This document shows, piece by piece, positions 1-64,000 of a DNA stretch of 64,000 nt. A model generated the notes under the pieces. It was given only the letters and a program-made list of their open reading frames with translations, did no database searches and was not told the origin of the DNA. How positions within the stretch are numbered: the first letter of the stretch is position 1; the number at the start of each line of letters is the position of its first letter. This DNA is from Candidatus Saccharimonadota bacterium (GTDB lineage: Bacteria; Patescibacteriota; Saccharimonadia; Saccharimonadales; Saccharimonadaceae), in the NCBI GenBank assembly GCA_009992235.1, contig JAACVZ010000001.1:135465-199464 (forward strand). Reading direction: 5' to 3'. A program made the position numbers and the translations under genes.

Positions 1-720
1 ACCAAGCACGCAGTTGCATATAGGCAAATGTCCCTACTTCTTCGTCGTCCACCAGGACGCGAGGCTTATCCGGGTGACGTTTTTTATCTTCACTCTCGTC
101 TTCTTGAGCGTTCAGCGAAACTTTCCGATGCACTTGGCGGCGGTTCGCTTACAGCGTTGCCAATTATCGAGACACAGGCCGGTGACATTTCAGCGTACAT
201 CCCAACCAATGTTATTTCTATTACCGATGGACAAATTTTCCTTGAAACCGACCTCTTCTACCAAGGTATTCGACCGGCTATTTCTGCCGGACTCTCAGTG
301 TCCCGTGTTGGTGGCGCGGCCCAAACGGCTGGCGTGAAGTCGGTCAGTGGAAACTTGAAGCTTGGACTTAGCCAGTTCCGAGAACTTGCCAGTTTTGCGC
401 AGTTTGGAAGCGACCTCGACGAAGCTACCAAGCATCAAATTGATCGCGGACAGCGATTGACTGAACTTTTGAAACAGTCACAATACGCACCAATGAGTAT
501 TTGGCAACAGGTTGTCAGTATTCTTGCCGTTACGGGTGGACATTTTGACGATGTGTCGCCGGAGCATATCAAAGAGGCACAAGAGGCCCTGTTGTCTCGT
601 TTGTGGCACGATGAGAAGAAAGATATGCAAGAGCTTGATAAAGGCGCAAAACCAACTGAAACAGTGCTCAAGCACATCAAAAAGGCCGCTGAATCGGTCT
701 CGAAGGGATTTAAGGAGTAG
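1..720 (+). CDS. atpA: ATP synthase F1 alpha subunit, C-terminal part (5' end outside window)
   Basis: Cytoplasmic F1 alpha subunit, which alternates with beta in the catalytic hexamer. The frame is open from base 1 ([11 protein letters not shown]), so the nucleotide-binding N-terminal part lies upstream. Visible are the [20 protein letters not shown] block, the [15 protein letters not shown] segment, and [10 protein letters not shown] with the conserved arginine-finger region, followed by the helical C-terminal domain. The stop is followed within 3 bases by atpG, so the two are in one operon. An internal ATG at 28 is not the real start because the conserved alpha sequence continues upstream of it. 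Confidence 0.97.
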
Positions 721-723
721 TTA

Positions 724-1585
724 ATGTCGTCGACCCAGGCACTTAAGTCACGAATCCGTAGCGTACAAAGTACGAAACAGATTACGAAAGCGATGCAACT
801 TGTGGCTGCAAGTAAAATGCGTCGTGCCCAGGAAGCGACCAAGCTGTCGAGTCCGTATACGTTGGCCGCGCGCCAACTTCTGACGGCGCTATCTACGCAC
901 TCTGCTGTCAGGGAGCATCCTCTTTTCGTTAAACGACCAGTTAAGACGAGGCTACTGATTGTGGTCGCTTCTGACCGAGGGCTTGCCGGCGCTTATAACA
1001 GCAACATTTTTCGACTGTATGCCAATGAGCTAAAGATAGACGATAAAGCCGGTATACGAAACACAACCATCACCATTGGGCGAAAGGCCTCACAGTTCGT
1101 AACCCGCATTAAAGACACAGAAGTGCTTGGTGTTTACGAGGAACTGTCAGACAGGCCCGGAGAGAGTCAACTTCACGCTATTCTCGAAAGTGTCCGAACA
1201 CTCTTCACCTCTGGAGAGGTTGATGCCGTCGATGTGCTGTACACGGATTTCATCAACAGCGTTCGACAGGATGCGGTTATGCGACGAGTGCTTCCTGCTG
1301 GGTTCGAGCCAGCCAATGAACCAGGCGTCGCCAGCGATGTGCTGTATGAGCCAAGTGTTGAAACAGTGCTTGATGGTATTGCCTATCGTTTGGTTGGTGC
1401 GCAAATATACCAAGCCCTGCTTGACGCACGCGCTAGTGAGCACAGTATGCGTATGATGGCTATGAAAAGTGCCACTGACAACGCATCAGACTTAATTGAT
1501 GACCTTACACTTGCAATGAACAAAGCACGGCAAAGCGCAATTACCCAAGAACTGGCGGAGATTTCCGGTGGCGTGGAGGCATTAA

Positions 1586-1593
<8 letters not shown>
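724..1593 (+). CDS. atpG: ATP synthase F1 gamma subunit
   Basis: Central rotor stalk that couples proton flow through Fo to catalysis in the alpha/beta ring. It has 289 aa, a normal length. The N-terminal helix (LKSRIRSVQSTKQITKAMQL, VAASKMRRAQ) and the C-terminal helix (ATDNASDLIDDLTLAMNKAR, QSAITQELAEI) are the two conserved coiled-coil strands of gamma. ATG at 724 lies 3 bases after the atpA stop. The last 8 bases overlap the next gene, which is an unknown ORF instead of the usual atpD. Confidence 0.97.
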
Positions 1594-3699
<2,106 letters not shown>

Positions 3700-3702
3700 T
3701 TT

Positions 3703-4125
3703 ATGCATTTGCAGCTCATCACCCTTAATGGCGTGCTCGTTGACCAAGAAATATACGAGCTCATCGCTCCAACTAGCGCAGGCGAAATCGCGATTTTCCC
3801 TGGTCACGAACCATTGGTAACACTTGCAACACCAGGTGCATTGGTTGTTCGGTATCACAAAACCGATTCAGATGAGAAACTCGACTATTTCGCGGTTAGC
3901 GGTGGCGTTATTGAGGTTAACCAGCACGCCATACGGGTTCTGGTTGATGACGCAGATTACGGTGACGATATTGTTGAAGCTGACTCAAAAGATGCACTTG
4001 AGCGAGCTATTAAGTTACGCGATGAGGCAAAAGACCAGATCGAGCTTGAGAAGGCCCATCAATTGGTTGACCGTCACGGAGTCCGCTTGAAGGTTGCCGA
4101 GTTGCACCGTCGTCGTCGACGCTAA
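3703..4125 (+). CDS. atpC: ATP synthase F1 epsilon subunit
   Basis: Epsilon sits on the gamma stalk and can act as an internal inhibitor of ATP hydrolysis. The 140-aa product has the N-terminal beta-sandwich (LITLNGVLVDQEIYELIAPT, GEIAIFPGHEPLVT, FAVSGGVIEV) and a C-terminal helical hairpin ending in a basic tail of arginines. It starts 3 bases after atpD and is the last gene of the operon; the next gene is 44 bases downstream and unrelated. Confidence 0.95.
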   Translation: MHLQLITLNGVLVDQEIYELIAPTSAGEIAIFPGHEPLVTLATPGALVVRYHKTDSDEKLDYFAVSGGVIEVNQHAIRVLVDDADYGDDIVEADSKDALERAIKLRDEAKDQIELEKAHQLVDRHGVRLKVAELHRRRRR

Positions 4126-4169
4126 TGCTTGCACTTCAGGGGTCGCATCTGTAAAGTGAAATCAATACT

Positions 4170-4880
4170 ATGGAAGCACGCGACCTATATCACACATTCT
4201 ACCGACCGACACGAGTCGCATTAGATTTGTGGTACAACCGAAAGGTTGAAGGTCTCGAGAATATACCCGACGAGCCGGCCATATACGTTGCGAACCATTC
4301 GCGGGTCACCGACTCTTTCTTGATGGCTGCTTCTTTCACCGAACATACCGGTAAGGCAATGAGACTTGGTGCGAAAAAGGAGTATTTTACTGGCGAGGGA
4401 GTGGATAATAAAGGTAAGCTTGGCAGGACGTCTCGGTGGTTTGTCGAGCGTACCGGACAGATTCCTGTGGTGCGGAAAAACGGCACTAGGGATGATTTTA
4501 ATGATTTCCACGATGCGGTTCGTGAAACACTTTCACGAGGTGACTCTGTTGGTCTTCATGCTGAAGGAACACGCACAGATGGAGATAAGCTTTATAAGTT
4601 CAAAGTTGGGGCCGCTCAAATTGCCGTAAAGGAGTCTGTCCTTCTCGTACCAGTTGGTATTACGTTTTCTGAAGAAATTCCATTGATGCGCGATGCGACA
4701 GTAACATTTGGTGAGCCTATCGACACGACCAGCGTTCCAACGCGTGTGCGCATGATGGGCAATAGAGCGAAGGTAGAGTATGTTAACAATCTTGCAGAAG
4801 AACGTGTCGCTGAGATAACAGGGCTAGGGCGCGCACATGTATTTGCTGAAATTTACGATAAAGGTAAATCGAGTTCGTAG
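4170..4880 (+). CDS. 1-acyl-glycerol-3-phosphate acyltransferase family (PlsC-like)
   Basis: Membrane-associated acyltransferase of the LPLAT family, expected to transfer an acyl chain to lysophosphatidate or a similar lipid. Of the 236 aa, the NHSRVTD segment near residue 42 carries the catalytic HX4D motif and EGTRTDGD near residue 130 is the substrate-binding block. The [11 protein letters not shown] strand matches the later conserved block. CPR bacteria often lack de novo fatty acid synthesis, so a scavenging role is plausible but inferred. The 3' end overlaps the convergent dus gene by 28 bases. Confidence 0.9.
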
Positions 4881-5836
4881 GTAGTAAGAATAGCGCGGAC
4901 TTCATCGGTGCTCTTCGTATGCATGAGTTGCTCGCGTATTTCCGGAGCGCCAGGAAAACCGTTGATATAAATTTTGAAGAATCGTTTTAGGGGATCGAAG
5001 TTTCTCGGTTCGTCTTCGGTGTTGTATTGATCAAACAAGTTCAAATGATAGTTTAGCAGCTCAAAAAGTTTGGTTCGATTTCTTTCTTCGAGAAAAACTG
5101 ACCCATCTTTTTGAAACGCAAACGGATTATGAAAAATGCCTCGGCCGATCATAATGCCGTCGACGCCGTATTCTTTCACCAGCTCTTCTCCGTGCTGGCG
5201 GTCACGGATATCACCGTTAATAGTCAGCAGTGTGTGCGGTGCAACGTCGTCGCGTAATTTTTTGATATCTGGAATAAGCTCGTAGTGCGCGGGAACGTTG
5301 CTCATTTCTTTACGGGTCCGTAGGTGGATGGTGAGGTTGACGATATCTTGCTTGAGAATATGCGTCAGCCAGTCTTGCCATTCATCGGGCTTGACGTCAC
5401 CGAGGCGCGTCTTGATGCTAACTGGCAGGCCAGCTTCTTTCGTAGCAGCAATAATATCAGCTGCAAGTTCAGGTGTGCGCATAAGCCCACTTCCCGCCCC
5501 GCCTTTAACGACAGACTTGTCTGGGCAACCCATGTTAATATCGATACCTTTAAAACCGAGCTCCTTGAGCCCGTGGGCCATTTCACGGAAGTGTTCTGGA
5601 GTCTTACCCCAAATTTGAGCAACCATTGGCTGTTCGTCTTCGGTGAACATTAAACGTCCGCGGGTACTATGAATACCTTTTGGGCTACAGTAGCTGGCCG
5701 TGTTAGTGAATTCAGTAAAAAAGACGTCTGGACGACCAGCTTTTGCGACGACGTGACGAAACACTACGTCGGTGACCGCCTCCATGGGTGCCAAGACGTA
5801 GAATGGTCGTGGGAGGTCGTGCCAGAAATTAATCAT
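4853..5836 (-). CDS. dus: tRNA-dihydrouridine synthase
   Basis: FMN enzyme that reduces uridines in the tRNA D-loop. In 327 aa it shows the N-terminal barrel strand [15 protein letters not shown], the [15 protein letters not shown] block with the catalytic cysteine, VSIKTRLG, and [13 protein letters not shown] near the phosphate-binding end of the TIM barrel, followed by a helical domain. The first ATG at 5836 gives a normal N terminus. It is convergent with the acyltransferase gene. The DusA/B/C subtype cannot be decided by eye. Confidence 0.95.
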
Positions 5837-5889
5837 CTCTCACATACCACATCGCAATATGATATCTGAGAGATGGACAGAGATAGAAT

Positions 5890-5930
5890 GTGTCCGAGGG
5901 GGCGATCAAAAAAAGTCTGATCGCCCCCGT
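5890..5930 (-). terminator. strong hairpin after the 51-codon gene
   Basis: Perfect 11-bp stem (5898-5908 with 5918-5928) and a 9-nt loop, starting 11 bases beyond the stop codon of the small minus-strand gene. The U-rich stretch lies in the loop and not after the stem, so it may be an RNA-protecting 3' hairpin rather than a classical intrinsic terminator. Confidence 0.6.
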
Positions 5931-5938
5931 CCTCGTAG

Positions 5939-6094
5939 CTACTCGCCGTTGGCTTTCTCGGCCATTCTTGCGTCGTGATCGAGGTTGCGAACTGATTGCA
6001 TGTTCGAGCCTTGGTTCACGAGCGACTGCTGGGCGGGTGTGCGCTGAGAGGGCGGCGTTGCAGCTGCACTCTCGTATTGGGCCTTCGTTGCCAA
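5939..6094 (-). CDS. small 51-aa protein, TTG start, unknown function
   Basis: TTG at 6094 is preceded by GAAGGAGGTGAG (6101-6112, minus strand), one of the strongest Shine-Dalgarno sequences in the window, at correct spacing. The frame runs 51 codons to TAG at 5939. The product is hydrophilic, rich in A, Q, S and N (ATKAQYESAAATPPSQ near the start, DHDARMAEKANGE at the end), with no membrane segment. I do not recognise it. It lies at the end of a roughly 330-nt structured leader and before a strong hairpin, so it looks like a single-gene transcript. A longer reading upstream to 6304 would run through the hairpins and is unlikely. Confidence 0.7.
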   Translation of the reverse strand: MATKAQYESAAATPPSQRTPAQQSLVNQGSNMQSVRNLDHDARMAEKANGE

Positions 6095-6420
6095 TATACT
6101 CACCTCCTTCGAGGTGTCGTTGGGGTGGTGTACGGATTGGTGGAGGGGGCCCTCTGGCTTCGGGCAGGAATGCCTAATCGCCATTGATCTGGCATTACTA
6201 CCAGAGGGCCCCCTCACGAGGGACCACCGACGTCGCCGCTGAGGGCTAGCGACGCCGGTGGCTTGTTTGCGCGCGCAACCCCCAAGGTATGGGGGAAGAA
6301 CCATTGAAGGTCACTACTGCGCAAACGCTTTTGCTATCTCTGTCAATGTACTGACCGAGAGCTGCAAGAGGCGGCCATCACGCTAGTGGTGCTCACGTCT
6401 TGCAGCTCAATCTGCCATAC
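6095..6420 (-). ncRNA. structured 5' leader or non-coding RNA upstream of the 51-aa gene
   Basis: Four long inverted repeats occur in series: 6359-6369 with 6398-6408 (11 bp, perfect); 6279-6283 with 6291-6295 (C5/G5); 6224-6236 with 6249-6261 (13 bp, one mismatch); and 6143-6157 with 6201-6215 (15 bp, perfect), the last enclosing a smaller AATGCC/GGCATT stem. A TATAAT at 6427-6432 (minus strand) would start transcription near 6420. The stretch therefore reads as a folded RNA of about 330 nt before the small ORF. It matches no riboswitch, tmRNA or RNase P core that I know. Confidence 0.6.
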
Positions 6421-6426
6421 CTTCTT

Positions 6427-6432
6427 ATTATA
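6427..6432 (-). promoter_or_regulatory. -10 box (TATAAT) for the structured leader
   Basis: Consensus TATAAT on the minus strand about 7 bases before the first base of the structured region; no convincing -35 box is seen. It lies just beyond the stop of the helicase gene (6439), so the small transcript is probably independent of that gene. Confidence 0.5.
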
Positions 6433-6438
6433 ACACTT

Positions 6439-9400
6439 CTATATTTTGCCGTCAATGATATCTTGTTCAAATGCAAGTATGCCCTTAAGGTCTGGTGAGT
6501 AGGCGGATGTATCGGGCATATCAAGTGCCATAAGGTGTCGCCAGACCCCTTCAATAAGCTCCGTCGTGTGAGCAATCTCTTCGGCGGAAAACGTCATAGT
6601 GAGCAAGCTAACTTCTCCAGATGGCGTTGGCTGGACGAAACGTATGCTCCCCTCTTTTATGTCATAATTGCGGTAATCTTTAGACCCGCCGACAAGAAGG
6701 CAGTAAAACAAGAGCTGTTGGCGATAATGGTGGAGCTTTTGCTTTTCATTATCGTTCTTCCCCGTCCAGCTGAGGGCGGGTTTACCTGTTTTGTAGTCGG
6801 AAATGATCATTTCGCGATGCTCTTGGTCGATATCAACCACGTCAATCTTTCCGGTAAGTCGAGCATCGCCATATTGTACTTCCTGGTGCGCAAAAGGAAG
6901 CTCGGCTTTTTGGGTCTTCGTAAACGAAGTGCGAGGTGAGGCAAGGAAGATTGGCAGATGATCACTTCCCTTTTGAAGCGCATCTTTGAAATTAGCCTCA
7001 CTTAAGCGCTCGCGTCGGAGGGCGGCTTCAAAGTCGTGAAGAATATCTTCGACGGGTCGCTGTTCACCGGTGGCCACTAAGTGAACGTGGGCCTGCTGCA
7101 GAGCGCGGTGAACTGCATTTCCGTAGCTAATAGCTGGCGATGATGCCCGAGGGAAACGGAGTAAGTTGCTAAGTAGGAAGTTTCTCGGACCACCTCGGGT
7201 CACGTCCAGGAACGAGGTAAGGTCGGTGGCGCTAAGACGGTATGATTCCAGGCGAGGCATGAGCACTTCTTTGAGTTCTTTCGTCGGCTGGCTAAGAGGC
7301 TCGTGCCAGGCAGTCTTAGTCGCATTAATTTCATTAGTTATGTTTTCTAGAACGGTTGTTTGGGGTTTGAGCGCAGTGTTAACAAGGAAGTCGGCTCGTA
7401 GCGAAGGGCGCTCTTTGTCGTCGCGAGAGGTATAGCTCATAACAAGGCGGCTTTTGGCGCGGGTCATGGCGACATAAAAGAGACGGAGTCGTTCGTCGGC
7501 GGTATCGCCAGCAAGTGTAAGGGGCAGGTTTTCAGGATATGATATGTTTCGTGGACGGGACCGCGCGGTGTGACCCCAACGTGAGTCGGTGGCGTTTATG
7601 ACGTAGACGGTATCGAACTCGAGACCCTTTGACTTATGTGCGGTAAGCAAGTCGACAGCGTCGTCGGTACTAGCGCGAGATAATCGAGGTACGGTAATCG
7701 TGAGGTTGAGGCGTCGGTAGGTGTCGATGAATGCTACAAATGTCCGTAGCGATGCTGTCTCGTCGCTAGAGTTGTCGCGGAGTGCATCGCGAATACTACG
7801 GAGTGCCCCTAGGTAGTCGAGATACATCTCAGGCGTATTTTGGAGAACTTCTGGACTGAAGAAATATTGGAAGAAAGGACTATCGCCATCGCCCTGCCCC
7901 ATCAGCGTATCGAGAATTTCTTCAAGGGTCGTGTTGTGGACGTCAGCAACTCGTTTGACGAGCCAGGCGTGAATATCTGTAAAGACGGGCATAGTTTCCA
8001 TTGCTTGCATCCAGTGTTGACGAGACTCATAACAAGTCAGGCTTAGTTTCCAGATGTCTTTCGGCTCAATTCCCCACGCCGGATGCGCTAGCAATTCGGG
8101 CATACGAGCGTTGGCGTCGGCATGGCGACCATCGGCTAGGTCAAGGAGCGTTCGTGCGAGTAGTTCAAGGGCAACAATAGGCGGTTGTTCTAGGGCGTTG
8201 TCTTGCTTTTCGTAGCGAACCGGAACGCCAGCGTGTTGCAGGTACGGCAGGATATTTTGGATGTCTTGGTGTTGCCTTCCCAGCACAGCAATATGCGGCA
8301 TCGGGCCACTTCCCTTTTCTTCGCGTGTGCGGGCAATTGTCTCAGCGATCCATTGTCGTTCACTAGCGGCATCGGGTAGTTCGTGTAGTTCGACAACCCC
8401 CTCCTCTTCTCTAGTAGCGTGAAGCTGCTTGTCGATACCTTCAAGTCGCGATTCTAATCGGTCGGTACCCTGAGATATAACTGCTCGTGATGTCGTGAGG
8501 ATTGATGCAACAGAACGATAATTTTCGGTAAGGGTGATGAGTTTAAGTGATGCGTAGGCATCTTTGAAGTTAAGCATATTACTTACATCGGCACCCTGGA
8601 ACCCGTAGACGGCTTGGTCGTCGTCGCCCACCGCCAAGATGTTCGGCGCACCTTCATGGACCGGGTTATCGGTGAGGTTATGTAGAATACGCATTTGTGC
8701 AACGTTGGTGTCTTGGAACTCGTCAACCATAATGTATAAATACTGTTCTTGCAGGCCAAACCGAAGGTCTGGATAAACTTCCATGGCGTGTACGACCTGC
8801 AAAATCATGTCGTCGTAGTCATAGAGGTTGGCGTGCTCCATGCGCCGCAGGTATTCGTAGTAGACGAACGACAGCGCCTTAAGCTTTGCGAGACGTGTGC
8901 GATCTTTAAAAACTAGTGCTTTTTCTTCGTTGCGTCCCAGCCAAGTGCTCTTCCATTTTGAGATTGGTTTGGTCGATTCTTCTTCATTCGCGTCATCAAG
9001 CGCCTTTTGCAGCGAGTGCGCAACAATCCGAACCAGTGGCGTTACTTCATACAGTGGCGATGTTTTGTCGGCAATAGCTTGGAGTTTTGGTAGGACGGCC
9101 GAGAGTTCAGTGGCGGTACCCTTGCCTACACGTTTTTCGGCAAGCGGTAGAAGCAGGTGTCCAATTTCGTCCAGCGAATCTTCGTCTTGTTGAATGACAG
9201 CTAGAAGTTCATCACTGGTCAAGCCTCCGGCACGCTTGAGCTCGGAAATAACTCGCTGGGCATCCTGCAGATGAGTATAGTCACCGTTCATGGTGCTAGC
9301 TAGCGGGTTGGAGTGCTCAAGGCTGTCGAAGATATCTTTAATAATTGTGTAGCGGCTAACGTCATCGGCCGGTGAGAATAAGGCACCGTTATAGAAATAC

Positions 9401-9708
9401 TCGCGGTATCGGTTAATGATGTCCGTTCCGAAGCTGTGGAAGGTGTGAATAGCGACTTTGTAAGCTTCTTTTCCGATAATACCCACCAGGCGTTCGCGCA
9501 TTGCCGATGCTCCACTCCCGGTGAAAGTCAGACAAAGAATATTTTCAGGCAGCGTGTCGGTTTTCTTCAAGATATTGGCAATGCGGATACTAAGAAGTTC
9601 TGTTTTTCCAGTTCCCGGACCAGCGATGACAAGGACTGGCCCTTCAATACAATCGACCGCTCGCTTCTGTGCGTCGTTGAGCTGCTTGTATCGGCGATCA
9701 AACTCCAT
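6439..9708 (-). CDS. UvrD/PcrA-like superfamily 1 helicase fused to a RecB-type nuclease domain
   Basis: ATP-dependent DNA helicase-nuclease, probably for double-strand break processing in the manner of AddAB/RecBCD. The 1089-aa protein shows SF1 motifs in order: GPGTGKT near residue 30, DEFQDTN near 330, GDDDQAVYGFQGA, LTENYRS, TAHKSKGLEF near 695 and VAMTRAKSRL. A C-terminal PD-(D/E)XK nuclease follows, with GNAVHRAL near 866, GKIDVVDID, SDYKTGK near 972 and a QQLLFYCLL element. ATG at 9708 is chosen over an upstream in-frame start because TATAAT at 9716-9721 ends 7 bases before it and the helicase fold begins there. Confidence 0.92.
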   Translation of the reverse strand: MEFDRRYKQLNDAQKRAVDCIEGPVLVIAGPGTGKTELLSIRIANILKKTDTLPENILCLTFTGSGASAMRERLVGIIGKEAYKVAIHTFHSFGTDIINRYREYFYNGALFSPADDVSRYTIIKDIFDSLEHSNPLASTMNGDYTHLQDAQRVISELKRAGGLTSDELLAVIQQDEDSLDEIGHLLLPLAEKRVGKGTATELSAVLPKLQAIADKTSPLYEVTPLVRIVAHSLQKALDDANEEESTKPISKWKSTWLGRNEEKALVFKDRTRLAKLKALSFVYYEYLRRMEHANLYDYDDMILQVVHAMEVYPDLRFGLQEQYLYIMVDEFQDTNVAQMRILHNLTDNPVHEGAPNILAVGDDDQAVYGFQGADVSNMLNFKDAYASLKLITLTENYRSVASILTTSRAVISQGTDRLESRLEGIDKQLHATREEEGVVELHELPDAASERQWIAETIARTREEKGSGPMPHIAVLGRQHQDIQNILPYLQHAGVPVRYEKQDNALEQPPIVALELLARTLLDLADGRHADANARMPELLAHPAWGIEPKDIWKLSLTCYESRQHWMQAMETMPVFTDIHAWLVKRVADVHNTTLEEILDTLMGQGDGDSPFFQYFFSPEVLQNTPEMYLDYLGALRSIRDALRDNSSDETASLRTFVAFIDTYRRLNLTITVPRLSRASTDDAVDLLTAHKSKGLEFDTVYVINATDSRWGHTARSRPRNISYPENLPLTLAGDTADERLRLFYVAMTRAKSRLVMSYTSRDDKERPSLRADFLVNTALKPQTTVLENITNEINATKTAWHEPLSQPTKELKEVLMPRLESYRLSATDLTSFLDVTRGGPRNFLLSNLLRFPRASSPAISYGNAVHRALQQAHVHLVATGEQRPVEDILHDFEAALRRERLSEANFKDALQKGSDHLPIFLASPRTSFTKTQKAELPFAHQEVQYGDARLTGKIDVVDIDQEHREMIISDYKTGKPALSWTGKNDNEKQKLHHYRQQLLFYCLLVGGSKDYRNYDIKEGSIRFVQPTPSGEVSLLTMTFSAEEIAHTTELIEGVWRHLMALDMPDTSAYSPDLKGILAFEQDIIDGKI

Positions 9709-9715
9709 ACATAGA

Positions 9716-9740
9716 ATTATACCATCAGAGGTGGTACAAT
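9716..9740. promoter_or_regulatory. divergent promoter pair for two leaderless genes
   Basis: Minus strand TATAAT at 9716-9721 lies 7 bases before the helicase ATG (9708). Plus strand TACAAT at 9735-9740 lies 6 bases before the ATG at 9747. Both predicted transcripts would begin at or next to the A of ATG, and neither start has a Shine-Dalgarno sequence. The 38 bases between the two start codons hold both -10 boxes, so RNA polymerase can occupy only one at a time. Confidence 0.7.
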
Positions 9741-9746
9741 GACCGC

Positions 9747-10235
9747 ATGAATGAAGAGATTCTGGATGAAGTCCAGCTCGAGCGAACAATTAATGCTCAT
9801 TTTTCGGTGACGGTTGATATTGATTCGGCGATTGTTTCCAGGGTACCGGCTAGTCGTACAGCCCAGGCAACACTATTTTTGACCAAGAAAAAACAGCTCT
9901 ACCTTTATGTTGATAGTCAATCGGCGTTGACGCTTAGTGACGTGCGGAAAATTGTGGGACGCATGGGTCTAAAGGCGGAGGCGTATCTTCCGCCCAAAGG
10001 TCGACCTCACTATTTCGATGAGGTTGGTGAAACTAAGTTTCGGGAGATTTTCCCTGGTCGCCACAACGTATCTGAGCAAGACATCGCTTTTTATCGAACC
10101 CTTGCCCCGTATCGCCCAGCACTTGTTCTTATAAGTGCGGTGTTAGCCGGTGAAGTGTATCAATTCGATCCCGACGCATCGACTGGTTGGCGTATAGCAA
10201 CGAAATTTGCCTATCGGCGCATTCGCACTAGCTAG
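9747..10235 (+). CDS. unknown 162-aa protein
   Basis: I do not recognise a family. The product is soluble and mixed alpha/beta, with a TLFLTKKKQLYLYVDSQS strand pair near residue 45, a GLKAEAYLPPKGRPHYFDEV segment near 75 and FREIFPGRHNVSEQDIAFYR near 100. It carries no signal peptide. ATG at 9747 sits 6 bases after TACAAT and is probably leaderless. It is divergent from the helicase-nuclease gene and shares its promoter region, so joint control is possible. Confidence 0.82.
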   Translation: MNEEILDEVQLERTINAHFSVTVDIDSAIVSRVPASRTAQATLFLTKKKQLYLYVDSQSALTLSDVRKIVGRMGLKAEAYLPPKGRPHYFDEVGETKFREIFPGRHNVSEQDIAFYRTLAPYRPALVLISAVLAGEVYQFDPDASTGWRIATKFAYRRIRTS

Positions 10236-10367
10236 AGGTTACCGCGAGTTTTATTATGGTTAATCTTTCCGAGCTAGACTGAAGGCGCCACTCGTTAAGA
10301 ACGGTTAACTGCTGCATGGATACAGGGGCATGGTATAATTCTAGTAATAAGCGTAAGGAGTTTTAGT

Positions 10368-11423
10368 ATGCAAGATAATGGTAATGAAGATCAAAAGCTG
10401 CAAAGCCCAAACGTACAACTATATTCAAGTACTCCTGTCCCTCCGCCGCCGCCTCCTGTAGTACCAGTTCAGGAAATTAGTAGACCAAAGATTTCCAGGA
10501 AGAAGCTGTTTATTACAATACTAAGCGGTATAGGAGTTGTGGTTTTAATTGCAGTCGCAACTCTATTATATCTTGTGAATACAAACCCAGCAGCTGACGA
10601 CTCAAATAAGGCTACCTCAGACTTGCCTACTCTACTTGATTCCATGAACTCTTCAGTAAAGGATCCCTATATCATAACTGCGCTTGTTGAAGAATCGGGT
10701 AACGCTTCGGCGGTAACAAAAAATGTTGAAAATAATATATGGATTACAGCAGATGACGGTGCGAGTGTTTTGAATTTTAGTTCTGAGCGCACTAGTGCCG
10801 ACCTTAATGAAGCAGATTATAATAGTGTCGTAAGTACACTAAAATCTAGCGGTCTGACGCTAAGCCCGGGCGCTGCGCAACCCCTGGGTTACAGTGCGAC
10901 TGATTATGTATTGCAGTCTTTTTCTTCGGAATTTATAGCCTGTAATTTACGAAACACACCAGCTAGTAATGATACTGAGGGCGTAAAGATACCGGTTACC
11001 TATGCTCTTCGAGTAAGTTGTGTTAATCAGGCGGATTTTAATGGTAATATCGATGCCCTATCTCCTTTTATAGGTTCGTATACTGGCGCTACTGATAAGG
11101 ACTTGGTGTTTAGAGACCTCGTAGTACAAGATAGTGGAACTCCAGATTATGAGAATGCCTACTTAAGAGTTTCCGATATTGATAATAATAGTTTGTCTGT
11201 CGGTTTATTCTATCGAAAGACAGATGGAGACTGGAGGTACTTTAAAATGGCAGAGGATAAATATGAAGTTGCTTGTAGCGAATATGATAGCGAAGATTTA
11301 ATTAGTGCGTTTGTAGGAGTTACGTGTTTGGATGGCTCAACGGACAGGAGCTCATTTGTGGATAAGCCTTCACCGGTAGTTGCCCCAAATCCTGGCGATG
11401 AGCCAAGTGGTTCAGGAGGTTAG
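10368..11423 (+). CDS. membrane-anchored exported protein with proline-rich N terminus, unknown function
   Basis: In 351 aa, a short cytoplasmic tail is rich in proline (PVPPPPPPVVPV near residues 23-34) and is followed by basic residues, one membrane helix at about 47-69 (LFITILSGIGVVVLIAVATL) and a large external Ser/Thr/Asp-rich domain. Two or three cysteines in that domain (ACNLRN, RVSCVNQ, VTCLDG) could form disulfides. It has a leader with TATAAT near 10334 and AAGGAG before ATG 10368. Its layout resembles the gene at 17941. The local DNA is A+T-richer than its neighbours. Confidence 0.8.
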   Translation: MQDNGNEDQKLQSPNVQLYSSTPVPPPPPPVVPVQEISRPKISRKKLFITILSGIGVVVLIAVATLLYLVNTNPAADDSNKATSDLPTLLDSMNSSVKDPYIITALVEESGNASAVTKNVENNIWITADDGASVLNFSSERTSADLNEADYNSVVSTLKSSGLTLSPGAAQPLGYSATDYVLQSFSSEFIACNLRNTPASNDTEGVKIPVTYALRVSCVNQADFNGNIDALSPFIGSYTGATDKDLVFRDLVVQDSGTPDYENAYLRVSDIDNNSLSVGLFYRKTDGDWRYFKMAEDKYEVACSEYDSEDLISAFVGVTCLDGSTDRSSFVDKPSPVVAPNPGDEPSGSGG

Positions 11424-11428
11424 CCCCT

Positions 11429-13144
11429 CTATCTTAGATCGGATAGCGAGAAACTGATAGAGCAGCTGGCAATACCGGGTACTTGGCCACCCGTGAAGTT
11501 GTCGGATACTGAGGCAGAAATAGTCTTTGCGCCATCGGCATTGTGTGCGACGGTAATCCAACCTCTGTCGTATGTATTCGTGTTTGCGGTACTAGTACCA
11601 TATAATTGTTCATAAGAATTAACTGCATATGAATTTAAGAACCGGTAACTCTTACTTGCCCCACTTTTAACAGACGATCCGTTGACCACAATACTATGGG
11701 AGTGTCCAGCGTTTTGGTTCCAGGTATGCCATGCAGCGTTAGTGCTATACCTATAAGCTGTCCACATGACAGTACTGCTGTTTGCGGGTATGTTATATGC
11801 GGTTTCATCTAACCTTAAATAAATACGATATACAGGGCGAATATTATAATCGTCAGAACACGCCTTTGCCGCAGATAATACTGGGTTTGGCGTAGTCGCA
11901 TTTGCCGGGCCAGACCAGGCGCTACTCGTATCTGTGCCTACTGTTTGCGCCTTAAAGTAATATGTTGTCCCGGGATTCAGTCCCGTGAATGATCTAGAAG
12001 TGCCGGTACCGCTATATTGGTCGTACGATGAGAAGTCTGAGTCATTATCTATCTGGTACCGGTAAGAGACCGCTCCAGGTACAGCCCCCCAAGATAAAGT
12101 AATCTGCGATATAGAATCTGCTGTGGCGCTAATAGAAGGCGCAGATATTGGTGTAGTAGCCTCTGTGTTAGACCAGCTACTAATGTCGTCAGCTCCTACT
12201 GCCTGCACCCGAAAATACCAAGTTTTACCAGGGGTGATACTGTCGAATTCCCAGAATGTACTGGCTGTAGTATATTGTGGTGCAAATGAGAATGACAGGT
12301 CGTCGTCTATTTGATAGTTATATGCCTCTGCTCCAGAAACTGGGTCGCAGGATACAGTTATCTGTGTGGTTGAATCTGCGGTTGCCGAACATGATGGTGC
12401 GTACATCGGACAGAGCGTCTTTTTTGGCACTGACGATGACCATGATCCCGGCCCTGAGGCAGATACGGCCCGAACTCTGAAGTGATATTGCGTGCAGGTG
12501 TCCAAATCTGACGCGGTCTTCTCGTTTTCAACGACAGGGTCAATGACTAACCCTGTTGCGAAACCGACATCGGTAGCGCGCGCAAGCTCATATGAATTAG
12601 CGCCTTCTACCGTCGACCACTGGCAGCCGACTGTGTCAAATGTAGCGTTTGAGCAGGTCAACGTCGGCGCTCCAGTTATAGACGCCGTACGACGGCTCTC
12701 TATCGATTCGATAGTGCCATCACTCTCCTTCTCGTATTGGAGCGTAAAGACTAGACAGGCAGGGCCGTCGGTGCATGCTGGGCTTGTGTCTCCGCCAACG
12801 TAGGCGAAGTAGTCACCTTCAAGTTCTGTGAGGTCTTCGCAACGAATAGAGTTTCCGGTACCCTGAGGAGTTTGGAGCGAGTCTACGCTTGCACCGATAA
12901 GTATAGATTGCGTGACTGTCTCCGCAGGTTGCGTCACGCTTTTGCAGCCTGGGTACTCACCGTTTTCGTCATAGTATTTTTCAAGAGCCTCGGCAATGAC
13001 AGTCGCCTTTGAGGCGCGTTGAGCGTCTCTTGAGTCAGTTTGGTACTGGGTGAAACCGAGGACGCTCATTGTACTCAAAATACCAATAACCGTCACGACG
13101 ATAATAATTTCTATAAGGGTGAACCCACGTTGTTGCCCGAGCAT
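11429..13144 (-). CDS. type IV pilin-like protein with three fibronectin III repeats and a phage-tail-like C-terminal domain
   Basis: The 571-aa protein starts with a prepilin signal: QQRG/FTLIEIIIVVTVIG, cleaved after Gly7, with the conserved Glu at +5 and the long hydrophobic N-terminal helix. A pilin-like segment to about residue 150 (with CLVFTLQY) follows. Then come three FN3-type repeats at about 153-245, 246-332 and 333-418, each with the YxxxLxPGTxYYFKAQ or YHFRVRAVS type strand and S-W-S ends. The last 150 residues resemble the beta-rich domain of siphophage minor structural proteins, including WITVAHNADGAKTIS. TATAAT ends 6 bases before ATG 13144. It is likely a surface adhesin carried on or beside the pilus. 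Confidence 0.87.
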   Translation of the reverse strand: MLGQQRGFTLIEIIIVVTVIGILSTMSVLGFTQYQTDSRDAQRASKATVIAEALEKYYDENGEYPGCKSVTQPAETVTQSILIGASVDSLQTPQGTGNSIRCEDLTELEGDYFAYVGGDTSPACTDGPACLVFTLQYEKESDGTIESIESRRTASITGAPTLTCSNATFDTVGCQWSTVEGANSYELARATDVGFATGLVIDPVVENEKTASDLDTCTQYHFRVRAVSASGPGSWSSSVPKKTLCPMYAPSCSATADSTTQITVSCDPVSGAEAYNYQIDDDLSFSFAPQYTTASTFWEFDSITPGKTWYFRVQAVGADDISSWSNTEATTPISAPSISATADSISQITLSWGAVPGAVSYRYQIDNDSDFSSYDQYSGTGTSRSFTGLNPGTTYYFKAQTVGTDTSSAWSGPANATTPNPVLSAAKACSDDYNIRPVYRIYLRLDETAYNIPANSSTVMWTAYRYSTNAAWHTWNQNAGHSHSIVVNGSSVKSGASKSYRFLNSYAVNSYEQLYGTSTANTNTYDRGWITVAHNADGAKTISASVSDNFTGGQVPGIASCSISFSLSDLR

Positions 13145-13224
13145 GGGCTCATTATATCAAACCGTAAACAGTATGGGTAGTGAGTCTCTAACTTTCGCAT
13201 CTTTACCGTAACGAGTATATGTGT

Positions 13225-13230
13225 TATAAT
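13225..13230 (+). promoter_or_regulatory. -10 box (TATAAT) of the papain-fold-like gene
   Basis: Consensus TATAAT 8 bases before ATG 13239, with no Shine-Dalgarno sequence between them, consistent with a leaderless or near-leaderless transcript. Confidence 0.55.
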
Positions 13231-13238
13231 AATATGAT

Positions 13239-13895
13239 ATGCTTCCATTGGAAAAACAAACATCGCTGACGAGAACTGTTCGTAGCTCACTGCTTGTCGA
13301 CGAGCTTGAGAATGGTATGCAGGAATTCGGCCGCCTAGCCGGTACGCCGCATGAGAAGGATTTTCAGTTACGTTCACCACTATGTGACCTTGCTTCAGTG
13401 GCGCTTTCTGGGTATTTAAGTCACCTTGGACACGACGCGCAACTATTGATAAGTAATTCCGAAGGCCTAGCTGACGTCGAGGTCGATCATGTCATTGTAC
13501 GCAGCGGCGAAACTATTATCGACCCAACGTTTTCGCAGTTTCTTTATTTTGCAGGATTAGACTGTGAGTACGTGCGACAAACTGGCGAGGATGCATTTCC
13601 TACAGAGAAAATTGCGGTGTTTGACGTTAGCGACCCACGGCCAGCCATCGATACACTAGTGGCGTCTGCCGATGCTTTTAGCGACAAAGACGGAGGTCTC
13701 CTCGGTCGAAATGGATATACTGCTGGGTATCAGGTTGATGATGCGAAAATCGACGAGTTTCGAGCCATTCTTGAGGGTATATGGAATTCGGACAACTACC
13801 ACCCCTTTACTCCGTCTGCGGAGGTTCGTAATATTGGTGCGTCGGTTACGAAGCATTTGGTTGAATATATGCCACCGGCTACCCTTCAGGCATAG
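13239..13895 (+). CDS. putative transglutaminase/papain-fold-like protein
   Basis: The 218-aa protein has the ordered residues of a papain-type fold: a cysteine at a helix start (SPLCDLASVALSGYL, near residue 48), a histidine in a strand (VDHVIVRSG, near 86) and an aspartate in the next strand (TIIDPTFSQFL, near 95). This C-H-D order and spacing is that of transglutaminase-like proteins and arylamine acetyltransferases. No signal peptide is seen. Function (protease, transferase or inactive) is not decidable by eye. It is probably leaderless. The assignment rests on these motifs only. Confidence 0.6.
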   Translation: MLPLEKQTSLTRTVRSSLLVDELENGMQEFGRLAGTPHEKDFQLRSPLCDLASVALSGYLSHLGHDAQLLISNSEGLADVEVDHVIVRSGETIIDPTFSQFLYFAGLDCEYVRQTGEDAFPTEKIAVFDVSDPRPAIDTLVASADAFSDKDGGLLGRNGYTAGYQVDDAKIDEFRAILEGIWNSDNYHPFTPSAEVRNIGASVTKHLVEYMPPATLQA

Positions 13896-13916
13896 CCATT
13901 CCAAGGGGCTATGTGG

Positions 13917-13922
13917 TATACT
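13917..13922 (+). promoter_or_regulatory. -10 box (TATACT) for the structured RNA and tRNA-Gln
   Basis: TATACT places the transcription start near 13930, exactly where the closing helix of the structured RNA begins. No good -35 box is seen. Confidence 0.5.
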
Positions 13923-13929
13923 TTCATCT

Positions 13930-14105
13930 GTATTGGGGATTGGCCAAGTGTGAAGACTGCCCGGCGGCAGTCTGCAAGGCCGGAGACCCGGACGACGAAA
14001 GTCGCCGAGTTGAGGCGGGGTCGCAACCGATTGCCAGCTTGCTGGCAGTAGGATTGTGACAAGGCACTGGCATTTAGCTACCAATACCACTTCGTTAACG
14101 AGGTG
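13930..14105 (+). ncRNA. structured RNA sharing sequence with the adjacent tRNA-Gln
   Basis: The ends pair perfectly over 7 bp (13930-13936 with 14081-14087). Inside are hairpins GACTGC/GCAGTC, CGAC-GAAA-GTCG (a GNRA-type tetraloop) and TGCCAGC/GCTGGCA; another hairpin follows at 14088-14105. Bases 13934-13948 are identical to the first 15 bases of the tRNA-Gln gene at 14115, and AAGGCACTGG at 14061-14070 matches tRNA bases 14134-14143. The element thus looks like a tRNA-Gln with 112 nt in place of 4 nt in the D-loop and a diverged 3' half. It is not a group I intron by the motifs I can check. A novel small RNA or a decayed interrupted tRNA are both possible. Confidence 0.55.
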
Positions 14106-14114
14106 TCACCATAC

Positions 14115-14188
14115 TGGGGATTGGCCAAGCGGTAAGGCACTGGGTTCTGGTCCCAGGATCGGGGGTTCGAATCCCTCATCCCCAGCCA
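14115..14188 (+). tRNA. tRNA-Gln (anticodon CTG), CCA encoded
   Basis: Acceptor stem TGGGGAT pairs with ATCCCCA, followed by discriminator G and an encoded CCA. The D-arm contains GCCAAGCGGTAAGGC, the anticodon arm CTGGG-TTCTGGT-CCCAG gives anticodon CTG, and the T-arm GGGGG-TTCGAAT-CCCTC is canonical apart from one pair. The sequence closely follows bacterial tRNA-Gln. It lies 9 bases after the preceding structured RNA and is probably co-transcribed with it. Confidence 0.97.
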
Positions 14189-14236
14189 ACACGTTTATGT
14201 TTTGACATGCATTAACCTCTCTATACTATATATAGA

Positions 14237-15676
14237 ATGGAGCACACCGAGAGCGAGCAGTCTTCAAGGCCTGAAAACACCAAGATTCCTCTTGAGTTTA
14301 GATTAGCGCATCTTGGTATTGATATTGCAAGCGTATACCCAAAGGTCACAGCGCAGCAAATTGCCGACACGCTTGGAGTGGATAGCAATTTAGTTAGACG
14401 TCCACTGAAGAAGTACGATATTGAGACAGAGACATTATTTCACGATCGCCTACAAACCTATCACGAATACTATCCACAATATATTTTAGAGCTGATTCGT
14501 GAGGAGAAGGATTGGCGAGAATGGTATTTGACACTCCCCGAGCGTATGAATACTCGTCAAGTCGCCGAAGCCGTCGGACGTTCGTACGGCTGGACAATGA
14601 AAACGCTTGCCGAGATGTACCCGGGAGTGCGCCAGCAAGAACATGGTCATAGGTCACGCTTATACCCTAAGTCTTCTGTAAAGAAACTTCGAGATATAAC
14701 CTTCGCAACGCCACCAGACGAGAACTGGCCGACGCTACCAAGACTTGTCGAGTTTACGGGAAGAGACCGGGAATGGGTGCTTAATCGCATATCTCAAACT
14801 ACAATACAGCCCGAAGTCAGAAGACAGGTTATTACTGGACGTGAGTTTCTGTATTATCCACCAGATTCTTTCGATGCCTTGAAGGAAGCCATGGAGCAAA
14901 GAGCTGGGTTTGGCGGAGATTGGCTCACCGCAAGTGCGATTGGCCGTACTCTGGGTCGATCAGATAAATGGATTAAGAAGCGCCTTGAAGAGACGTTTTC
15001 TGATGAAGGCGAAACAAGAATAGACGACATGGGTGTTGAGCGTACGCACTACCCTCCTTCTACGGTTAACGCTCTTCGTGATGAAATTGCTGAAACCGAA
15101 ACTTATGAGCAGGCTGGTGACTGGGCGACAATCTCTACTCTGGAAAGAAATATGGGAATGCACGCTGTAACTTTGGCGAAATTAATGCAGCAGATTGAGG
15201 TCGAATCTGAAACAAGGCTTGACCTAAAGGGTCGGCTGAAAGAACATTTTAGTCCAAGCACACAGGAGCTGCTTGCGGCTAAGGTTTTAGAGATTTATGG
15301 ATATCCGGAAGCTGGAGACTGGGTGACTTTTTCAAAAGCGCAAAAAATAATTGGACGTTCGGCTGGCTGGATTCATCAGCAATTTCAAGAACATTCTGTT
15401 GTGCCAGAAACACGGCTAGACAGCAGCCGACGGCCCGGTGATCATTATGATATAGCTGCTATTCGTATGATTAAGGAATATGCTGATACTCTCGACGCTG
15501 GTTCTATGCTCTCGGTGAACGATATAATAGATATAACGAAAAGATCTCGGACATGGGTTGTGAGTCAGCTAAAAAGCATAGGTGCGCAGCCAGAGCGGCG
15601 GTTTAATGCACGCGGTCATTTCGTGGATCATTATCATGAAGCCGTCATAGACGAAATGAAAAAAGCCACCCGGTGA
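14237..15676 (+). CDS. protein of about seven tandem helix-turn-helix-like repeats
   Basis: The 479-aa protein is built of diverged units of about 60-70 residues. Each has a small helix-turn-helix (IADTLGVDSNLVRRPLKK; VAEAVGRSYGWTMKTLAE; VEFTGRDREWVLNRISQ; IGRTLGRSDKWIKKRLEE; LERNMGMHAVTLAKLMQQ; AQKIIGRSAGWIHQQFQE; IIDITKRSRTWVVSQLKS), then a PE-R turn and an HYPPS-type wing. The pattern is that of repeated winged-HTH domains, so a multi-site DNA- or RNA-binding protein is likely. TATACT lies 9 bases before ATG 14237. It directly follows the structured RNA and tRNA-Gln. Target and role are unknown. Confidence 0.8.
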   Translation: MEHTESEQSSRPENTKIPLEFRLAHLGIDIASVYPKVTAQQIADTLGVDSNLVRRPLKKYDIETETLFHDRLQTYHEYYPQYILELIREEKDWREWYLTLPERMNTRQVAEAVGRSYGWTMKTLAEMYPGVRQQEHGHRSRLYPKSSVKKLRDITFATPPDENWPTLPRLVEFTGRDREWVLNRISQTTIQPEVRRQVITGREFLYYPPDSFDALKEAMEQRAGFGGDWLTASAIGRTLGRSDKWIKKRLEETFSDEGETRIDDMGVERTHYPPSTVNALRDEIAETETYEQAGDWATISTLERNMGMHAVTLAKLMQQIEVESETRLDLKGRLKEHFSPSTQELLAAKVLEIYGYPEAGDWVTFSKAQKIIGRSAGWIHQQFQEHSVVPETRLDSSRRPGDHYDIAAIRMIKEYADTLDAGSMLSVNDIIDITKRSRTWVVSQLKSIGAQPERRFNARGHFVDHYHEAVIDEMKKATR

Positions 15677-15691
15677 AGAGTGGCTTTTTTC
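15660..15691 (+). terminator. intrinsic terminator of the HTH-repeat gene
   Basis: AAAAGCCAC (15661-15669) pairs with GTGGCTTTT and is followed by a T-run; the stop codon of the gene lies in the loop. The A-run on the other side lets it serve the convergent gene ending at 15726 as well. Confidence 0.85.
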
Positions 15692-15725
15692 TTCGTGGGT
15701 GGCCTGAGAGTGCGTGAGCGTTAAG

Positions 15726-16508
15726 CTAGTCTTGGGCAGCGAATCGATCGAAGATCCGATTAACCGCAAGGCTCAACCATAGTTTTTGATCTTCCTTTTT
15801 GCCACGGGTTGTCCTTAGGTCAAACATGCCATCAGGTGCCTGTCGGGACGCTAGCCAAGCGAGGCCTTCCTTTACTTTCGGGTGATTACTGAAGCCTTCA
15901 ATTTGAGAAAGCGAGTCAAGGGCAGAGATTAAATCGGTATATACGAATGGGTACCCGAACCTTGTCCAGTATTCGGCACCTTTACGGTCGGCATATGCGT
16001 CTGGAGTGAATATGCTGTCAGCAACCAGTGTAGCGGCGGCTTTGGTTTCGGGCCGGTTCTTGTATTTCGGATGAGCCACCAGAGCCCGGAGCACTACACC
16101 GGTAATCATCGCGGAAGATGGCTTAGAGGGGTCTCCCTCAATAGTCTCGTCATAGTCAAATGATTCTAGATTGTGGCCCTTGGTTCTAAAAGCTAGAGCC
16201 CAGCCGCCGTCGCTTTGTCGGTTGCTTAGTAGCCAGTCGAGTGACTGTTTGACCCTACTATCTTTCTCGTAGCCAGCCTTAATCAGTAGTTCAAGTATTG
16301 CAGCGGTGTAGTTCGGCGATGTCTGGTTGCCATATATGCCCCGGATATCACCTTCGGGAGTCATAAAGCCAAAGAAGTATTCAGCAATTTCAGGAATAGC
16401 TGGGTTGTCTTTTGTGAAACCGTTTTTCTCGACCAACTCACTAAGGCGCTTAAAGGTTTCGTACTGATCGTAATCGACTTTTTTCCAAGAGCTTTTATGC
16501 TTGTTCAT
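15726..16508 (-). CDS. prenyltransferase/squalene-cyclase-type alpha-toroid repeat protein
   Basis: The 260-aa product shows repeated helical-hairpin units of the terpenoid cyclase/prenyltransferase superfamily: QSLDWLLSNRQSDGGWALAF near residue 105 and EGLAWLASRQAPDGMFDLR near 225, each with the Q-x-DG-x-[WF] signature. It is much shorter than squalene-hopene cyclase and has no DxDD motif in view, so an enzyme role is uncertain. Start 16508 is chosen over 16547 because TATAGT (16515-16520, minus strand) ends 6 bases before it. It is divergent from the Excalibur gene. Confidence 0.75.
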   Translation of the reverse strand: MNKHKSSWKKVDYDQYETFKRLSELVEKNGFTKDNPAIPEIAEYFFGFMTPEGDIRGIYGNQTSPNYTAAILELLIKAGYEKDSRVKQSLDWLLSNRQSDGGWALAFRTKGHNLESFDYDETIEGDPSKPSSAMITGVVLRALVAHPKYKNRPETKAAATLVADSIFTPDAYADRKGAEYWTRFGYPFVYTDLISALDSLSQIEGFSNHPKVKEGLAWLASRQAPDGMFDLRTTRGKKEDQKLWLSLAVNRIFDRFAAQD

Positions 16509-16560
16509 GTACTTACTATAGCGCAGAGGATTATTTCGGCGCCGCAACTCCTATCGATAT

Positions 16561-16589
16561 TTGACATACGATATATTTTATAGTATATT
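16561..16589 (+). promoter_or_regulatory. near-consensus sigma70-type promoter of the Excalibur gene
   Basis: TTGACA (16561-16566), 17-base spacer, TATATT (16584-16589), then 6 bases to the ATT at 16596. Both boxes and the spacing are close to consensus, which places the transcription start on the ATT codon itself. Confidence 0.8.
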
Positions 16590-16595
16590 CACCGT

Positions 16596-16982
16596 ATTCG
16601 TAAATTTATATACACAGCCTGCGCTAGCATACTTATTCTTGTTCTATCCTTAGGGCTGGTTGGCCCTGCCGGTGCTTACGGTAACTACTATAACTGCGAT
16701 GATTTCTCGACTCAGGAAGAAGCTCAAGAAGTTTATGAGGATGACTACAGCGACCCTCACTATTTAGATGGTGATGATGATGGCATAGCGTGCGAGGCTC
16801 TTCCTTCGGGTGACTACGACAGCAGTGACGATGGGTACGACTACGGCTATAGCGAGTATAGTGCGGATTCATATTACAGCGAAGAAGATAGCGGTGACTA
16901 TCAAAAATCTGAAGCAGATTTTACATGGGTTTGGTGGGTAGTCGCCATAATAGTTGGTTGGATCATCTTCTCAGACCTTTAG
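16596..16982 (+). CDS. exported Excalibur-domain protein with probable ATT start codon
   Basis: The 128-aa frame carries a clear signal peptide ([20 protein letters not shown], then VGPAGA), an Excalibur calcium-binding domain at about residues 32-70 ([16 protein letters not shown] ... [17 protein letters not shown], with both cysteines and the DxDxDG-like loop), a Tyr/Ser/Asp-rich linker and a C-terminal hydrophobic segment ([15 protein letters not shown]). No ATG, GTG or TTG exists between the in-frame stop at 16581-16583 and the signal peptide. ATT at 16596 lies 6 bases after a good -10 box and gives a proper signal peptide. Excalibur domains are typical of secreted proteins. Confidence 0.82.
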
Positions 16983-17031
16983 CATTTATAGGTCATCAAC
17001 CGCAGAGCCTTTTGTTTGCTACAATAAGATT

Positions 17032-17487
17032 ATGACAGATACTATTTTCGATAAAATTATTCGTGATGAAATACCTAGTTATAAGGTATGGGAAGATGAG
17101 AATTTCCTTGCGTTCCTCACGCCCTTCCCAAACACGCCTGGCGTGACGGTTGTTATTCCAAAGCACAATCCTGGGGACTACATATTCGATGTTGACTCGG
17201 TCCTATATGATGACTTCATGCGTGCAGTGAGAACGGTGGCAAAGCTACTTGAAGAGGCGCTAGGCGTGAAGCGGGTGGCTCTTGTGTTTGAGGGAACTGG
17301 CGTGGCGTACGCCCATGCAAAACTCTATCCCCTACACGGTGAAATTGCTTCTCAGACAGACGTATGGTCTGAAGAGAAAGAGTTTGTTGAAGACTACCGG
17401 GGCTGGATGACGACTATAGAAGGTCCTGAAATGGACAAGTCTCGCTTGGTTGAGATTCAACAAAAAATACTGAACGCCACTAAATAG
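17032..17487 (+). CDS. HIT-family (histidine triad-like) protein
   Basis: The 151-aa protein has the fold signature of the HIT superfamily: FDKIIRDEIPSYKVWEDENF, FLTPFPNTPGVTVVIPKHN and the C-terminal VALVFEGTGVAYAHAKLYPL. The usual HxHxH triad reads Y-A-H-A-K here, so only the middle histidine is kept; a further His follows in PLHGE. Related CPR proteins often read HxHxKLxPxH, but the first His is also lost here. Nucleotide hydrolase activity is therefore uncertain. TACAAT (17020-17025) ends 6 bases before ATG 17032, so it is probably leaderless; an upstream in-frame start at 16954 is rejected. Confidence 0.85.
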   Translation: MTDTIFDKIIRDEIPSYKVWEDENFLAFLTPFPNTPGVTVVIPKHNPGDYIFDVDSVLYDDFMRAVRTVAKLLEEALGVKRVALVFEGTGVAYAHAKLYPLHGEIASQTDVWSEEKEFVEDYRGWMTTIEGPEMDKSRLVEIQQKILNATK

Positions 17488-17606
17488 TTGTATAATAAGC
17501 GTGAATAAACCCGCCTTGCGGTCTGGCCACGTAGCCTACGGCATCCCACAGACTTGCGGTATCTATCGAACACGGGCTTGGTCGATAACGTAATAAGGAG
17601 ATGGTC

Positions 17607-17813
17607 ATGGTAGATCGCGAAGAAAAGCGAATAGCACGTGAAAAGAATGCCAGGGAGCAGTACGATCAATGGAAGGATGTGTCACAGGCACACTGGAACC
17701 ATTGGCGCGCATGGGGCTCGTGGTTCAGTTGGGGCTCCCCTGTTGGGCTCGGCTTGTTCTTTGTGCTGGTTGCTATTGCGGTAGCGATTCTTATAGCTAT
17801 AACAAAGCTTTAG
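17607..17813 (+). CDS. small membrane protein (68 aa), unknown
   Basis: A basic and aromatic N-terminal half (REEKRIAREKNAREQYDQW, then several Trp) is followed by one membrane helix (LGLFFVLVAIAVAILIAI) at the C terminus. AAGGAG at 17597-17602 gives 4-6 base spacing to ATG 17607; the ATG at 17601 overlaps the ribosome site and is rejected. It is preceded by TATAAT near 17490 and a leader of about 105 nt with small inverted repeats (CCGC/GCGG, TATCGA/TCGATA). No family recognised. Confidence 0.7.
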   Translation: MVDREEKRIAREKNAREQYDQWKDVSQAHWNHWRAWGSWFSWGSPVGLGLFFVLVAIAVAILIAITKL

Positions 17814-17834
17814 GGGCTGACTGAAATCACAGCA

Positions 17835-17868
17835 AAAACGCCATCGACGAGAAGTTGGTGGCGTTTTG
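17835..17868 (+). terminator. intrinsic terminator
   Basis: AAAACGCCA (17835-17843) pairs with TGGCGTTTT (17859-17867); it lies 22 bases beyond the stop of the 68-aa gene. Confidence 0.75.
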
Positions 17869-17940
17869 GTTCGTGATAAGCTTACAGCATAACTCGCTTA
17901 TGTTACAATACAGGAAATACTTAGTAAGGGAATATATACT

Positions 17941-18822
17941 ATGAATCCAAACGACAATCAAATACCTAGCACTCCGCCAGAAGAAATGCCTCCGGCTCAA
18001 CCAACGCCGCCATCGTTCCCGCCTTCGGTCGAGCCTACACCCCCAGTTGCGCCAACTCAGGCGCCAGAGCCTTTTGCTCCTATACAGTCATCTACATCAC
18101 TACCTCAACCCGAGATGACTCAGCCAGAGCCTATCCAACCGTCAGGATCACGTAAGAAAATGGTAATCATTATTGGGATTATCGTTGGAGTACTGGTTAT
18201 AGGTGGTATTGTTGCCGCTGTTGTTTGGTCTGGACGAGACGGCTCACCTCTGCAGGCTGCGATTGAGTCGGCTACCGGTGGAACAGCTGATGTTGTCGAC
18301 CGTACGGACGGCACACTGACCTTGGAAACTACTATAAATAAGCAAGATTCTCTCAAGGCTCAAGAAATTACTGCTAAGTTAGGACAGCAAATTAACTTGA
18401 GTGACGGCTTTAGCTTTATGGTTTCAAAAGTAACACCTGTCGATAGCTTCAAGCGGACGTCACTTGGCAAAGAAACAACTGTTGTGCCCGAAGAAGGAAA
18501 TAAGTTCATTGAAGTTAGCTATGTAGTTGGAAACCGACTCGAGTCACCATCGACACATTCGTTCTCGTCTTATTCCTTCGACCTAGTGAACAAGGACACG
18601 AAGGATGAGTATCGTGCGGAAACATTCCTTTCTACCGATTCATTAATGCCAGAAACGTATTATAACCTCGATATGGATAGCCTTACGAGTGGAATGCAAA
18701 CGCCATTCACCCTTTACTACGAAGTACCGAGTGACGCGGCGCTTTACGTCGAGCGAAAAACTAGTTACAAAAACTACGAAACAGATGAAAAAATTGACGT
18801 TATTGGTCGCGTAAACCTCTAA
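17941..18822 (+). CDS. membrane-anchored DUF4352-like exported protein
   Basis: In 293 aa there is a proline-rich cytoplasmic N terminus (about residues 1-73), basic residues GSRKK, one membrane helix at about 76-98 (VIIIGIIVGVLVIGGIVAAV), and an external domain. In the latter, IKN-like QQINLSDGFSFMVSKVTPVD and GNKFIEVSYVVGNRLESP follow the immunoglobulin-like pattern of DUF4352 proteins. Function is unknown; such domains are common on Gram-positive cell surfaces. The topology matches the gene at 10368. Confidence 0.8.
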   Translation: MNPNDNQIPSTPPEEMPPAQPTPPSFPPSVEPTPPVAPTQAPEPFAPIQSSTSLPQPEMTQPEPIQPSGSRKKMVIIIGIIVGVLVIGGIVAAVVWSGRDGSPLQAAIESATGGTADVVDRTDGTLTLETTINKQDSLKAQEITAKLGQQINLSDGFSFMVSKVTPVDSFKRTSLGKETTVVPEEGNKFIEVSYVVGNRLESPSTHSFSSYSFDLVNKDTKDEYRAETFLSTDSLMPETYYNLDMDSLTSGMQTPFTLYYEVPSDAALYVERKTSYKNYETDEKIDVIGRVNL

Positions 18823-18844
18823 TTATACTTTTCTAACCTATGAA

Positions 18845-18872
18845 GATAGCCACACTTTACAGTGTGGCTTTC
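18845..18872. terminator. bidirectional hairpin between convergent genes
   Basis: AGCCACACT (18848-18856) pairs with AGTGTGGCT (18861-18869), followed by TTCCTC on the plus strand. It lies between the stops at 18822 (+) and 18883 (-). Confidence 0.7.
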
Positions 18873-18882
18873 CTCATACATC

Positions 18883-19431
18883 TCAACGAACAAATCGCTG
18901 GTAGTAGTCTATCCACGAGAAGACAGTCCAGAAAACAGCGTGGCCAATTAGTGCTAGCTGAACGATGAGCCAGCCTCCCTCGAGAGGAACAAGCAGGGCG
19001 ATGATTGCCACTACTTGACTGAGCATCTTGAGCTTACCGCTACGGATTGCCGCGACCAACTTACTGCGCCGACGAATTTGTAGCGTGATAACAAGCTCGC
19101 GAACGGCGATTATTGCCGTAAACAGCCACAGCCATGGATCGACAATACCGAGGCCGATGAGCGTGAAGAGTACCAGCAGCTTATCGACGAGTGGGTCGAC
19201 AAACTTACCGAGGTCGGTGATGAGGTTGAAGCGCCTTGCCACATACCCATCGAGGACATCTGTTGCGGCAACGAACATAAATATGCCCGTCGCCCACCAC
19301 CAAGCTTGAGCGTCGTGAGGGTTGGTCACGACTAGATAGCCAGGAAGCCAGCTTCCGGCTAAACGTACGTAGCTAATGAGGTTTGGCGCTTTGCGCCAAT
19401 CTCCTGGATTGTACTGAAACGGCACGTCCAT
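18883..19431 (-). CDS. pgsA: CDP-diacylglycerol-glycerol-3-phosphate 3-phosphatidyltransferase family
   Basis: Integral membrane enzyme of the CDP-alcohol phosphatidyltransferase family, expected to make phosphatidylglycerophosphate. The family signature D-x2-DG-x2-AR-x8-G-x3-D-x3-D is complete: TDVLDGYVARRF, then ITDLGKFVDPLVDK. Several membrane helices follow. The start is not certain: ATG 19431 (MDVPFQYNPGDW) has a GAGAGG-like site, whereas in-frame starts up to 19509 would add 26 unusual residues. The exact alcohol substrate is inferred from family resemblance. Confidence 0.85.
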   Translation of the reverse strand: MDVPFQYNPGDWRKAPNLISYVRLAGSWLPGYLVVTNPHDAQAWWWATGIFMFVAATDVLDGYVARRFNLITDLGKFVDPLVDKLLVLFTLIGLGIVDPWLWLFTAIIAVRELVITLQIRRRSKLVAAIRSGKLKMLSQVVAIIALLVPLEGGWLIVQLALIGHAVFWTVFSWIDYYQRFVR

Positions 19432-19523
19432 TGTTTGCCATTCCTCTCTGCTCGAATCGTATCGGATATGTATGAGGTGCATCACCCCACCGTGACTGTT
19501 GTTTATCATAACACGCTAGGGAG

Positions 19524-19555
19524 AAATTAAATAAGCCCTGACATGTGCCAGGGCT
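19524..19555 (-). terminator. intrinsic terminator of the sortase operon
   Basis: On the minus strand AGCCCTG/CAGGGCT (19549-19555 with 19534-19540) is followed by the U-rich TATTTAATTT. It lies 79 bases beyond the sortase stop. Confidence 0.85.
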
Positions 19556-19633
19556 CTTCCCGTTCTTTGGGGACCTATGTTTCAAGGAATTCTTCTGCCA
19601 GAGAGGCAGCGCACGAGGCAACCTGGTTGGTCG

Positions 19634-20407
19634 CTACTCGCGCGCCGCCATCTCCGCAGTCGTATCGAGATCAATCTCGAGGACGACAACAACAACGTTC
19701 CTTGCAGAAACGCGCTGTGCGTCGTCCTCGGCAGTTCGGTCGCACCCGACAAGTATCAATCTGCCGGGGACCTTCTCTACGACGGTTTCGTGGTCAGCAA
19801 AGCCAACCACCCCGTCAGAACTGACCTTTTGGACACTGAACTGCTCTACCACAGAGTAGTAGATAGTTCCATTCTCGGTCGTTACGAGCGCTAAATCGCC
19901 GTTGGCGAGATCGCCAAGGTTATTGAACACTGCGTCAACCCAAGAAGAATGTCCGTGTAGGTACACCGTGTTCTGTGAATCAGTACCCGGCGCACCCGTA
20001 GGGCTAATGGTGGCATCCCAGGAAACGATGTCGCGAGTTGAGGGATTGTACCCACCTCTCTCGGCACGCATCTCTGGGGTGTAGACCTCAATTTCGGCGT
20101 TGACTCCAATTTTGGGAACTCCAACACGCAGGGGTGTCGAAGCTGGAATCACTACCTGAGGCGCCTCTTCTTGCGGAGAAGGTGCCTCAGAAGTCTCAGT
20201 CGGTACCTCTGGGGGCGGTGGCCCGACAGCTGGATGCTGCCGAGCCACCACCTTGGGTGCTTCTGTGTCCTGGGCTACGAGCACGTCATAGACGTACGCC
20301 GCAGTGATTCCCAGCGACCCAAAAACGAGAACAATCCAGAGGTAAGCCGAGGGCCTAGCCTTCTGAGCGGCGACGGGTCGCGAAAAGCGCACCACCACCA
20401 ACACCAA
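19634..20407 (-). CDS. sortase (class E/F-like transpeptidase)
   Basis: Membrane-anchored cysteine transpeptidase. Of 257 aa, a membrane helix spans about 21-43, a Pro/Glu-rich linker to about 90, and the sortase domain carries YLHGHSS (His151/153), LILVGCDR (Cys222) and RNVVVVV (Arg236), the catalytic triad order H-C-R. The site VGCDR departs from the usual TLxTC. The gene overlaps the 3' end of the surface protein gene by 53 bases and has no clear ribosome site, so coupled translation is likely and a GTG slightly downstream is possible. Base composition is G+C-rich like the upstream gene, pointing to shared foreign origin. Confidence 0.88.
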   Translation of the reverse strand: MVLVVVRFSRPVAAQKARPSAYLWIVLVFGSLGITAAYVYDVLVAQDTEAPKVVARQHPAVGPPPPEVPTETSEAPSPQEEAPQVVIPASTPLRVGVPKIGVNAEIEVYTPEMRAERGGYNPSTRDIVSWDATISPTGAPGTDSQNTVYLHGHSSWVDAVFNNLGDLANGDLALVTTENGTIYYSVVEQFSVQKVSSDGVVGFADHETVVEKVPGRLILVGCDRTAEDDAQRVSARNVVVVVLEIDLDTTAEMAARE

Positions 20408-22406
20408 CCGCTGCCGCTACCAAACCGGCCATCGCCCATAGCCCCCAAGGAGCGCCAGGGTTCTGTTCGGCTGGGAGCCAGTCGTTCTTTGGCGTCCCGA
20501 CATCGTTGCCGTCATCGGGGCAGGCAAAAATCTCCTGCTCGGTGAGATCGCGCTCCCGAGACTCCTCGGTCTTGTTCACGGTGTCCACCACGTAGCCTGG
20601 GGTGTCTTCATCCCAGACGTAGGTCGTGGTGGTCTTGGTGCGGGTCTGAGTCGTGGTCGTGTCATCACACGCCCACTTCTCGTCAACCCACGTTGTGTAC
20701 TCGACCTTCGGGTCCTCGACCGGGCAAAGTTCACCCGAGTCCTTCTTGGTCCATTGGGTCTTCGCGCCATCCGGGAAAACATACCCGTCCTTCGCGTAGA
20801 CCTTGATGGTCTGGGAGCCGTTCTTGTTCTCGGTCACCTCGTAGTAGTACTCGTCGGTGTCGGTGTACTCCCAGTTGCCGTTGTCGAGACCGCACGGGTC
20901 CACCCAGGTGGGCTTCGCAGGAGTGGTTTCAACCAGCACCGGAGTTCCGAAGGTGTACTCCGTGCATCCGATGGTGATCTGGTTGATTGCACCGCTCGCG
21001 TGAACGCCGGAACCCACCGAGTAACCAATAGCCTTCACCCGAGCATCGGGGAAGGCGCCTAGCCACTCGTTTGCAGTTCCGTACCAGGAAGAGCCGTAGC
21101 CCCCACCGGTGTTCGGTGAGCCATCCTTGACGAACTGCGCCGATGAGTTTGCTGCCCACCAGCTGTTGCCGTAGACGGCTTCTCCGACCAGAATGCTGTC
21201 GGGTGTGCCGTTGTTGTCGAAGTCGACTACAAGCTGAAGCCCTGGCGCAATGCCAAAGTCTGCCGTGTAGTCGAGCATCTGGGCAATGGTTTCAGTACCG
21301 AGGTTCTTCAACGGGAAGTCGGTCGCGTAGTAGCCGGCCGCCTTGTCCGTTGATGTTGCTCCCTCGGTCCAGACCTTAAGCGCGCCCTCGACGAGCTCGT
21401 TGTGTCCCGTGGCGCGGGTCTCAGACAGGTCCCATGTTGCGAGATCTGTCGTGTGAACCGAGCTGTAGGTCGGGCACTGCTCGACGACGGGCGGCGGCGG
21501 TGCGCAGTCCGTGTTGACTGTGAAGGTCTGGCCGTTGTTGTCCCAAAGATTCGGGATATCGGTTCCTCGGACGTAATCCGACTCACCGCCAACCATCCAT
21601 ACCGTGATCTGAACTGAACCTCCGCCTTCATCCTCATCGAAGGTTGCAGGGAAATCCAGCCCAGGGTAGACCGTGTCTTGGTCTGCCCCAACTGCATACT
21701 GGAACCCGTAGGAAATCCCTACGGGCGACTGCGTGATTGACATGTCGAACGCACCGCATTGCTGCACCGGCTCGTAGTTGAAGCAGGTGGCAGGGTCAAT
21801 GCCGTTGTTCTCTAGCCAAGCAGCAACAGAAACGCCACCAGGCTTCTCGCTGACATCGCAGTAGTTCACTGGCGGTGGCGGCGGGGTAACACAGTTGTCA
21901 CCCTCCCTGATCATGCCGTCAGGCACGGTCTCTTGAGAACCGTCGATATTGGCGCAAACGTCCACTGGCGGCGTTGTGCCTTTACAGACGATCAGATGAG
22001 AAACGTCGTACTTTTTGCCCTGGGCGTTCTCGCCGGGGGTTGAGTACGTCGTTCCCGCCGAGGGGTGCTCGTAAACAGCGTCCCCATTGGGGCCACCATT
22101 CACAATGAGTACCTCCCAGTGGTCACCAGGCCAGCTGGCCTGATAGGCGTTCAGCTGAACGCCCGACCACTTGCCGTCACCGTCTTGGACGATGCCGCCG
22201 TGAGCGTTCGGAGACGTCGAGTCCCCGTACTTGTAGCACACCGCGTCGTGTGCGGCGTACTGGTTCTCCCAGTAGCCGGTGTTGTTCGGGTTGTCGCTGC
22301 CGCCGCTGCCGTAGGCCGGAGCTGAAGCAAAAAATGCTCCAGCACCTGCACTTATTAGCAGGGCTGCAAGCGCCGCTGTTACTCGTGATCGGATGGTCCC
22401 CATCAT
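20355..22406 (-). CDS. large secreted cell-wall-type surface protein, likely sortase substrate
   Basis: The 683-aa protein has a signal peptide (TAALAALLISAGAGAFFASA, then PAYG), cysteine-containing beta-rich segments separated by PPPPP linkers, and a region near residues 575-620 with WVDEKWACDDTTTTQTRTKT, a Thr/Arg pattern I associate with Microbacteriaceae-type surface proteins. The C terminus has the layout of a sorting signal: NDWLPAEQNPGAP, a hydrophobic helix (WAMAGLVAAAVGVGGGALFA) and RRR. The motif LPAEQ is not the canonical LPxTG. The sortase gene follows directly. Codons are G+C-rich at third positions, unlike the surrounding genes. Start 22406 has GAAGGTGATG upstream; 22403 is an alternative. 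Confidence 0.87.
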   Translation of the reverse strand: MMGTIRSRVTAALAALLISAGAGAFFASAPAYGSGGSDNPNNTGYWENQYAAHDAVCYKYGDSTSPNAHGGIVQDGDGKWSGVQLNAYQASWPGDHWEVLIVNGGPNGDAVYEHPSAGTTYSTPGENAQGKKYDVSHLIVCKGTTPPVDVCANIDGSQETVPDGMIREGDNCVTPPPPPVNYCDVSEKPGGVSVAAWLENNGIDPATCFNYEPVQQCGAFDMSITQSPVGISYGFQYAVGADQDTVYPGLDFPATFDEDEGGGSVQITVWMVGGESDYVRGTDIPNLWDNNGQTFTVNTDCAPPPPVVEQCPTYSSVHTTDLATWDLSETRATGHNELVEGALKVWTEGATSTDKAAGYYATDFPLKNLGTETIAQMLDYTADFGIAPGLQLVVDFDNNGTPDSILVGEAVYGNSWWAANSSAQFVKDGSPNTGGGYGSSWYGTANEWLGAFPDARVKAIGYSVGSGVHASGAINQITIGCTEYTFGTPVLVETTPAKPTWVDPCGLDNGNWEYTDTDEYYYEVTENKNGSQTIKVYAKDGYVFPDGAKTQWTKKDSGELCPVEDPKVEYTTWVDEKWACDDTTTTQTRTKTTTTYVWDEDTPGYVVDTVNKTEESRERDLTEQEIFACPDDGNDVGTPKNDWLPAEQNPGAPWGLWAMAGLVAAAVGVGGGALFATRRRSEG

Positions 22407-22448
22407 GGGATCATCACCTTCTCTCTGTTTCGGTCCGATAGCAGGGTG

Positions 22449-22601
22449 CTATACGGAGATTGAACTGGTGTGGTAGATGGCGAAAACCAAGAATAACACA
22501 ACAAGCATGTCGCTACCATGTCTCTTGGCTTTTCGCACGAACTTACGGCCGAACCGTCCCAGCTTACGGCGAAGCCGCAAACGAGGGGTAGATGCTGTCA
22601 T
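22449..22601 (-). CDS. small basic single-span membrane peptide (50 aa) upstream of the surface protein
   Basis: ATG 22601 is preceded by AAGGAGG (about 22608-22615, minus strand) at 7-base spacing. The 50 codons encode an arginine/lysine-rich N-terminal half (LRLRRKLGRFGRKFVRKAKR) and then a hydrophobic helix (MLVVLFLVFAIYH). It is 42 bases upstream of the surface protein gene, on the same strand and with the same G+C-rich coding. It belongs to the same acquired block by position. No family recognised; a membrane-active peptide or a small accessory subunit are both possible. Confidence 0.7.
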   Translation of the reverse strand: MTASTPRLRLRRKLGRFGRKFVRKAKRHGSDMLVVLFLVFAIYHTSSISV

Positions 22602-22633
22602 AAGACAAGCCTCCTTGTTGCCGTGCTGTTAAC

Positions 22634-22668
22634 CCTTGGTTGACATTCTCAACTATTCTCAACCAAGG
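22634..22668. promoter_or_regulatory. inverted and direct repeat upstream of the sortase-locus operon
   Basis: Perfect 10-base arms (22634-22643 with 22659-22668), 15 bases apart. Within them ATTCTCAAC occurs twice with a 10-base period (22645-22653, 22655-22663), one helical turn. This is a plausible operator for the minus-strand operon that starts at 22601, or an RNA hairpin. A second small palindrome (CATGTT-TGGT-AACATG) lies near 22686-22701. Confidence 0.55.
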
Positions 22669-22825
22669 CACTCCCACATAGAAAGCATGTTTGGTAACAT
22701 GATCTGTGTAATTTCGGATTGTATCAGATTCGAACAATTTTGCAAGCATAAGCGTAATAGTATATAGCTATTTTTTGTTTACGTAGGTAAACACATCTGT
22801 TGTTGGTACAATAGTGGAGATAATT

Positions 22826-24625
22826 ATGGTTGATCAAATAAAACTGACGAAAAAAGAGCGTTTCCGAGCCATTGGCAAAGTCGCAGCTATGACGTATAAA
22901 ACAGCGCCATCTGCGATGTTTATCCAGGTGTTTAGCTCGCTGTTTAATGCGGTGCTGCCTATTGTGACGACATATTTTGCTGCTATGGCAACGACCGCGC
23001 TGGCAGATGCCTTTTATGGTGACGAAACCGCAACGCAACGGGTTGTGTATTATGTAGCCATCACTGCCTCACTAGGGGTAATAATGGCCACATGGTCGAC
23101 TATTGAAGATTATATTAGCCAAATGCTTCGTTATCGTATTGAAGCAGCCGTTAGCGATAAAATGTACGAACACTTTCTGAGACTTAATTTTTGGCGCTAT
23201 GACGATAAGGACACAATAGATATATATGAAAAAGCTATGCAGTTTGCTCGATTTTTTCCGACAATCTTTGCTCAGCTTGCTCAAGTCTTTAGTCAAGGGA
23301 TGATTATGGTAGTAAGTGTTGTAGCGATGGCCTTGGTAAGCTGGTGGCTGGCGCTTGTACTTGTGTTGGCCATTGTTCCAGGTCTGGCTATTCAGTTTCG
23401 ACTATCGCGCCTTCAAACCGCCCACTGGAGTAAGAATATTGATGCTCGCCGATCGATAGGCATTATTGAGTGGCAACTTCTTCAACCTCAAAACATGGCC
23501 GAGCTGCGGCTATATGGAATGGCTCGCTACTTGTTGAATCTTCGCTCAAAACTGCGAGACAAGGACCAGAAGGTGCGCATTTCATTTGAACGCGAATTTA
23601 TCGGGAAGCGACTTTGGGCAAAAGCGCTTGAAGCCGCAGCTGAAGTAGCTGCGTTAATATGGGTCGCAGTTCAGATTATTCAGCAGGCGCTACCTATTGG
23701 GCACTTCCTTTATGTGCAGCAAATTGTATCGCGAGCACTAGCCGGAGCAAATGCCTTCGCGGGAATTATTAACACAATAGACGAAGATTTGGCGAATCTT
23801 GTTGAGTACCAACGGTTTATGGATATGCAAGAGGATGATACGGCTAAGGCTCTCTTCAAGGGTGATTTTGAGCGTATTGTTATCGACAAAGTAAACTTCT
23901 CGTACCCACAGGTTCAGGATACAAAAGTACTTCGTGACGTATCAGTAACTATTCGTAAAAATCAGCACGTCGCCATTGTTGGTGAGAACGGAGCCGGAAA
24001 ATCAACGCTCATTAAGATTATTGCGGGCCTCTACAAACCGACTAGCGGAGTGGTGCTGGTTGACGACACACCGCTGCACCACTATAAACTGTCTAGCTGG
24101 CACAAGTACCTTGGGGCGCTTCAGCAGGATCATTTATCGTATCGGTTTGCTACCGCCCGTGACAATGTATACTTTGGTGATGTCAGCAGACCGTTTAGCC
24201 GTTCACGGTTTGAGAATGCGATTGAGGCTGCCGAAGCGCGGACATTCATTGAAAAACTTCCTGCTGGTGCCGACAGCTACGTTCAGCCTTGGATGGAAAA
24301 CGGAGACGGCTCGAAGGGTGTCGAGCTTTCTGGCGGACAGTGGCAACGGCTTGCGCTTGCTAGGAACTTCTACCGAGATAGTCCTATCATCGTACTCGAT
24401 GAACCGACCTCTGCGGTTGATGCGTTAGCCGAGTCGCGCATCTTCTCTCGCCTGTTTAAAGAAAAAAATAAAACAATTATTACTGTTAGTCATCGACTAT
24501 CGACGGTTAAGCGGGCAGATATAATTTACATGATGAAAGATGGGGCTATTGTTGAGCAGGGCACCTATGACGAGCTCGTAGATGGCAAACGCCACTTCTA
24601 TACAATGTTTAAATCTCAGTTATAA
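22826..24625 (+). CDS. ABC transporter, fused membrane and ATPase domains (exporter type)
   Basis: A 599-aa half-transporter, expected to work as a dimer. Membrane helices fill about residues 25-330 (ABC1-type). The ATPase domain then shows GENGAGKSTLIKI (Walker A), the signature LSGGQWQRLALARN, the Walker B strand PIIVLDEPTSAVDA and the switch histidine in TVSHRLS. The substrate cannot be told. ATG 22826 with GGAG 7 bases upstream is preferred to the in-frame GTG 22814, which overlaps the promoter (TACAAT 22807-22812). No partner gene is adjacent. Confidence 0.92.
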   Translation: MVDQIKLTKKERFRAIGKVAAMTYKTAPSAMFIQVFSSLFNAVLPIVTTYFAAMATTALADAFYGDETATQRVVYYVAITASLGVIMATWSTIEDYISQMLRYRIEAAVSDKMYEHFLRLNFWRYDDKDTIDIYEKAMQFARFFPTIFAQLAQVFSQGMIMVVSVVAMALVSWWLALVLVLAIVPGLAIQFRLSRLQTAHWSKNIDARRSIGIIEWQLLQPQNMAELRLYGMARYLLNLRSKLRDKDQKVRISFEREFIGKRLWAKALEAAAEVAALIWVAVQIIQQALPIGHFLYVQQIVSRALAGANAFAGIINTIDEDLANLVEYQRFMDMQEDDTAKALFKGDFERIVIDKVNFSYPQVQDTKVLRDVSVTIRKNQHVAIVGENGAGKSTLIKIIAGLYKPTSGVVLVDDTPLHHYKLSSWHKYLGALQQDHLSYRFATARDNVYFGDVSRPFSRSRFENAIEAAEARTFIEKLPAGADSYVQPWMENGDGSKGVELSGGQWQRLALARNFYRDSPIIVLDEPTSAVDALAESRIFSRLFKEKNKTIITVSHRLSTVKRADIIYMMKDGAIVEQGTYDELVDGKRHFYTMFKSQL

Positions 24626-24789
24626 ATATGTGCGTTACAAGCATAAGGACTAGCTATTTTTGCGTATATGTGGTTAACTAACGATGTTCAGAGCTAAATA
24701 GACTTATCCAGAATGTAAAAAATTTCTTGGAACGTTGAATTCGGGTCGATCTGAATCAGTTATTAACAAGAAAAGGTACATACATTCAC

Positions 24790-25086
24790 ATGGCACAAAA
24801 CCTATTTATCGGAAGTCTTGCATACGCAACCAACGACGACAGCCTCAAAGCATTCTTTGAGACAATTGGCGAAGTTGAAAGCGCGCGTGTTATGACCGAC
24901 CGAGACACTGGTCGTTCACGTGGTTTTGGTTTCGTTACATTTGTTGACGAAGCAAACAACCAAAAGGCAGTTGATGAGCTTAACGGCAAGTCACTTGATG
25001 ACCGCGAAATTTCAGTTTCGTTGGCACGTCCTAAAGAAGACCGACCACAGCGTGACAGCGGATCATTCCGCCAACGCAGCTGGTAG
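24790..25086 (+). CDS. RRM-type RNA-binding protein
   Basis: Single RNA recognition motif, as in the cold-inducible Rbp proteins of cyanobacteria. The 98 aa carry RNP2 LFIGSL at residues 5-10 and RNP1 RGFGFVTF near 45, then a short Arg/Ser/Gln tail. It probably binds single-stranded RNA, perhaps as a chaperone. The 164-base region upstream holds no other gene and could be a cold-shock-type leader, but I see no defined structure. It is followed by an intrinsic terminator and then the DEAD-box helicase. Confidence 0.95.
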   Translation: MAQNLFIGSLAYATNDDSLKAFFETIGEVESARVMTDRDTGRSRGFGFVTFVDEANNQKAVDELNGKSLDDREISVSLARPKEDRPQRDSGSFRQRSW

Positions 25087-25110
25087 TTCTCTTTAAGAGC
25101 TAAGCGATCG

Positions 25111-25146
25111 AATACACCGTTCCCCCGCGAACGGTGTATTTTTATT
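25111..25146 (+). terminator. intrinsic terminator after the RRM gene
   Basis: Perfect 12-bp stem (25111-25122 with 25129-25140) with a CCCCGC loop and a TTTTATT tail. Confidence 0.9.
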
Positions 25147-25293
25147 ACACCGGAAACCATAAGCCTCTAGACATTTTTAATTAAACGTGCTATAATGAAG
25201 CTATTGCATCCGAATGGATACCTCTTAATTGATAAGGTTCTCGCTGTTCGTCTGCAGCGAAAGTATAAATAAAGCCCAGAAAGGCTACAAAAC

Positions 25294-26508
25294 ATGCCCT
25301 ATACACAACACACCCGCTCTTTTAAGAGTGCCAACGCCCGCCCATACCATTCGTCTGGACGCGGCCGCCAAAGTCGACCAAAGCACGGGTCGTACATTCA
25401 CCCAAGTAAATTTATTAACCGTGCCGTCGTTCAAACTGAAGAGAACGCCTACCAGGCAACTCACGTTTTTAAAGACTTCCCTTTTTCAGAGAAGCTTCAT
25501 GAGAACATCGAGCGAAAAGGATATGAAACACTTAGTCCTATTCAGGACCAAACTATCCCCCACATTCTTGCGGGCAAGGACATTATTGGTCTTGCGAACA
25601 CCGGAACAGGCAAAACAGCCGCTTTCCTTCTACCAATCCTTAACGATCTTTACATAAACCGTGCACCAGGTTCGGTTCTTATTCTTGCGCCAACCCGTGA
25701 ACTTGCACAGCAAATTGATGAGCAGTTCCGTGAATTTTCAAACGGCATGAAGCTTTTCTCGACACTCGTTGTTGGTGGAATGAACATTGGCCGTCAAATT
25801 AGCCAGTTGCAACGTCGCCCACACGTGATTATTGGAACGCCTGGCCGAACAATGGACCTTATTAAGCGAAAACACCTTAGCCTTGACGCTATTCGTGTCC
25901 TCGTTCTTGATGAAGCCGACCGTATGCTCGACATGGGGTTCATCAATGACATCCGTTCAATTGCTAACCAAACACCGAAAGAACGCCAGACGCTCTTCTT
26001 TAGTGCTACTATTACACCGCAAATTCAGCAACTAACTCAGGAATTCCTTAAAGATCCTGAAACAGTGTCTGTCCGAACAGCTGATACCAGCGAACAAGTC
26101 GAACAGGACATTATTGAAGCGCACTCTAAAGAAGATAAAATTGAGAAACTTCTCGACATGCTAACAAGCGATGAATTCGATAAGGTGCTACTATTTGGTG
26201 AAACGAAGTTCGGCGTTCAACGCCTGTCTGATCATCTTGAAAAAAGCGGTATATCGTCTGTTGCTATTCACGGTAACAAATCTCAGTCACAGCGACAACG
26301 CGCTTTGAAGGCATTTAAGGACAACCGTGCTCGTGTATTGGTTGCTACCGATGTTGCTGCGCGTGGACTCGATATTCCAAACGTGAGTCACGTCATTAAC
26401 TTCGATCAACCAGCTACCTATGAAGATTACGTTCACCGTATTGGTCGAACTGGCCGTGCTGGTGCAACTGGTAAAGCGTTTACCTTCGTTAGCCCAAGCT
26501 CACGCTAG
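25294..26508 (+). CDS. DEAD-box RNA helicase
   Basis: ATP-dependent RNA unwinding enzyme of the RhlE/CshA type. The 404 aa contain a basic N-terminal extension of about 60 residues, then the Q motif (YETLSPIQDQ), ANTGTGKTAAF, PTRELAQQ, TPGR, DEAD, SAT, ATDVAARGLD and HRIGRTGRAG. The C-terminal tail after motif VI is very short. TATAAT near 25191 precedes a leader of about 95 nt. A cold-adaptation partnership with the RRM gene is plausible but inferred from adjacency. Confidence 0.97.
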   Translation: MPYTQHTRSFKSANARPYHSSGRGRQSRPKHGSYIHPSKFINRAVVQTEENAYQATHVFKDFPFSEKLHENIERKGYETLSPIQDQTIPHILAGKDIIGLANTGTGKTAAFLLPILNDLYINRAPGSVLILAPTRELAQQIDEQFREFSNGMKLFSTLVVGGMNIGRQISQLQRRPHVIIGTPGRTMDLIKRKHLSLDAIRVLVLDEADRMLDMGFINDIRSIANQTPKERQTLFFSATITPQIQQLTQEFLKDPETVSVRTADTSEQVEQDIIEAHSKEDKIEKLLDMLTSDEFDKVLLFGETKFGVQRLSDHLEKSGISSVAIHGNKSQSQRQRALKAFKDNRARVLVATDVAARGLDIPNVSHVINFDQPATYEDYVHRIGRTGRAGATGKAFTFVSPSSR

Positions 26509-26554
26509 ATAGCGAGTAATGGCGCTTATGCTATAGTAGGCCTTAGGGTTTATT

Positions 26555-26983
26555 ATGAAAAAGCGCCACCTTTCTTATCATTCAGCATTTACGATAGTCG
26601 AGCTACTCGCTGCCGTTGTTGTTATAGGGATTCTTGCTACAGTTTCTGTTGTTGGCTATGGTGCGTGGCAGAATAATATTGCCGAGACACAGCTCAAGAG
26701 TGACATAAATGGTGTACGGGCGGCAATGGATAATGCCAAGAACTGGGGCGAGAACTATCCTCAGTTTGCAAGCGGTACAGAATTTGATGGAACTAACGCT
26801 ACGAGTGATATATTCGTTCAAAGCGATAATAGTAGTATTACGTATTATCAAGCGGGTGTTGGTTCATATTGCCTAGATGCGGTAAGTGTGACGCGGACCG
26901 GTGTGTACTTTTTCTATGACGCATCTGCTACAGGCCCAGAAGTGAAGCACGGAACATGCGCTGGCGGCGAAGAGGTTAACTAG
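26555..26983 (+). CDS. type IV pilin-like protein
   Basis: The 142-aa protein has a prepilin N terminus in which the usual Gly at -1 appears to be Ala (HSA/FTIVELLAAVVVIGILATV) with Glu at +5, a long hydrophobic helix, and a small C-terminal globular domain with two cysteines (SYCLDAV and HGTCAGG) that likely form the disulfide loop. It is expected to be processed by a prepilin peptidase and assembled by a type IV pilus machine encoded elsewhere. TATAGT near 26531 is followed by a leader of about 18 nt. Confidence 0.88.
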   Translation: MKKRHLSYHSAFTIVELLAAVVVIGILATVSVVGYGAWQNNIAETQLKSDINGVRAAMDNAKNWGENYPQFASGTEFDGTNATSDIFVQSDNSSITYYQAGVGSYCLDAVSVTRTGVYFFYDASATGPEVKHGTCAGGEEVN

Positions 26984-26990
26984 CGCGCAT

Positions 26991-28355
26991 ATGGTCACCT
27001 ATATCGTCGCTACCTTTTTTCTTTTGTCTGCGGTCGTGGTCGGTTACTTAATAGCTCGCCTACCACTAATTAGACGTTTGTACATTCCAACCGCACTGGT
27101 AGCCGGAGCGGTTCTTTTGGTATTGGGACCGCAAATTGCTGGTACCTACTTCCCTGCCTACCAGGCGCCTAGTGAGTACTACGAGGTGTGGTCGAGCTTG
27201 CCGCAGCATATGATTGTACTTGTGTTTGCCGGTCTATTTCTCGGGAAACCGTTCCTTTCAATTAAGAAGATGTGGAAGCTGGCGGGTCCGCAGGTCGCTT
27301 TCGGTCAAACTGTTGCCTGGGGTCATTATGCAGTAGCCGGGCTGGTGACCCTGCTTATTTTGACGCCAATATTTAATATGCCGCCATTTACTGCGGCCCT
27401 TCTTGAAATGAGTTTTGAGGGTGGCCATGGGACGGTTGCCGGTATGACGCCGGTCTTTGAGTCGCTAGACTTTGAGACCGGTCGCCAAATTGCCACGGGC
27501 CTTGCAACTGCAAGCCTTGTCAGCGCGCTGATAATTGGTGTTATTCTCATTAATTGGGCGCGACGAAATGGACACATCTCTTCGGGTAGCCCTGTTCGCA
27601 TAGCCCGTAATAAAATTTATTATCATATGATCGTTGCGGAACTACGTCGCAAACACGTCAGCCTGCAAGATGTCGTTACCTTCCGGTCATTGTTAGCACA
27701 TACTGTATTGTTATTTATCGGTGTTTTGTTTGGCTGGCTTATACATCAAGGGTTTTTGCTGGCCGAACGTCTTTTTTGGGCACCTTATGGTGTTGAGTTT
27801 TTTGGCTTTGTACCTTTATTCACCTTTGCTATATTCGGAGGAATGATAGCGCAGGTTATATGGCGAAATCTCGGGTTTACGATTGTCAGAGAGGTCGTCG
27901 AGCTGATTTCTAGCTTTACCTTAACTATACTTATCGTGACTGCTATCGGCTCGATGTCGCTTGAATTTCTGGTTAATGATGGGCTCGTCTTCCTCGCGCT
28001 ATATATTTCTGGAGTCGCGTGGCTACTATTTGCGTTTTCTGTGCTTGCTCGACGCATGTTCCGGCGTTATTGGTTTCAGAACGCAATCATTAGCTTCGGT
28101 CAAGGTATGGGCATGACGGCAACTGGTCTGCTGTTTGCTCAAATGGTTGATCCTAAAAACCGAACTAACGCCGTTGAAGCGTTTGGCTATAAGCAGTTAA
28201 TGTTTGAGCCGATTGTCGGTGGTGGGTTGGTGACGGCACTGTCTATGCCGATAATTATATATATTGGGCTTCCGTTGTTCACCGCTATATGCACGGGCAT
28301 AGTGTTCTTTTGGATGATTGTTGGGTTTTCCTTATATAGAAAGACAAGGCGTTAG
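26991..28355 (+). CDS. GltS-like sodium/glutamate symporter family protein
   Basis: A 454-aa polytopic membrane protein with about 11-12 hydrophobic helices. The sequence EMSFEGGHGTVAGMTPVFE near residue 140 matches the conserved EGGHGT loop of GltS carriers, and NAIISFGQGMGMTATGLLF near 365 is its internal-repeat counterpart. Substrate is probably glutamate or a related acid with Na+, but that is from family resemblance. It starts 8 bases after the pilin stop, so it may share that transcript. Confidence 0.8.
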   Translation: MVTYIVATFFLLSAVVVGYLIARLPLIRRLYIPTALVAGAVLLVLGPQIAGTYFPAYQAPSEYYEVWSSLPQHMIVLVFAGLFLGKPFLSIKKMWKLAGPQVAFGQTVAWGHYAVAGLVTLLILTPIFNMPPFTAALLEMSFEGGHGTVAGMTPVFESLDFETGRQIATGLATASLVSALIIGVILINWARRNGHISSGSPVRIARNKIYYHMIVAELRRKHVSLQDVVTFRSLLAHTVLLFIGVLFGWLIHQGFLLAERLFWAPYGVEFFGFVPLFTFAIFGGMIAQVIWRNLGFTIVREVVELISSFTLTILIVTAIGSMSLEFLVNDGLVFLALYISGVAWLLFAFSVLARRMFRRYWFQNAIISFGQGMGMTATGLLFAQMVDPKNRTNAVEAFGYKQLMFEPIVGGGLVTALSMPIIIYIGLPLFTAICTGIVFFWMIVGFSLYRKTRR

Positions 28356-28386
28356 CATTTTAAGCGAATTTTAGTAGTATAGAGAT

Positions 28387-28983
28387 ATGACACAAACAAG
28401 AAATCGGGCTCGTGTCGCAAACTTTTTTGCAGTGCTCGCCTATTTGAACATCTCTGTGCAGTGGGTTTTCGCCTTCGTTTTATTCATGCCAGTGCTTATA
28501 TCGCTTGTCGCGACTTGGCAACAACCTGCGCCATCCGAACCGGTTTTTAATAACCCGATTGATGTCCAGGGTGAGCCAAACGTTGCTGGGTTTGTGTTTA
28601 TTGCCGTGGTTGTTACAGCAATGGTTCTTTTGACGGCATATTTTGCGGCGAAGGTGCCACTAACAATTATTCGTGCTAGCCGGAAAGTCACCCAAGATGG
28701 CTCCGACGCCCTAGCTCAAGCAGTGCTTCGCGCGCGTCACAAAAAAGTTACCAAAAAGGCTCGTATGCAACTTGGACCTCGAATGAAGTTAGCTATAAAG
28801 CTGACAGCTGTTATCCTACCTGTTGTGTTGACATTTTTCTCTCGGCTATTGCCAGACACCACGCTCGACCCAGCCGTTGCTTTATTTGTCGGCGCTGGAC
28901 TTGGGCTCGTCTCAATAGTCTTGGTATTCGCACAACTTCTTGCAGGGCGTTTTCTTTCAGTGAAACCTACTGACCTTTGGTAA
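28387..28983 (+). CDS. polytopic membrane protein, unknown
   Basis: The 198 aa show about four hydrophobic helices (near residues 20-42, 68-90, 133-150 and 163-188) with a basic cytoplasmic loop (RARHKKVTKKARMQ) between helices 2 and 3. No family recognised. TAGTAT (28375-28380) ends 6 bases before ATG 28387, a leaderless layout. The 3' end overlaps the convergent alpha-glucosidase gene by 17 bases. Confidence 0.8.
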   Translation: MTQTRNRARVANFFAVLAYLNISVQWVFAFVLFMPVLISLVATWQQPAPSEPVFNNPIDVQGEPNVAGFVFIAVVVTAMVLLTAYFAAKVPLTIIRASRKVTQDGSDALAQAVLRARHKKVTKKARMQLGPRMKLAIKLTAVILPVVLTFFSRLLPDTTLDPAVALFVGAGLGLVSIVLVFAQLLAGRFLSVKPTDLW

Positions 28984-30607
28984 GGTATACTCGCGCTTCG
29001 TAGGGTTGCAGTATCGTATCAGAGCGGAGCTCCTCGTGGTGGGTCGCAAGCAGTAGCTTGTCATCTGGGGTCATATTTTTTGGCACGGGACGTCTACGTA
29101 TAGAAAGACTAACGATAACAGTTGCAGTTTCGATGCCAAGGGTTCGCGTATATACAATAAGGTGCTTGTGCACAGACGAGAACGATATATTACCATTTGT
29201 CAGGACGGGGTGTTTCTTGCGTAGCGCAATCAGTGCTTTATAGAAAGATAGGACCGAGCCCGGGTCACGTTCCTGCAGCTCGACATTTGTATGCGCATAG
29301 TTAGGGTGCACTGGCATCCACGGCGTGCCGCTGCTGAATCCGGCGTGTATCGCCGACGACCATTGGACCGGCGTGCGGGCTGCATCTCGGCCAACGGCCA
29401 TGGCTATCTTAAGGGCTTTACGCTTCGGAAAGAGCGCTCGTCGGGCTCGTCTGTAGGTTGTATGTGTTACAGGGTCTTTAGCCTGGGAGATGTCGTCGAG
29501 TGGCGTGTTGACCATGCCAATTTCCTGTCCTTGGTAGATGAATGGCGTTCCTCGCAGCGTTAGTAATAGCATCGCTAGAGCTTTGGCAGATTCGGTTGGG
29601 TGTTTGTTTTCGTCACCGTAGGTCGATACCGATCGTGGCTGGTCATGGTTTTCGAGGAAGATTGTATTCCAGGGAAGCTTTCGTTGCCATCGAACCAGCT
29701 CTTGAAGAAGGTGGTTAACGCGCAGGCGTGGAGTAAGATCGTGCTCAACATGGTCAAAGCTGAAGACGGTATCAAGCTCGTCCCCTTCCGTGAAATCGAT
29801 AGCTTGGTCAAGAGTTACAAAGGCAGCTTCGCCAACCGTAAATGCGTTTCGTGGGGCGAATATCTCATCGTGGAGTCGTTTGAGTATAGCGTGGGTTGCA
29901 GGAGTTGATGTGTAATATTCTTGTCCGCCGGCCGCTGGGCGCTTCAACCCATCCTCGAGGGAATCTTTATGGATAATGTTAATAACGTCGCAGCGGAAGC
30001 CGGACACGCCAAGGTCAAGCCAAAAGTTAATAATCTTCTTAACCTCTTCAAAGACTGCTGGATTGTCATAGTTTAGGTCGGGTTGGTGCTTCGTAAATAG
30101 ATGAAGGTAGTATTCGTCTGATGCCGCGTCTTTTTCCCAGGCGGGGCCAGTAAAGAACGATGTCCAATTGTTTGGTGGCTTTTCTCTGCCCGTAAGGCTT
30201 ACTTTACCCTTTCGCCATATGTAGTAATCGCGGTACGGTGATGTAGGATCGCGGGCCTTTTGGAACCATTCGTGCTGGTCGGAGGTGTGGTTAACCACGA
30301 GGTCAATAATCAGTCTAATGCCGCGAATTTTCGCTTCATTGATTAGTTGCTTCATATCGTCAAGTGTCCCGAATTCGGGGTTAATGGCCTGGTAGTCGGC
30401 GACGTCATATCCAAAGTCTTTATTGGGTGAAAGATACACTGGAGATAGCCACAGGGCATCGACGCCGAGACTTTTTAGGTAGTCGAGCTTTGAGATTACT
30501 CCTTGGAGGTCCCCCACCCCATCGCCGTTAGAGTCGAGGAAACTTCTAGGGTATACCTGGTAGATAACCGCGCGCTTCCACCACGGTACTGTTTGCGGCA
30601 TTGTCAT
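28967..30607 (-). CDS. GH13 alpha-glucosidase (oligo-1,6-glucosidase/dextran glucosidase type)
   Basis: Hydrolyses alpha-glucosidic bonds in short oligosaccharides. The 546 aa start WWKRAVIYQVYPRSFLDSNG, typical of this subfamily; DLVVNHTSDQH is region I, GFRCDVIN carries the nucleophile Asp, VGEAAF the acid/base Glu and FLENHDQPR the third catalytic Asp. No signal peptide, so cytoplasmic. It is 22 bases downstream of the rRNA methyltransferase gene on the same strand and may be co-transcribed with it. Confidence 0.95.
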   Translation of the reverse strand: MTMPQTVPWWKRAVIYQVYPRSFLDSNGDGVGDLQGVISKLDYLKSLGVDALWLSPVYLSPNKDFGYDVADYQAINPEFGTLDDMKQLINEAKIRGIRLIIDLVVNHTSDQHEWFQKARDPTSPYRDYYIWRKGKVSLTGREKPPNNWTSFFTGPAWEKDAASDEYYLHLFTKHQPDLNYDNPAVFEEVKKIINFWLDLGVSGFRCDVINIIHKDSLEDGLKRPAAGGQEYYTSTPATHAILKRLHDEIFAPRNAFTVGEAAFVTLDQAIDFTEGDELDTVFSFDHVEHDLTPRLRVNHLLQELVRWQRKLPWNTIFLENHDQPRSVSTYGDENKHPTESAKALAMLLLTLRGTPFIYQGQEIGMVNTPLDDISQAKDPVTHTTYRRARRALFPKRKALKIAMAVGRDAARTPVQWSSAIHAGFSSGTPWMPVHPNYAHTNVELQERDPGSVLSFYKALIALRKKHPVLTNGNISFSSVHKHLIVYTRTLGIETATVIVSLSIRRRPVPKNMTPDDKLLLATHHEELRSDTILQPYEARVYLTKGQ

Positions 30608-30629
30608 GCTTCTTATGGTAGCACAGGTA

Positions 30630-31364
30630 CTAATAGTGGGTTTGTGTTTTGAAGAGATGCACCCATTGCTCGAGTGATAGTTGAGACGGCTTCTTCTCGG
30701 CCGATACGCCTGCTTCAGCTAGGGGTAGTTTGCGGTAGATGGTCGGGTCAGAAAAACACTCAACTGTAAATTTTTCGTAGGCTTCAAAGCGGGACGCTTG
30801 GACAAGAGGTGTTTCTCGGCAGATCATTTCGAGGAACACTGTATCGACGGCTGGATGTGGCCAGAAATCGGTCTTTCTAAGTGGTTTGCGGACCTTCACC
30901 TCGTAGCGGGCACCGAGCAACATGCCGAGCTGGCCGGTGAAGTGGGTTATGTCTGATGCGACGAGTTTTTTCGCAAATTGTTTTTGCAGTATAAAGTATG
31001 CCGTTCGCGGTGGTTGGTTGGTTTCAATAAGTCGGCGAATGATTGGAGAGCTAAGGTGAAATGGAATATTCGCAAAGATGCTGTACGGTTCGTGTGGGAG
31101 TTCCATGTCGAGGAAGTTGCCCTCGTAGATACTGACGTTATCGAAAGCTTGAAGGTTCTTTTTGAGAATTTCCACGGTACGGGACTCAACCTCAACGGCG
31201 ACTACCTGCTTAACGCGTGTAGCTAGTACAGAGCTAATGACGCCGCTACCTGCACCGATGTCGATGACCGTTTCGTGCTTTTTGAGCTTACTGTGCCCGA
31301 TGAGCTCCTTTACGAGTGCCGGACGACGTATGAAGTGCTGGGAGTGGGTATGAAGTCGTTTCAT
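30630..31364 (-). CDS. rRNA adenine N6-dimethyltransferase family (KsgA/Erm-like)
   Basis: SAM-dependent methyltransferase of 244 aa with SQHFIRRPALVKELI at the N terminus, the SAM-binding strand VIDIGAGSGVISSVL, VEVESR, the catalytic FANIPFHLSSPIIRRL (NIPF in place of NLPY), and WPHPAVDTVFLEM. The NIPF motif and short length lean toward Erm (23S A2058) rather than housekeeping KsgA (16S), but the two cannot be separated by eye. TATAAT lies 11 bases before ATG 31364 with AAGGA between them. A resistance role would be inference. Confidence 0.85.
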   Translation of the reverse strand: MKRLHTHSQHFIRRPALVKELIGHSKLKKHETVIDIGAGSGVISSVLATRVKQVVAVEVESRTVEILKKNLQAFDNVSIYEGNFLDMELPHEPYSIFANIPFHLSSPIIRRLIETNQPPRTAYFILQKQFAKKLVASDITHFTGQLGMLLGARYEVKVRKPLRKTDFWPHPAVDTVFLEMICRETPLVQASRFEAYEKFTVECFSDPTIYRKLPLAEAGVSAEKKPSQLSLEQWVHLFKTQTHY

Positions 31365-31406
31365 TGTATCCTTTTATTATACCACAAATTATATAAAAAG
31401 TCACGC

Positions 31407-31437
31407 TTGACGCTCATGCTAATGGCGGGTGTATACT
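31407..31437 (+). promoter_or_regulatory. promoter of the 31444-31680 RNA
   Basis: TTGACG (31407-31412), 19-base spacer, TATACT (31432-31437). The spacer is longer than ideal. It lies in the short gap upstream of the divergent methyltransferase gene. Confidence 0.45.
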
Positions 31438-31443
31438 AAGTAT

Positions 31444-31680
31444 AGTCATGTTGGTACTTCCCTTCCTGCGAGGAATATAAGGATTTTCACCAACAGGCTT
31501 TAGAAGCCACCAAACGACGTTATGCACACCCGGTTCGAAACGAGGCGCCCCTGACAGTCGACACAATTCTACCCGTGATATACGGTAAAAAGGAACCAAG
31601 CTCGAACGGTCTTGCCTCCCTCTCCGTATCACTCCTCCAAAAATCCGTTTGCTGATCAACACCTTTTGTTCAGCCTTTTT
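31444..31680 (+). ncRNA. probable structured non-coding RNA or attenuation leader, about 237 nt
   Basis: There is no credible ORF on this strand. Visible stems are TGTTGGT/ACCAACA (31449-31455 with 31489-31495) enclosing TTCCT-GCG-AGGAA, GGCTT-TAG-AAGCC (31496-31508), a CCGTG/TACGG hairpin near 31582, and the long-range pairs GTTCGA/TCGAAC and GAGGC/GCCTC, which would cross as a pseudoknot. It ends in an intrinsic terminator. A small gene with its own ribosome site begins 30 bases later, so this may be an attenuator for that gene or an independent RNA. No match to tmRNA, RNase P, 6S or SRP cores that I can see. Confidence 0.55.
31651..31680 (+). terminator. intrinsic terminator/attenuator
   Basis: GCTGA(T)CAA pairs with TTG(T)TCAGC around a 6-base loop, followed by CTTTTT. 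It lies between the structured RNA and the 83-aa gene. Confidence 0.7.
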
Positions 31681-31709
31681 GCGTTACTTTAACCTTTTGG
31701 AGAATTATT

Positions 31710-31961
31710 ATGAATCGTGTCACTATTAATGAACAGGTCGCCGTCACCCAGCTAGGGTTTAAGAAGAACCTTAGCGCATACCCGCGTCGTATGGAGTTTC
31801 AGGGTAAGGTCTATGACTTTATTGACTCGGGCCTGAGCTGCCTTATACGTATGGGAGATCGTGCCAGTGAAATCATTACAATTTCTGACGGCAGCTCGCT
31901 ATACAGGCTCCGTAGCGATAACCATGGTGGAAACTGGACACTTCTGAGTATTGCTTCGTAG
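31710..31961 (+). CDS. unknown 83-aa protein
   Basis: A small soluble protein, mostly short beta strands (GKVYDFIDSGLSCLIRMGD, TISDGSSLYRLRSDN), with no signal or membrane segment. TTGGAG lies 6-7 bases before ATG 31710. It is downstream of the structured RNA and terminator, so its expression may depend on read-through. Family not recognised. Confidence 0.7.
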   Translation: MNRVTINEQVAVTQLGFKKNLSAYPRRMEFQGKVYDFIDSGLSCLIRMGDRASEIITISDGSSLYRLRSDNHGGNWTLLSIAS

Positions 31962-31978
31962 GAAGCTGTACGCGGGCG

Positions 31979-34522
31979 TTAGGCGGGTCGAGAGGCCCGC
32001 TTTTTCTGTGCGTGACGACCGTAAAGTTTATGAAGCTCAACAACAGCAAGCATGATGACAAAACCAATAGCACCGGCGCTAACGAGGTCACTGGTTGCAA
32101 CAGGGTTCACGTGTAGAAGTGGCTGTAACGGTCCGAAGAAGGCGAAATACTGCAGTGCGATGGCGACGAACAATCCCACATAAAACGGTTTCGACATAAC
32201 TTTAATGCGGGTGAAGACCGACTCATAGACGCTTCGGGCGCTAAAGGCGTTAGCCCACTGAACAATAACCAATGTCGAGAAAGCCAGCGTTCGGCCGTAG
32301 TCGTAACCATAGAGGTTACCGAAGTACATGTAGACGCCTAGGACGGTTGCCGCCATAGCTATGGCTACAATTAATATTCGGCTAATTATGTATCGGGTAA
32401 AAATAGGCGCATTTGGCTTGATTGGCTTTCGTTGCATGACGTCCTTCTCCCCTGGCTCAAGTCCAAGTGGTATAACCATTGCGGTGTCCGTGACCAGGTT
32501 TATCCAAAGAATTTGTACTGGATTAAGCGGAATAGGTAGGCCAATAACTAGTGCGACCAGCGATACGAGTACCTCACCTATGTTGGTGGAAAGCAGATAA
32601 AGCAGCATTCGACGGACATTCGAAAAGATTATCCTTCCCTCTCGCATGGCGCTGACGATACTGGCAAAGTTGTCGTTAAGTAGAATAATACTACCGGCGT
32701 CTTTAGCTATTTGTGAACCGCTGCCCATTGCGATGCCGACGTGGGCGTTTGCTAGGGCTGGAACATCGTTGACGCCATCTCCGGTCATGGCCGTTACCTC
32801 AGTAAGGCGCAACACTTGAAGAATTCGGAACTTGTTTTCTGGGGTGACGCGCGAAAAGACGCGAATATCGGCAACCTTCTTGGCGAATTCGTCATCAGTT
32901 AGCGTGTCGATGGTGCGAGTATCAAATACCTGGTCGCGGGACTCAACTAGGCCGAGCTTTAGGCCAATGCTGTAAGCAGTCTCAAAGTGGTCGCCGGTTA
33001 TCATGCGGACAGTAACACCGGCGCGTTGAGCAGTGGTAATCGCCTTTCTAGCGGCAGGGCGAAGGCTATCGGCGACAGCTACGAACCCGAGAAACGCGTA
33101 GGCAGTTGACGATGCAAGCTCGTGAAAGGCTTGAACAGGATTCTTTAGGGGTGTCGATGCCAGGGCGATGACCCTGTAGCCTTGTGAAGTCAGCGACTGA
33201 AGGGTCTCGTTCGCCTCCTCGCGCTGCTGATCGTTTAGCTTGCTGTGGTCAAGGATACGCTCGGGCGCACCCTTCACGACAAGTTCATGGGTTCCTTTGT
33301 GGTTCCAAACGTTTCCACTCATCGCTACCGATTGGTCGAACGGAAGGATTGCTACGACTTTACCGGGTAGCTTCACGACATCTTCAGCTTTTGTGTATGT
33401 ATGCATGGCGATATCCAGCGGGTCGTGGGTGCGACGATCGTCGTTGTGGTTGAGCGATCGTTGAATGGCACTAGGAAGGTGATGTTTCGTCCATTTTGGT
33501 TGCCAGGTTTCCTGTACAGACAGCTTATTCTCGGTAAGTGTTCCTGTCTTGTCGGTTGCGATGGTCGTAATAACACCAATTGTTTCAATTGCTTTCATGC
33601 TTCTAACGAGAGCCTTCTTAGCGGCCATTCGACGCATACCTAATACCATAATGACCGATATGGCTACCGGGAGGCTCTCTGGCACCGCCGATACAGATAA
33701 AGCGATAACGAAGCGCAACGCCTCGCCAAGCTCAATACCGCGGCTTATAGCCAGGAAAAAGGCAAAAACGGCCATACCAGCAACAACGGCTACGGTTGAG
33801 GTAATAAACTTATCAATTTTCTGTTGAACCGGGCTTGAACTTGAGATGTCTGCGCTGCTGGTCAGCGACGCTATGCGACCAAACTCTGTGTTATTTCCGG
33901 TGAGGACAACGATACCCGTGGCTTGTCCAGCAACAATGAACGAACCCGAAAATAGAATGTTTGACTGTTCGTATACGGCCTTCTCGTCTTTAAGGGTTTC
34001 ACTATTCTTACCTATTGGCTCCGACTCACCTGTGAGCATCGACTCATCGACACGTAGGTTGCTGGCTTTAGTGAGCCGGATGTCGGCGGGTATTTTGTCT
34101 CCCTCAATTAGATAAATCATATCTCCAGGCACTAATTGAGCGGCTTCAATGCCGACTGTTTCACCGCCACGTATGACATCAACTGTTTGGGCGGTGTGCT
34201 TTTGGAGTGTCGATAGGATACGTTCGGTCGAGAACCTTTGAATATAATAGATGACGGCGCTAATGAATATAATTGCGATAACAATGACAGCGTCAATAAT
34301 AGCGCCATGGAGGAGGCTGATAATAACAGCCAGCAAGAGAACGCCTATGAAGACGTTCGCAAAAGGTTCGATAAGAATGCGCCACAGCGGTTCACCCTTT
34401 AGTTTTATTTCGTTTGGCCCATATTTCTTCAAACGAGCATGTGCCTCGCGCACGGTAAGACCATCGTCGCCAACCGAAAATTCTTTTTGGACACTCTCCA
34501 CTGTTTTTTGATAAAAAAGCAT
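31979..34522 (-). CDS. P-type cation-transporting ATPase (P2, calcium-type)
   Basis: An 847-aa ion pump. The N-terminal cation-ATPase domain is followed by TGESEPIG (A domain), the M4 site PESLPVA, the phosphorylation site DKTGTLTE, KGAPERIL in the nucleotide domain, TGDGVNDVPAL in the hinge, and M6 INLVTDTAMVIPLGLEP with the N-x2-TD cation ligands of Ca2+ pumps. Calcium export is the best guess. TACAAT (34530-34535, minus strand) ends 7 bases before ATG 34522, so it is probably leaderless. Confidence 0.93.
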   Translation of the reverse strand: MLFYQKTVESVQKEFSVGDDGLTVREAHARLKKYGPNEIKLKGEPLWRILIEPFANVFIGVLLLAVIISLLHGAIIDAVIVIAIIFISAVIYYIQRFSTERILSTLQKHTAQTVDVIRGGETVGIEAAQLVPGDMIYLIEGDKIPADIRLTKASNLRVDESMLTGESEPIGKNSETLKDEKAVYEQSNILFSGSFIVAGQATGIVVLTGNNTEFGRIASLTSSADISSSSPVQQKIDKFITSTVAVVAGMAVFAFFLAISRGIELGEALRFVIALSVSAVPESLPVAISVIMVLGMRRMAAKKALVRSMKAIETIGVITTIATDKTGTLTENKLSVQETWQPKWTKHHLPSAIQRSLNHNDDRRTHDPLDIAMHTYTKAEDVVKLPGKVVAILPFDQSVAMSGNVWNHKGTHELVVKGAPERILDHSKLNDQQREEANETLQSLTSQGYRVIALASTPLKNPVQAFHELASSTAYAFLGFVAVADSLRPAARKAITTAQRAGVTVRMITGDHFETAYSIGLKLGLVESRDQVFDTRTIDTLTDDEFAKKVADIRVFSRVTPENKFRILQVLRLTEVTAMTGDGVNDVPALANAHVGIAMGSGSQIAKDAGSIILLNDNFASIVSAMREGRIIFSNVRRMLLYLLSTNIGEVLVSLVALVIGLPIPLNPVQILWINLVTDTAMVIPLGLEPGEKDVMQRKPIKPNAPIFTRYIISRILIVAIAMAATVLGVYMYFGNLYGYDYGRTLAFSTLVIVQWANAFSARSVYESVFTRIKVMSKPFYVGLFVAIALQYFAFFGPLQPLLHVNPVATSDLVSAGAIGFVIMLAVVELHKLYGRHAQKKRASRPA
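31983..32005 (+). terminator. intrinsic terminator for the 83-aa gene
   Basis: GCGGGTC (31983-31989) pairs with GGCCCGC (31994-32000), then TTTTT. It overlaps the last codons of the convergent P-type ATPase. Confidence 0.8.
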
Positions 34523-34546
34523 TACCTCTATTGTATCAAACTAAAT

Positions 34547-34579
34547 GAAACCCCCCTGCGATAGGCGGAGGGGGGTTTC
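34547..34579 (-). terminator. hairpin between the GreA-like gene and the ATPase gene
   Basis: Perfect 11-bp stem, GAAACCCCCCT (34547-34557) with AGGGGGGTTTC (34569-34579), in the 79-base gap after the GreA-like stop. The U-tract is poor. Confidence 0.7.
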
Positions 34580-34601
34580 GATGTATTGTGTGGCTTTTGC
34601 G

Positions 34602-35075
34602 CTAGTACACTCGGACGAGATGCAGAGCATTCCGCTGGGTACGAGCATTCCACTCGACAACCTCATTGGCGGTTTTTCCAAGTAGACTGCTGCCAAGTGG
34701 GCTTTGAACTGAGATGCGTCCATCGCTTGGGTTGGCTTCGATGCTATCAACCAAGGTGTATCTGAACAGCCGTCCCTGTTGATCCATGAGGTCAACCATC
34801 GACCCGAGGGCGACCTTCATGCGTTTACGCCGAGATGATATAAGTTTTGAGTTGGCCATGAGCTGGCGCTTCTCTATGAGCTCGCTTTCAATAGACTCAA
34901 GGCGTAGAAGACGCTCATTTCGCTCTAACCGATCATCGTGGCTAGTTGTTTTTTCTGATTCCTTTAATTTTCGCATTGCGTTTTGACGATCTCGCTCGAG
35001 ATCGCGGATAGATTGCTGAAGTTCGTGAAGTCCTTTTTTACTTAATAATACGTAGTCTTGTGTGGCGGTAGTCAT
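34602..35075 (-). CDS. GreA/GreB-like transcription elongation factor
   Basis: Secondary-channel factor of RNA polymerase. The 157 aa start with a GreA-type coiled-coil hairpin (LSKKGLHELQQSIRDLERDR ... ELIEKRQLMANSKLIS), whose tip has HDD in place of the GDLSEN motif, followed by an FKBP-like domain (SMVDLMDQQGRLFRYTLVDS, PLGSSLLGKTANEVVEW). The acidic tip residues that would coordinate Mg2+ may be present in the HDDR segment, but transcript-cleavage activity is uncertain. ATG 35075 is preceded by AAAGGAGG. Confidence 0.82.
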   Translation of the reverse strand: MTTATQDYVLLSKKGLHELQQSIRDLERDRQNAMRKLKESEKTTSHDDRLERNERLLRLESIESELIEKRQLMANSKLISSRRKRMKVALGSMVDLMDQQGRLFRYTLVDSIEANPSDGRISVQSPLGSSLLGKTANEVVEWNARTQRNALHLVRVY

Positions 35076-35148
35076 ATCGATTCCTCCTTTATGTTTACTA
35101 CATATATGAGTATGAAAAATCGAGCTGAAATTGTGCTTAAGGCTGAGG

Positions 35149-36174
35149 CTATTTTTCGGTAACTAGGGCCGATAGACGCTTGTAGGCCGATAGTGACCAT
35201 GAAAACGTTGTAGCCTCGTCAGTACTTTTCGCTTCAATAGTTCCACCGTGAACGTCAACAATCTTTTTAGCTATAGATAGACCCAGTCCGTAGCCATTTT
35301 CGTGCCCTCTTGATCTGGATGTATCGACCCGATAAAACCTATCGAAAAGTCGCGGCAGGTGTTTTGCGGGAATCCTCTTTCCTTCATTGGATATTGAAAA
35401 GGTAATGAACCCCCGTTTTTCAAAAATACGCACCTTGATGGGCGATTTTGGCGGGCTGTATTTCAGGGCGTTCTCTATAAGAATGCCAATAAGCTCTTTT
35501 ATGGCAGCCGGGTTTGCCTCGATGAGGGCTCGTTTTCGGGATGTTAGCTCAAGGCGTTTGGACTCGTGTTTATAGTCGGCAATCTTATCTTGGTACAGGG
35601 CTACAACATCGACAACGTTCTTTTCGAGCCCGCTATGGTCAAGCCGAGAAAGAGTTAATAGTGTCTCAGAGAGTTGAATTAGTTTATTCACCTCTTCGAG
35701 TGAGCTTGCTAGTGTTTCACGAAGCTCGGCGGCTGATGGAGATTTATCGCGTATCGCCACCTCAAGTTCGGTCTTCATTGCGGCAAGGGGTGTTCGTAGT
35801 TCGTGGCTAGCGTCGCTCGTGAATCGACTCTGCGACTCGTGAGCCTTTTCGATTGGCGCTAGGGTGCGTCGGGCAAAGAAATAGCTTGTTAGCCCGCCAG
35901 CTACAAGCACAGTAATATTCACCCAAATGAGTGCCCATACCAGTTGATGAGCCGCAACGGCTACTTCTGCGGTGCGAGTCCCCTTCAGTCCGGATGGAAA
36001 AGCGTCGGTATAGACGCCGGGTTGAATTTCAATAATACTTTCCTCGAAACTCTGCAAGCGAAGATTAATCTCGTTGTAGTTAATTGTATAGATGACAACG
36101 CTGAATATGAGACTTATAGTCATAAGGATAGCTAAGTACCATACGGTTAGCTTAAGTGTGGCGGAAGTGAACAT
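35149..36174 (-). CDS. sensor histidine kinase of a two-component system
   Basis: In 341 aa there are two membrane helices (about residues 6-27 and 75-100) flanking a short external segment, then the phosphoacceptor SHELRTPLAAM, the N-box NALKYSP and the G-box GYGLGLSIAKKI. The signal is unknown. Start 36174 (MFTSATLKLTVW) lies 7 bases after the response-regulator stop (36182), which makes a tight operon; an in-frame start at 36210 inside the regulator gene is less likely. Confidence 0.94.
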   Translation of the reverse strand: MFTSATLKLTVWYLAILMTISLIFSVVIYTINYNEINLRLQSFEESIIEIQPGVYTDAFPSGLKGTRTAEVAVAAHQLVWALIWVNITVLVAGGLTSYFFARRTLAPIEKAHESQSRFTSDASHELRTPLAAMKTELEVAIRDKSPSAAELRETLASSLEEVNKLIQLSETLLTLSRLDHSGLEKNVVDVVALYQDKIADYKHESKRLELTSRKRALIEANPAAIKELIGILIENALKYSPPKSPIKVRIFEKRGFITFSISNEGKRIPAKHLPRLFDRFYRVDTSRSRGHENGYGLGLSIAKKIVDVHGGTIEAKSTDEATTFSWSLSAYKRLSALVTEK

Positions 36175-36181
36175 TCTATCG

Positions 36182-36853
36182 TCATGCCTCAAGTTTATAG
36201 CCGAAGCCACGTACTGTATGGATCAATGGAGAGTCAAAAGGTGCGTCGATTTTACTTCGCAGGTATTTCACGTAAACCTCGACGGTGTTTGGCAGGATAT
36301 CAGCATCGTAGTCCCAGACGTGGCTGATAATCGTTTCTTTGCTGAGTGGCCTTCCCTGATTACGGAGGAGGTATTCAAGTAGCGCAAACTCCTTGCTGGT
36401 AAGAGATATGGGTTTGTTGGCGCGAAACACTTCAAATGTGACTGTATTGAGGCTTAGGTCGCCGACTGTAAGAATATCTGGTTGTTGTTCGGTCGGGCGA
36501 CGAAGCAAGGCACGGACTCGAGCGAGGAGCTCTGCTAGTGCGAATGGTTTCGCTAGGTAGTCATCGGCACCAGCATCGAGACCGGCTGTTTTTTGGGCAG
36601 GGCTGTCGAGGGCGCTTAAGAAAAGCACGGGCGTGTGAATACGGGCCTCGCGCATTGCTTTGACAATGTCGACGCCGTCATAACCACCGGGCAACATGCG
36701 ATCAATAATAGCTACGTCGTATGGTTCGGTTGTCGCCATGGCGTAGCCATCGTCTCCGTCATAGGCAACGTCAACCGCATAGGTCTCTTGTTGAAGCGCT
36801 TTTTGCAACGCTCGAGCAATCTTGTGCTCATCTTCAATAATTAAAACTCTCAT
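36182..36853 (-). CDS. OmpR-family response regulator
   Basis: The 223-aa regulator has a receiver domain (LIIEDEHKIARAL with the acidic pair, DVAIIDRMLPGGYDGV with the phosphoacceptor Asp, LFLSALD, YLAKPFALAELLAR with the conserved Lys) and a C-terminal winged-helix domain (SLTSKEFALLEYLLRNQG, VEVYVKYLRSKID, HTVRGFGYKLEA). TATACT ends 6 bases before ATG 36853, leaderless by layout. It is the first gene of the operon with the sensor kinase. Confidence 0.96.
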   Translation of the reverse strand: MRVLIIEDEHKIARALQKALQQETYAVDVAYDGDDGYAMATTEPYDVAIIDRMLPGGYDGVDIVKAMREARIHTPVLFLSALDSPAQKTAGLDAGADDYLAKPFALAELLARVRALLRRPTEQQPDILTVGDLSLNTVTFEVFRANKPISLTSKEFALLEYLLRNQGRPLSKETIISHVWDYDADILPNTVEVYVKYLRSKIDAPFDSPLIHTVRGFGYKLEA

Positions 36854-36942
36854 ACCTTTAGTATACCGTGAGTCTGCTGAGATGTTGCTGAGAAACCGAT
36901 AATTAGCAGACGAACCGTCAAGATATTTGCTATACTACTGCT

Positions 36943-38016
36943 ATGAGTCAAAGAATTGAAATAGATACACGAACATTTGTGCGCTTTTGGTTAGTTATTG
37001 TTGGGCTAGCGGCGGTTGTCGCGCTAATCTATCAAGCCCGAACAGGCCTCCTTATATTGGGTGTCTCGCTCTTTCTTGCTTTGGCATTAAACGCCCCTGT
37101 TACTTATATTGCAAAACGTCTTCCTAGCCGTAGTCGTGTTGGCGCAACTGCGCTGTCGTACCTCGGAGTTATCGCCTTTATTGGCGTTATAGTATTCTTA
37201 GTCATTCCACCTGTCGTGCAGCAAACTGCACGGTTCGCGCAGAACATTCCTGCAACCGTCGAAAGCTTAACCGATCAATGGCGAGGCCTTGGGTCTTTTG
37301 TTGATGAATATAACCTGCAGCCACAGCTCGACACTGCGCTCGATTCAATCAAGGCTAGCAGTGCTAGTTTAGCGGGTAACCTTGGTGAAGGGCTTGTCAC
37401 AAGTATTGGTTCATTCTTTGCTTTTATTGCGGCACTGGTCCTAGTTCTTGTTCTCACCTTTTTGATGCTGATAGAGGGTCCAACCTGGCTCAGCCGATTG
37501 TGGCGGCTTTATACTAACAAGCGGATGATGAATCTTCACCGCCGAATTGTGACGCGTATGTATAAGACAGTGAGCGGGTTCGTTCTTGGGCAGTTGACGG
37601 TATCTTCCATCGGTGCAATTGCGGCCGGACTTGCGGTGTTTATATTGAGTATTGTATTCGATACTATTCCTGCCAACCTTGCCATACCAACAGCTGCGGT
37701 TACCTTTATATTGTCGCTTATCCCAATGTTTGGCGCGACCATTGGCGGCGTGCTTATTACGGCGCTACTGGCCTTTAACGCTATCCCTGCGGCAATTATC
37801 TATGCTGTGTACTTTGTTGTGTATCAGCAAATCGAGAATAACCTTATTGCACCACATATTCAGGCGAAGCGCATTGAGCTATCACCGCTTGCCGTCCTTG
37901 GGGCGGTTACGGTCGGACTATATATGTTCGGTGTAGTTGGAGGTATCGTCGCCATACCTATAGCCGGCTCACTCCGTGTTCTATTTCTTGAATACATCGA
38001 AGATAGACGAAGTTAA
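36943..38016 (+). CDS. AI-2E/PerM family membrane protein
   Basis: A 357-aa polytopic protein of the AI-2E transporter/PerM family: N-terminal helix pair, a soluble amphipathic segment at about residues 90-145, then clustered helices with the family's late segment YFVVYQQIENNLIAPHIQAK. The family includes Na+/H+ antiporters and exporters of unknown cargo, so the substrate is not assigned. TATACT (36931-36936) ends 6 bases before ATG 36943. It overlaps the 3' end of cysS by 4 bases. Confidence 0.9.
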   Translation: MSQRIEIDTRTFVRFWLVIVGLAAVVALIYQARTGLLILGVSLFLALALNAPVTYIAKRLPSRSRVGATALSYLGVIAFIGVIVFLVIPPVVQQTARFAQNIPATVESLTDQWRGLGSFVDEYNLQPQLDTALDSIKASSASLAGNLGEGLVTSIGSFFAFIAALVLVLVLTFLMLIEGPTWLSRLWRLYTNKRMMNLHRRIVTRMYKTVSGFVLGQLTVSSIGAIAAGLAVFILSIVFDTIPANLAIPTAAVTFILSLIPMFGATIGGVLITALLAFNAIPAAIIYAVYFVVYQQIENNLIAPHIQAKRIELSPLAVLGAVTVGLYMFGVVGGIVAIPIAGSLRVLFLEYIEDRRS

Positions 38017-39470
38017 GCGTATTCCCAAATAACGCCACTAGGCGTGTCTCGTAGGGCGACTCCCTGTTTTTCAAGTTTTTCTCGCATTGAGTCAGCTTCT
38101 TTAAAGTCTTGTCGCTCCCTAGCGCGGTTACGTGCAACAATAAACTGCTTTTGTTCATCGGTAATATCTGGTGTTGTCTTGAGCAAATCAAGCCCCAGCA
38201 GTTCATCTATTGTTTCAAGGAAGCTGGTTAGGGCATGTTGATGAATGTCATTTGCGCGGCTTTTTTCTACGAGTGAAAAGGACTCATCGATGATTGATAG
38301 AGCCAGCGGCGAGTTCAGGTCATCGCTAAGCGCTTCAAGGATCGCTTGCGACGATGCGTATAGGGCCACCGTCTTACTCTCAGTTTCCACTACCGTGTCT
38401 TCAACTAGTGTGTCGTGTGTTTGGTGGCGAAGTGCCGCGATGTTTCGCCAGTGACGACGTCGGTGTGCGGCCGCTTCAACATTCTCGAAGGTAAAGTTCC
38501 CCTCGCTCTTATAATGACCTTGTAGGACGAATAGTCTGAAATCGAGAGGGCCAAAGCCATGCTTTATAATATCGTCAAGCGTGTAGCCGTTTCCAAGCGA
38601 TTTGCTAATTTTTGTGCCATCGACTTTTAGGTGATTATTGTGAAGCCAAAAGTTGCTTAGTTTTACACCGTTTGCCGACTGTGACTGAGCGATTTCATTC
38701 GTGTGATGCACGGGTATGTGATCTATGCCGCCAGTATGGATGTCAATTGTTGTTCCTAGTAGCTCAAGGACCATTGCCGAGCATTCAAGATGCCAGCCGG
38801 GGAAGCCCATCGGGGTATCTCCGTCGCTAGTAAGATCTGCGGGTGTTTCCCATTGCATATCACGGTTTTGGCCTTCTGGGGTAAACTTCCACAGGGCAAA
38901 GTCGCTAGCGTTGCGTTTTTCAGGGTTAATTTCAATACGAGCGCCAGCTTTTTGTTTCTCAAGGTCAAGTTCGGCGAAATCTGCGTACTGCGGAAACGTT
39001 TCGGAGTCGAAGTAGATGCCGTCACCTATTTGGTAAGTATGTCCCTTTTCTTTGAGTGTGCGAACAAGTTCGAGCTGTTGGTCGATATATTCCGTTGCTC
39101 TGGGCATGTGTTCTGGTCGTACAAGGTTCAGGCTTGTCATACCATCCATAAATCGTTCCGTATAGAGGCGAGCGACCTCCCAGGCAGTCTTTCCTTCCCT
39201 TGTGGCGCCCTTCTCAAGCTTATCTTCACCTTCGTCCTCGTCGCTAACTAAGTGACCAACGTCGGTGATATTCAGTACGCGGGTAACGTTAAGGTCGTGA
39301 GCGCGTAAAACCCGTACCAGAGTATCCCAGTAAATATATGCCGCCCAGTTGCCAACCGTCAGATCGCTATAAACCGTCGGACCGCAAGTATAGAGCGTTA
39401 CCTTGCCTTCTTCTATAGGAGAGAACATGTCGCGACGACGAGTAAGCTGATTATAGAACTTAAGATTCAT
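38013..39470 (-). CDS. cysS: cysteinyl-tRNA synthetase, divergent HIGH motif
   Basis: Class I synthetase that charges tRNA-Cys. In 485 aa, TLYTCGPTVYSDLTVGNWAA replaces the usual CGPTVY-x2-HIGNAR, so the first histidine of the HIGH-type motif is Thr and the second position is Val. KISKS near residue 275 is intact. WHLECSAM and GGIDHIPVHHTNE provide the usual zinc ligand positions, the latter in place of FPHHENE. The divergent motif is consistent with what I recall for Saccharibacteria. It overlaps the DHH gene by 11 bases. Confidence 0.95.
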   Translation of the reverse strand: MNLKFYNQLTRRRDMFSPIEEGKVTLYTCGPTVYSDLTVGNWAAYIYWDTLVRVLRAHDLNVTRVLNITDVGHLVSDEDEGEDKLEKGATREGKTAWEVARLYTERFMDGMTSLNLVRPEHMPRATEYIDQQLELVRTLKEKGHTYQIGDGIYFDSETFPQYADFAELDLEKQKAGARIEINPEKRNASDFALWKFTPEGQNRDMQWETPADLTSDGDTPMGFPGWHLECSAMVLELLGTTIDIHTGGIDHIPVHHTNEIAQSQSANGVKLSNFWLHNNHLKVDGTKISKSLGNGYTLDDIIKHGFGPLDFRLFVLQGHYKSEGNFTFENVEAAAHRRRHWRNIAALRHQTHDTLVEDTVVETESKTVALYASSQAILEALSDDLNSPLALSIIDESFSLVEKSRANDIHQHALTSFLETIDELLGLDLLKTTPDITDEQKQFIVARNRARERQDFKEADSMREKLEKQGVALRDTPSGVIWEYA

Positions 39471-40446
39471 GGCTCGATACTGCCTTTTCTACTGCGCTTA
39501 CAAGTTCAGGTATTAGTGTTTCGTAATCTTCGAAAAGCTTAAACCCGGCGGCATATTCGTGTCCACCGCCACCAAAGAATCCGGCAACTTGGTGAGCTAT
39601 AGGAAGATTTGATCGAATCTTTCCGGTTGCCTTGCCATCTGGGTAGGTTTTGACGGCCACCGCAAGCACAACACCTTCAACCAGGCGCATTTCATCTAGA
39701 ACTAGTACGCTTGGGTTGTAGCGGTCACTGTACTGTTGAATATCTTCCCAGGGTATGTGAACTAATGCGAGTTTGCTGTCTAGAAAGTATTCAATGCGAC
39801 CAATCAGTTCGCCCTTGTAGGCAAGAATATCGGCTGGTTTCTTCATGTACTCACGTCGACGCGACTCAATATCGTGTGGAACGGCGCCGAGTGCGACCAA
39901 TTCAGCCGCCACTCTATAACTATCTGCAGTTGTCCCTTGCGTTGTTAGGCCAAGGCTATCGGCTTGAATGGATAGAAATAGATTCTCTGCACCCTGTGCA
40001 TTAATAGGCCATCCTGCCTCTTGGGCAAGCGTATAAATAATTTCACCGGTTGCTACTGCAGATGAAACGAACAGGTTGATCGTTTCAAATGGGAGCGTTG
40101 TGTCGGCCTCGTGGTGGTCGATAACAAGCACAGGGTGGGACTCAAGGTAGTGGCGTACGCCTGGGGTGGCTAGAGCTCTTTCGATGAGGAGCTCGCTTGC
40201 GGTGTCGACAATAATGGCAACATCTCGGTCAGATGGCCAGTCTTTTGTGACGCGGTCCCAGCCACGAATGTAGTGCATATATTTAGGAATATCGATGGCG
40301 CAGTAGAGGACGACGTCTTTTCCGGCGTCAGAAAGAATTTCTTCAAGCGCAAGGGCGCTGCCCATGCTGTCGCCGTCTGGATTCTCGGCCTGAATAACAA
40401 CAATTTTTTTTGCCTGATTAATTAGGGATATTGTGTCAGTAAACAT
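39460..40446 (-). CDS. DHH/DHHA1 phosphoesterase (NrnA-like)
   Basis: Cytoplasmic Mn2+-dependent phosphoesterase, likely degrading nanoRNA or pAp. The 328 aa carry VIQAENPDGDSMGSALAL (the ligands of the usual DHDADGD site, with DHD replaced by AEN), DVAIIVDTAS, VLVIDHHEADT (DHH) and the C-terminal DHHA1 motif FFGGGGHEYAAGF. TACAAT (40454-40459, minus strand) ends 7 bases before ATG 40446, leaderless by layout. Confidence 0.9.
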   Translation of the reverse strand: MFTDTISLINQAKKIVVIQAENPDGDSMGSALALEEILSDAGKDVVLYCAIDIPKYMHYIRGWDRVTKDWPSDRDVAIIVDTASELLIERALATPGVRHYLESHPVLVIDHHEADTTLPFETINLFVSSAVATGEIIYTLAQEAGWPINAQGAENLFLSIQADSLGLTTQGTTADSYRVAAELVALGAVPHDIESRRREYMKKPADILAYKGELIGRIEYFLDSKLALVHIPWEDIQQYSDRYNPSVLVLDEMRLVEGVVLAVAVKTYPDGKATGKIRSNLPIAHQVAGFFGGGGHEYAAGFKLFEDYETLIPELVSAVEKAVSSHES

Positions 40447-40470
40447 TGTCTTTATTGTACCAGAGACATG

Positions 40471-41085
40471 CTATAACGCACGCCTTCCCTCTAGAGCATG
40501 TCCTAGGGTAATTTGATCTGCGTACTCAAGATCAACTCCGACAGGAATTCCGCGGGCGAGCCTGGTAAGGCGCGGTGACAGGCCAGAATCCTTGATTTGT
40601 TTTTGGAGGTATAGAGCGGTCGACTCACCTTCTACGCTAGCGTTTGTAGCAATGATAAGCTCCTCGACTTCGTCGGTCTTAAGTCGTGCGATGAGCCCTG
40701 GGATGTGCAGTTGATCGGGTCCAATACCATCGACAGGACTCATTGCGCCGCCCAGCACGTGGTAGGTTCCGCTAAACTGACCTGTTCCTTCAAGCGCGAC
40801 AATATCGAGGGGTTCTTCGACCACGGCAACTAACTTTTTATCTCTGTCACTGTCGGTGTATAAGGATGAGACTTCCTCGTTGGCATCGATTAGCGCAAAC
40901 GTCACCGGACAGGTCTTTACGCGTGCGTGAAGGTCTTGTACGGCGCTAGCGAGCGTCGTACTTAGGCGAGGATTACTCCTCAATAGGTAATAAGCATACC
41001 GTTCAGCGGTACGTTGTCCAACTCCGGGAAGATTTCCGAGTTCATCGATAAGTTTTTCCAGAGCAACTGGAAGGAGCCGTCCCAT
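40471..41085 (-). CDS. recR: recombination protein RecR lacking the zinc-finger cysteines
   Basis: DNA-binding ring protein of the RecFOR pathway. The 204 aa include the HhH segment LGNLPGVGQRTAERYAYYLL and a Toprim domain (VVEEPLDIVALEGTGQFSGT, YHVLGGAMSPVDGIGPDQL, ASVEGESTALYL). The four-cysteine zinc finger normally lying between them is degenerate: only TCPVTF keeps one Cys, and VSSLYTDSDRD and VAVVEE have lost the others. It is 4 bases downstream of ybaB, as in the classical dnaX-ybaB-recR cluster. Confidence 0.95.
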   Translation of the reverse strand: MGRLLPVALEKLIDELGNLPGVGQRTAERYAYYLLRSNPRLSTTLASAVQDLHARVKTCPVTFALIDANEEVSSLYTDSDRDKKLVAVVEEPLDIVALEGTGQFSGTYHVLGGAMSPVDGIGPDQLHIPGLIARLKTDEVEELIIATNASVEGESTALYLQKQIKDSGLSPRLTRLARGIPVGVDLEYADQITLGHALEGRRAL

Positions 41086-41089
41086 GTGA

Positions 41090-41380
41090 TTACATTCCTA
41101 GGTTGCCGAGACCGCCCATGAGGGGTTTCATCTTCTCGGCGGCAATTTCCTGTGCCTTAGCGAGGCCATCTCGAACTGCAATTTCTACCCAGTGTTCGAG
41201 CTCGTGAATATCGTTTGTGTCGACTCGTTCTGGGTCGATAGTTACTTTCTTTATCTTCAGCTCGCCCGTAACCTGGACGACAACCGCACCATCACCTGCT
41301 TCAACTTCAACAATTTCTTTTTTCAAGTCACTTTGTGCCTTGCGTAGTTTATTGAGCATTTTCATTTGATCAAAAGCCAT
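41090..41380 (-). CDS. YbaB/EbfC-family nucleoid-associated protein
   Basis: Small DNA-binding protein of 96 aa with the family pattern FDQMKMLNKLRKAQSDLKKE, VQVTGELKIKKVTID and AEKMKPLMGGLGNLGM at the C terminus. AAGGAGG lies 6 bases before ATG 41380. It is co-directional with recR. Confidence 0.93.
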   Translation of the reverse strand: MAFDQMKMLNKLRKAQSDLKKEIVEVEAGDGAVVVQVTGELKIKKVTIDPERVDTNDIHELEHWVEIAVRDGLAKAQEIAAEKMKPLMGGLGNLGM

Positions 41381-41438
41381 ATCTGCCTCCTTAGTAGATG
41401 TCTTTTAGTATAGCAAATATCCTCTCTGGGTGCGAGAG

Positions 41439-42863
41439 TTAGTCTTGTTTCTCGTATACATAGAAACGATCCGCTGCGTCGGAGCGTGGGCTGGTGATAA
41501 TACGGACTATCTCATAGCCTTTGAATTCTGCTTTTGCGTCGCGCGAAACGACAAATTGTTCAGACGTTGGCTTATTGACCACCTCAAACTTATTGTCGTA
41601 TTCAGAGACAGCTTGGTAGAAAGGTTTTTTATCGTTTGAGACGAGAAGTTCTTCAACACCGCTAGGAATAAGCGAGAGGTCGTTTGAGAAGAGTGCCGTA
41701 GCCTGTGGGCTGTAGTGATAGCCATAGACGTATCTTGTGAGCCCTGACCCGATTAGCGCAATGACTAGCACCATTATTGGTATGAGTCCGGCAATGCGGG
41801 CATAAGGGTTGCGCGGGAACAATCGATACCAGTAACTAATGAGACTAGTTAGACCGGCCGCAAGTAGCAACACCGTTGGCAGGAAGGTTGTGCTGGTCAG
41901 GGTTGGGTTGAGAACTAGCGCTGGCGTCAGAGCAAGGATCCATATAACAATGAGATAGCTCCTTGTGGTGTCAAACGTGCGAATGAGTCGGTACAGCCCT
42001 AGAACAACCAGAAGTAATGAGCCGAGCCCGAATACAGGTGTGATTAGCGTACTAGTGTCCGTCTGCCAGAAGATGAAGTATTGGTTAACAATAAGTGACA
42101 GATTTTCGGTTATGGATGGCCATTGTTGCGGTACACCAAGTAGCTCAAGTGCGACGGACGGACTTCTGACAAGACCAATAATAAGCGGCGAGAGCAACAA
42201 CAGTGAGGCACCAAGCGTGAAAGCTACTTTTACCGGTGACAGCCTCCGAATAACTGCTCGAAGGTGTGGGTGCAGTGCGACGGTGAGTACAATAGAGAGA
42301 ATCATGTAAATACCAAGTGGCGTGTATAGGCTAAGCGCCGTCGTGATGCCGAAAAGCATCTTCCACAGAAGACGCAGACGTTTTTTCCGTGTTACCTGGG
42401 TGCCGAGAAGCAAAATCATCACTGGCCAAAACAGGTAGAGGATGTCGGGGGTTCCCAGCTGCGCAACGTACAAGAACTGCCCTGTAGATATTGCAATCAG
42501 GGAAGCTAAAACGGCAATATTTGGCTTAAACCAACGGCGAAGTAGCGCGATAAGCCCAATTGCCGAAAAGAGTGCAAGAATGAGCGATGGAAGTTTTATA
42601 GTGAAGATACTAACACCTAATAAGTGGAGAATACCATCTTGTAGCGCATGATACGGCAGGTTAACGATAGATAGTTGACCAATGCTGCTGTATGTCAGTT
42701 GTTGGCTTTGGACAACCGCCGCCATTTCATCGCTTGAGAGACCGCCAGGTACGTAAAGGCCAGCAAATAGAAGGACGGCGGCAAGAAGTAGTGCAATGAC
42801 ACTATAACCTATAATGTATCGCCATTTGTAGAAAAAGTATTGAGAAAAATCGAATGTCGCCAT
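41439..42863 (-). CDS. polytopic glycosyltransferase-like membrane protein (GT39/ArnT type)
   Basis: The 474 aa have about 10-12 membrane helices. The first external loop reads VPGGLSSDEMAAV, in the position where GT-C transferases (PMT/ArnT) carry the catalytic acidic residues, and a C-terminal soluble tail follows. It probably moves a sugar from a polyprenyl-phosphate donor to a surface acceptor. The exact reaction is not assigned. TATAAT precedes ATG 42863 by 11 bases with AGGAAA between them. Confidence 0.75.
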   Translation of the reverse strand: MATFDFSQYFFYKWRYIIGYSVIALLLAAVLLFAGLYVPGGLSSDEMAAVVQSQQLTYSSIGQLSIVNLPYHALQDGILHLLGVSIFTIKLPSLILALFSAIGLIALLRRWFKPNIAVLASLIAISTGQFLYVAQLGTPDILYLFWPVMILLLGTQVTRKKRLRLLWKMLFGITTALSLYTPLGIYMILSIVLTVALHPHLRAVIRRLSPVKVAFTLGASLLLLSPLIIGLVRSPSVALELLGVPQQWPSITENLSLIVNQYFIFWQTDTSTLITPVFGLGSLLLVVLGLYRLIRTFDTTRSYLIVIWILALTPALVLNPTLTSTTFLPTVLLLAAGLTSLISYWYRLFPRNPYARIAGLIPIMVLVIALIGSGLTRYVYGYHYSPQATALFSNDLSLIPSGVEELLVSNDKKPFYQAVSEYDNKFEVVNKPTSEQFVVSRDAKAEFKGYEIVRIITSPRSDAADRFYVYEKQD

Positions 42864-42889
42864 AAGCTTTTCCTATTATAGCATCGATT

Positions 42890-44236
42890 CTACTCACGCT
42901 TTTTATCGAGTGACATGAAACGCAGGCGTTCTGGGTGGAAGTAGAGCTCTACTTTGCCGGTTGGTCCGTTACGGTGCTTAGCGATGAGAAGGTCAGTAAT
43001 GTTTCCCCTATCAGTTTCAGGGTTGTAGTAGGCTTCTCGATAAATAAACATGACAATGTCGGCATCTTGCTCAATAGATCCCGATTCACGAAGGTCGGCG
43101 AGCTGAGGTATTTGCGGTGAACGAGACTCAACCGAGCGCGACAGCTGACTTAGTGCAATAACCGGCACGTTCAATTCACGCGCAATTAACTTGAGACCAC
43201 GAGATATCTCACTTACCTCTTGGACGCGATTACCGTCACTTCGGCCGCTCCCCTGCATGAGCTGCAAGTAGTCAACGATAATGAGGCCGAGCGGGTGGTC
43301 GTGCATAGCACGGCGGGCTTTGGTGCGCATTTCAAGGACGCTAAGGCCTGGGGTGTCGTCAATGTATATTGGAGCCTCTGAAAGTTCGCCCATAGCCTCT
43401 GAGAGCTTGCCAAACTCGTCATGGGACAGGTTTCCGGTACGAATACTCCATGAATCGACGCCCGAGGCATCGGCAAGCATACGGTCAACCAGTTGTTCCT
43501 TGCTCATCTCAAGACTGAAGAAAAGAACCGGCTGTTTTGCAATAGTTGCGACATTATATGCAAGGTTGGTAACTAGCGTGGTCTTACCCATGGCCGGGCG
43601 AGCAGCGAGTATGATGAGGTCGCTTCGCTGGAGACCGGCTGTCATATTGTCGAGATCGCGATAGCCGGTTCGAACACCACGGAGCTGCCCTTTGTTATGG
43701 CTTAATTCTTCAAGTCGGTCAAAGCTTTCAGTAAGAATACTCTCGAGGCTAACAAGGTCTTGCTTGAGTGACTGGTCGCTCACCGAAAATAATTCGGCTT
43801 CTGCTTTTTCGAGTAGCTCTTGGGTTGTGGTCTCTTCATCGAATCCAAGCTCTGAAATATCGGAGCTAGCTTTAATGAGCCGGCGTCGAACCGCTTTTTG
43901 TCCTACAAGTTCGGCGTAGGCCGCGGCATGTGCGGAAGTTGGGACATAGTTCGTTAGCTCTGTAAGGTAAGCTGAACCGCCAACAACATCAATTTCATCT
44001 TTTCGTTTCAGTTCTTCACTTAGAGTCAGCAGGTCAACCGGTTTGTGCTTTTCGTATAGTCGCATCATTGCGCCAAACACGGTTGCGTGTCGCTTGTCGT
44101 AGAAGTCACTTGGGTTAACGTGTTCGGAGACATCTGCCAGCACTTCTTCGTCAATAAGAACAGCACCTAAAAGACTCATCTCGGCGTCGAGACTTTGCGG
44201 CGGTATACGAGCGATGGATTCTTTTCTATCAGCCAT
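42890..44236 (-). CDS. dnaB: replicative DNA helicase
   Basis: Hexameric 5'-3' helicase at the replication fork. The 448 aa have the N-terminal helical domain (PPQSLDAEMSLLGAVLIDEE), the RecA-like Walker A (LAARPAMGKTTLVTNLA), Walker B (LIIVDYLQLM), the DRESGSIEQDADIV motif (with LAD-LRESG) and RHNRGPTGK-like KHRNGPTGKVEL. It starts 8 bases after the dnaX stop on the same strand. Confidence 0.98.
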   Translation of the reverse strand: MADRKESIARIPPQSLDAEMSLLGAVLIDEEVLADVSEHVNPSDFYDKRHATVFGAMMRLYEKHKPVDLLTLSEELKRKDEIDVVGGSAYLTELTNYVPTSAHAAAYAELVGQKAVRRRLIKASSDISELGFDEETTTQELLEKAEAELFSVSDQSLKQDLVSLESILTESFDRLEELSHNKGQLRGVRTGYRDLDNMTAGLQRSDLIILAARPAMGKTTLVTNLAYNVATIAKQPVLFFSLEMSKEQLVDRMLADASGVDSWSIRTGNLSHDEFGKLSEAMGELSEAPIYIDDTPGLSVLEMRTKARRAMHDHPLGLIIVDYLQLMQGSGRSDGNRVQEVSEISRGLKLIARELNVPVIALSQLSRSVESRSPQIPQLADLRESGSIEQDADIVMFIYREAYYNPETDRGNITDLLIAKHRNGPTGKVELYFHPERLRFMSLDKKRE

Positions 44237-44243
44237 GTACTAC

Positions 44244-45659
44244 TTACGAAGGGTCAACGGACACCTCTACTCCTCCACCCATGATATCAGCAACCGAGGC
44301 TGCCTGGCTATCTTTTAACGGAGGTGGTGTGGGTACGGTGTGGACGGAGAGTTGATAACTTCCGGTTGACTGCATCGATTCATAGAGGTGGGCGCTATAT
44401 TTGGGGTCATCAATTTTTTTCTTATAAAAAGCATTGCTCGTGTATAACGTTAGCTGGTTATTCTCAATGACATGACTACATTTCGATAGTACGCTATGAA
44501 GCGCAACATGGTGTTCTTTGACGTATGCAACTAGCGCATCCCAGTCGAACGGCGACGATGGCGTCGACTTCATTTCGGGGTGCTTTTTAGTTGCTTGTCG
44601 GCTTAATTCTTCAATACTAGCCGAAAACTCTTTAACCGGTGCTGCGAGCGCAACGTTCTTTGACGGCTCGCGCTTCTTCGGAGCGGAAGCTGGTTCGCTG
44701 GCTGGTGGTGTTTGCACTGAAAAGCCGGCTAGAGCACTAAGCAGCTTAAGCTCTGGGTGACTTGATTTGTTAACATCAATAATACTATCGAGAAGTGGCA
44801 GAAGCGTTGGTTTTTCGGCAATACGTCGTCGCAGGGCCTGGAGTAGCTGGTCGCCTAGCACGGTTGGGCTAATACCATCTGCTAGTACCGTGTCGAGGGT
44901 TTCGATAAGCGTTTTTGTGTCACCGGATTCTGCGGCGTCAAGCAGCGTCTCGACGACTTTAAGAGGTGCGAGGCCAAGCGATGCTTGTACTAGACTGGCG
45001 GTAATTGGTTCGTTTTTGTCGGTAAGGCTAGCGAGTTGATCGAGAAGACTAATGCTGTCACGGAAACTTCCGTCGGCTCGTTCGGCGATAAGTTGCAAAG
45101 CCTCGTCTTCAATAATGATCTTCTCTTCATTGGCAATAAAGCGTAGATGTGCCACTGCGTCTGTGGGATGAATAGATCGAAAACCATAGCGCTGTGTGCG
45201 GCTGACAATGGTAGCTGGAAGTTTTTCAACATCGGTTGTGGCGAGAATGAAAACAATGTGTTCTGGTGGTTCTTCGAGTGTTTTCAGCAACGCATTAAAG
45301 GCAGGCTTAGACAGCATGTGTACCTCATCGATGATGTAGACCTTCTTCTTGGCCGAAACTGGCGCAAGCTGGGCCTTTTCGCGTAGGTCACGGACGTCGT
45401 CGACCCCGTTATTACTGGCGGCGTCAATTTCAATAATATCAAGATGCGTGCTTTCGTCGGTGTAGGGCAATCCGTTGATTTCATGAGCTAGAATACGCGC
45501 AACAGATGTTTTACCAACTCCGCGAGGGCCTGTTAGTAGATAGGCGTGCGCAATACGACCAGAGGCGATAGCCCTAGAGAGAATATCGGTGATATGCTGC
45601 TGACCGACAACTTCGGATAGCGATTTACTGCGATATTTACGATACAATGCCTGCGACAT
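44244..45659 (-). CDS. dnaX: DNA polymerase III gamma/tau subunit, zinc module missing
   Basis: Clamp-loader ATPase. In 471 aa: YRKYRSKSLSEVVGQQHI at the N terminus, Walker A GPRGVGKTSVAR, then HLDIIEIDAASNNGVDD, Walker B VYIIDEVHMLS, sensor 1 LATTDVEKLPATIVSR and the SRC-like RTQRYGF. The four-cysteine zinc module that usually lies between Walker A and DAASN is absent; INGLPYTDEST stands there without any Cys. SD GGGGAGG precedes ATG 45659, with TATAAT upstream. Confidence 0.96.
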   Translation of the reverse strand: MSQALYRKYRSKSLSEVVGQQHITDILSRAIASGRIAHAYLLTGPRGVGKTSVARILAHEINGLPYTDESTHLDIIEIDAASNNGVDDVRDLREKAQLAPVSAKKKVYIIDEVHMLSKPAFNALLKTLEEPPEHIVFILATTDVEKLPATIVSRTQRYGFRSIHPTDAVAHLRFIANEEKIIIEDEALQLIAERADGSFRDSISLLDQLASLTDKNEPITASLVQASLGLAPLKVVETLLDAAESGDTKTLIETLDTVLADGISPTVLGDQLLQALRRRIAEKPTLLPLLDSIIDVNKSSHPELKLLSALAGFSVQTPPASEPASAPKKREPSKNVALAAPVKEFSASIEELSRQATKKHPEMKSTPSSPFDWDALVAYVKEHHVALHSVLSKCSHVIENNQLTLYTSNAFYKKKIDDPKYSAHLYESMQSTGSYQLSVHTVPTPPPLKDSQAASVADIMGGGVEVSVDPS

Positions 45660-45799
45660 CGATCCTCCCCTTCTTTATGACAATTATACCGACATGCGGT
45701 GATAATAGTGCCGTGTTTTTTACACCTCTTTTTGTTTTGCAATGTGCTTACGCATAAGTATAGAGAAGGTTGGAGGTTTGTGCAACAGAATAAATAAGC

Positions 45800-46318
45800 C
45801 TAAAGAGCGGCTTCGACGGCTGCCCAGGCAGCTTCGGGGTTGTCTGTTGGAATGATAATGGTAACTTGGTCACCGATGTTCACGCGGAAGTAGGTCACGC
45901 TAGCAAGTAGAATGCGATATTCGCGGCCGTTTGCTTCAACGTAGTAGGCGCCGTCGTGTTGCACGAGAGTGCCGATGATTTGGGTGCGCTCGACGGGTCC
46001 AATTTGTTTGTAGATGAAGCTTCCGTCATCGGCGATTGTAAGTTTAAGAATGTCACCCTCAACAAGCTTTGACTTGCTGGCGTAGTTTGCTGGAACTGGG
46101 TATTCTTTTCCGTCCGAGCTGGCCATTTTTTGTCCATCGAAGACGCCTTCGACTATTTTTCCGCTCACCTCTTCGTTTGTAGAGTGCGTGTTTGAAATAA
46201 TTGAGCCGTCGTCACCGACAATGCTAATGAGCAGTTCTTTTGCTGCCGCCAAGTTTGTTTCAGCTTCCTGAATAAGCGCATGCAGGCGCTTCACTTGCTT
46301 TTCTGGTAATTCAGACAT
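45800..46318 (-). CDS. conserved unknown protein (CPR-type)
   Basis: The 172-aa protein has an N-terminal helix (about residues 5-35) and then two similar beta-rich segments: SSDGKEYPVPANYASKSKLV with VEGDILKLTIADDGSFIYKQ, and GAYYVEANGREYRILLASVT. I recall this pattern as widespread in CPR genomes but without a known role. It is soluble. It lies downstream of a promoter (46367-46396) and after rplL, so it may be a separate unit near the ribosomal genes. Confidence 0.8.
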   Translation of the reverse strand: MSELPEKQVKRLHALIQEAETNLAAAKELLISIVGDDGSIISNTHSTNEEVSGKIVEGVFDGQKMASSDGKEYPVPANYASKSKLVEGDILKLTIADDGSFIYKQIGPVERTQIIGTLVQHDGAYYVEANGREYRILLASVTYFRVNIGDQVTIIIPTDNPEAAWAAVEAAL

Positions 46319-46366
46319 GATCTCGCAGTTTCCTATCTGTATGTGTTTGAAGTTGTATTACGCTTA

Positions 46367-46396
46367 CTTATACCAGACGATAGGGCTTTGTGTCAA
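46367..46396 (-). promoter_or_regulatory. promoter of the 172-aa gene
   Basis: Minus strand TTGACA (46391-46396), 18-base spacer, TATAAG (46367-46372), about 48 bases before ATG 46318. Confidence 0.6.
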
Positions 46397-46450
46397 TGGT
46401 TGCTTGATTCTTTTCCACACCAATAACAGATTCAATTCTTAAAATGTTGT

Positions 46451-46484
46451 AAAAAAATACCCCCGCCGGAGCGAAGGGTATTTT
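46451..46484 (-). terminator. intrinsic terminator of rplJ-rplL
   Basis: AAAATACCC pairs with GGGTATTTT (46454-46462 with 46476-46484) and on the minus strand runs into a T-tract, 32 bases beyond the rplL stop. Confidence 0.88.
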
Positions 46485-46515
46485 CGTTTAAACAACTCGT
46501 ATCCGAACAGTAGTA

Positions 46516-46896
46516 TTACTGAAGTTCGACAGTTGCACCAGCTTCTTCAAGCGTCTTCTTTGCAGCTTCGGCTTCTTCAGTTGGTACTTTTTCTTTAATG
46601 TTTGAAGGTACGCCATCGACGAGAGCCTTAGCTTCACCAAGACCAAGTCCGGTGATGTCTTTTACTGCCTTAATGACAGCGACTTTTTGTCCACCAGCGT
46701 CCTTAAGGACAACGGTGTAGTCAGATTTTGTCTCTTCGGCTGCAGCAGCATCGCCACCAGCAGCAGGTCCAGCAACAGCTACAGCTGCAGCAGCTGGCTC
46801 GATGCCGTATTCATCTTTCAAAATAGTCTTGAGTTCGTTTACTTCAAGAACGGTAAGACCGGTTAGGGACTCCGCAAGTTTCTTTATATCAGCCAT
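46516..46896 (-). CDS. rplL: 50S ribosomal protein L7/L12
   Basis: Stalk protein that recruits translation GTPases. It has 126 aa: an N-terminal dimerisation domain ([19 protein letters not shown]), an Ala-rich hinge (about residues 36-54) and the globular domain ([36 protein letters not shown]). AAGGAGG lies before ATG 46896; it is 26 bases downstream of rplJ. Confidence 0.98.
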
Positions 46897-46922
46897 AATA
46901 GCCTCCTTTAAATGTAGTGTGA

Positions 46923-47447
46923 TTAACTGGTTGCTTTAGCTTCGATACCATCCAAGAGGCCGTGCAAGTTGCCCGAAAGCGCGTTGGTGACATCGTGAAC
47001 AGGTGAAAGCAGTTGTGCGACAACTTCGGCAATAAGTTGGTTCTTGCTTGGAAGTGCAGCGAGAGCAATTACGTCTTCTGCTGATAGCAAGCCACTGTCG
47101 GCGGAAAATCCACCAGTAATGACAAGCGCAGGGTTCGTTTTTGCAAATTCGTGCAATACTTTCGCAGGAGCAACTTCGTCCTCGGTGCTAGCTGCATAAA
47201 GCAGCTGCCCTGTAAGACTTGAAGCGTCAACGTCTTTGTATGCGTCAATGTCTGCAAGTGCAACGCGAACCAAACGGTTCTTTACCACCTTGATGACGAC
47301 GCCAGCTTCACGCGCCTGAGCGCGGAGTTTCTGAACATCGGCAACGGTGAGGCCTTGGTAGGCCGCAAAAGTAGTTAGTGATGCACCTGAGAGCATATCG
47401 CGAACTTCAGCAACCAATTCGTTCTTTTTATCGCGACTAATTGCCAT
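46923..47447 (-). CDS. rplJ: 50S ribosomal protein L10
   Basis: Stalk base protein that anchors L7/L12 dimers to 23S rRNA. It has 174 aa: [20 protein letters not shown], the [20 protein letters not shown] segment, KNRLVRVAL and a C-terminal helix that binds L7/L12. AAGGAG precedes ATG 47447. It is preceded by an L10-type leader and an attenuator, so the operon is likely feedback-controlled by L10(L12)4. Confidence 0.97.
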
Positions 47448-47514
47448 AAAAATCTCCTTGGTTTTTAATATGTTCGGACGAGTTGTTAATGATCGACATT
47501 TTGGCTAGCGGGAA

Positions 47515-47550
47515 CAAAAAAGTCTTTGGACCTCGCACCGCCAAAGACTT
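47515..47550 (-). terminator. attenuator in the rplJ leader
   Basis: Perfect 10-bp stem (47541-47550 with 47520-47529), loop of 11, followed on the minus strand by a U-run. It lies 67 bases upstream of rplJ and downstream of the L10 leader fold, so it is in position for transcription attenuation. Confidence 0.85.
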
Positions 47551-47645
47551 TCGAAACGTCAACTATAAGTTATCATTTCCTCGGTAGCGGATTAAGTATT
47601 GCCCGGAAGCGTTACGGCTACTGTCTTCGGTATGTCTGAAAGCAT
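47551..47645 (-). promoter_or_regulatory. ribosomal protein L10 leader
   Basis: The minus-strand sequence contains GAAGACAGTAGCCGTAAC and, after a CTTCCGGGC segment, CTTAATCCGCTACCGAGG. This matches the conserved arms of the L10 leader (GUAGACAGCAGG ... UUAAG-CCUGCCGAGG pattern), the L10(L12)4 binding site with its kink-turn. GTAGC/GCTAC forms the stem. It is followed at once by a terminator hairpin. Confidence 0.75.
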
Positions 47646-47731
47646 TCTATCAGATTTACTCCACTTGTGCAACCTATAACAGATTGACTAAACGCAAAAA
47701 CTACGGTAAAATATATATTTGGAATATTATT

Positions 47732-48619
47732 ATGGAAAAGTATCAATTTAGTGGATATAACCTCGGTGGAGGCGATACTGCAGGCCGTTTACCTGTAGAT
47801 TATTTTTCTATGGATATCGATGAGCTTGATTTAAGTGGAAAACCACAGGGGCCACACGTTGCTAAGGAACTTATTAAAATTGCCTCAGAACTACCCTCTA
47901 GCACGATATTTGACGGGTGGAATGTTCCGCTTTGCCCAGATAGGGCTCAGGTTCATGAGTATGTCCCCCATCTGAGGGGCTACACCTCTGTGCTTGAGCA
48001 TGACATGCACCAGAAAGGGTTTCACAGTGATGCCGCGCAATATGGATCTGGGTGGCTCCTAAACAGGTATATTGATCGACTGCATATTAATAATAAAAGT
48101 TATGCTGAAGCACGGTATCAGATTATACCTATGTTAACCCCCTTTGAGGTGCGGTCGAAAGAAGGGATTGCAAATCCAGCCGAGCGTCTGCTTCTACGCT
48201 ATGGTAACGGTGCTCCGAATATTGAGTTAGCCCGCATAACTGCACCCGATTATCGTATGCCAACAAGACAAGAAAAACGTGAGATTATTTCACAAACTGT
48301 TGAGGCGCTTGGCGGAGAGAGGGTTGATGAGCCCAAGGAGGTCGCTGTCGATGAATACGCGTATGTGAATGGGGATACTTTAGTCCGTTTTCACGAAAAA
48401 GACTTGCTCGCCGTGATGCCCGATGAAACGAAACTCGCACGTCGACTTGGTATTGTGGCGCAGCTTGCAGGAACTCTTAGCGATATAGAAATTACTGACT
48501 GTGTTAAATCTGGAGATGTCTATACAGAAGCTGGCACTAAGTTAGTAACGCAAAGTGAGATTGATTACGCATACAACAAAAGTACCCATATTAATGGCGG
48601 GTACTCGACAGGGCTGTAA
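47732..48619 (+). CDS. unknown 295-aa protein
   Basis: A soluble protein that I do not recognise. It has a middle segment with LLLRYGNGAPNIELARITAP and a charged C-terminal half (TRQEKREIISQTVEALGGER, FHEKDLLAVMPDETKLARRL). No signal or membrane segment. ATG 47732 is preferred over the in-frame start at 47684 because the upstream 48 bases are A+T-rich promoter-like sequence. It is divergent from rplJ and convergent with tmk. Confidence 0.75.
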   Translation: MEKYQFSGYNLGGGDTAGRLPVDYFSMDIDELDLSGKPQGPHVAKELIKIASELPSSTIFDGWNVPLCPDRAQVHEYVPHLRGYTSVLEHDMHQKGFHSDAAQYGSGWLLNRYIDRLHINNKSYAEARYQIIPMLTPFEVRSKEGIANPAERLLLRYGNGAPNIELARITAPDYRMPTRQEKREIISQTVEALGGERVDEPKEVAVDEYAYVNGDTLVRFHEKDLLAVMPDETKLARRLGIVAQLAGTLSDIEITDCVKSGDVYTEAGTKLVTQSEIDYAYNKSTHINGGYSTGL

Positions 48620-48621
48620 GG

Positions 48622-49299
48622 CTATATACTCTTGATGATGTCAGCAATATCCTGCTGAATTGCCTCAATTGAGCGCATCCTTCCGTCCTCGACACACTCA
48701 ATAGGAGTGTAGAGATCTGGGTATAGCTCACATAGCTCCTCATAGTTACGCTTTGCATATTCAAGGTGAAGCGCGTCGGCTTCGTGAATATCACGCTTCT
48801 TTGTGGTGTATGATCTCGCTGCCTTCTTGTCGACATTTTCTTGAGATATTGACGGTGGCACTAAAAGAACAATATTTTTTTGAGGCTGAGGAAGGCCAAT
48901 GGTGCCGTATTCCAGGTCCATAATGCGGTCGTAAAAGGCGTGACGAGCATGCTTATCATGAATTTTCGCACCCTGGTGAGCAAGGTTTGATGCTACGTAG
49001 CGATCAAGTAAGACGTCGTCGCCTCTTGCTAGGGAATCAAGAATATCTTGTTTTGCGGCGAGCCTGTCAACTGCAAAAGCTAAACTTGCGAGGTCTGGAT
49101 GAACTTCATCTATACCACCATAATTTCCCTCCAAGTACTCAGCTGAATAGTATGAAGATGGTTTTTCATATTGAGGAAAACTAATTCTTAACACATTCTT
49201 TCCGAGTGATATTCGATTTCTCTCAAGAAGTTCCGTCTGTGTTCCCTTCCCTGATCCATCACCACCTTCAATGGCAATAAAAATAGCCTGTTCGTTCAT
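48622..49299 (-). CDS. tmk: thymidylate kinase
   Basis: Phosphorylates dTMP to dTDP. The 225 aa show the P-loop FIAIEGGDGSGKGTQTELL, SFPQYEKPSS, LLDRYVASNLAHQGAK (the DR(Y/H) motif) and a lid region (KKAARSYTTKKRDIHEAD). GAAGGA precedes ATG 49299. Together with dcd and thyA downstream on the same strand it makes a dTTP-supply cluster. Confidence 0.93.
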   Translation of the reverse strand: MNEQAIFIAIEGGDGSGKGTQTELLERNRISLGKNVLRISFPQYEKPSSYYSAEYLEGNYGGIDEVHPDLASLAFAVDRLAAKQDILDSLARGDDVLLDRYVASNLAHQGAKIHDKHARHAFYDRIMDLEYGTIGLPQPQKNIVLLVPPSISQENVDKKAARSYTTKKRDIHEADALHLEYAKRNYEELCELYPDLYTPIECVEDGRMRSIEAIQQDIADIIKSI

Positions 49300-49337
49300 T
49301 ATTTATTCCTTCATCCCCCAGCCCTTAATGTGTATTG

Positions 49338-50036
49338 TTATGGTATCATGTCCAGCCGTGAGTCTTTATAAGCTCGAGGAAGCATCTGTACCGGTTCCCA
49401 GCCCTTTACGAGCTCGTCGAGCTTCGCATCACTGGAATACTTGCCGCTCAATGTTCCGTAACTACCCTTTACTTCACCTGTATGAAAGAAGACTAGTTGC
49501 GCGATGCGTTCGCCGACAGGCAGAACAATGCTGTGTCGCTGATTCAAGTTATAGACTTCAAGTGTCCACCGGTTAATGTAGCCAGGATCGCCCCAACCTG
49601 CATCAAAGCAAACAGCTACACCGTTCCTGCCCCATGTGCTCCGGGACTGCATACTGGTGGTGCCTGGTGGCAGTATGCCAATAAATTCTTGCGTGTGAGC
49701 AAGTACTCGTTCACCTGGTTCAAGAATAATGATACGGTGATCAAGCGGGATATTTATGAGCGGTTTATTGCCGGTCTGAGAGCACCACTTCTCGTGAGTA
49801 ATAGCACGCTGGGGTTCTCCGAAATAGGCGGACACCGCTTCTTTATCGAATGGGTTATAAATACCTTTTTGGGTTTGGCTGTCGGTTCGGAAATACCATT
49901 CGCCTAGAGTGACGTCGACGCTTGAGCCGTTTATATGCTCGGGACGATATGGATGAAAAACAATATGGCCATCTTTTATGGCCTCTTCTATTTCTAGGTT
50001 GCTATAGACGCCTGTTGGTTGTGAGCTGTCGTCCAT
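49338..50036 (-). CDS. dcd: dCTP deaminase family protein
   Basis: Makes dUTP from dCTP, or dUMP if bifunctional. The 232 aa contain the trimeric dUTPase fold core: INGSSVDVTLGEWYF, ERVLAHTQEFIGILPPGTTS, MQSRSTWGRNGVAVCFDAGW, GDPGYINRWTLEVYN and LPVGERIAQLVFF. It is longer than the usual 190 aa, with an extra loop after YNPFDKEAV. ATG 50036 follows GGGAAG at 8-base spacing; the in-frame GTG 50045 is too close to the ribosome site. Confidence 0.88.
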   Translation of the reverse strand: MDDSSQPTGVYSNLEIEEAIKDGHIVFHPYRPEHINGSSVDVTLGEWYFRTDSQTQKGIYNPFDKEAVSAYFGEPQRAITHEKWCSQTGNKPLINIPLDHRIIILEPGERVLAHTQEFIGILPPGTTSMQSRSTWGRNGVAVCFDAGWGDPGYINRWTLEVYNLNQRHSIVLPVGERIAQLVFFHTGEVKGSYGTLSGKYSSDAKLDELVKGWEPVQMLPRAYKDSRLDMIP

Positions 50037-50117
50037 CGTATGCACTTCCCTATTATTGCCATTACGGCGTTCGCTTAGTAGTCATGATAGTATATAAACT
50101 CATACAAAACAATATTT

Positions 50118-50168
50118 GAGTCGGCCCGATGAGCCGGCGACGAACCTAATGGTTCATCGAGCCGACTC
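50118..50168 (-). terminator. long hairpin after thyA
   Basis: GAGTCGGC/GCCGACTC (50118-50125 with 50161-50168) encloses a 9-bp stem with one mismatch (50127-50135 with 50151-50159). On the minus strand it is followed by AAATATTGTTTTG. It is 32 bases beyond the thyA stop. Confidence 0.75.
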
Positions 50169-50199
50169 ATGGGCGGTGTTCTTGAGGAGATGTCGAGCT

Positions 50200-51114
50200 T
50201 TACACCGCGATTGGCGCCTTGATACCCGGGTGGGGGTTGTAATCGATCACCTCGAGGTCCTCAAACGTGTAGCTGAAGATGTCTTCTGGCTTCCGCTTGA
50301 TGACTAGTTGAGGAAGGGCGCGTGGCTCGCGCGAGAGCTGCAGCTCCACCTGTTCGAAGTGGTTGCTGTAGATGTGCGTGTCGCCACCGGTCCAGATGAA
50401 CTCGCCAACCTCCAGATCGCACTGTTGCGCCATCATGTGAGTGAGTAGAGCGTAGCTTACGATGTTGAAGGGCACGCCCAAAAACATGTCGCAGCTCCGT
50501 TGGTACAGCTGGCAAGACAGCTTGCCGTCGACGACGTAGAACTGGAATAGTGCGTGGCACGGTTCCAGCGCCATGAGCGGCAAGTCAGCCGGGTTCCAGG
50601 CGGAGACGATGATTCGCCTCGAATCGGGGTTGGCCTTCAACAGTTGTACGGCCTTTTCGACTTGATCGAGAATGCCGCCGTCCCGGGTTGGCCAGGAGCG
50701 CCACTGAACGCCATAGACGGGACCGAGGTCGCCGTAACTACGAGCGAACTCGTCATCTTCCAGCACTTGCTGCTCGTACACCTCCATCTGTTCGGTCCAC
50801 TCTGGTGAATTGGTTTCTGGAACGGGTTGACCTGTCTTTAGCAGGTAGTTGCGGAACGGCCACTCTGACCAAATGTGGACGTTCTTATCCAGCAGCGGTC
50901 GAATGCTGCCGCTGCCTGTGAGGAACCACAGGAGTTCTTCCGCGACGAGGCGAAAAGGTACCTTCTTGCTGGTGATGAGCGGGAAGCCTTCGGCCAGGTC
51001 GTACCTGATCTGACGACCGAACACGCTCTTCGTTCCCGTGCCTGTCCGATCGCCCTTCATGGCTCCGTTAGTGTAGACATCACGAAGAAGATCTTCGTAC
51101 GCCGTTGCTGACAT
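50200..51114 (-). CDS. thyA: thymidylate synthase (folate-dependent)
   Basis: Methylates dUMP to dTMP with methylene-tetrahydrofolate. The 304 aa carry [39 protein letters not shown], the catalytic [30 protein letters not shown] and [16 protein letters not shown] 51114 has GGGAGA at good spacing; the in-frame start at 51132 is less likely. The gene is visibly richer in G+C than its neighbours, suggesting transfer. A long terminator-like hairpin follows. Confidence 0.96.
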
Positions 51115-51195
51115 ATTTTCTCCCAAGAACAAGGGCCCGTCCTTTTGACGCGCCCACCGCTATATACTATAGGACGGTATCGAATTTATGTCCAT

Positions 51196-51223
51196 AAAAA
51201 ATCGCCCCAAATGCAGGGCGATT
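51196..51223 (-). terminator. intrinsic terminator of rplA
   Basis: Minus-strand AATCGCCC/GGGCGATT (51216-51223 with 51200-51207) followed by a T-run, 22 bases beyond the rplA stop. Confidence 0.9.
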
Positions 51224-51244
51224 AATCTTTACGAGGACAAAAAC

Positions 51245-52249
51245 TTAAACGATGAAGTTCTCGACTTTAATGCCAGGACCCATTGTCGTGGTGACGGTGA
51301 TTGTCTTAACATAGTTGTTCTTAAGACCGGTTGGCTTTTGGCTAACTAGGCTGTCGAAGAAGGCCTGGGCGTTCTCTAGCAACTTTTCAGCACCGAAGCT
51401 TACCTTACCGACGCTAACGTGAACAATTGCTTGCTTGTCGACGCGGTACTCAACTGCACCGGCTTTCTTGTCCTTGACGGCAGCTGCAACGTTTGTCGAA
51501 ACTGTGCCGCTCTTTGGGTTTGGCATAAGTCCACGTGGACCAAGAAGCCGAGCGTACTTACCAAGCTTTGGCATGTACTGTGGAGTAGCAATAAGAACAT
51601 CGAAGTCGATAACTTCTTTATCTAGCTGTGAGATGAATGTCTCGTCTCCAACGACATCAGCGCCAGCACTGTTGGCTGCGGCGTGTTCAGCCTCTGGGGC
51701 AAATACAGCAACACGAATAGTTTTACCTGTTCCATGTGGAAGCCCGACCATTGCACGAATGTTCTGGTCTGCTTGACGTGGGTCAACACTTAAGCGAACG
51801 TGAATTTCAACACTAGCGTCAAATTTCGCTGGGTTTGTCTCGGCGGCGATAGCAACTGCTTCTGCAAGTGGATATAGTTTTCCAACTTCAACCTTCTTGG
51901 CAACTTTTTGGTAGTTCTTGCCACGGCGTTCGATAAGCGGACGAGTTACAGGCTTTGGACCTTTCTTAACTTGTTCTTCACTGCCATCGGTAGGTGTGGT
52001 GTCACCCGCTTCTTTGCGAGCTTCTTTTTCGGCTTTTGCCTCAACTTCGGCGAGCGCTTTGGCGCTTCGCTTTCCGGCCTTGGCGAGTTTTACCTCTTCT
52101 GTCTCGGTCGGAGCTTCAGCTTCAACTTCAGCCTCTGGCACCTTGTCGGTACCGGCAATTGCTGCCTCGATTTGAGCGATAGTATTCTTTTCTGTTACTT
52201 CAAGACCGAGTTCTTTGGCCTGTGTGAGTAAGTCGGCTTTTTTAGCCAT
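51245..52249 (-). CDS. rplA: 50S ribosomal protein L1 with SAP-like N-terminal extension
   Basis: L1 stalk protein of the 50S E-site region. The last 230 residues are typical L1 (GKNYQKVAKKVEVGKLYPLA, FDASVEIHVRLSVDPRQADQ, GLPHGTGKTIRVAVFA, ARLLGPRGLMPNPKSGTV). The first 100 are not: residues 3-31 (KADLLTQAKELGLEVTEKNT and onward) form a SAP/HeH-like helix-extended loop-helix, followed by an acidic and then a Lys/Ala-rich linker. ATG 52249 follows AAAGGA; total 334 aa against the usual 230. It has its own promoter and terminator. Confidence 0.95.
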   Translation of the reverse strand: MAKKADLLTQAKELGLEVTEKNTIAQIEAAIAGTDKVPEAEVEAEAPTETEEVKLAKAGKRSAKALAEVEAKAEKEARKEAGDTTPTDGSEEQVKKGPKPVTRPLIERRGKNYQKVAKKVEVGKLYPLAEAVAIAAETNPAKFDASVEIHVRLSVDPRQADQNIRAMVGLPHGTGKTIRVAVFAPEAEHAAANSAGADVVGDETFISQLDKEVIDFDVLIATPQYMPKLGKYARLLGPRGLMPNPKSGTVSTNVAAAVKDKKAGAVEYRVDKQAIVHVSVGKVSFGAEKLLENAQAFFDSLVSQKPTGLKNNYVKTITVTTTMGPGIKVENFIV

Positions 52250-52314
52250 AAGGTAAAATCCTTTCTGTGGTGCAAGCGGCATTTCAGGCCTCCCAACATT
52301 GATATTATCTTCTT

Positions 52315-52343
52315 ATTATAGCAGTATTTGTCAAATATTGCAA
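52315..52343 (-). promoter_or_regulatory. promoter of rplA
   Basis: Minus strand TTGCAA (52338-52343), 17-base spacer, TATAAT (52315-52320), about 65 bases before the rplA ATG. It shows that rplA need not be transcribed with rplK. Confidence 0.65.
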
Positions 52344-52347
52344 TGAG

Positions 52348-53277
52348 CTAAAAGCTTTGACCCGTTTCGAACCGCTGCGCAAGCCAGTTCATGACCTTTT
52401 GGCGAGTCGTCTGATCGTGAGCCTCGTCATATACTAAAGTTCCTACGCCTGAGTATGAGCTACCGACCGCAGGTGTGAATAGCTGAGTAAAATTCCAGCC
52501 GGCGTGAGGCGAGTGACTCGCTAGGGTGTGAAATGCTGTTTTATCATAAGCTTGCTGTCTAATTGTGCCGTTTGACGACGTTTGCAGCCAACCAATATGA
52601 TAGCCAGGTGTTCTTACGTCGGCCTGAATCCCACCTAGGTTAACCTCTACCGACGTATCAATCCTGTATGAGGCTGATGTTGAATCAGCGCTAGAGCCTT
52701 GGAAGTAGAACCTGTTATTCTCTGCACTTGGAGCTAGCCCTCCCAGGCTTGGCCAGGCAAGACTCGCGTCGACGACTGAAAAGACAGTATATAATGTTAT
52801 ATTTGGCGTTCCACTAATTGGAGTAGAAAGTTCCACTACAGTTCCTGGTGTATCGTTAAACGCCAAAGGCGCACCCGCGACCCAGTCCGGGTCATCACAG
52901 GAGCCTTCCTTTGGAGAGCCTGAGGCGTCAGACAACCTGTAAAAGGCCGTGTCTTCGTCCACTCTTGCGGAAATACAATACTTCAGGTCGTTGCCATAAG
53001 TGTAATAAGCTAGCGTTACGTTACCGGGCTGTTCAACCCCTGCTGCGCTTAATGAACTTGCCGCTACGCCAGCATGCTTAAGGCTCCAGAAGCTGAGAGA
53101 ACCGTATGCGCTTTGTAGCTCGGCAAGTGCCGCCTTCTCGCGTGCTTGATCTGTTACTGCACTGTAAGAAATAATAATAATTGTCGAGATAATTGCGATT
53201 GTCGTTATGACGACGACAAGTTCAACTATGGTAAAGGCACTTGATGCGCGTATTTTTTGAAATATATGCTGTTTCAT
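52348..53277 (-). CDS. type IV pilin-like protein with a lectin-like C-terminal domain
   Basis: The 309-aa protein has a prepilin N terminus (SSA/FTIVELVVVITTIAIIST, Ala in place of Gly at -1, Glu at +5) and a pilin stem to about residue 115, with one Cys pair (KYCISAR and GSCDDP). A second domain (about 125-309) ends in GVGTLVYDEAHDQTTRQKVM, then NWLAQRFE, the characteristic end of concanavalin-A/LamG-type domains (LVYDRALSDAERQ-like). A glycan-binding minor pilin is likely. It lies between rplK and rplA with its own promoter and AGGGGG before ATG 53277. Confidence 0.85.
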   Translation of the reverse strand: MKQHIFQKIRASSAFTIVELVVVITTIAIISTIIIISYSAVTDQAREKAALAELQSAYGSLSFWSLKHAGVAASSLSAAGVEQPGNVTLAYYTYGNDLKYCISARVDEDTAFYRLSDASGSPKEGSCDDPDWVAGAPLAFNDTPGTVVELSTPISGTPNITLYTVFSVVDASLAWPSLGGLAPSAENNRFYFQGSSADSTSASYRIDTSVEVNLGGIQADVRTPGYHIGWLQTSSNGTIRQQAYDKTAFHTLASHSPHAGWNFTQLFTPAVGSSYSGVGTLVYDEAHDQTTRQKVMNWLAQRFETGQSF

Positions 53278-53296
53278 GTGCCCCCTATTTTCATTC

Positions 53297-53325
53297 AATA
53301 TAGTAATTATGGTTACTCAAGTCAA
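53297..53325 (-). promoter_or_regulatory. promoter of the lectin-type pilin gene
   Basis: Minus strand TTGACT (53320-53325), 17-base spacer, TATATT (53297-53302), 19 bases before ATG 53277. It lies just beyond the rplK terminator. Confidence 0.7.
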
Positions 53326-53333
53326 GCAGGACG

Positions 53334-53361
53334 AAAAGCCGCCCAGTGGTCTGGACGGCTT
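53334..53361 (-). terminator. intrinsic terminator after rplK
   Basis: Minus-strand AAGCCGTCC pairs with GGGCGGCTT (one G-U pair), followed by TTCG. It separates rplK from the pilin gene. Confidence 0.8.
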
Positions 53362-53385
53362 CAACGTGGATTTATCGTAAATAAC

Positions 53386-53811
53386 TTAGCCTTCGATTTC
53401 AACGCCCATAGATCGAGCGGTGCCGGCGATAACTTTCACGCGACCTTCCATGTCGATGGCGTTGAGAAAGTCCTTTTTAAGTTCGGCAATTTCCTCAAGC
53501 TGGGCTCGGGTAATTTTACCGACTTTTTCAGTGTGAGGCTTCGCGCTTCCCTTTTTAATACCGACTTTTTCACGAATAAGGTCGTCAACTGGTTGCCCCA
53601 GTGAGTTCCAAGTGAACGTACGGTCTTCGTAGACCTGAAGATGGACGATAACATCCTTACCCATGAGGTCCTTGGTTGCTTCGTTGAACGGATTGATGAA
53701 GTCCATCATGTTCAATCCCCACTGTCCTAGTGTTGAACCAACAGGAGGACCAGCCGTTGCGCGGCCAGCAGGAATGCGAAGTTTAAGATTTCCAATAATT
53801 TTCTTTGCCAT
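53386..53811 (-). CDS. rplK: 50S ribosomal protein L11
   Basis: Binds 23S rRNA at the GTPase centre. It has 141 aa with the proline-rich N terminus (LRIPAGRATAGPPVGSTLGQ, WGLNMMDFINPFN) and the C-terminal RNA-binding domain ending in IDMEGRVKVIAGTARSMGVE. It is 59 bases downstream of the 2H phosphoesterase-like gene and is followed by a terminator. Confidence 0.98.
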   Translation of the reverse strand: MAKKIIGNLKLRIPAGRATAGPPVGSTLGQWGLNMMDFINPFNEATKDLMGKDVIVHLQVYEDRTFTWNSLGQPVDDLIREKVGIKKGSAKPHTEKVGKITRAQLEEIAELKKDFLNAIDMEGRVKVIAGTARSMGVEIEG

Positions 53812-53870
53812 TTTATAATCCTTGAACTAAATATTAATTGAAGCTTGATATTTAGTGCGTAACCTTTTAA

Positions 53871-54620
53871 CTATAGCAGATTTTCATCTGTCTGGCAATC
53901 AGAAGTCTCAAAAGCTAGTTCAGGATCAAAGCGGAATGAATTGACGCCAAGAAACTGTCGAGGACTATCAGCGTTTAGGCGGTCAAATGCGATTTCGCCT
54001 GGTGTATCCAGTCGAGAAAGCGTCTGATTATTCGATTGGACATTGTGCGCAATGGTTACGTGTGGGGTAGATGCATCGAATAGCCACTTCAGTTTCGGGT
54101 CGGTGCGGAGCTTCTTCTCAGCTCTCTTGTCGACCCATCCATAATTTCTTAGATTATATAGTGTTAGGTCACGGACTTCTTTGCGCCAAGTTGATAGATA
54201 TGCATTATCGGTGAGCTTTAGGGCGGCTGTACCGGAGTCGCTATCGAAAACGTTTAATGAATCGACGGCTACAGAGCCTACCTTGGGCGCAAAAATCAGC
54301 GACGAACCAAGAGCATTAGCAATATCCACATAGTATATTACCTCACGCTCGACACTTTCTTTATTCACCTCCCTCCCTCTTGCCTTACAGACTGCTTCAA
54401 AAATGTAGCGTGGCGGACAGTACAGAAGTGTTGCGTGTAGTTTTTCGGGTGCGACGAGCGTAGCGTCTGGATCAACCTCAATCAACGCAGCTTGTGTCTG
54501 GCGAATGTCTTCGAGTGATTGGTCGGATGGAATAAGTGCTGGTGCGTATGTATTGGCTCGGCCCCATGCTAAGAACTGCCCATGCATTGACTCTGCTGGA
54601 TATCCTTCGATAGAAGTCAT
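53871..54620 (-). CDS. 2H phosphoesterase-like protein inserted between nusG and rplK
   Basis: The 249-aa protein carries two H-x-T-x motifs about 125 residues apart: KLHATLLYC near residue 62 and TPHVTIAHN near 187. This is the signature of the 2H phosphoesterase superfamily (RNA ligase/cyclic phosphodiesterase). The rest is mixed alpha/beta without signal or membrane segments. An RNA 2',3'-cyclic phosphate substrate is likely from family knowledge but not shown. It is 13 bases after nusG and so in the same transcript. Confidence 0.72.
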   Translation of the reverse strand: MTSIEGYPAESMHGQFLAWGRANTYAPALIPSDQSLEDIRQTQAALIEVDPDATLVAPEKLHATLLYCPPRYIFEAVCKARGREVNKESVEREVIYYVDIANALGSSLIFAPKVGSVAVDSLNVFDSDSGTAALKLTDNAYLSTWRKEVRDLTLYNLRNYGWVDKRAEKKLRTDPKLKWLFDASTPHVTIAHNVQSNNQTLSRLDTPGEIAFDRLNADSPRQFLGVNSFRFDPELAFETSDCQTDENLL

Positions 54621-54633
54621 GCGAGTTCCGAGT

Positions 54634-55182
54634 TTATCCGACTTTTTTCACCTGTAGAGCATCAAGCTCGACGGATGTATCTCGTCCGAACATGCTGACC
54701 ATGACTTTTACTTTACCCTTTTGGGTATCGATTTCAGAAATAGATCCGTCAAAGCCTTTGAACGGTCCGTCAGTAATGCTAATAACTTCGCCCTCTTTAA
54801 AGTCGATGCTGTGCTTAGGGTCTTCCACGCCCATTCGCTTCTTGATCTTGCTGATTTCTGGTTCAGAAACAGGTGTTGGTTGAGTGCTGGTTCCTACGAA
54901 ACCGGTAACTCCTGGGGTGTTACGGACAATGTACCACGTTTCGTCGGTTAGTTTCATCTCAACTAGAACGTAGCCTTGGAAGATTTTCTTCTCAACAACT
55001 TTCCGTTTTCCGTTTTTGATTTCAATTTGTTTTTCCTTTGGTACCATTACGTCAAAGATTTTATCTGCCATGTCGACAGCATTAATCCGTTGACGAATTG
55101 CGTCGCCCACTTTTTCTTCATAGCCACTGTAGGTGTGAATTGCGTACCATTGTCGGGTTGAGTCGTATCGATTGTTGCTCAT
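54634..55182 (-). CDS. nusG: transcription antitermination factor NusG
   Basis: The 182 aa have the NGN domain (WYAIHTYSGYEEKVGDAIRQ, VLVEMKLTDETWYIVRNTPG, VTGFVG) and the C-terminal KOW domain (FKEGEVISITDGPFKGFDGS, VKVMVSMFGRDTSVELD). It couples RNA polymerase to ribosomes or Rho. It starts 23 bases after secE. Confidence 0.98.
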   Translation of the reverse strand: MSNNRYDSTRQWYAIHTYSGYEEKVGDAIRQRINAVDMADKIFDVMVPKEKQIEIKNGKRKVVEKKIFQGYVLVEMKLTDETWYIVRNTPGVTGFVGTSTQPTPVSEPEISKIKKRMGVEDPKHSIDFKEGEVISITDGPFKGFDGSISEIDTQKGKVKVMVSMFGRDTSVELDALQVKKVG

Positions 55183-55205
55183 GGGGTTCCTTATATAATC
55201 TTTGG

Positions 55206-55490
55206 TTAGGTGATGATGAATTCAAATAATGCTTTGAAGGCGGTGTCCAGAAGAACTACAAGGACGAGGAAAAATAGGCTGAATATGATGACCGCAAGCG
55301 TGAGTGACCATGTTGCGCGTCGGTCCGGCCAGCGTACTTGGCGAAGTTCGTACCATGCACCTTTAAGGTATGCAGTTATAGGAGCTAATATGCTAGAAAG
55401 TTTACCTGAACCCTTTTTAGGTCGTGGTGCTTTCGCTTTCGCTTTTGCTCCCGTTGCTTTAATACGTGTTACTTTTGTGCCGTCTGCCAC
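55206..55490 (-). CDS. secE: preprotein translocase subunit SecE
   Basis: The 94 aa have a basic N-terminal tail (KAKAKAPRPKKGSGK) and one C-terminal membrane helix (SLTLAVIIFSLFFLVLVVLL) after the conserved cytoplasmic WYELRQVRWPDRRATW. It begins with GTG at 55490 after a GGAGG site. First gene of the secE-nusG operon. Confidence 0.93.
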   Translation of the reverse strand: MADGTKVTRIKATGAKAKAKAPRPKKGSGKLSSILAPITAYLKGAWYELRQVRWPDRRATWSLTLAVIIFSLFFLVLVVLLDTAFKALFEFIIT

Positions 55491-55506
55491 GTATAATCCT
55501 CCAAAT

Positions 55507-55534
55507 TAAATAGTCTGCTGGTGCAGACTGTCAA
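55507..55534 (-). promoter_or_regulatory. secE-nusG promoter with a palindrome in the spacer
   Basis: Minus strand TTGACA (55529-55534), 16-base spacer, TATTTA (55507-55512). A perfect 7-bp palindrome AGTCTGC-NNNN-GCAGACT (55512-55529) fills the whole spacer, so a repressor bound there would block polymerase. Confidence 0.6.
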
Positions 55535-55581
55535 GTACACTATACTGAAGCATTCTACATCTGTCAATACGGGAGTCAGAT

Positions 55582-56730
55582 ATGGTATCATATGAAAAGA
55601 TGCTTGAGGCTATTTTCTATACGCTATATGTCACCTTCGGGCTAATGCTTGGCGTTGCTGGCAGGCAAACACTTTTTGCTGCACGTCACTTTAATCCTCC
55701 GAAGCATACGCACAAAACGGTGGATGAAAAGACGCTACCTACGGTAACGGTATGTATTCCGGCTCGCAACGAAGTTCATGCCATGAATGATTGCCTGGCT
55801 AGCGTTCTGGCGTCTGACTATCCGAAAATGGAAGTTATTGTGCTGGACGATTCGTCGGTCGACGATACCTCCGCGTTGGTAAAATCGTTCGCTCATGAAG
55901 GTGTCCGCTTTGTTGCAGGGGCTCCGCTCCCGAAAGGTTGGCTTGGAAAGAACCACGCCCTCGAAGGCTTACTTAAAGAAGCTAGTGGTACGTATATCTT
56001 ATTCTTAGACGTCGATACTCGTCTTGCGGCTCGTGCCCTAAGTAACATTATTCACTATACGCAACACGAGAAGGCTTCTATGGTGTCGATTATGCCTCGT
56101 CGCGAGGATGGATGGCGCTTCAGTGTATTGTTGTCGCCACTGCGTTATTTCTGGGAAGTTGTGTTCCACCGCCACTTAGCTCCGGCATCGGCCAGCAATG
56201 CTTGGCTGGTGTCCCGTAAAGAGCTTAACGATTACGGAGGTTTCACCACGCTTCCGCTAACCGTCAAGCCAGAGGCGCATCTAGCCGCCTACTTCGCTGA
56301 TCATTTCAGGTATAGATTTCTCGTCAGCACCAAAGAGCTAGGCGTTTCGTATCAGAAAAAGTGGCGTTCACAACTCATGACAAGTGTTCGATTGCTGTAC
56401 CCTCAACTAGGCTCACAGTGGTCAATTATGACAATTGTGCTACTAGACCTTCTGCTGCTTCTCTCTCCGTTTGTCATTGCGCTTACGACGCTAAATCTTG
56501 GCCTTGGCATACACCACGTCATTATATCGTTAGGAATGATAATCGGCGCTACGTTGCTGTACGGTCTTTATCTCCATAGGGTTTGGGCGCGCGGTTGGTG
56601 GCTTGGAGCAATCCTTTGGCCACTAGTTGTTCTCCAAGAGGCGGTTTTGGTTGTGGCTAGCTTTGTGCTGTATCGCCAGGGTCGGGTGACGTGGAAAGGT
56701 CGTCCTCTGAAGTCGGAAGTTCGAAGCTAA
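55582..56730 (+). CDS. family 2 glycosyltransferase (membrane-associated)
   Basis: The 382 aa have an N-terminal membrane helix, a GT2 domain (VTVCIPARNEVHAMNDCLAS, VIVLDDSSVDDTS, ILFLDVDTRLA with the DxD) and two or three C-terminal helices. The layout resembles CrtQ-type and related surface-sugar transferases. GGGAG lies 6 bases before ATG 55582. Its last 74 bases overlap the convergent histidine kinase gene. Confidence 0.88.
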   Translation: MVSYEKMLEAIFYTLYVTFGLMLGVAGRQTLFAARHFNPPKHTHKTVDEKTLPTVTVCIPARNEVHAMNDCLASVLASDYPKMEVIVLDDSSVDDTSALVKSFAHEGVRFVAGAPLPKGWLGKNHALEGLLKEASGTYILFLDVDTRLAARALSNIIHYTQHEKASMVSIMPRREDGWRFSVLLSPLRYFWEVVFHRHLAPASASNAWLVSRKELNDYGGFTTLPLTVKPEAHLAAYFADHFRYRFLVSTKELGVSYQKKWRSQLMTSVRLLYPQLGSQWSIMTIVLLDLLLLLSPFVIALTTLNLGLGIHHVIISLGMIIGATLLYGLYLHRVWARGWWLGAILWPLVVLQEAVLVVASFVLYRQGRVTWKGRPLKSEVRS

Positions 56731-58336
56731 AGCTTGAGCCATGATTAAGGCGGCTAGTTAACTCGATCTTTGTCTGAATTTTATGAGCAAGTTTTGCCGA
56801 CACGTATAGTCCAAGGCCGGTACCACTCGTTTCCCTAATGCGGTAGTCTTCGCTACGATAGAACTTATTAAATATCTTTGTCTGATCTCCCCTGCTAATA
56901 CCAATGCCAGTGTCTTTTACGGTAAAGCGAATAGCGCTTCTCTTCTTCTTACCGATAATTGTAATCGTACCTTTATCGGTATACTTCAAGGAATTCGTAA
57001 TGAAGTTTTGTAGGAGTTCCTCAACGTACAGACGGCTAGTGTGGATGTGCCCGAGCTTTGTACCTAAGTCTAGCGTCAGGCGTAGTTTCTTTGCTTTGGC
57101 CTCTTTCTCATATTGTCTGTGAAGGTTTTGTAGCAGTTCAGCAACGTCAATGCGTTCAGGCGAATCGCCTACGCCACGCTCGGCTCGTGAAAGCGTACTC
57201 AGGTCATTGACCATCTTCGCAAGGTATAGGACTTGGTCGTGTGCGGTTGTCACCATCTCTTCGACTCGTTTTTTATCCAGTGTGTCTGTTTTTGACAGTA
57301 TAAGGGCGAGGTTCGACACGGTTCCTTCAACAATAGTAATAGGCGTCCGCAGTTCATGGCTAACGACACTTATAAACTCATCACGCTCTTCTTCGAGGCT
57401 TTTTCGCTTGGTTACGTCACGGACGATAATAATATACCCACCGTTGGTCTCAGCTTTTTTATGACGGCTAAACGATCCTTTAATAGGCGCCGACGTAACC
57501 TCTAGGCGAATTTGTTCGCCGTCGCTGTAGGTATGGATAAGGTCGTCACGGGTTTGTGAGCGAGTTGATGCGCGCAGAATGTCAAACAAGTTTACTGTGT
57601 GCGAATCGGTATCTGTAAGCGTGAATAGCTTCCCTACGGCTGCTCCTTTGAGGCTATCGTTGGTGTCTAGCAGGCTGAGACAAGCGGCGTTGTACATAAG
57701 TACCGTCCCCTTTGTGTCGACACTAAGTGCTGCATCGTTGAGGTTATTAATAATCGCCATTGTCCGTTCGTACTGCAGCTTCTCTCGAGCTTGGCTGTGA
57801 ACAAGCGATCGTCGACGAATTTCTTGAGCCGTAATGATGCTCACTAACGCCGCCCCAAGCGTCAGGATACTTACAGTACCAAGAATATTATCTAGAACAA
57901 TGCCTGGATGGGCCGCAGATCGTACATATGCATCAACGGCTGCGGTCGTACAGACTGCAGCGATGCTAAACGATAGCGCTCCCCATCCGAAATATACATA
58001 CGTTGCCAGGAACAGCACGGACATAGCTGGAGCAAATGGATTAGCAAACCCAGTAATGAAGACAAGTGTCGCAAGTGCGAGTACGTGGTAGAGCGCCAAC
58101 CGAAATGCAACAGCTTTACCATTTTTTGCACTTGAGTAATAGACGGCGACACCAAGAATGAGCCATAGCATTGAAATAACCATCGCCGGCAATATACCAA
58201 CGTAGCTGTCGCTATGCACGGCACCGCTCATAACAATTAGGTTATAGATCACAAAAATAGGGGTAGCAATGAGTGACACTAGGCGTATCGCCTTGTCCGA
58301 TGTGTCGGTAAATAGAGGTCCACCCTGATATGCCAT
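56657..58336 (-). CDS. membrane sensor histidine kinase with PAS domain
   Basis: The 559 aa start with about six membrane helices (residues 15-170, MASE-like), then a PAS domain (about 190-315, IINNLNDAALSVDTKGTVLM and YIIIVRDVTKRKSLEEERDE), the H-box SVVSHELRTPITIVEG, N-box NFITNSLKYTD and G-box GTGLGLYVSAKL. No response regulator is adjacent, so it is an orphan here. TACAAT lies 10 bases before ATG 58336. Confidence 0.92.
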   Translation of the reverse strand: MAYQGGPLFTDTSDKAIRLVSLIATPIFVIYNLIVMSGAVHSDSYVGILPAMVISMLWLILGVAVYYSSAKNGKAVAFRLALYHVLALATLVFITGFANPFAPAMSVLFLATYVYFGWGALSFSIAAVCTTAAVDAYVRSAAHPGIVLDNILGTVSILTLGAALVSIITAQEIRRRSLVHSQAREKLQYERTMAIINNLNDAALSVDTKGTVLMYNAACLSLLDTNDSLKGAAVGKLFTLTDTDSHTVNLFDILRASTRSQTRDDLIHTYSDGEQIRLEVTSAPIKGSFSRHKKAETNGGYIIIVRDVTKRKSLEEERDEFISVVSHELRTPITIVEGTVSNLALILSKTDTLDKKRVEEMVTTAHDQVLYLAKMVNDLSTLSRAERGVGDSPERIDVAELLQNLHRQYEKEAKAKKLRLTLDLGTKLGHIHTSRLYVEELLQNFITNSLKYTDKGTITIIGKKKRSAIRFTVKDTGIGISRGDQTKIFNKFYRSEDYRIRETSGTGLGLYVSAKLAHKIQTKIELTSRLNHGSSFSFELPTSEDDLSTSPDPGDTAQS

Positions 58337-58360
58337 ATTGTTTATGATTGTAGCATATTT

Positions 58361-59050
58361 CTAGATAGAAGGAGTCTGCTGCTTTATCTGACGACGGTGT
58401 TCAATATACTCCGGGTCGCCCGTTTCAACTAAGCGCCAGAACTCTTGGCTGTGGTTCATTTCTTTTGTGTGGGCGAGCTCATGAACTAGTACATAGTCAA
58501 TTAGCTCAAACGGGAGCTTCATAAGAGCAATGTTGAGGCTGATGGTTCCTTGGCTGCTACAGCTTCCCCACCTACCGCTGGCGTGCGAAAACCGTACGCG
58601 TTCATATTTATACCCACCATAAGACGCTAGATACGCAAGTCTTTTTGGCAAATAGCTCTTTGCTTCAATACGCAACGCCTGGATAACCACCGGTCGGACG
58701 ACCGCAGATACTTTTGGGTCGTCGCGCATAATTGTTTCAGGAATAGCAACGTGTATTCGCTGGCCTTTTCGTATCGCCTGAAGCGTTGAACCAGATCGTA
58801 TAAGAAGAGTGTGGCTCTTTCCTATCTGCATACCGTCCATATAGCTATCGTGCTCCGATGAATCACGCTGTAGCTCTTTTAGTCGACCTCGCGATGATTT
58901 TATAAGCCTCTTAACGAGAAATAAGGGAGCGTACATAGGTAGTGACGCGCGTAGTGTACCATCTGGCGCAATTCGCAATCGGACCTGCGTTGCCCTTGCG
59001 CTACGTCTGACAACGATTTTTCCGAATTCGTCGTCATGAATGATAGGCAT
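58361..59050 (-). CDS. YgjP/SprT-like zinc metallopeptidase (DUF45)
   Basis: The 229 aa end with the zinc site DYVLVHELAHTKEMNHSQEF (HExxH with a downstream His), after RWGSCSSQGTISLNIALMKL, the family's conserved WGSC. Soluble. Substrate unknown. It starts 10 bases after the P-loop kinase gene on the same strand. Confidence 0.92.
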   Translation of the reverse strand: MPIIHDDEFGKIVVRRSARATQVRLRIAPDGTLRASLPMYAPLFLVKRLIKSSRGRLKELQRDSSEHDSYMDGMQIGKSHTLLIRSGSTLQAIRKGQRIHVAIPETIMRDDPKVSAVVRPVVIQALRIEAKSYLPKRLAYLASYGGYKYERVRFSHASGRWGSCSSQGTISLNIALMKLPFELIDYVLVHELAHTKEMNHSQEFWRLVETGDPEYIEHRRQIKQQTPSI

Positions 59051-59060
59051 TTCGAAGCTC

Positions 59061-59633
59061 CTACTGAATATTAGTCCGTTTGGCGTGAACCGGCGGACGC
59101 CTTATCGGACGAGGTTTAAGCGCAGGACGCTCTGATGCTAGTTGGCGCAGTACAACTCGTAGCTGTGTCGCATAGGTGTGCTTACCGCTAATAACTGTCG
59201 CCTGTTCTTTTGCGACTGGTGTTTCGAATGTTTTGAGGGCTTCTTCAAAAGCTTTCGCGGACAGTTCCGAGCCCTGCGGATATTTCTTCAGTGCTCGGCG
59301 TTTTGCTTCAATAGACTCAGTCTGGACCCAAACGATAAGTGGCGTGTAGCCGGCTTTAGCGATGTACTCAACAAGAGCTTGGCGCTCCTTAAGCGTTGCC
59401 GTTGCGCCCTCGTAGACGATGGTGCGACGTGTTTTTAGTAACTCATCGAGTAGGGTACGGGTTACGTTTTTAGCCTGTATGCCGTTTAGCTCGCTATCTC
59501 TAGTGACTGCTCGCTGGTTAATATATGGCGTCTTAAAGGTTTCGGTGAATTGCGTCGCAAAGGCGGTTTTGCCTGAACCTGGAATACCTACCATCACGAT
59601 GACGTGCGGGTTTGCAAGAGTAAGTTGCTTCAT
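59061..59633 (-). CDS. P-loop kinase of the AAA_33/polynucleotide-kinase type
   Basis: The 190 aa have Walker A IVMVGIPGSGKTAFATQF near residue 12, the segment RRTIVYEGATATLKERQALV, WVQTESIEAKRRAL and a basic C-terminal tail. It probably phosphorylates a small molecule or nucleic-acid end, with the target unknown. TATACT (59641-59646, minus strand) ends 7 bases before ATG 59633, leaderless by layout. It is likely co-transcribed with the metallopeptidase gene. Confidence 0.82.
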   Translation of the reverse strand: MKQLTLANPHVIVMVGIPGSGKTAFATQFTETFKTPYINQRAVTRDSELNGIQAKNVTRTLLDELLKTRRTIVYEGATATLKERQALVEYIAKAGYTPLIVWVQTESIEAKRRALKKYPQGSELSAKAFEEALKTFETPVAKEQATVISGKHTYATQLRVVLRQLASERPALKPRPIRRPPVHAKRTNIQ

Positions 59634-59647
59634 GGTAGATAGTATAC

Positions 59648-59677
59648 CACCCTTTTGCCAGCTGTCACAAAAGGGTG
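59648..59677 (-). terminator. hairpin between the debranching-type gene and the kinase gene
   Basis: Perfect 10-bp stem, CACCCTTTTG (59648-59657) with CAAAAGGGTG (59668-59677), lying 10 bases beyond the stop of the minus-strand gene ending at 59687 and directly upstream of the kinase -10 box. Confidence 0.7.
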
Positions 59678-59686
59678 AAGTAGCTA

Positions 59687-61213
59687 TTACTGTATAGATG
59701 CTAGTATTTCTCGCTCAAACTCATCAATAGGTTCCGCGGGCTCATGGCGGGATCCGTTTCGCAGCTTAATCGATAGTGCGGCTGCCACCGACCATGCCTG
59801 AATCATTTGTGGAGGTTGCTCTAAGCGGTTGGTGCGCTGATACGCTTCATCCCATATATCAACCACTTCCGTGTTCAGTAGAGGTTCATCGATACTGTCG
59901 CCTCTAATATATTCGGGAAACGCTTTTGACTCGTTAATTGTATTCAGTAGTCCAATATCTATCGTGTCGGCAAGCGAGTTATATCCATGGTTCCGTAGGC
60001 CCTGCGCAATAACATGGGTATCCCATAGCCAGATACTTCCGTTGTGGTAGGCGGCTGGACGGTAGCGCACTTCGTCGTTGGCGAGTGTCCGAATGCCATA
60101 ATTAGTCCGCATGGCCGGGCTCATCACTTGGCGGACAATCGCTTCTCGGTATTTTTTAAGTTTGGGGTCGTCGCCGGTTAGCAATCGTGAATGTAGAAGG
60201 TGTCCCATGTTGGACGTTTTAGTCTTAAGTTTTCTGAGTGCGCCGGCTTCGTCTCGGTCCGTTCCTAGCGCGAAGTATCCACCGTCATCATCAACCCAAA
60301 ATTCGGTAAGAATTGTTGACTTTAGCTTTTCTGCTCTATCAAGAAACTCCTTCTCTTTCGCTGGATCTTGTGATAATTCTGCCGCGTCAAGAAGCGCGTC
60401 GTAGGCAACTCGTTGTACTTCTATTGATGCTATTCCCTGTTCATGATTCGCCATTGTTCCGTCTTTATGAAAATACGAATCCCACGAGTCTTTCCATGAC
60501 TGGTTTTCTATACCCTTAGGAATAGCTGTTTTGTATTCAAGCAGTCCTTCGGCGTTACTATCAAGCCTTCCTACTAGCCAGTCTACGGCTTGGTCAAAGC
60601 TATCTTTTACAGATACCCGTTCGCCTGTTTGGTGATGTATAAATTGTTCATCAAGAAAACTTACGCCGTTTGGCACTTCTGCACAATATTGGGCAATCGT
60701 ACGAATGTATTCAGGCGTAGCATCTATGGAGCCGTAGTACGGCCATTGCCATCCAAGCTCTTTTGTTATTCTGGTAGCAATTGGGTCTGACGCGTCTCGT
60801 ACCTCGTGAGGTATTCTTCCGGGTTCCTCTTCTCTGTAGATATTCGATTCAACTCCCTGGTCTCCTGCAAGCGCCAGTATGGTAGCCCTTGTAAGCTCGG
60901 GGTACGCAGGAAGTACATCAACAGCAACCCTCAGTGAGTCACGACCGAACAATGCTTCATATAGGTGGAGATTTTCGCTTTCGTCTTTTTCGTTTTCAAG
61001 TGCCAATGAGGCCCACGGTGGATTAAACTTGCCAAGCTTGTCGCGACGCGCAAGCCGGTATAACTCTCTTAGAGCAGACGGATCGCGCGTTGGTTCTGAT
61101 TGGGGTATTTTTTCGATATCTATAATACTTTCGCCCGGCAATAAAATGTGTGCAAATTCTTGTAGGTGCTCTTGTGGGCTGTCATTTTCTGGGCTATTCA
61201 TGGATGGCGTCAT
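59687..61213 (-). CDS. glycogen debranching/amylo-alpha-1,6-glucosidase-type glycoside hydrolase
   Basis: The 508-aa protein has an (alpha/alpha)6-type fold with EALFGRDSLRVAVDVLPAYP near residue 90, ATPEYIRTIAQYC, NQSWKDSWDSYFH and HNGSIWLWDTHVIAQGL, all typical of the GDE/GH133-GH63 group of glucosidases. No signal peptide. It probably acts on alpha-glucans with the GH13 enzyme. In-frame ATGs at 61213 and 61201 are both possible starts. The promoter region is shared with the divergent GT4 gene. Confidence 0.85.
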   Translation of the reverse strand: MTPSMNSPENDSPQEHLQEFAHILLPGESIIDIEKIPQSEPTRDPSALRELYRLARRDKLGKFNPPWASLALENEKDESENLHLYEALFGRDSLRVAVDVLPAYPELTRATILALAGDQGVESNIYREEEPGRIPHEVRDASDPIATRITKELGWQWPYYGSIDATPEYIRTIAQYCAEVPNGVSFLDEQFIHHQTGERVSVKDSFDQAVDWLVGRLDSNAEGLLEYKTAIPKGIENQSWKDSWDSYFHKDGTMANHEQGIASIEVQRVAYDALLDAAELSQDPAKEKEFLDRAEKLKSTILTEFWVDDDGGYFALGTDRDEAGALRKLKTKTSNMGHLLHSRLLTGDDPKLKKYREAIVRQVMSPAMRTNYGIRTLANDEVRYRPAAYHNGSIWLWDTHVIAQGLRNHGYNSLADTIDIGLLNTINESKAFPEYIRGDSIDEPLLNTEVVDIWDEAYQRTNRLEQPPQMIQAWSVAAALSIKLRNGSRHEPAEPIDEFEREILASIQ

Positions 61214-61298
61214 ACTTTGCTTAGTATACCATTCAGCATAATTGTTGTATAATCAGCAGAATAGGCGTTTGTTATTGTACGACGCAAGGAGGTATTGC

Positions 61299-62489
61299 AT
61301 GAGTCAGCTTCGAGTCGCAATTATCGCTCCACCATGGTTGCCTATTCCACCTAATGGGTACGGTGGTATTGAGCCGGTACTTGAAGGGCTGATTAAAGGA
61401 CTCGTCGCAAGAGATGTATACGTCGAAGTATTTAGCATCGGTGCATCTAAGTTGCCAAAAGGTGCAAAGAATAGATTCCTCTACGACCAGCCTCAGTATG
61501 ACTCAATAGCTTTTCCTGGATACGAAATGTTTCCGATTATTGGTGCACAGTTACAATTTGCATTAAATGAAATTATTAACCGTGGTTTTGACATCATTCA
61601 CGATCATAACGGATTTACCGGACCACTACTTTTATCGTGGGCGACGCATAATAAAAACCTACCGCCGGCCGTACACACATTCCACGGGCCACCGTTCGGC
61701 AAAATGCCTAACCTACCCGATAACACACCGTTCTGGGAACAGCTTTCGGTGAATCCGGGAAGGCTATGGTATATAGGTATTTCTAATACGTTGGTGGCAA
61801 AAGCTCCGGAAGCTCTTAAGCCGCGGATACTTCCAACTGTGTACAATGCAATCGACACGAGTATTTACCCATTTGTTGCTGACAAAAAGGACTATTACAT
61901 CACCCTGGCGCGCTTTTCTCGAGACAAAGGCCAGCATGTAGCCGTAAGGCTTTGCAAGAAGCTGGGAGCAAGACTGCGCATGGCTGGCACTGTTGCCGGA
62001 ATTGGCACGAACCAGAAATTGTTTATGGAGCTCGCCAACCCACTTAGCCCGTACAGGCACGATAAGGATTTTAAATATTACAGTGACTACATTCTGCCTC
62101 AGACAGTTCATGACAAGAAAATCACATATGCGGGTAACATAGCGGGCAAAAGGAAGATGTCGTTTATATCGCATTCGAAGGCTCTTTTATTCCCTATTGA
62201 TTGGGATGAGCCATTTGGTATGGCGGTCATTGAGGCAATGGCATGTGGCACACCAGTGGTCGCTATGAATAGAGGCGCAATGCCAGAAATAATTGAACAT
62301 GGACGGAACGGTTTCCTTGCTGACACAGAAGAAGAATTTTTTGAGTATATGCAACGAGTCGATGAGATCGATCCAGTCGAGTGCAGGAAGTCGGTTGAAG
62401 AGAAGTTCTCAGCAAGTATCATGGCCGATTTATACATTGCGCGATATGAAGCAGTTATTTCTGCCGACAAGAAGGATAAGAGCACTTAG
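61299..62489 (+). CDS. family 4 glycosyltransferase
   Basis: A GT-B glycosyltransferase of 396 aa, with RVAIIAPPWLPIPPNGYGGI at the N terminus (donor/acceptor loop GGIEPV) and the C-terminal EPFGMAVIEAMACGTPVVAM with the E-x7-E motif, then EIIEHGRNGFL. ATG 61299 is chosen over an upstream in-frame start at 61242 because AAGGAGG lies 7 bases before it. TATAAT is near 61247. The product sugar is unknown. Confidence 0.93.
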   Translation: MSQLRVAIIAPPWLPIPPNGYGGIEPVLEGLIKGLVARDVYVEVFSIGASKLPKGAKNRFLYDQPQYDSIAFPGYEMFPIIGAQLQFALNEIINRGFDIIHDHNGFTGPLLLSWATHNKNLPPAVHTFHGPPFGKMPNLPDNTPFWEQLSVNPGRLWYIGISNTLVAKAPEALKPRILPTVYNAIDTSIYPFVADKKDYYITLARFSRDKGQHVAVRLCKKLGARLRMAGTVAGIGTNQKLFMELANPLSPYRHDKDFKYYSDYILPQTVHDKKITYAGNIAGKRKMSFISHSKALLFPIDWDEPFGMAVIEAMACGTPVVAMNRGAMPEIIEHGRNGFLADTEEEFFEYMQRVDEIDPVECRKSVEEKFSASIMADLYIARYEAVISADKKDKST

Positions 62490-63100
62490 CGCAAGAAGTC
62501 ATCCCAGTTTACGCCTATTTCATGTGCTTCGATGGCCTTTACTTGTTTTTCGAACATCTCTCCGTCTTTTTTTCTTGCTACCTTTGCTGCATATAATACG
62601 AGCCCAAAGCCATCGGTTGTGTACGGTGTATACAGGACGTTTGGCGTTACCTCCGGAGCCAGAAAGGCTATTAGTTTTTCTGCGGCAGGCTCAAGTTTAA
62701 TCGGATTGCTTGCGACGCCTCGAACAACATCAGCCCATGTCTCCGGTGGATCGCCTGCACCAATTGTCATTGATTTTACTTCAGAGACAATTTGAGGCAT
62801 GCATGCGAAGGTCTGCTGGGTGAGTGTTTCTCCGTATGCATCGTAGATTAAACGAAACCCAAGTAGCTCACCATCATAAAATGCTGTTCCCTCTGGATCG
62901 AGCCGAGAAGACGCGTCTTTCGAGTATAAGGCGCTTGCAGTTGCGCGGAGTTCAAACCGCACGGTATTATTTTGACGTGTCGCCTCTTCGCGCAACGTAC
63001 GTATAAAATGCGGGACACCTATATCAAGCGCCTCACCGCGCATTCTATCCGCAGCTGCAGATAGTTTTTCAGATTCACCGTTATTAGGAAGCTGCTCCAT
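62486..63100 (-). CDS. unknown 204-aa protein
   Basis: Soluble, acidic, mostly helical, with a middle strand pair (AFYDGELLGFRLIYDAYGET) and a Pro-rich turn (APEVTPNVLYTPYTTDGFGL). No signal, membrane segment or recognised motif. It overlaps the convergent glycosyltransferase by 4 bases and is divergent from the ribonucleotide reductase gene. Confidence 0.75.
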   Translation of the reverse strand: MEQLPNNGESEKLSAAADRMRGEALDIGVPHFIRTLREEATRQNNTVRFELRATASALYSKDASSRLDPEGTAFYDGELLGFRLIYDAYGETLTQQTFACMPQIVSEVKSMTIGAGDPPETWADVVRGVASNPIKLEPAAEKLIAFLAPEVTPNVLYTPYTTDGFGLVLYAAKVARKKDGEMFEKQVKAIEAHEIGVNWDDFLR

Positions 63101-63163
63101 GTCTATTACATACTATACAAATATAATGTAAAAAATGAATTAAACGTAAAGTACAACATAGTC

Positions 63164-63179
63164 TGTGATGTATATCACC
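63164..63179. promoter_or_regulatory. CRP/FNR-type palindrome upstream of the ribonucleotide reductase gene
   Basis: TGTGA-TGTATA-TCACC matches the TGTGA-N6-TCACA pattern at 9 of 10 positions. An inverted repeat TAAACGTA/TACGTTTA (63141-63148 with 63180-63187) surrounds it. It lies about 58 bases before the reductase ATG, a normal activator or repressor position. Confidence 0.45.
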
Positions 63180-63236
63180 TACGTTTAGCGTCATAACTCA
63201 TTACACTAACGCTATATATAACGTGAGGGAGCGAAT

Positions 63237-64000
63237 ATGACGGAAAAAACCAACACTAAACGAATAACCGACCCACTACTTGTAACGTATAAGAAATACC
63301 TTCCGAAGACCCAAAAACGAGACGGCCGGACGGTTAGGTTTAATTTCGAAAACATCGTCAATGCTATCGCGAAGGCAATGAAGGAGACGAATGAAGGAAG
63401 CACCGAAGAGGCGCGCGTTGTTGCTCACAAGGTTGCCGGTGAACTGATGGTAACAGCAAAGAAGTATAAAGACTTTACGCCAAACGTAGAGGCTATTCAG
63501 GATGAAGTTGAACGCCAGCTGATGCTTACTGATTACACGCAAGCCGCCAAGGCCTACATTCTATACCGAGAGGAGCATGCTCGAATTCGCGCCCAAGATG
63601 CAACTATCCCGCAGCACATTAAAGACGCCGTGGAAGAAGGTAGCCAGTATTTCAAATCGTCATACCAAGAGTTCATCTTTTACCAATTCTATGCTCGTTG
63701 GGATGACACGCTTGGTCGACGCGAGACATGGGTTGAGGCAATTGATCGATTCATGGGATATATGCGAGGTAAGCTTGGAGAATCACTGACAGAAGAAGAA
63801 TATAACGAGGTGCGCGAAGGAATACTCAAACATGAAGTATCACCCTCTATGAGGCTACTTTGGTCCGCCGGGGATGCTGTTGAGGCTACTAACGTCTGCG
63901 CCTACAACTGTGCGTATATTGCACCGACAAGTTGGCAGGATTTGTCCGAAATAATGTACGTCTCAATGTGTGGAGCTGGTTGTGGCTTTGCTGTTGAGCC
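63237..64000 (+). CDS. ribonucleotide reductase, class II (B12-type), N-terminal part
   Basis: Reduces ribonucleotides to deoxyribonucleotides. From ATG 63237, with GAGGGA upstream, the frame stays open to the window end. It shows an ATP-cone (KRDGRTVRFNFENIVNAIAK, then VEAIQDEVERQL) and the catalytic barrel start EVSPSMRLLWSAGDA, VCAYNCAYIAP and MCGAGCGFAVE. The Cys-rich NCAYIAP pattern fits adenosylcobalamin-dependent (class II) enzymes, but radical-cofactor residues lie beyond the window. The gene is cut at 64000. Confidence 0.9.
   Translation, partial: MTEKTNTKRITDPLLVTYKKYLPKTQKRDGRTVRFNFENIVNAIAKAMKETNEGSTEEARVVAHKVAGELMVTAKKYKDFTPNVEAIQDEVERQLMLTDYTQAAKAYILYREEHARIRAQDATIPQHIKDAVEEGSQYFKSSYQEFIFYQFYARWDDTLGRRETWVEAIDRFMGYMRGKLGESLTEEEYNEVREGILKHEVSPSMRLLWSAGDAVEATNVCAYNCAYIAPTSWQDLSEIMYVSMCGAGCGFAVE

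Follow-up and report, generated by a model that had tools for sequence, protein, structure and literature searches.

Sortases are already known in CPR bacteria (PMC6744442), while the means by which ultrasmall episymbionts recognize and bind their hosts are, according to part of one published account, largely unknown (PMC12206443). The sortase described below scores best, among curated classes, against class F (model NF033748), and the surface protein encoded with it shares a domain with secreted proteins of Microbacteriaceae and Microbacterium phages. No description of such pairs or of such domain sharing was found in the literature searched, a search that had most subscription journals outside its reach. 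A mosaic protein that is predicted to be sortase-anchored and shares domains with the likely host family and its phages is a concrete candidate for host recognition, and would tie gene exchange to host choice in a way that can be tested.

Organization of the locus

The window, by which we mean the whole stretch of 64,000 nucleotides that was analysed, belongs to a saccharibacterial genome of 691 kb that is 96.7% complete. Three ORFs, encoding a 50-aa membrane peptide, a 683-aa secreted protein and a sortase, occupy positions 19634-22601 on the minus strand, as proposed in the first-pass annotation, and the LPAEQ and GCDR strings singled out there are also present. The features are as follows:

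22449..22601, minus strand: peptide of 50 aa, basic, single-pass membrane, with a strong AAGGAGG ribosome-binding site at 22616-22610
20355..22406, minus strand: mosaic surface protein of 683 aa with a signal peptide, several ectodomains and a putative C-terminal anchoring tail (domain comparison)
22308..22406, minus strand: signal peptide, residues ~1-33 (read from sequence)
21957..22292, minus strand: D1, residues 39-150, with a relative in the same-genus genome G548 (49-55%)
21483..21866, minus strand: D2, residues 181-308, with relatives in CPR genomes G084 and G044 (37-38%)
20907..21455, minus strand: D3, residues ~318-500, common to Microbacteriaceae, Microbacterium phages, viral contigs and other CPR, with a predicted beta-rich fold
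20721..20918, minus strand: D4, residues 497-562, repeat-like, also in Microbacteriaceae and CPR
20511..20729, minus strand: D5, residues 560-632, with relatives in CPR genomes G155 (54%) and G127 (47%)
20355..20480, minus strand: sorting-signal-like C-terminal tail, WLPAEQNPGAPWGLW-hydrophobic-RRRSEG (read from sequence; tails of the group compared)
19634..20407, minus strand: divergent sortase of 257 aa (PF04203 match, tree, alignment)
19949..19951, minus strand: codon of the conserved sortase histidine, His153 (invariant in alignments)
19742..19744, minus strand: codon of the conserved sortase cysteine, Cys222, within VGCDR (invariant in alignments)
19533..19556 (19556-19533), minus strand: terminator-like stem-loop just 3' of the sortase gene (stem-loop search)

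The surface gene overlaps the start of the sortase gene by 53 nt. The stem-loop that follows the sortase is weak evidence of a terminator when taken alone, because the region holds five such structures against 3.1 expected. The ribosome-binding site of the peptide gene suggests that the peptide may be translated; nevertheless, the idea of a three-gene unit did not survive, as no relative of the peptide was detected in related loci or phages, and the peptide lies outside the conserved block. A search for flanking direct repeats as marks of insertion yielded only short, chance-like pairs, and no phage genes were recognised beside the block. No empty site could be read by way of the neighbouring ABC transporter, because its flanks are not syntenic in the same-genus genomes that have the transporter. 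A homologue of this transporter in one same-genus genome (G547, L140-L141) is interrupted by an in-frame stop. A ribosomal protein L10 leader is present at 47507-47648 on the minus strand.

The sortase and its affinities

The sortase matches Pfam PF04203 with an E-value of 2.4e-9 (37.4 bits; gathering cut-off 26.6), and scores 36.1 bits with NF033748, short of the cut-off of 166; four other scanned sortases of its subgroup similarly fall far under this cut-off or show no match. The catalytic His and Cys are invariant in 25 aligned sortases. The canonical catalytic Arg position is occupied by Asn, as in class-F-like Microbacteriaceae sortases, and there is an Arg at Cys+2 and another beside this Asn. 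The special status first accorded to GCDR is lost, because a Cys-x-Arg constellation is common to most of the subgroup. With Asn at the canonical Arg position and no LPxTG in the partner protein, catalysis and the cleavage site stand as predictions. The AlphaFold model of the sortase alone (pLDDT 37.5) was too poor for use.

Our genome searches drew on samples of the respective groups. The best relative among 247 genomes of the CPR order shows 31% identity (E 6e-17), and the best matches among 300 Microbacteriaceae genomes show 42% (E 2e-33) and 41% (E 3e-33). A class-wide scan of 395 Actinomycetia recovered no further strong match, and no relative was found in phages. A tree of 47 sortases places the window sortase in a 17-row clade (99/97) with eight actinobacterial and eight CPR rows, to the exclusion of the other three sortases of its own genome, and support within this clade is weak. 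The AU test on a reduced set rejects neither a clade restricted to the CPR genus (p 0.13) nor a grouping of the window sortase with the Microbacteriaceae rows (p 0.10-0.15). On sequence criteria, the protein is best regarded as a member of a divergent, unnamed group common to this CPR genus and Microbacteriaceae.

In most members of this clade the sortase gene overlaps, or follows without a gap, an upstream gene whose secreted product ends in a hydrophobic, basic tail, which bears out the earlier suggestion of a dedicated sortase-substrate pair. Other genes lie upstream in three exceptions (G440, G348 and G486); for G153 and some weaker matches, the DNA examined shows no gene of a tailed protein alongside. 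The substrate tails have no common cleavage motif, with HTG, QTG or NTG in some and none in others, so that LPAEQ, originally raised as a possible cleavage site, is only a candidate. By eye, a recurring feature of these tails is an aromatic residue (PW, GW or GF) close to where the hydrophobic stretch begins.

Within the same genus, such pairs are found beside ychF in G147 and G155, and one common pair occupies another site in three sister species (G131, G035 and G182). The GC3 of these same-genus pairs is 0.64-0.91, against 0.42-0.54 in their flanks. The sortases of the three sister species are 82-87% identical between species, in step with their neighbours at 80-95%; their surface proteins match only in some segments, with a conserved C-terminal end. 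At loci L111, L112 and L113 of sister genomes, the conserved sortase adjoins a surface protein whose tail is conserved and whose middle is reshuffled. This pattern, seen in three genomes, would reflect an exchange of domains while sortase and anchor stay constant. Outside this genus but within its family, sortases are also found next to tlyA. Surface proteins encoded near other sortases of the window's own genome (L122, 2302-4449; L123, 1744-3258) have PNTG-type tails unlike that of the window protein.

The mosaic surface protein and the distribution of D3

Neither the surface protein nor the peptide has a convincing match in the libraries scanned. A signal peptide, a hydrophobic C-terminal stretch and a basic end can all be read from the surface protein, the tail of which has LPAEQ in place of an LPxTG-like motif. 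Domain comparison indicates that the protein is a mosaic, with its several ectodomains each having its own set of relatives. It was not found in plasmids, and a screen of viral contigs with single-protein patterns confirmed no close relatives.

The most widely shared part is D3, a domain of about 180 aa that is 47-54% identical to proteins of the Microbacterium phages Gina, Teamocil, Megan and Nicole72 and up to 55-57% identical to those of Microbacteriaceae. Its nearest relative, at 66% identity, is in the CPR genome G100. Hence, the affinity to Microbacteriaceae that had been claimed for the block holds for the sortase (41-42%) and for D3 (~55%), with the qualification that the closest D3 is from CPR. 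The GC3 of D3 is 0.36 in G100 as against 0.71 in the window, and ranges from 0.81 to 0.99 in actinobacteria and phages. In the D3 tree the CPR copies fall at four places and the phage copies at one, as a clade of their own (100/98). The placement asked for by the first-pass annotation thus has a mixed outcome, with both sortase and D3 in clades that combine actinobacteria and CPR with weak inner support. D3 occurs more often and in greater variety in Microbacteriaceae than in the CPR order; plasmids yielded no D3.

Six further viral contigs carry D3, four of them with a sortase-like tail at the end. Across phage and viral-contig loci (L005, L006, L007 and L211-L216) the D3 proteins are secreted and most tails are sortase-like (LAQTG, LAATG, LPVTG, LAYTG), and to judge from these signals the proteins are apparently anchored on the infected cell. 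Several D3 proteins of Microbacteriaceae end in a LADTG-like tail or carry CWB2 wall-binding domains, and in none of the actinobacterial D3 proteins examined is the gene followed by a sortase gene.

The AlphaFold model of D3 is beta-rich (pLDDT 74, pTM 0.75). Its matches in the PDB, mostly to carbohydrate-binding or lectin-like (CBM-like) folds, are weak (best E 0.018, TM ~0.3-0.4), which makes carbohydrate binding a guess. Among viral models the Megan phage protein is the sole strong match, and sequence searches for solved structures of D3 returned nothing convincing.

Base composition

As a baseline we used 268 other large ORFs of the same genome, comprising most of contig C3 and parts of C6, which have a mean GC of 0.481 (sd 0.029, maximum 0.570) and a mean GC3 of 0.470. 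The surface gene, with a GC of 0.599 and a GC3 of 0.713 (z 4.3), has the highest G+C among the 270 large ORFs sampled, and the sortase gene (GC 0.570, GC3 0.593, z 2.2) is in the top 3.4% of sampled ORFs for GC3. These two genes are foreign-looking in composition and differ from the genome average, as had been noted from the letters alone; the peptide gene, which had been included in that statement, is only mildly G+C-richer (GC 0.51, GC3 0.59).

The thymidylate synthase gene at 50200-51132 on the minus strand (GC 0.57, GC3 0.72) has the top GC3 among the other sampled ORFs. More than 3,900 phage records match it, including Microbacterium and Gordonia phages at ~54-55%, and it has possibly been acquired as well.

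Origin and function of the cassette

We favour, with a probability of roughly 60%, the interpretation that the surface and sortase genes form a two-gene surface-display cassette with ectodomains from a pool found in Saccharibacteria, Microbacteriaceae and phages, and that it probably serves host contact. The surface protein would be exported by means of its signal peptide and held in the membrane by its hydrophobic, basic C-terminal tail, whereupon the dedicated sortase encoded by the overlapping gene would cleave it near the tail and join the product to the cell envelope. The ectodomains would be interchangeable modules from the pool common to Microbacteriaceae, their phages and other CPR, and the cell would thereby show host-like or phage-like domains outward, most likely in order to recognize actinobacterial surfaces or attach to them. 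The adhesive role is suggested by the company D3 keeps and its weak lectin- or CBM-like fold resemblance. We infer that transfer ran mostly from actinobacteria to CPR, and the overall picture suggests repeated exchange of surface parts between presumed parasite, host and virus.

The first-pass annotation had raised possible uptake of the block from a host; in the strict form of this idea, the whole block would have come over from Microbacteriaceae recently and in one step. The shift of G+C and codon usage towards actinobacteria, the best sortase matches in Microbacteriaceae and the 55-57% identity of D3 to proteins of that family are all in keeping with such an event. Yet the actinobacterial sortases found reach only ~42% identity, the domains match different sources, and actinobacterial and phage copies of D3 have a GC3 above the 0.71 seen here. 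Moreover, the actinobacterial genomes sampled yielded no block that combines this substrate with this sortase; the D3 genes examined there have no sortase gene after them, and the nearest sortases are paired with unrelated substrates. Together with the G+C-rich pairs elsewhere in the genus, one of them in three sister species, the survival of a CPR-only clade in the AU test and the CPR affinity of the nearest D3, these observations make simple uptake from the host distinctly unlikely. One alternative is an old CPR cassette inherited in the lineage, with its high G+C due to selection or to biased exchange with related CPR, and its actinobacterial matches due to ancient sharing or to transfer from CPR to actinobacteria. 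The persistence of same-genus pairs with high GC3 in G+C-poorer flanks, the sortases beside tlyA in other genera, the p of 0.13 and the D3 of G100 argue for this origin, which we nonetheless consider doubtful in view of the actinobacterial best pairwise matches of the sortase, the greater abundance and diversity of D3 in Microbacteriaceae and the scattering of CPR copies over four places in the D3 tree.

D3 could also have arrived through phages that meet both partners, in which case the protein would act at the phage-cell interface, as a decoy or in exclusion, instead of in host binding. D3 does occur with a signal peptide and a sortase-like tail in Microbacterium phages and viral contigs, and one report describes phages against which Saccharibacteria and Actinobacteria both carry spacers (PMC10746230). 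However, we judge this very unlikely, given that the phage copies form their own clade and are not the nearest relatives of the window D3, that phages yielded no relative of the sortase, and that the block has no recognised phage genes beside it. Returning to the display cassette with shared ectodomains, a stronger and more speculative version, to which we give limited credence, would have this genus of Saccharibacteria hold sortase and anchoring tail constant while swapping in ectodomains from host Microbacteriaceae and their phages, with the cassette setting the permissible host.

Comparison with known systems

The window sortase resembles class F sortases (NF033748) in its conserved His and Cys, and its Asn at the Arg position recurs in the Microbacteriaceae sortase L061, which passes the class F cut-off; it differs in lying far under that cut-off, in its separate clade and in its dedicated overlapping substrate gene. 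The D3 proteins of Microbacteriaceae and of Microbacterium phages (Gina gp86, Megan gp43, Nicole72 gp44) are, like the window protein, secreted and putatively surface-anchored, with a D3 of ~180 aa (about 47-56%), but have LAQTG- or LADTG-like tails or CWB2 instead and no sortase gene after them. The overlapping pairs of Microbacteriaceae (G388, G487 and G250) and of same-genus CPR (G147, G155, G131, G035 and G182) have substrates unrelated to the window ectodomains and other tail motifs, while sharing with the window pair the sortase subgroup, the gene order, the overlap or abutment and a tailed substrate.
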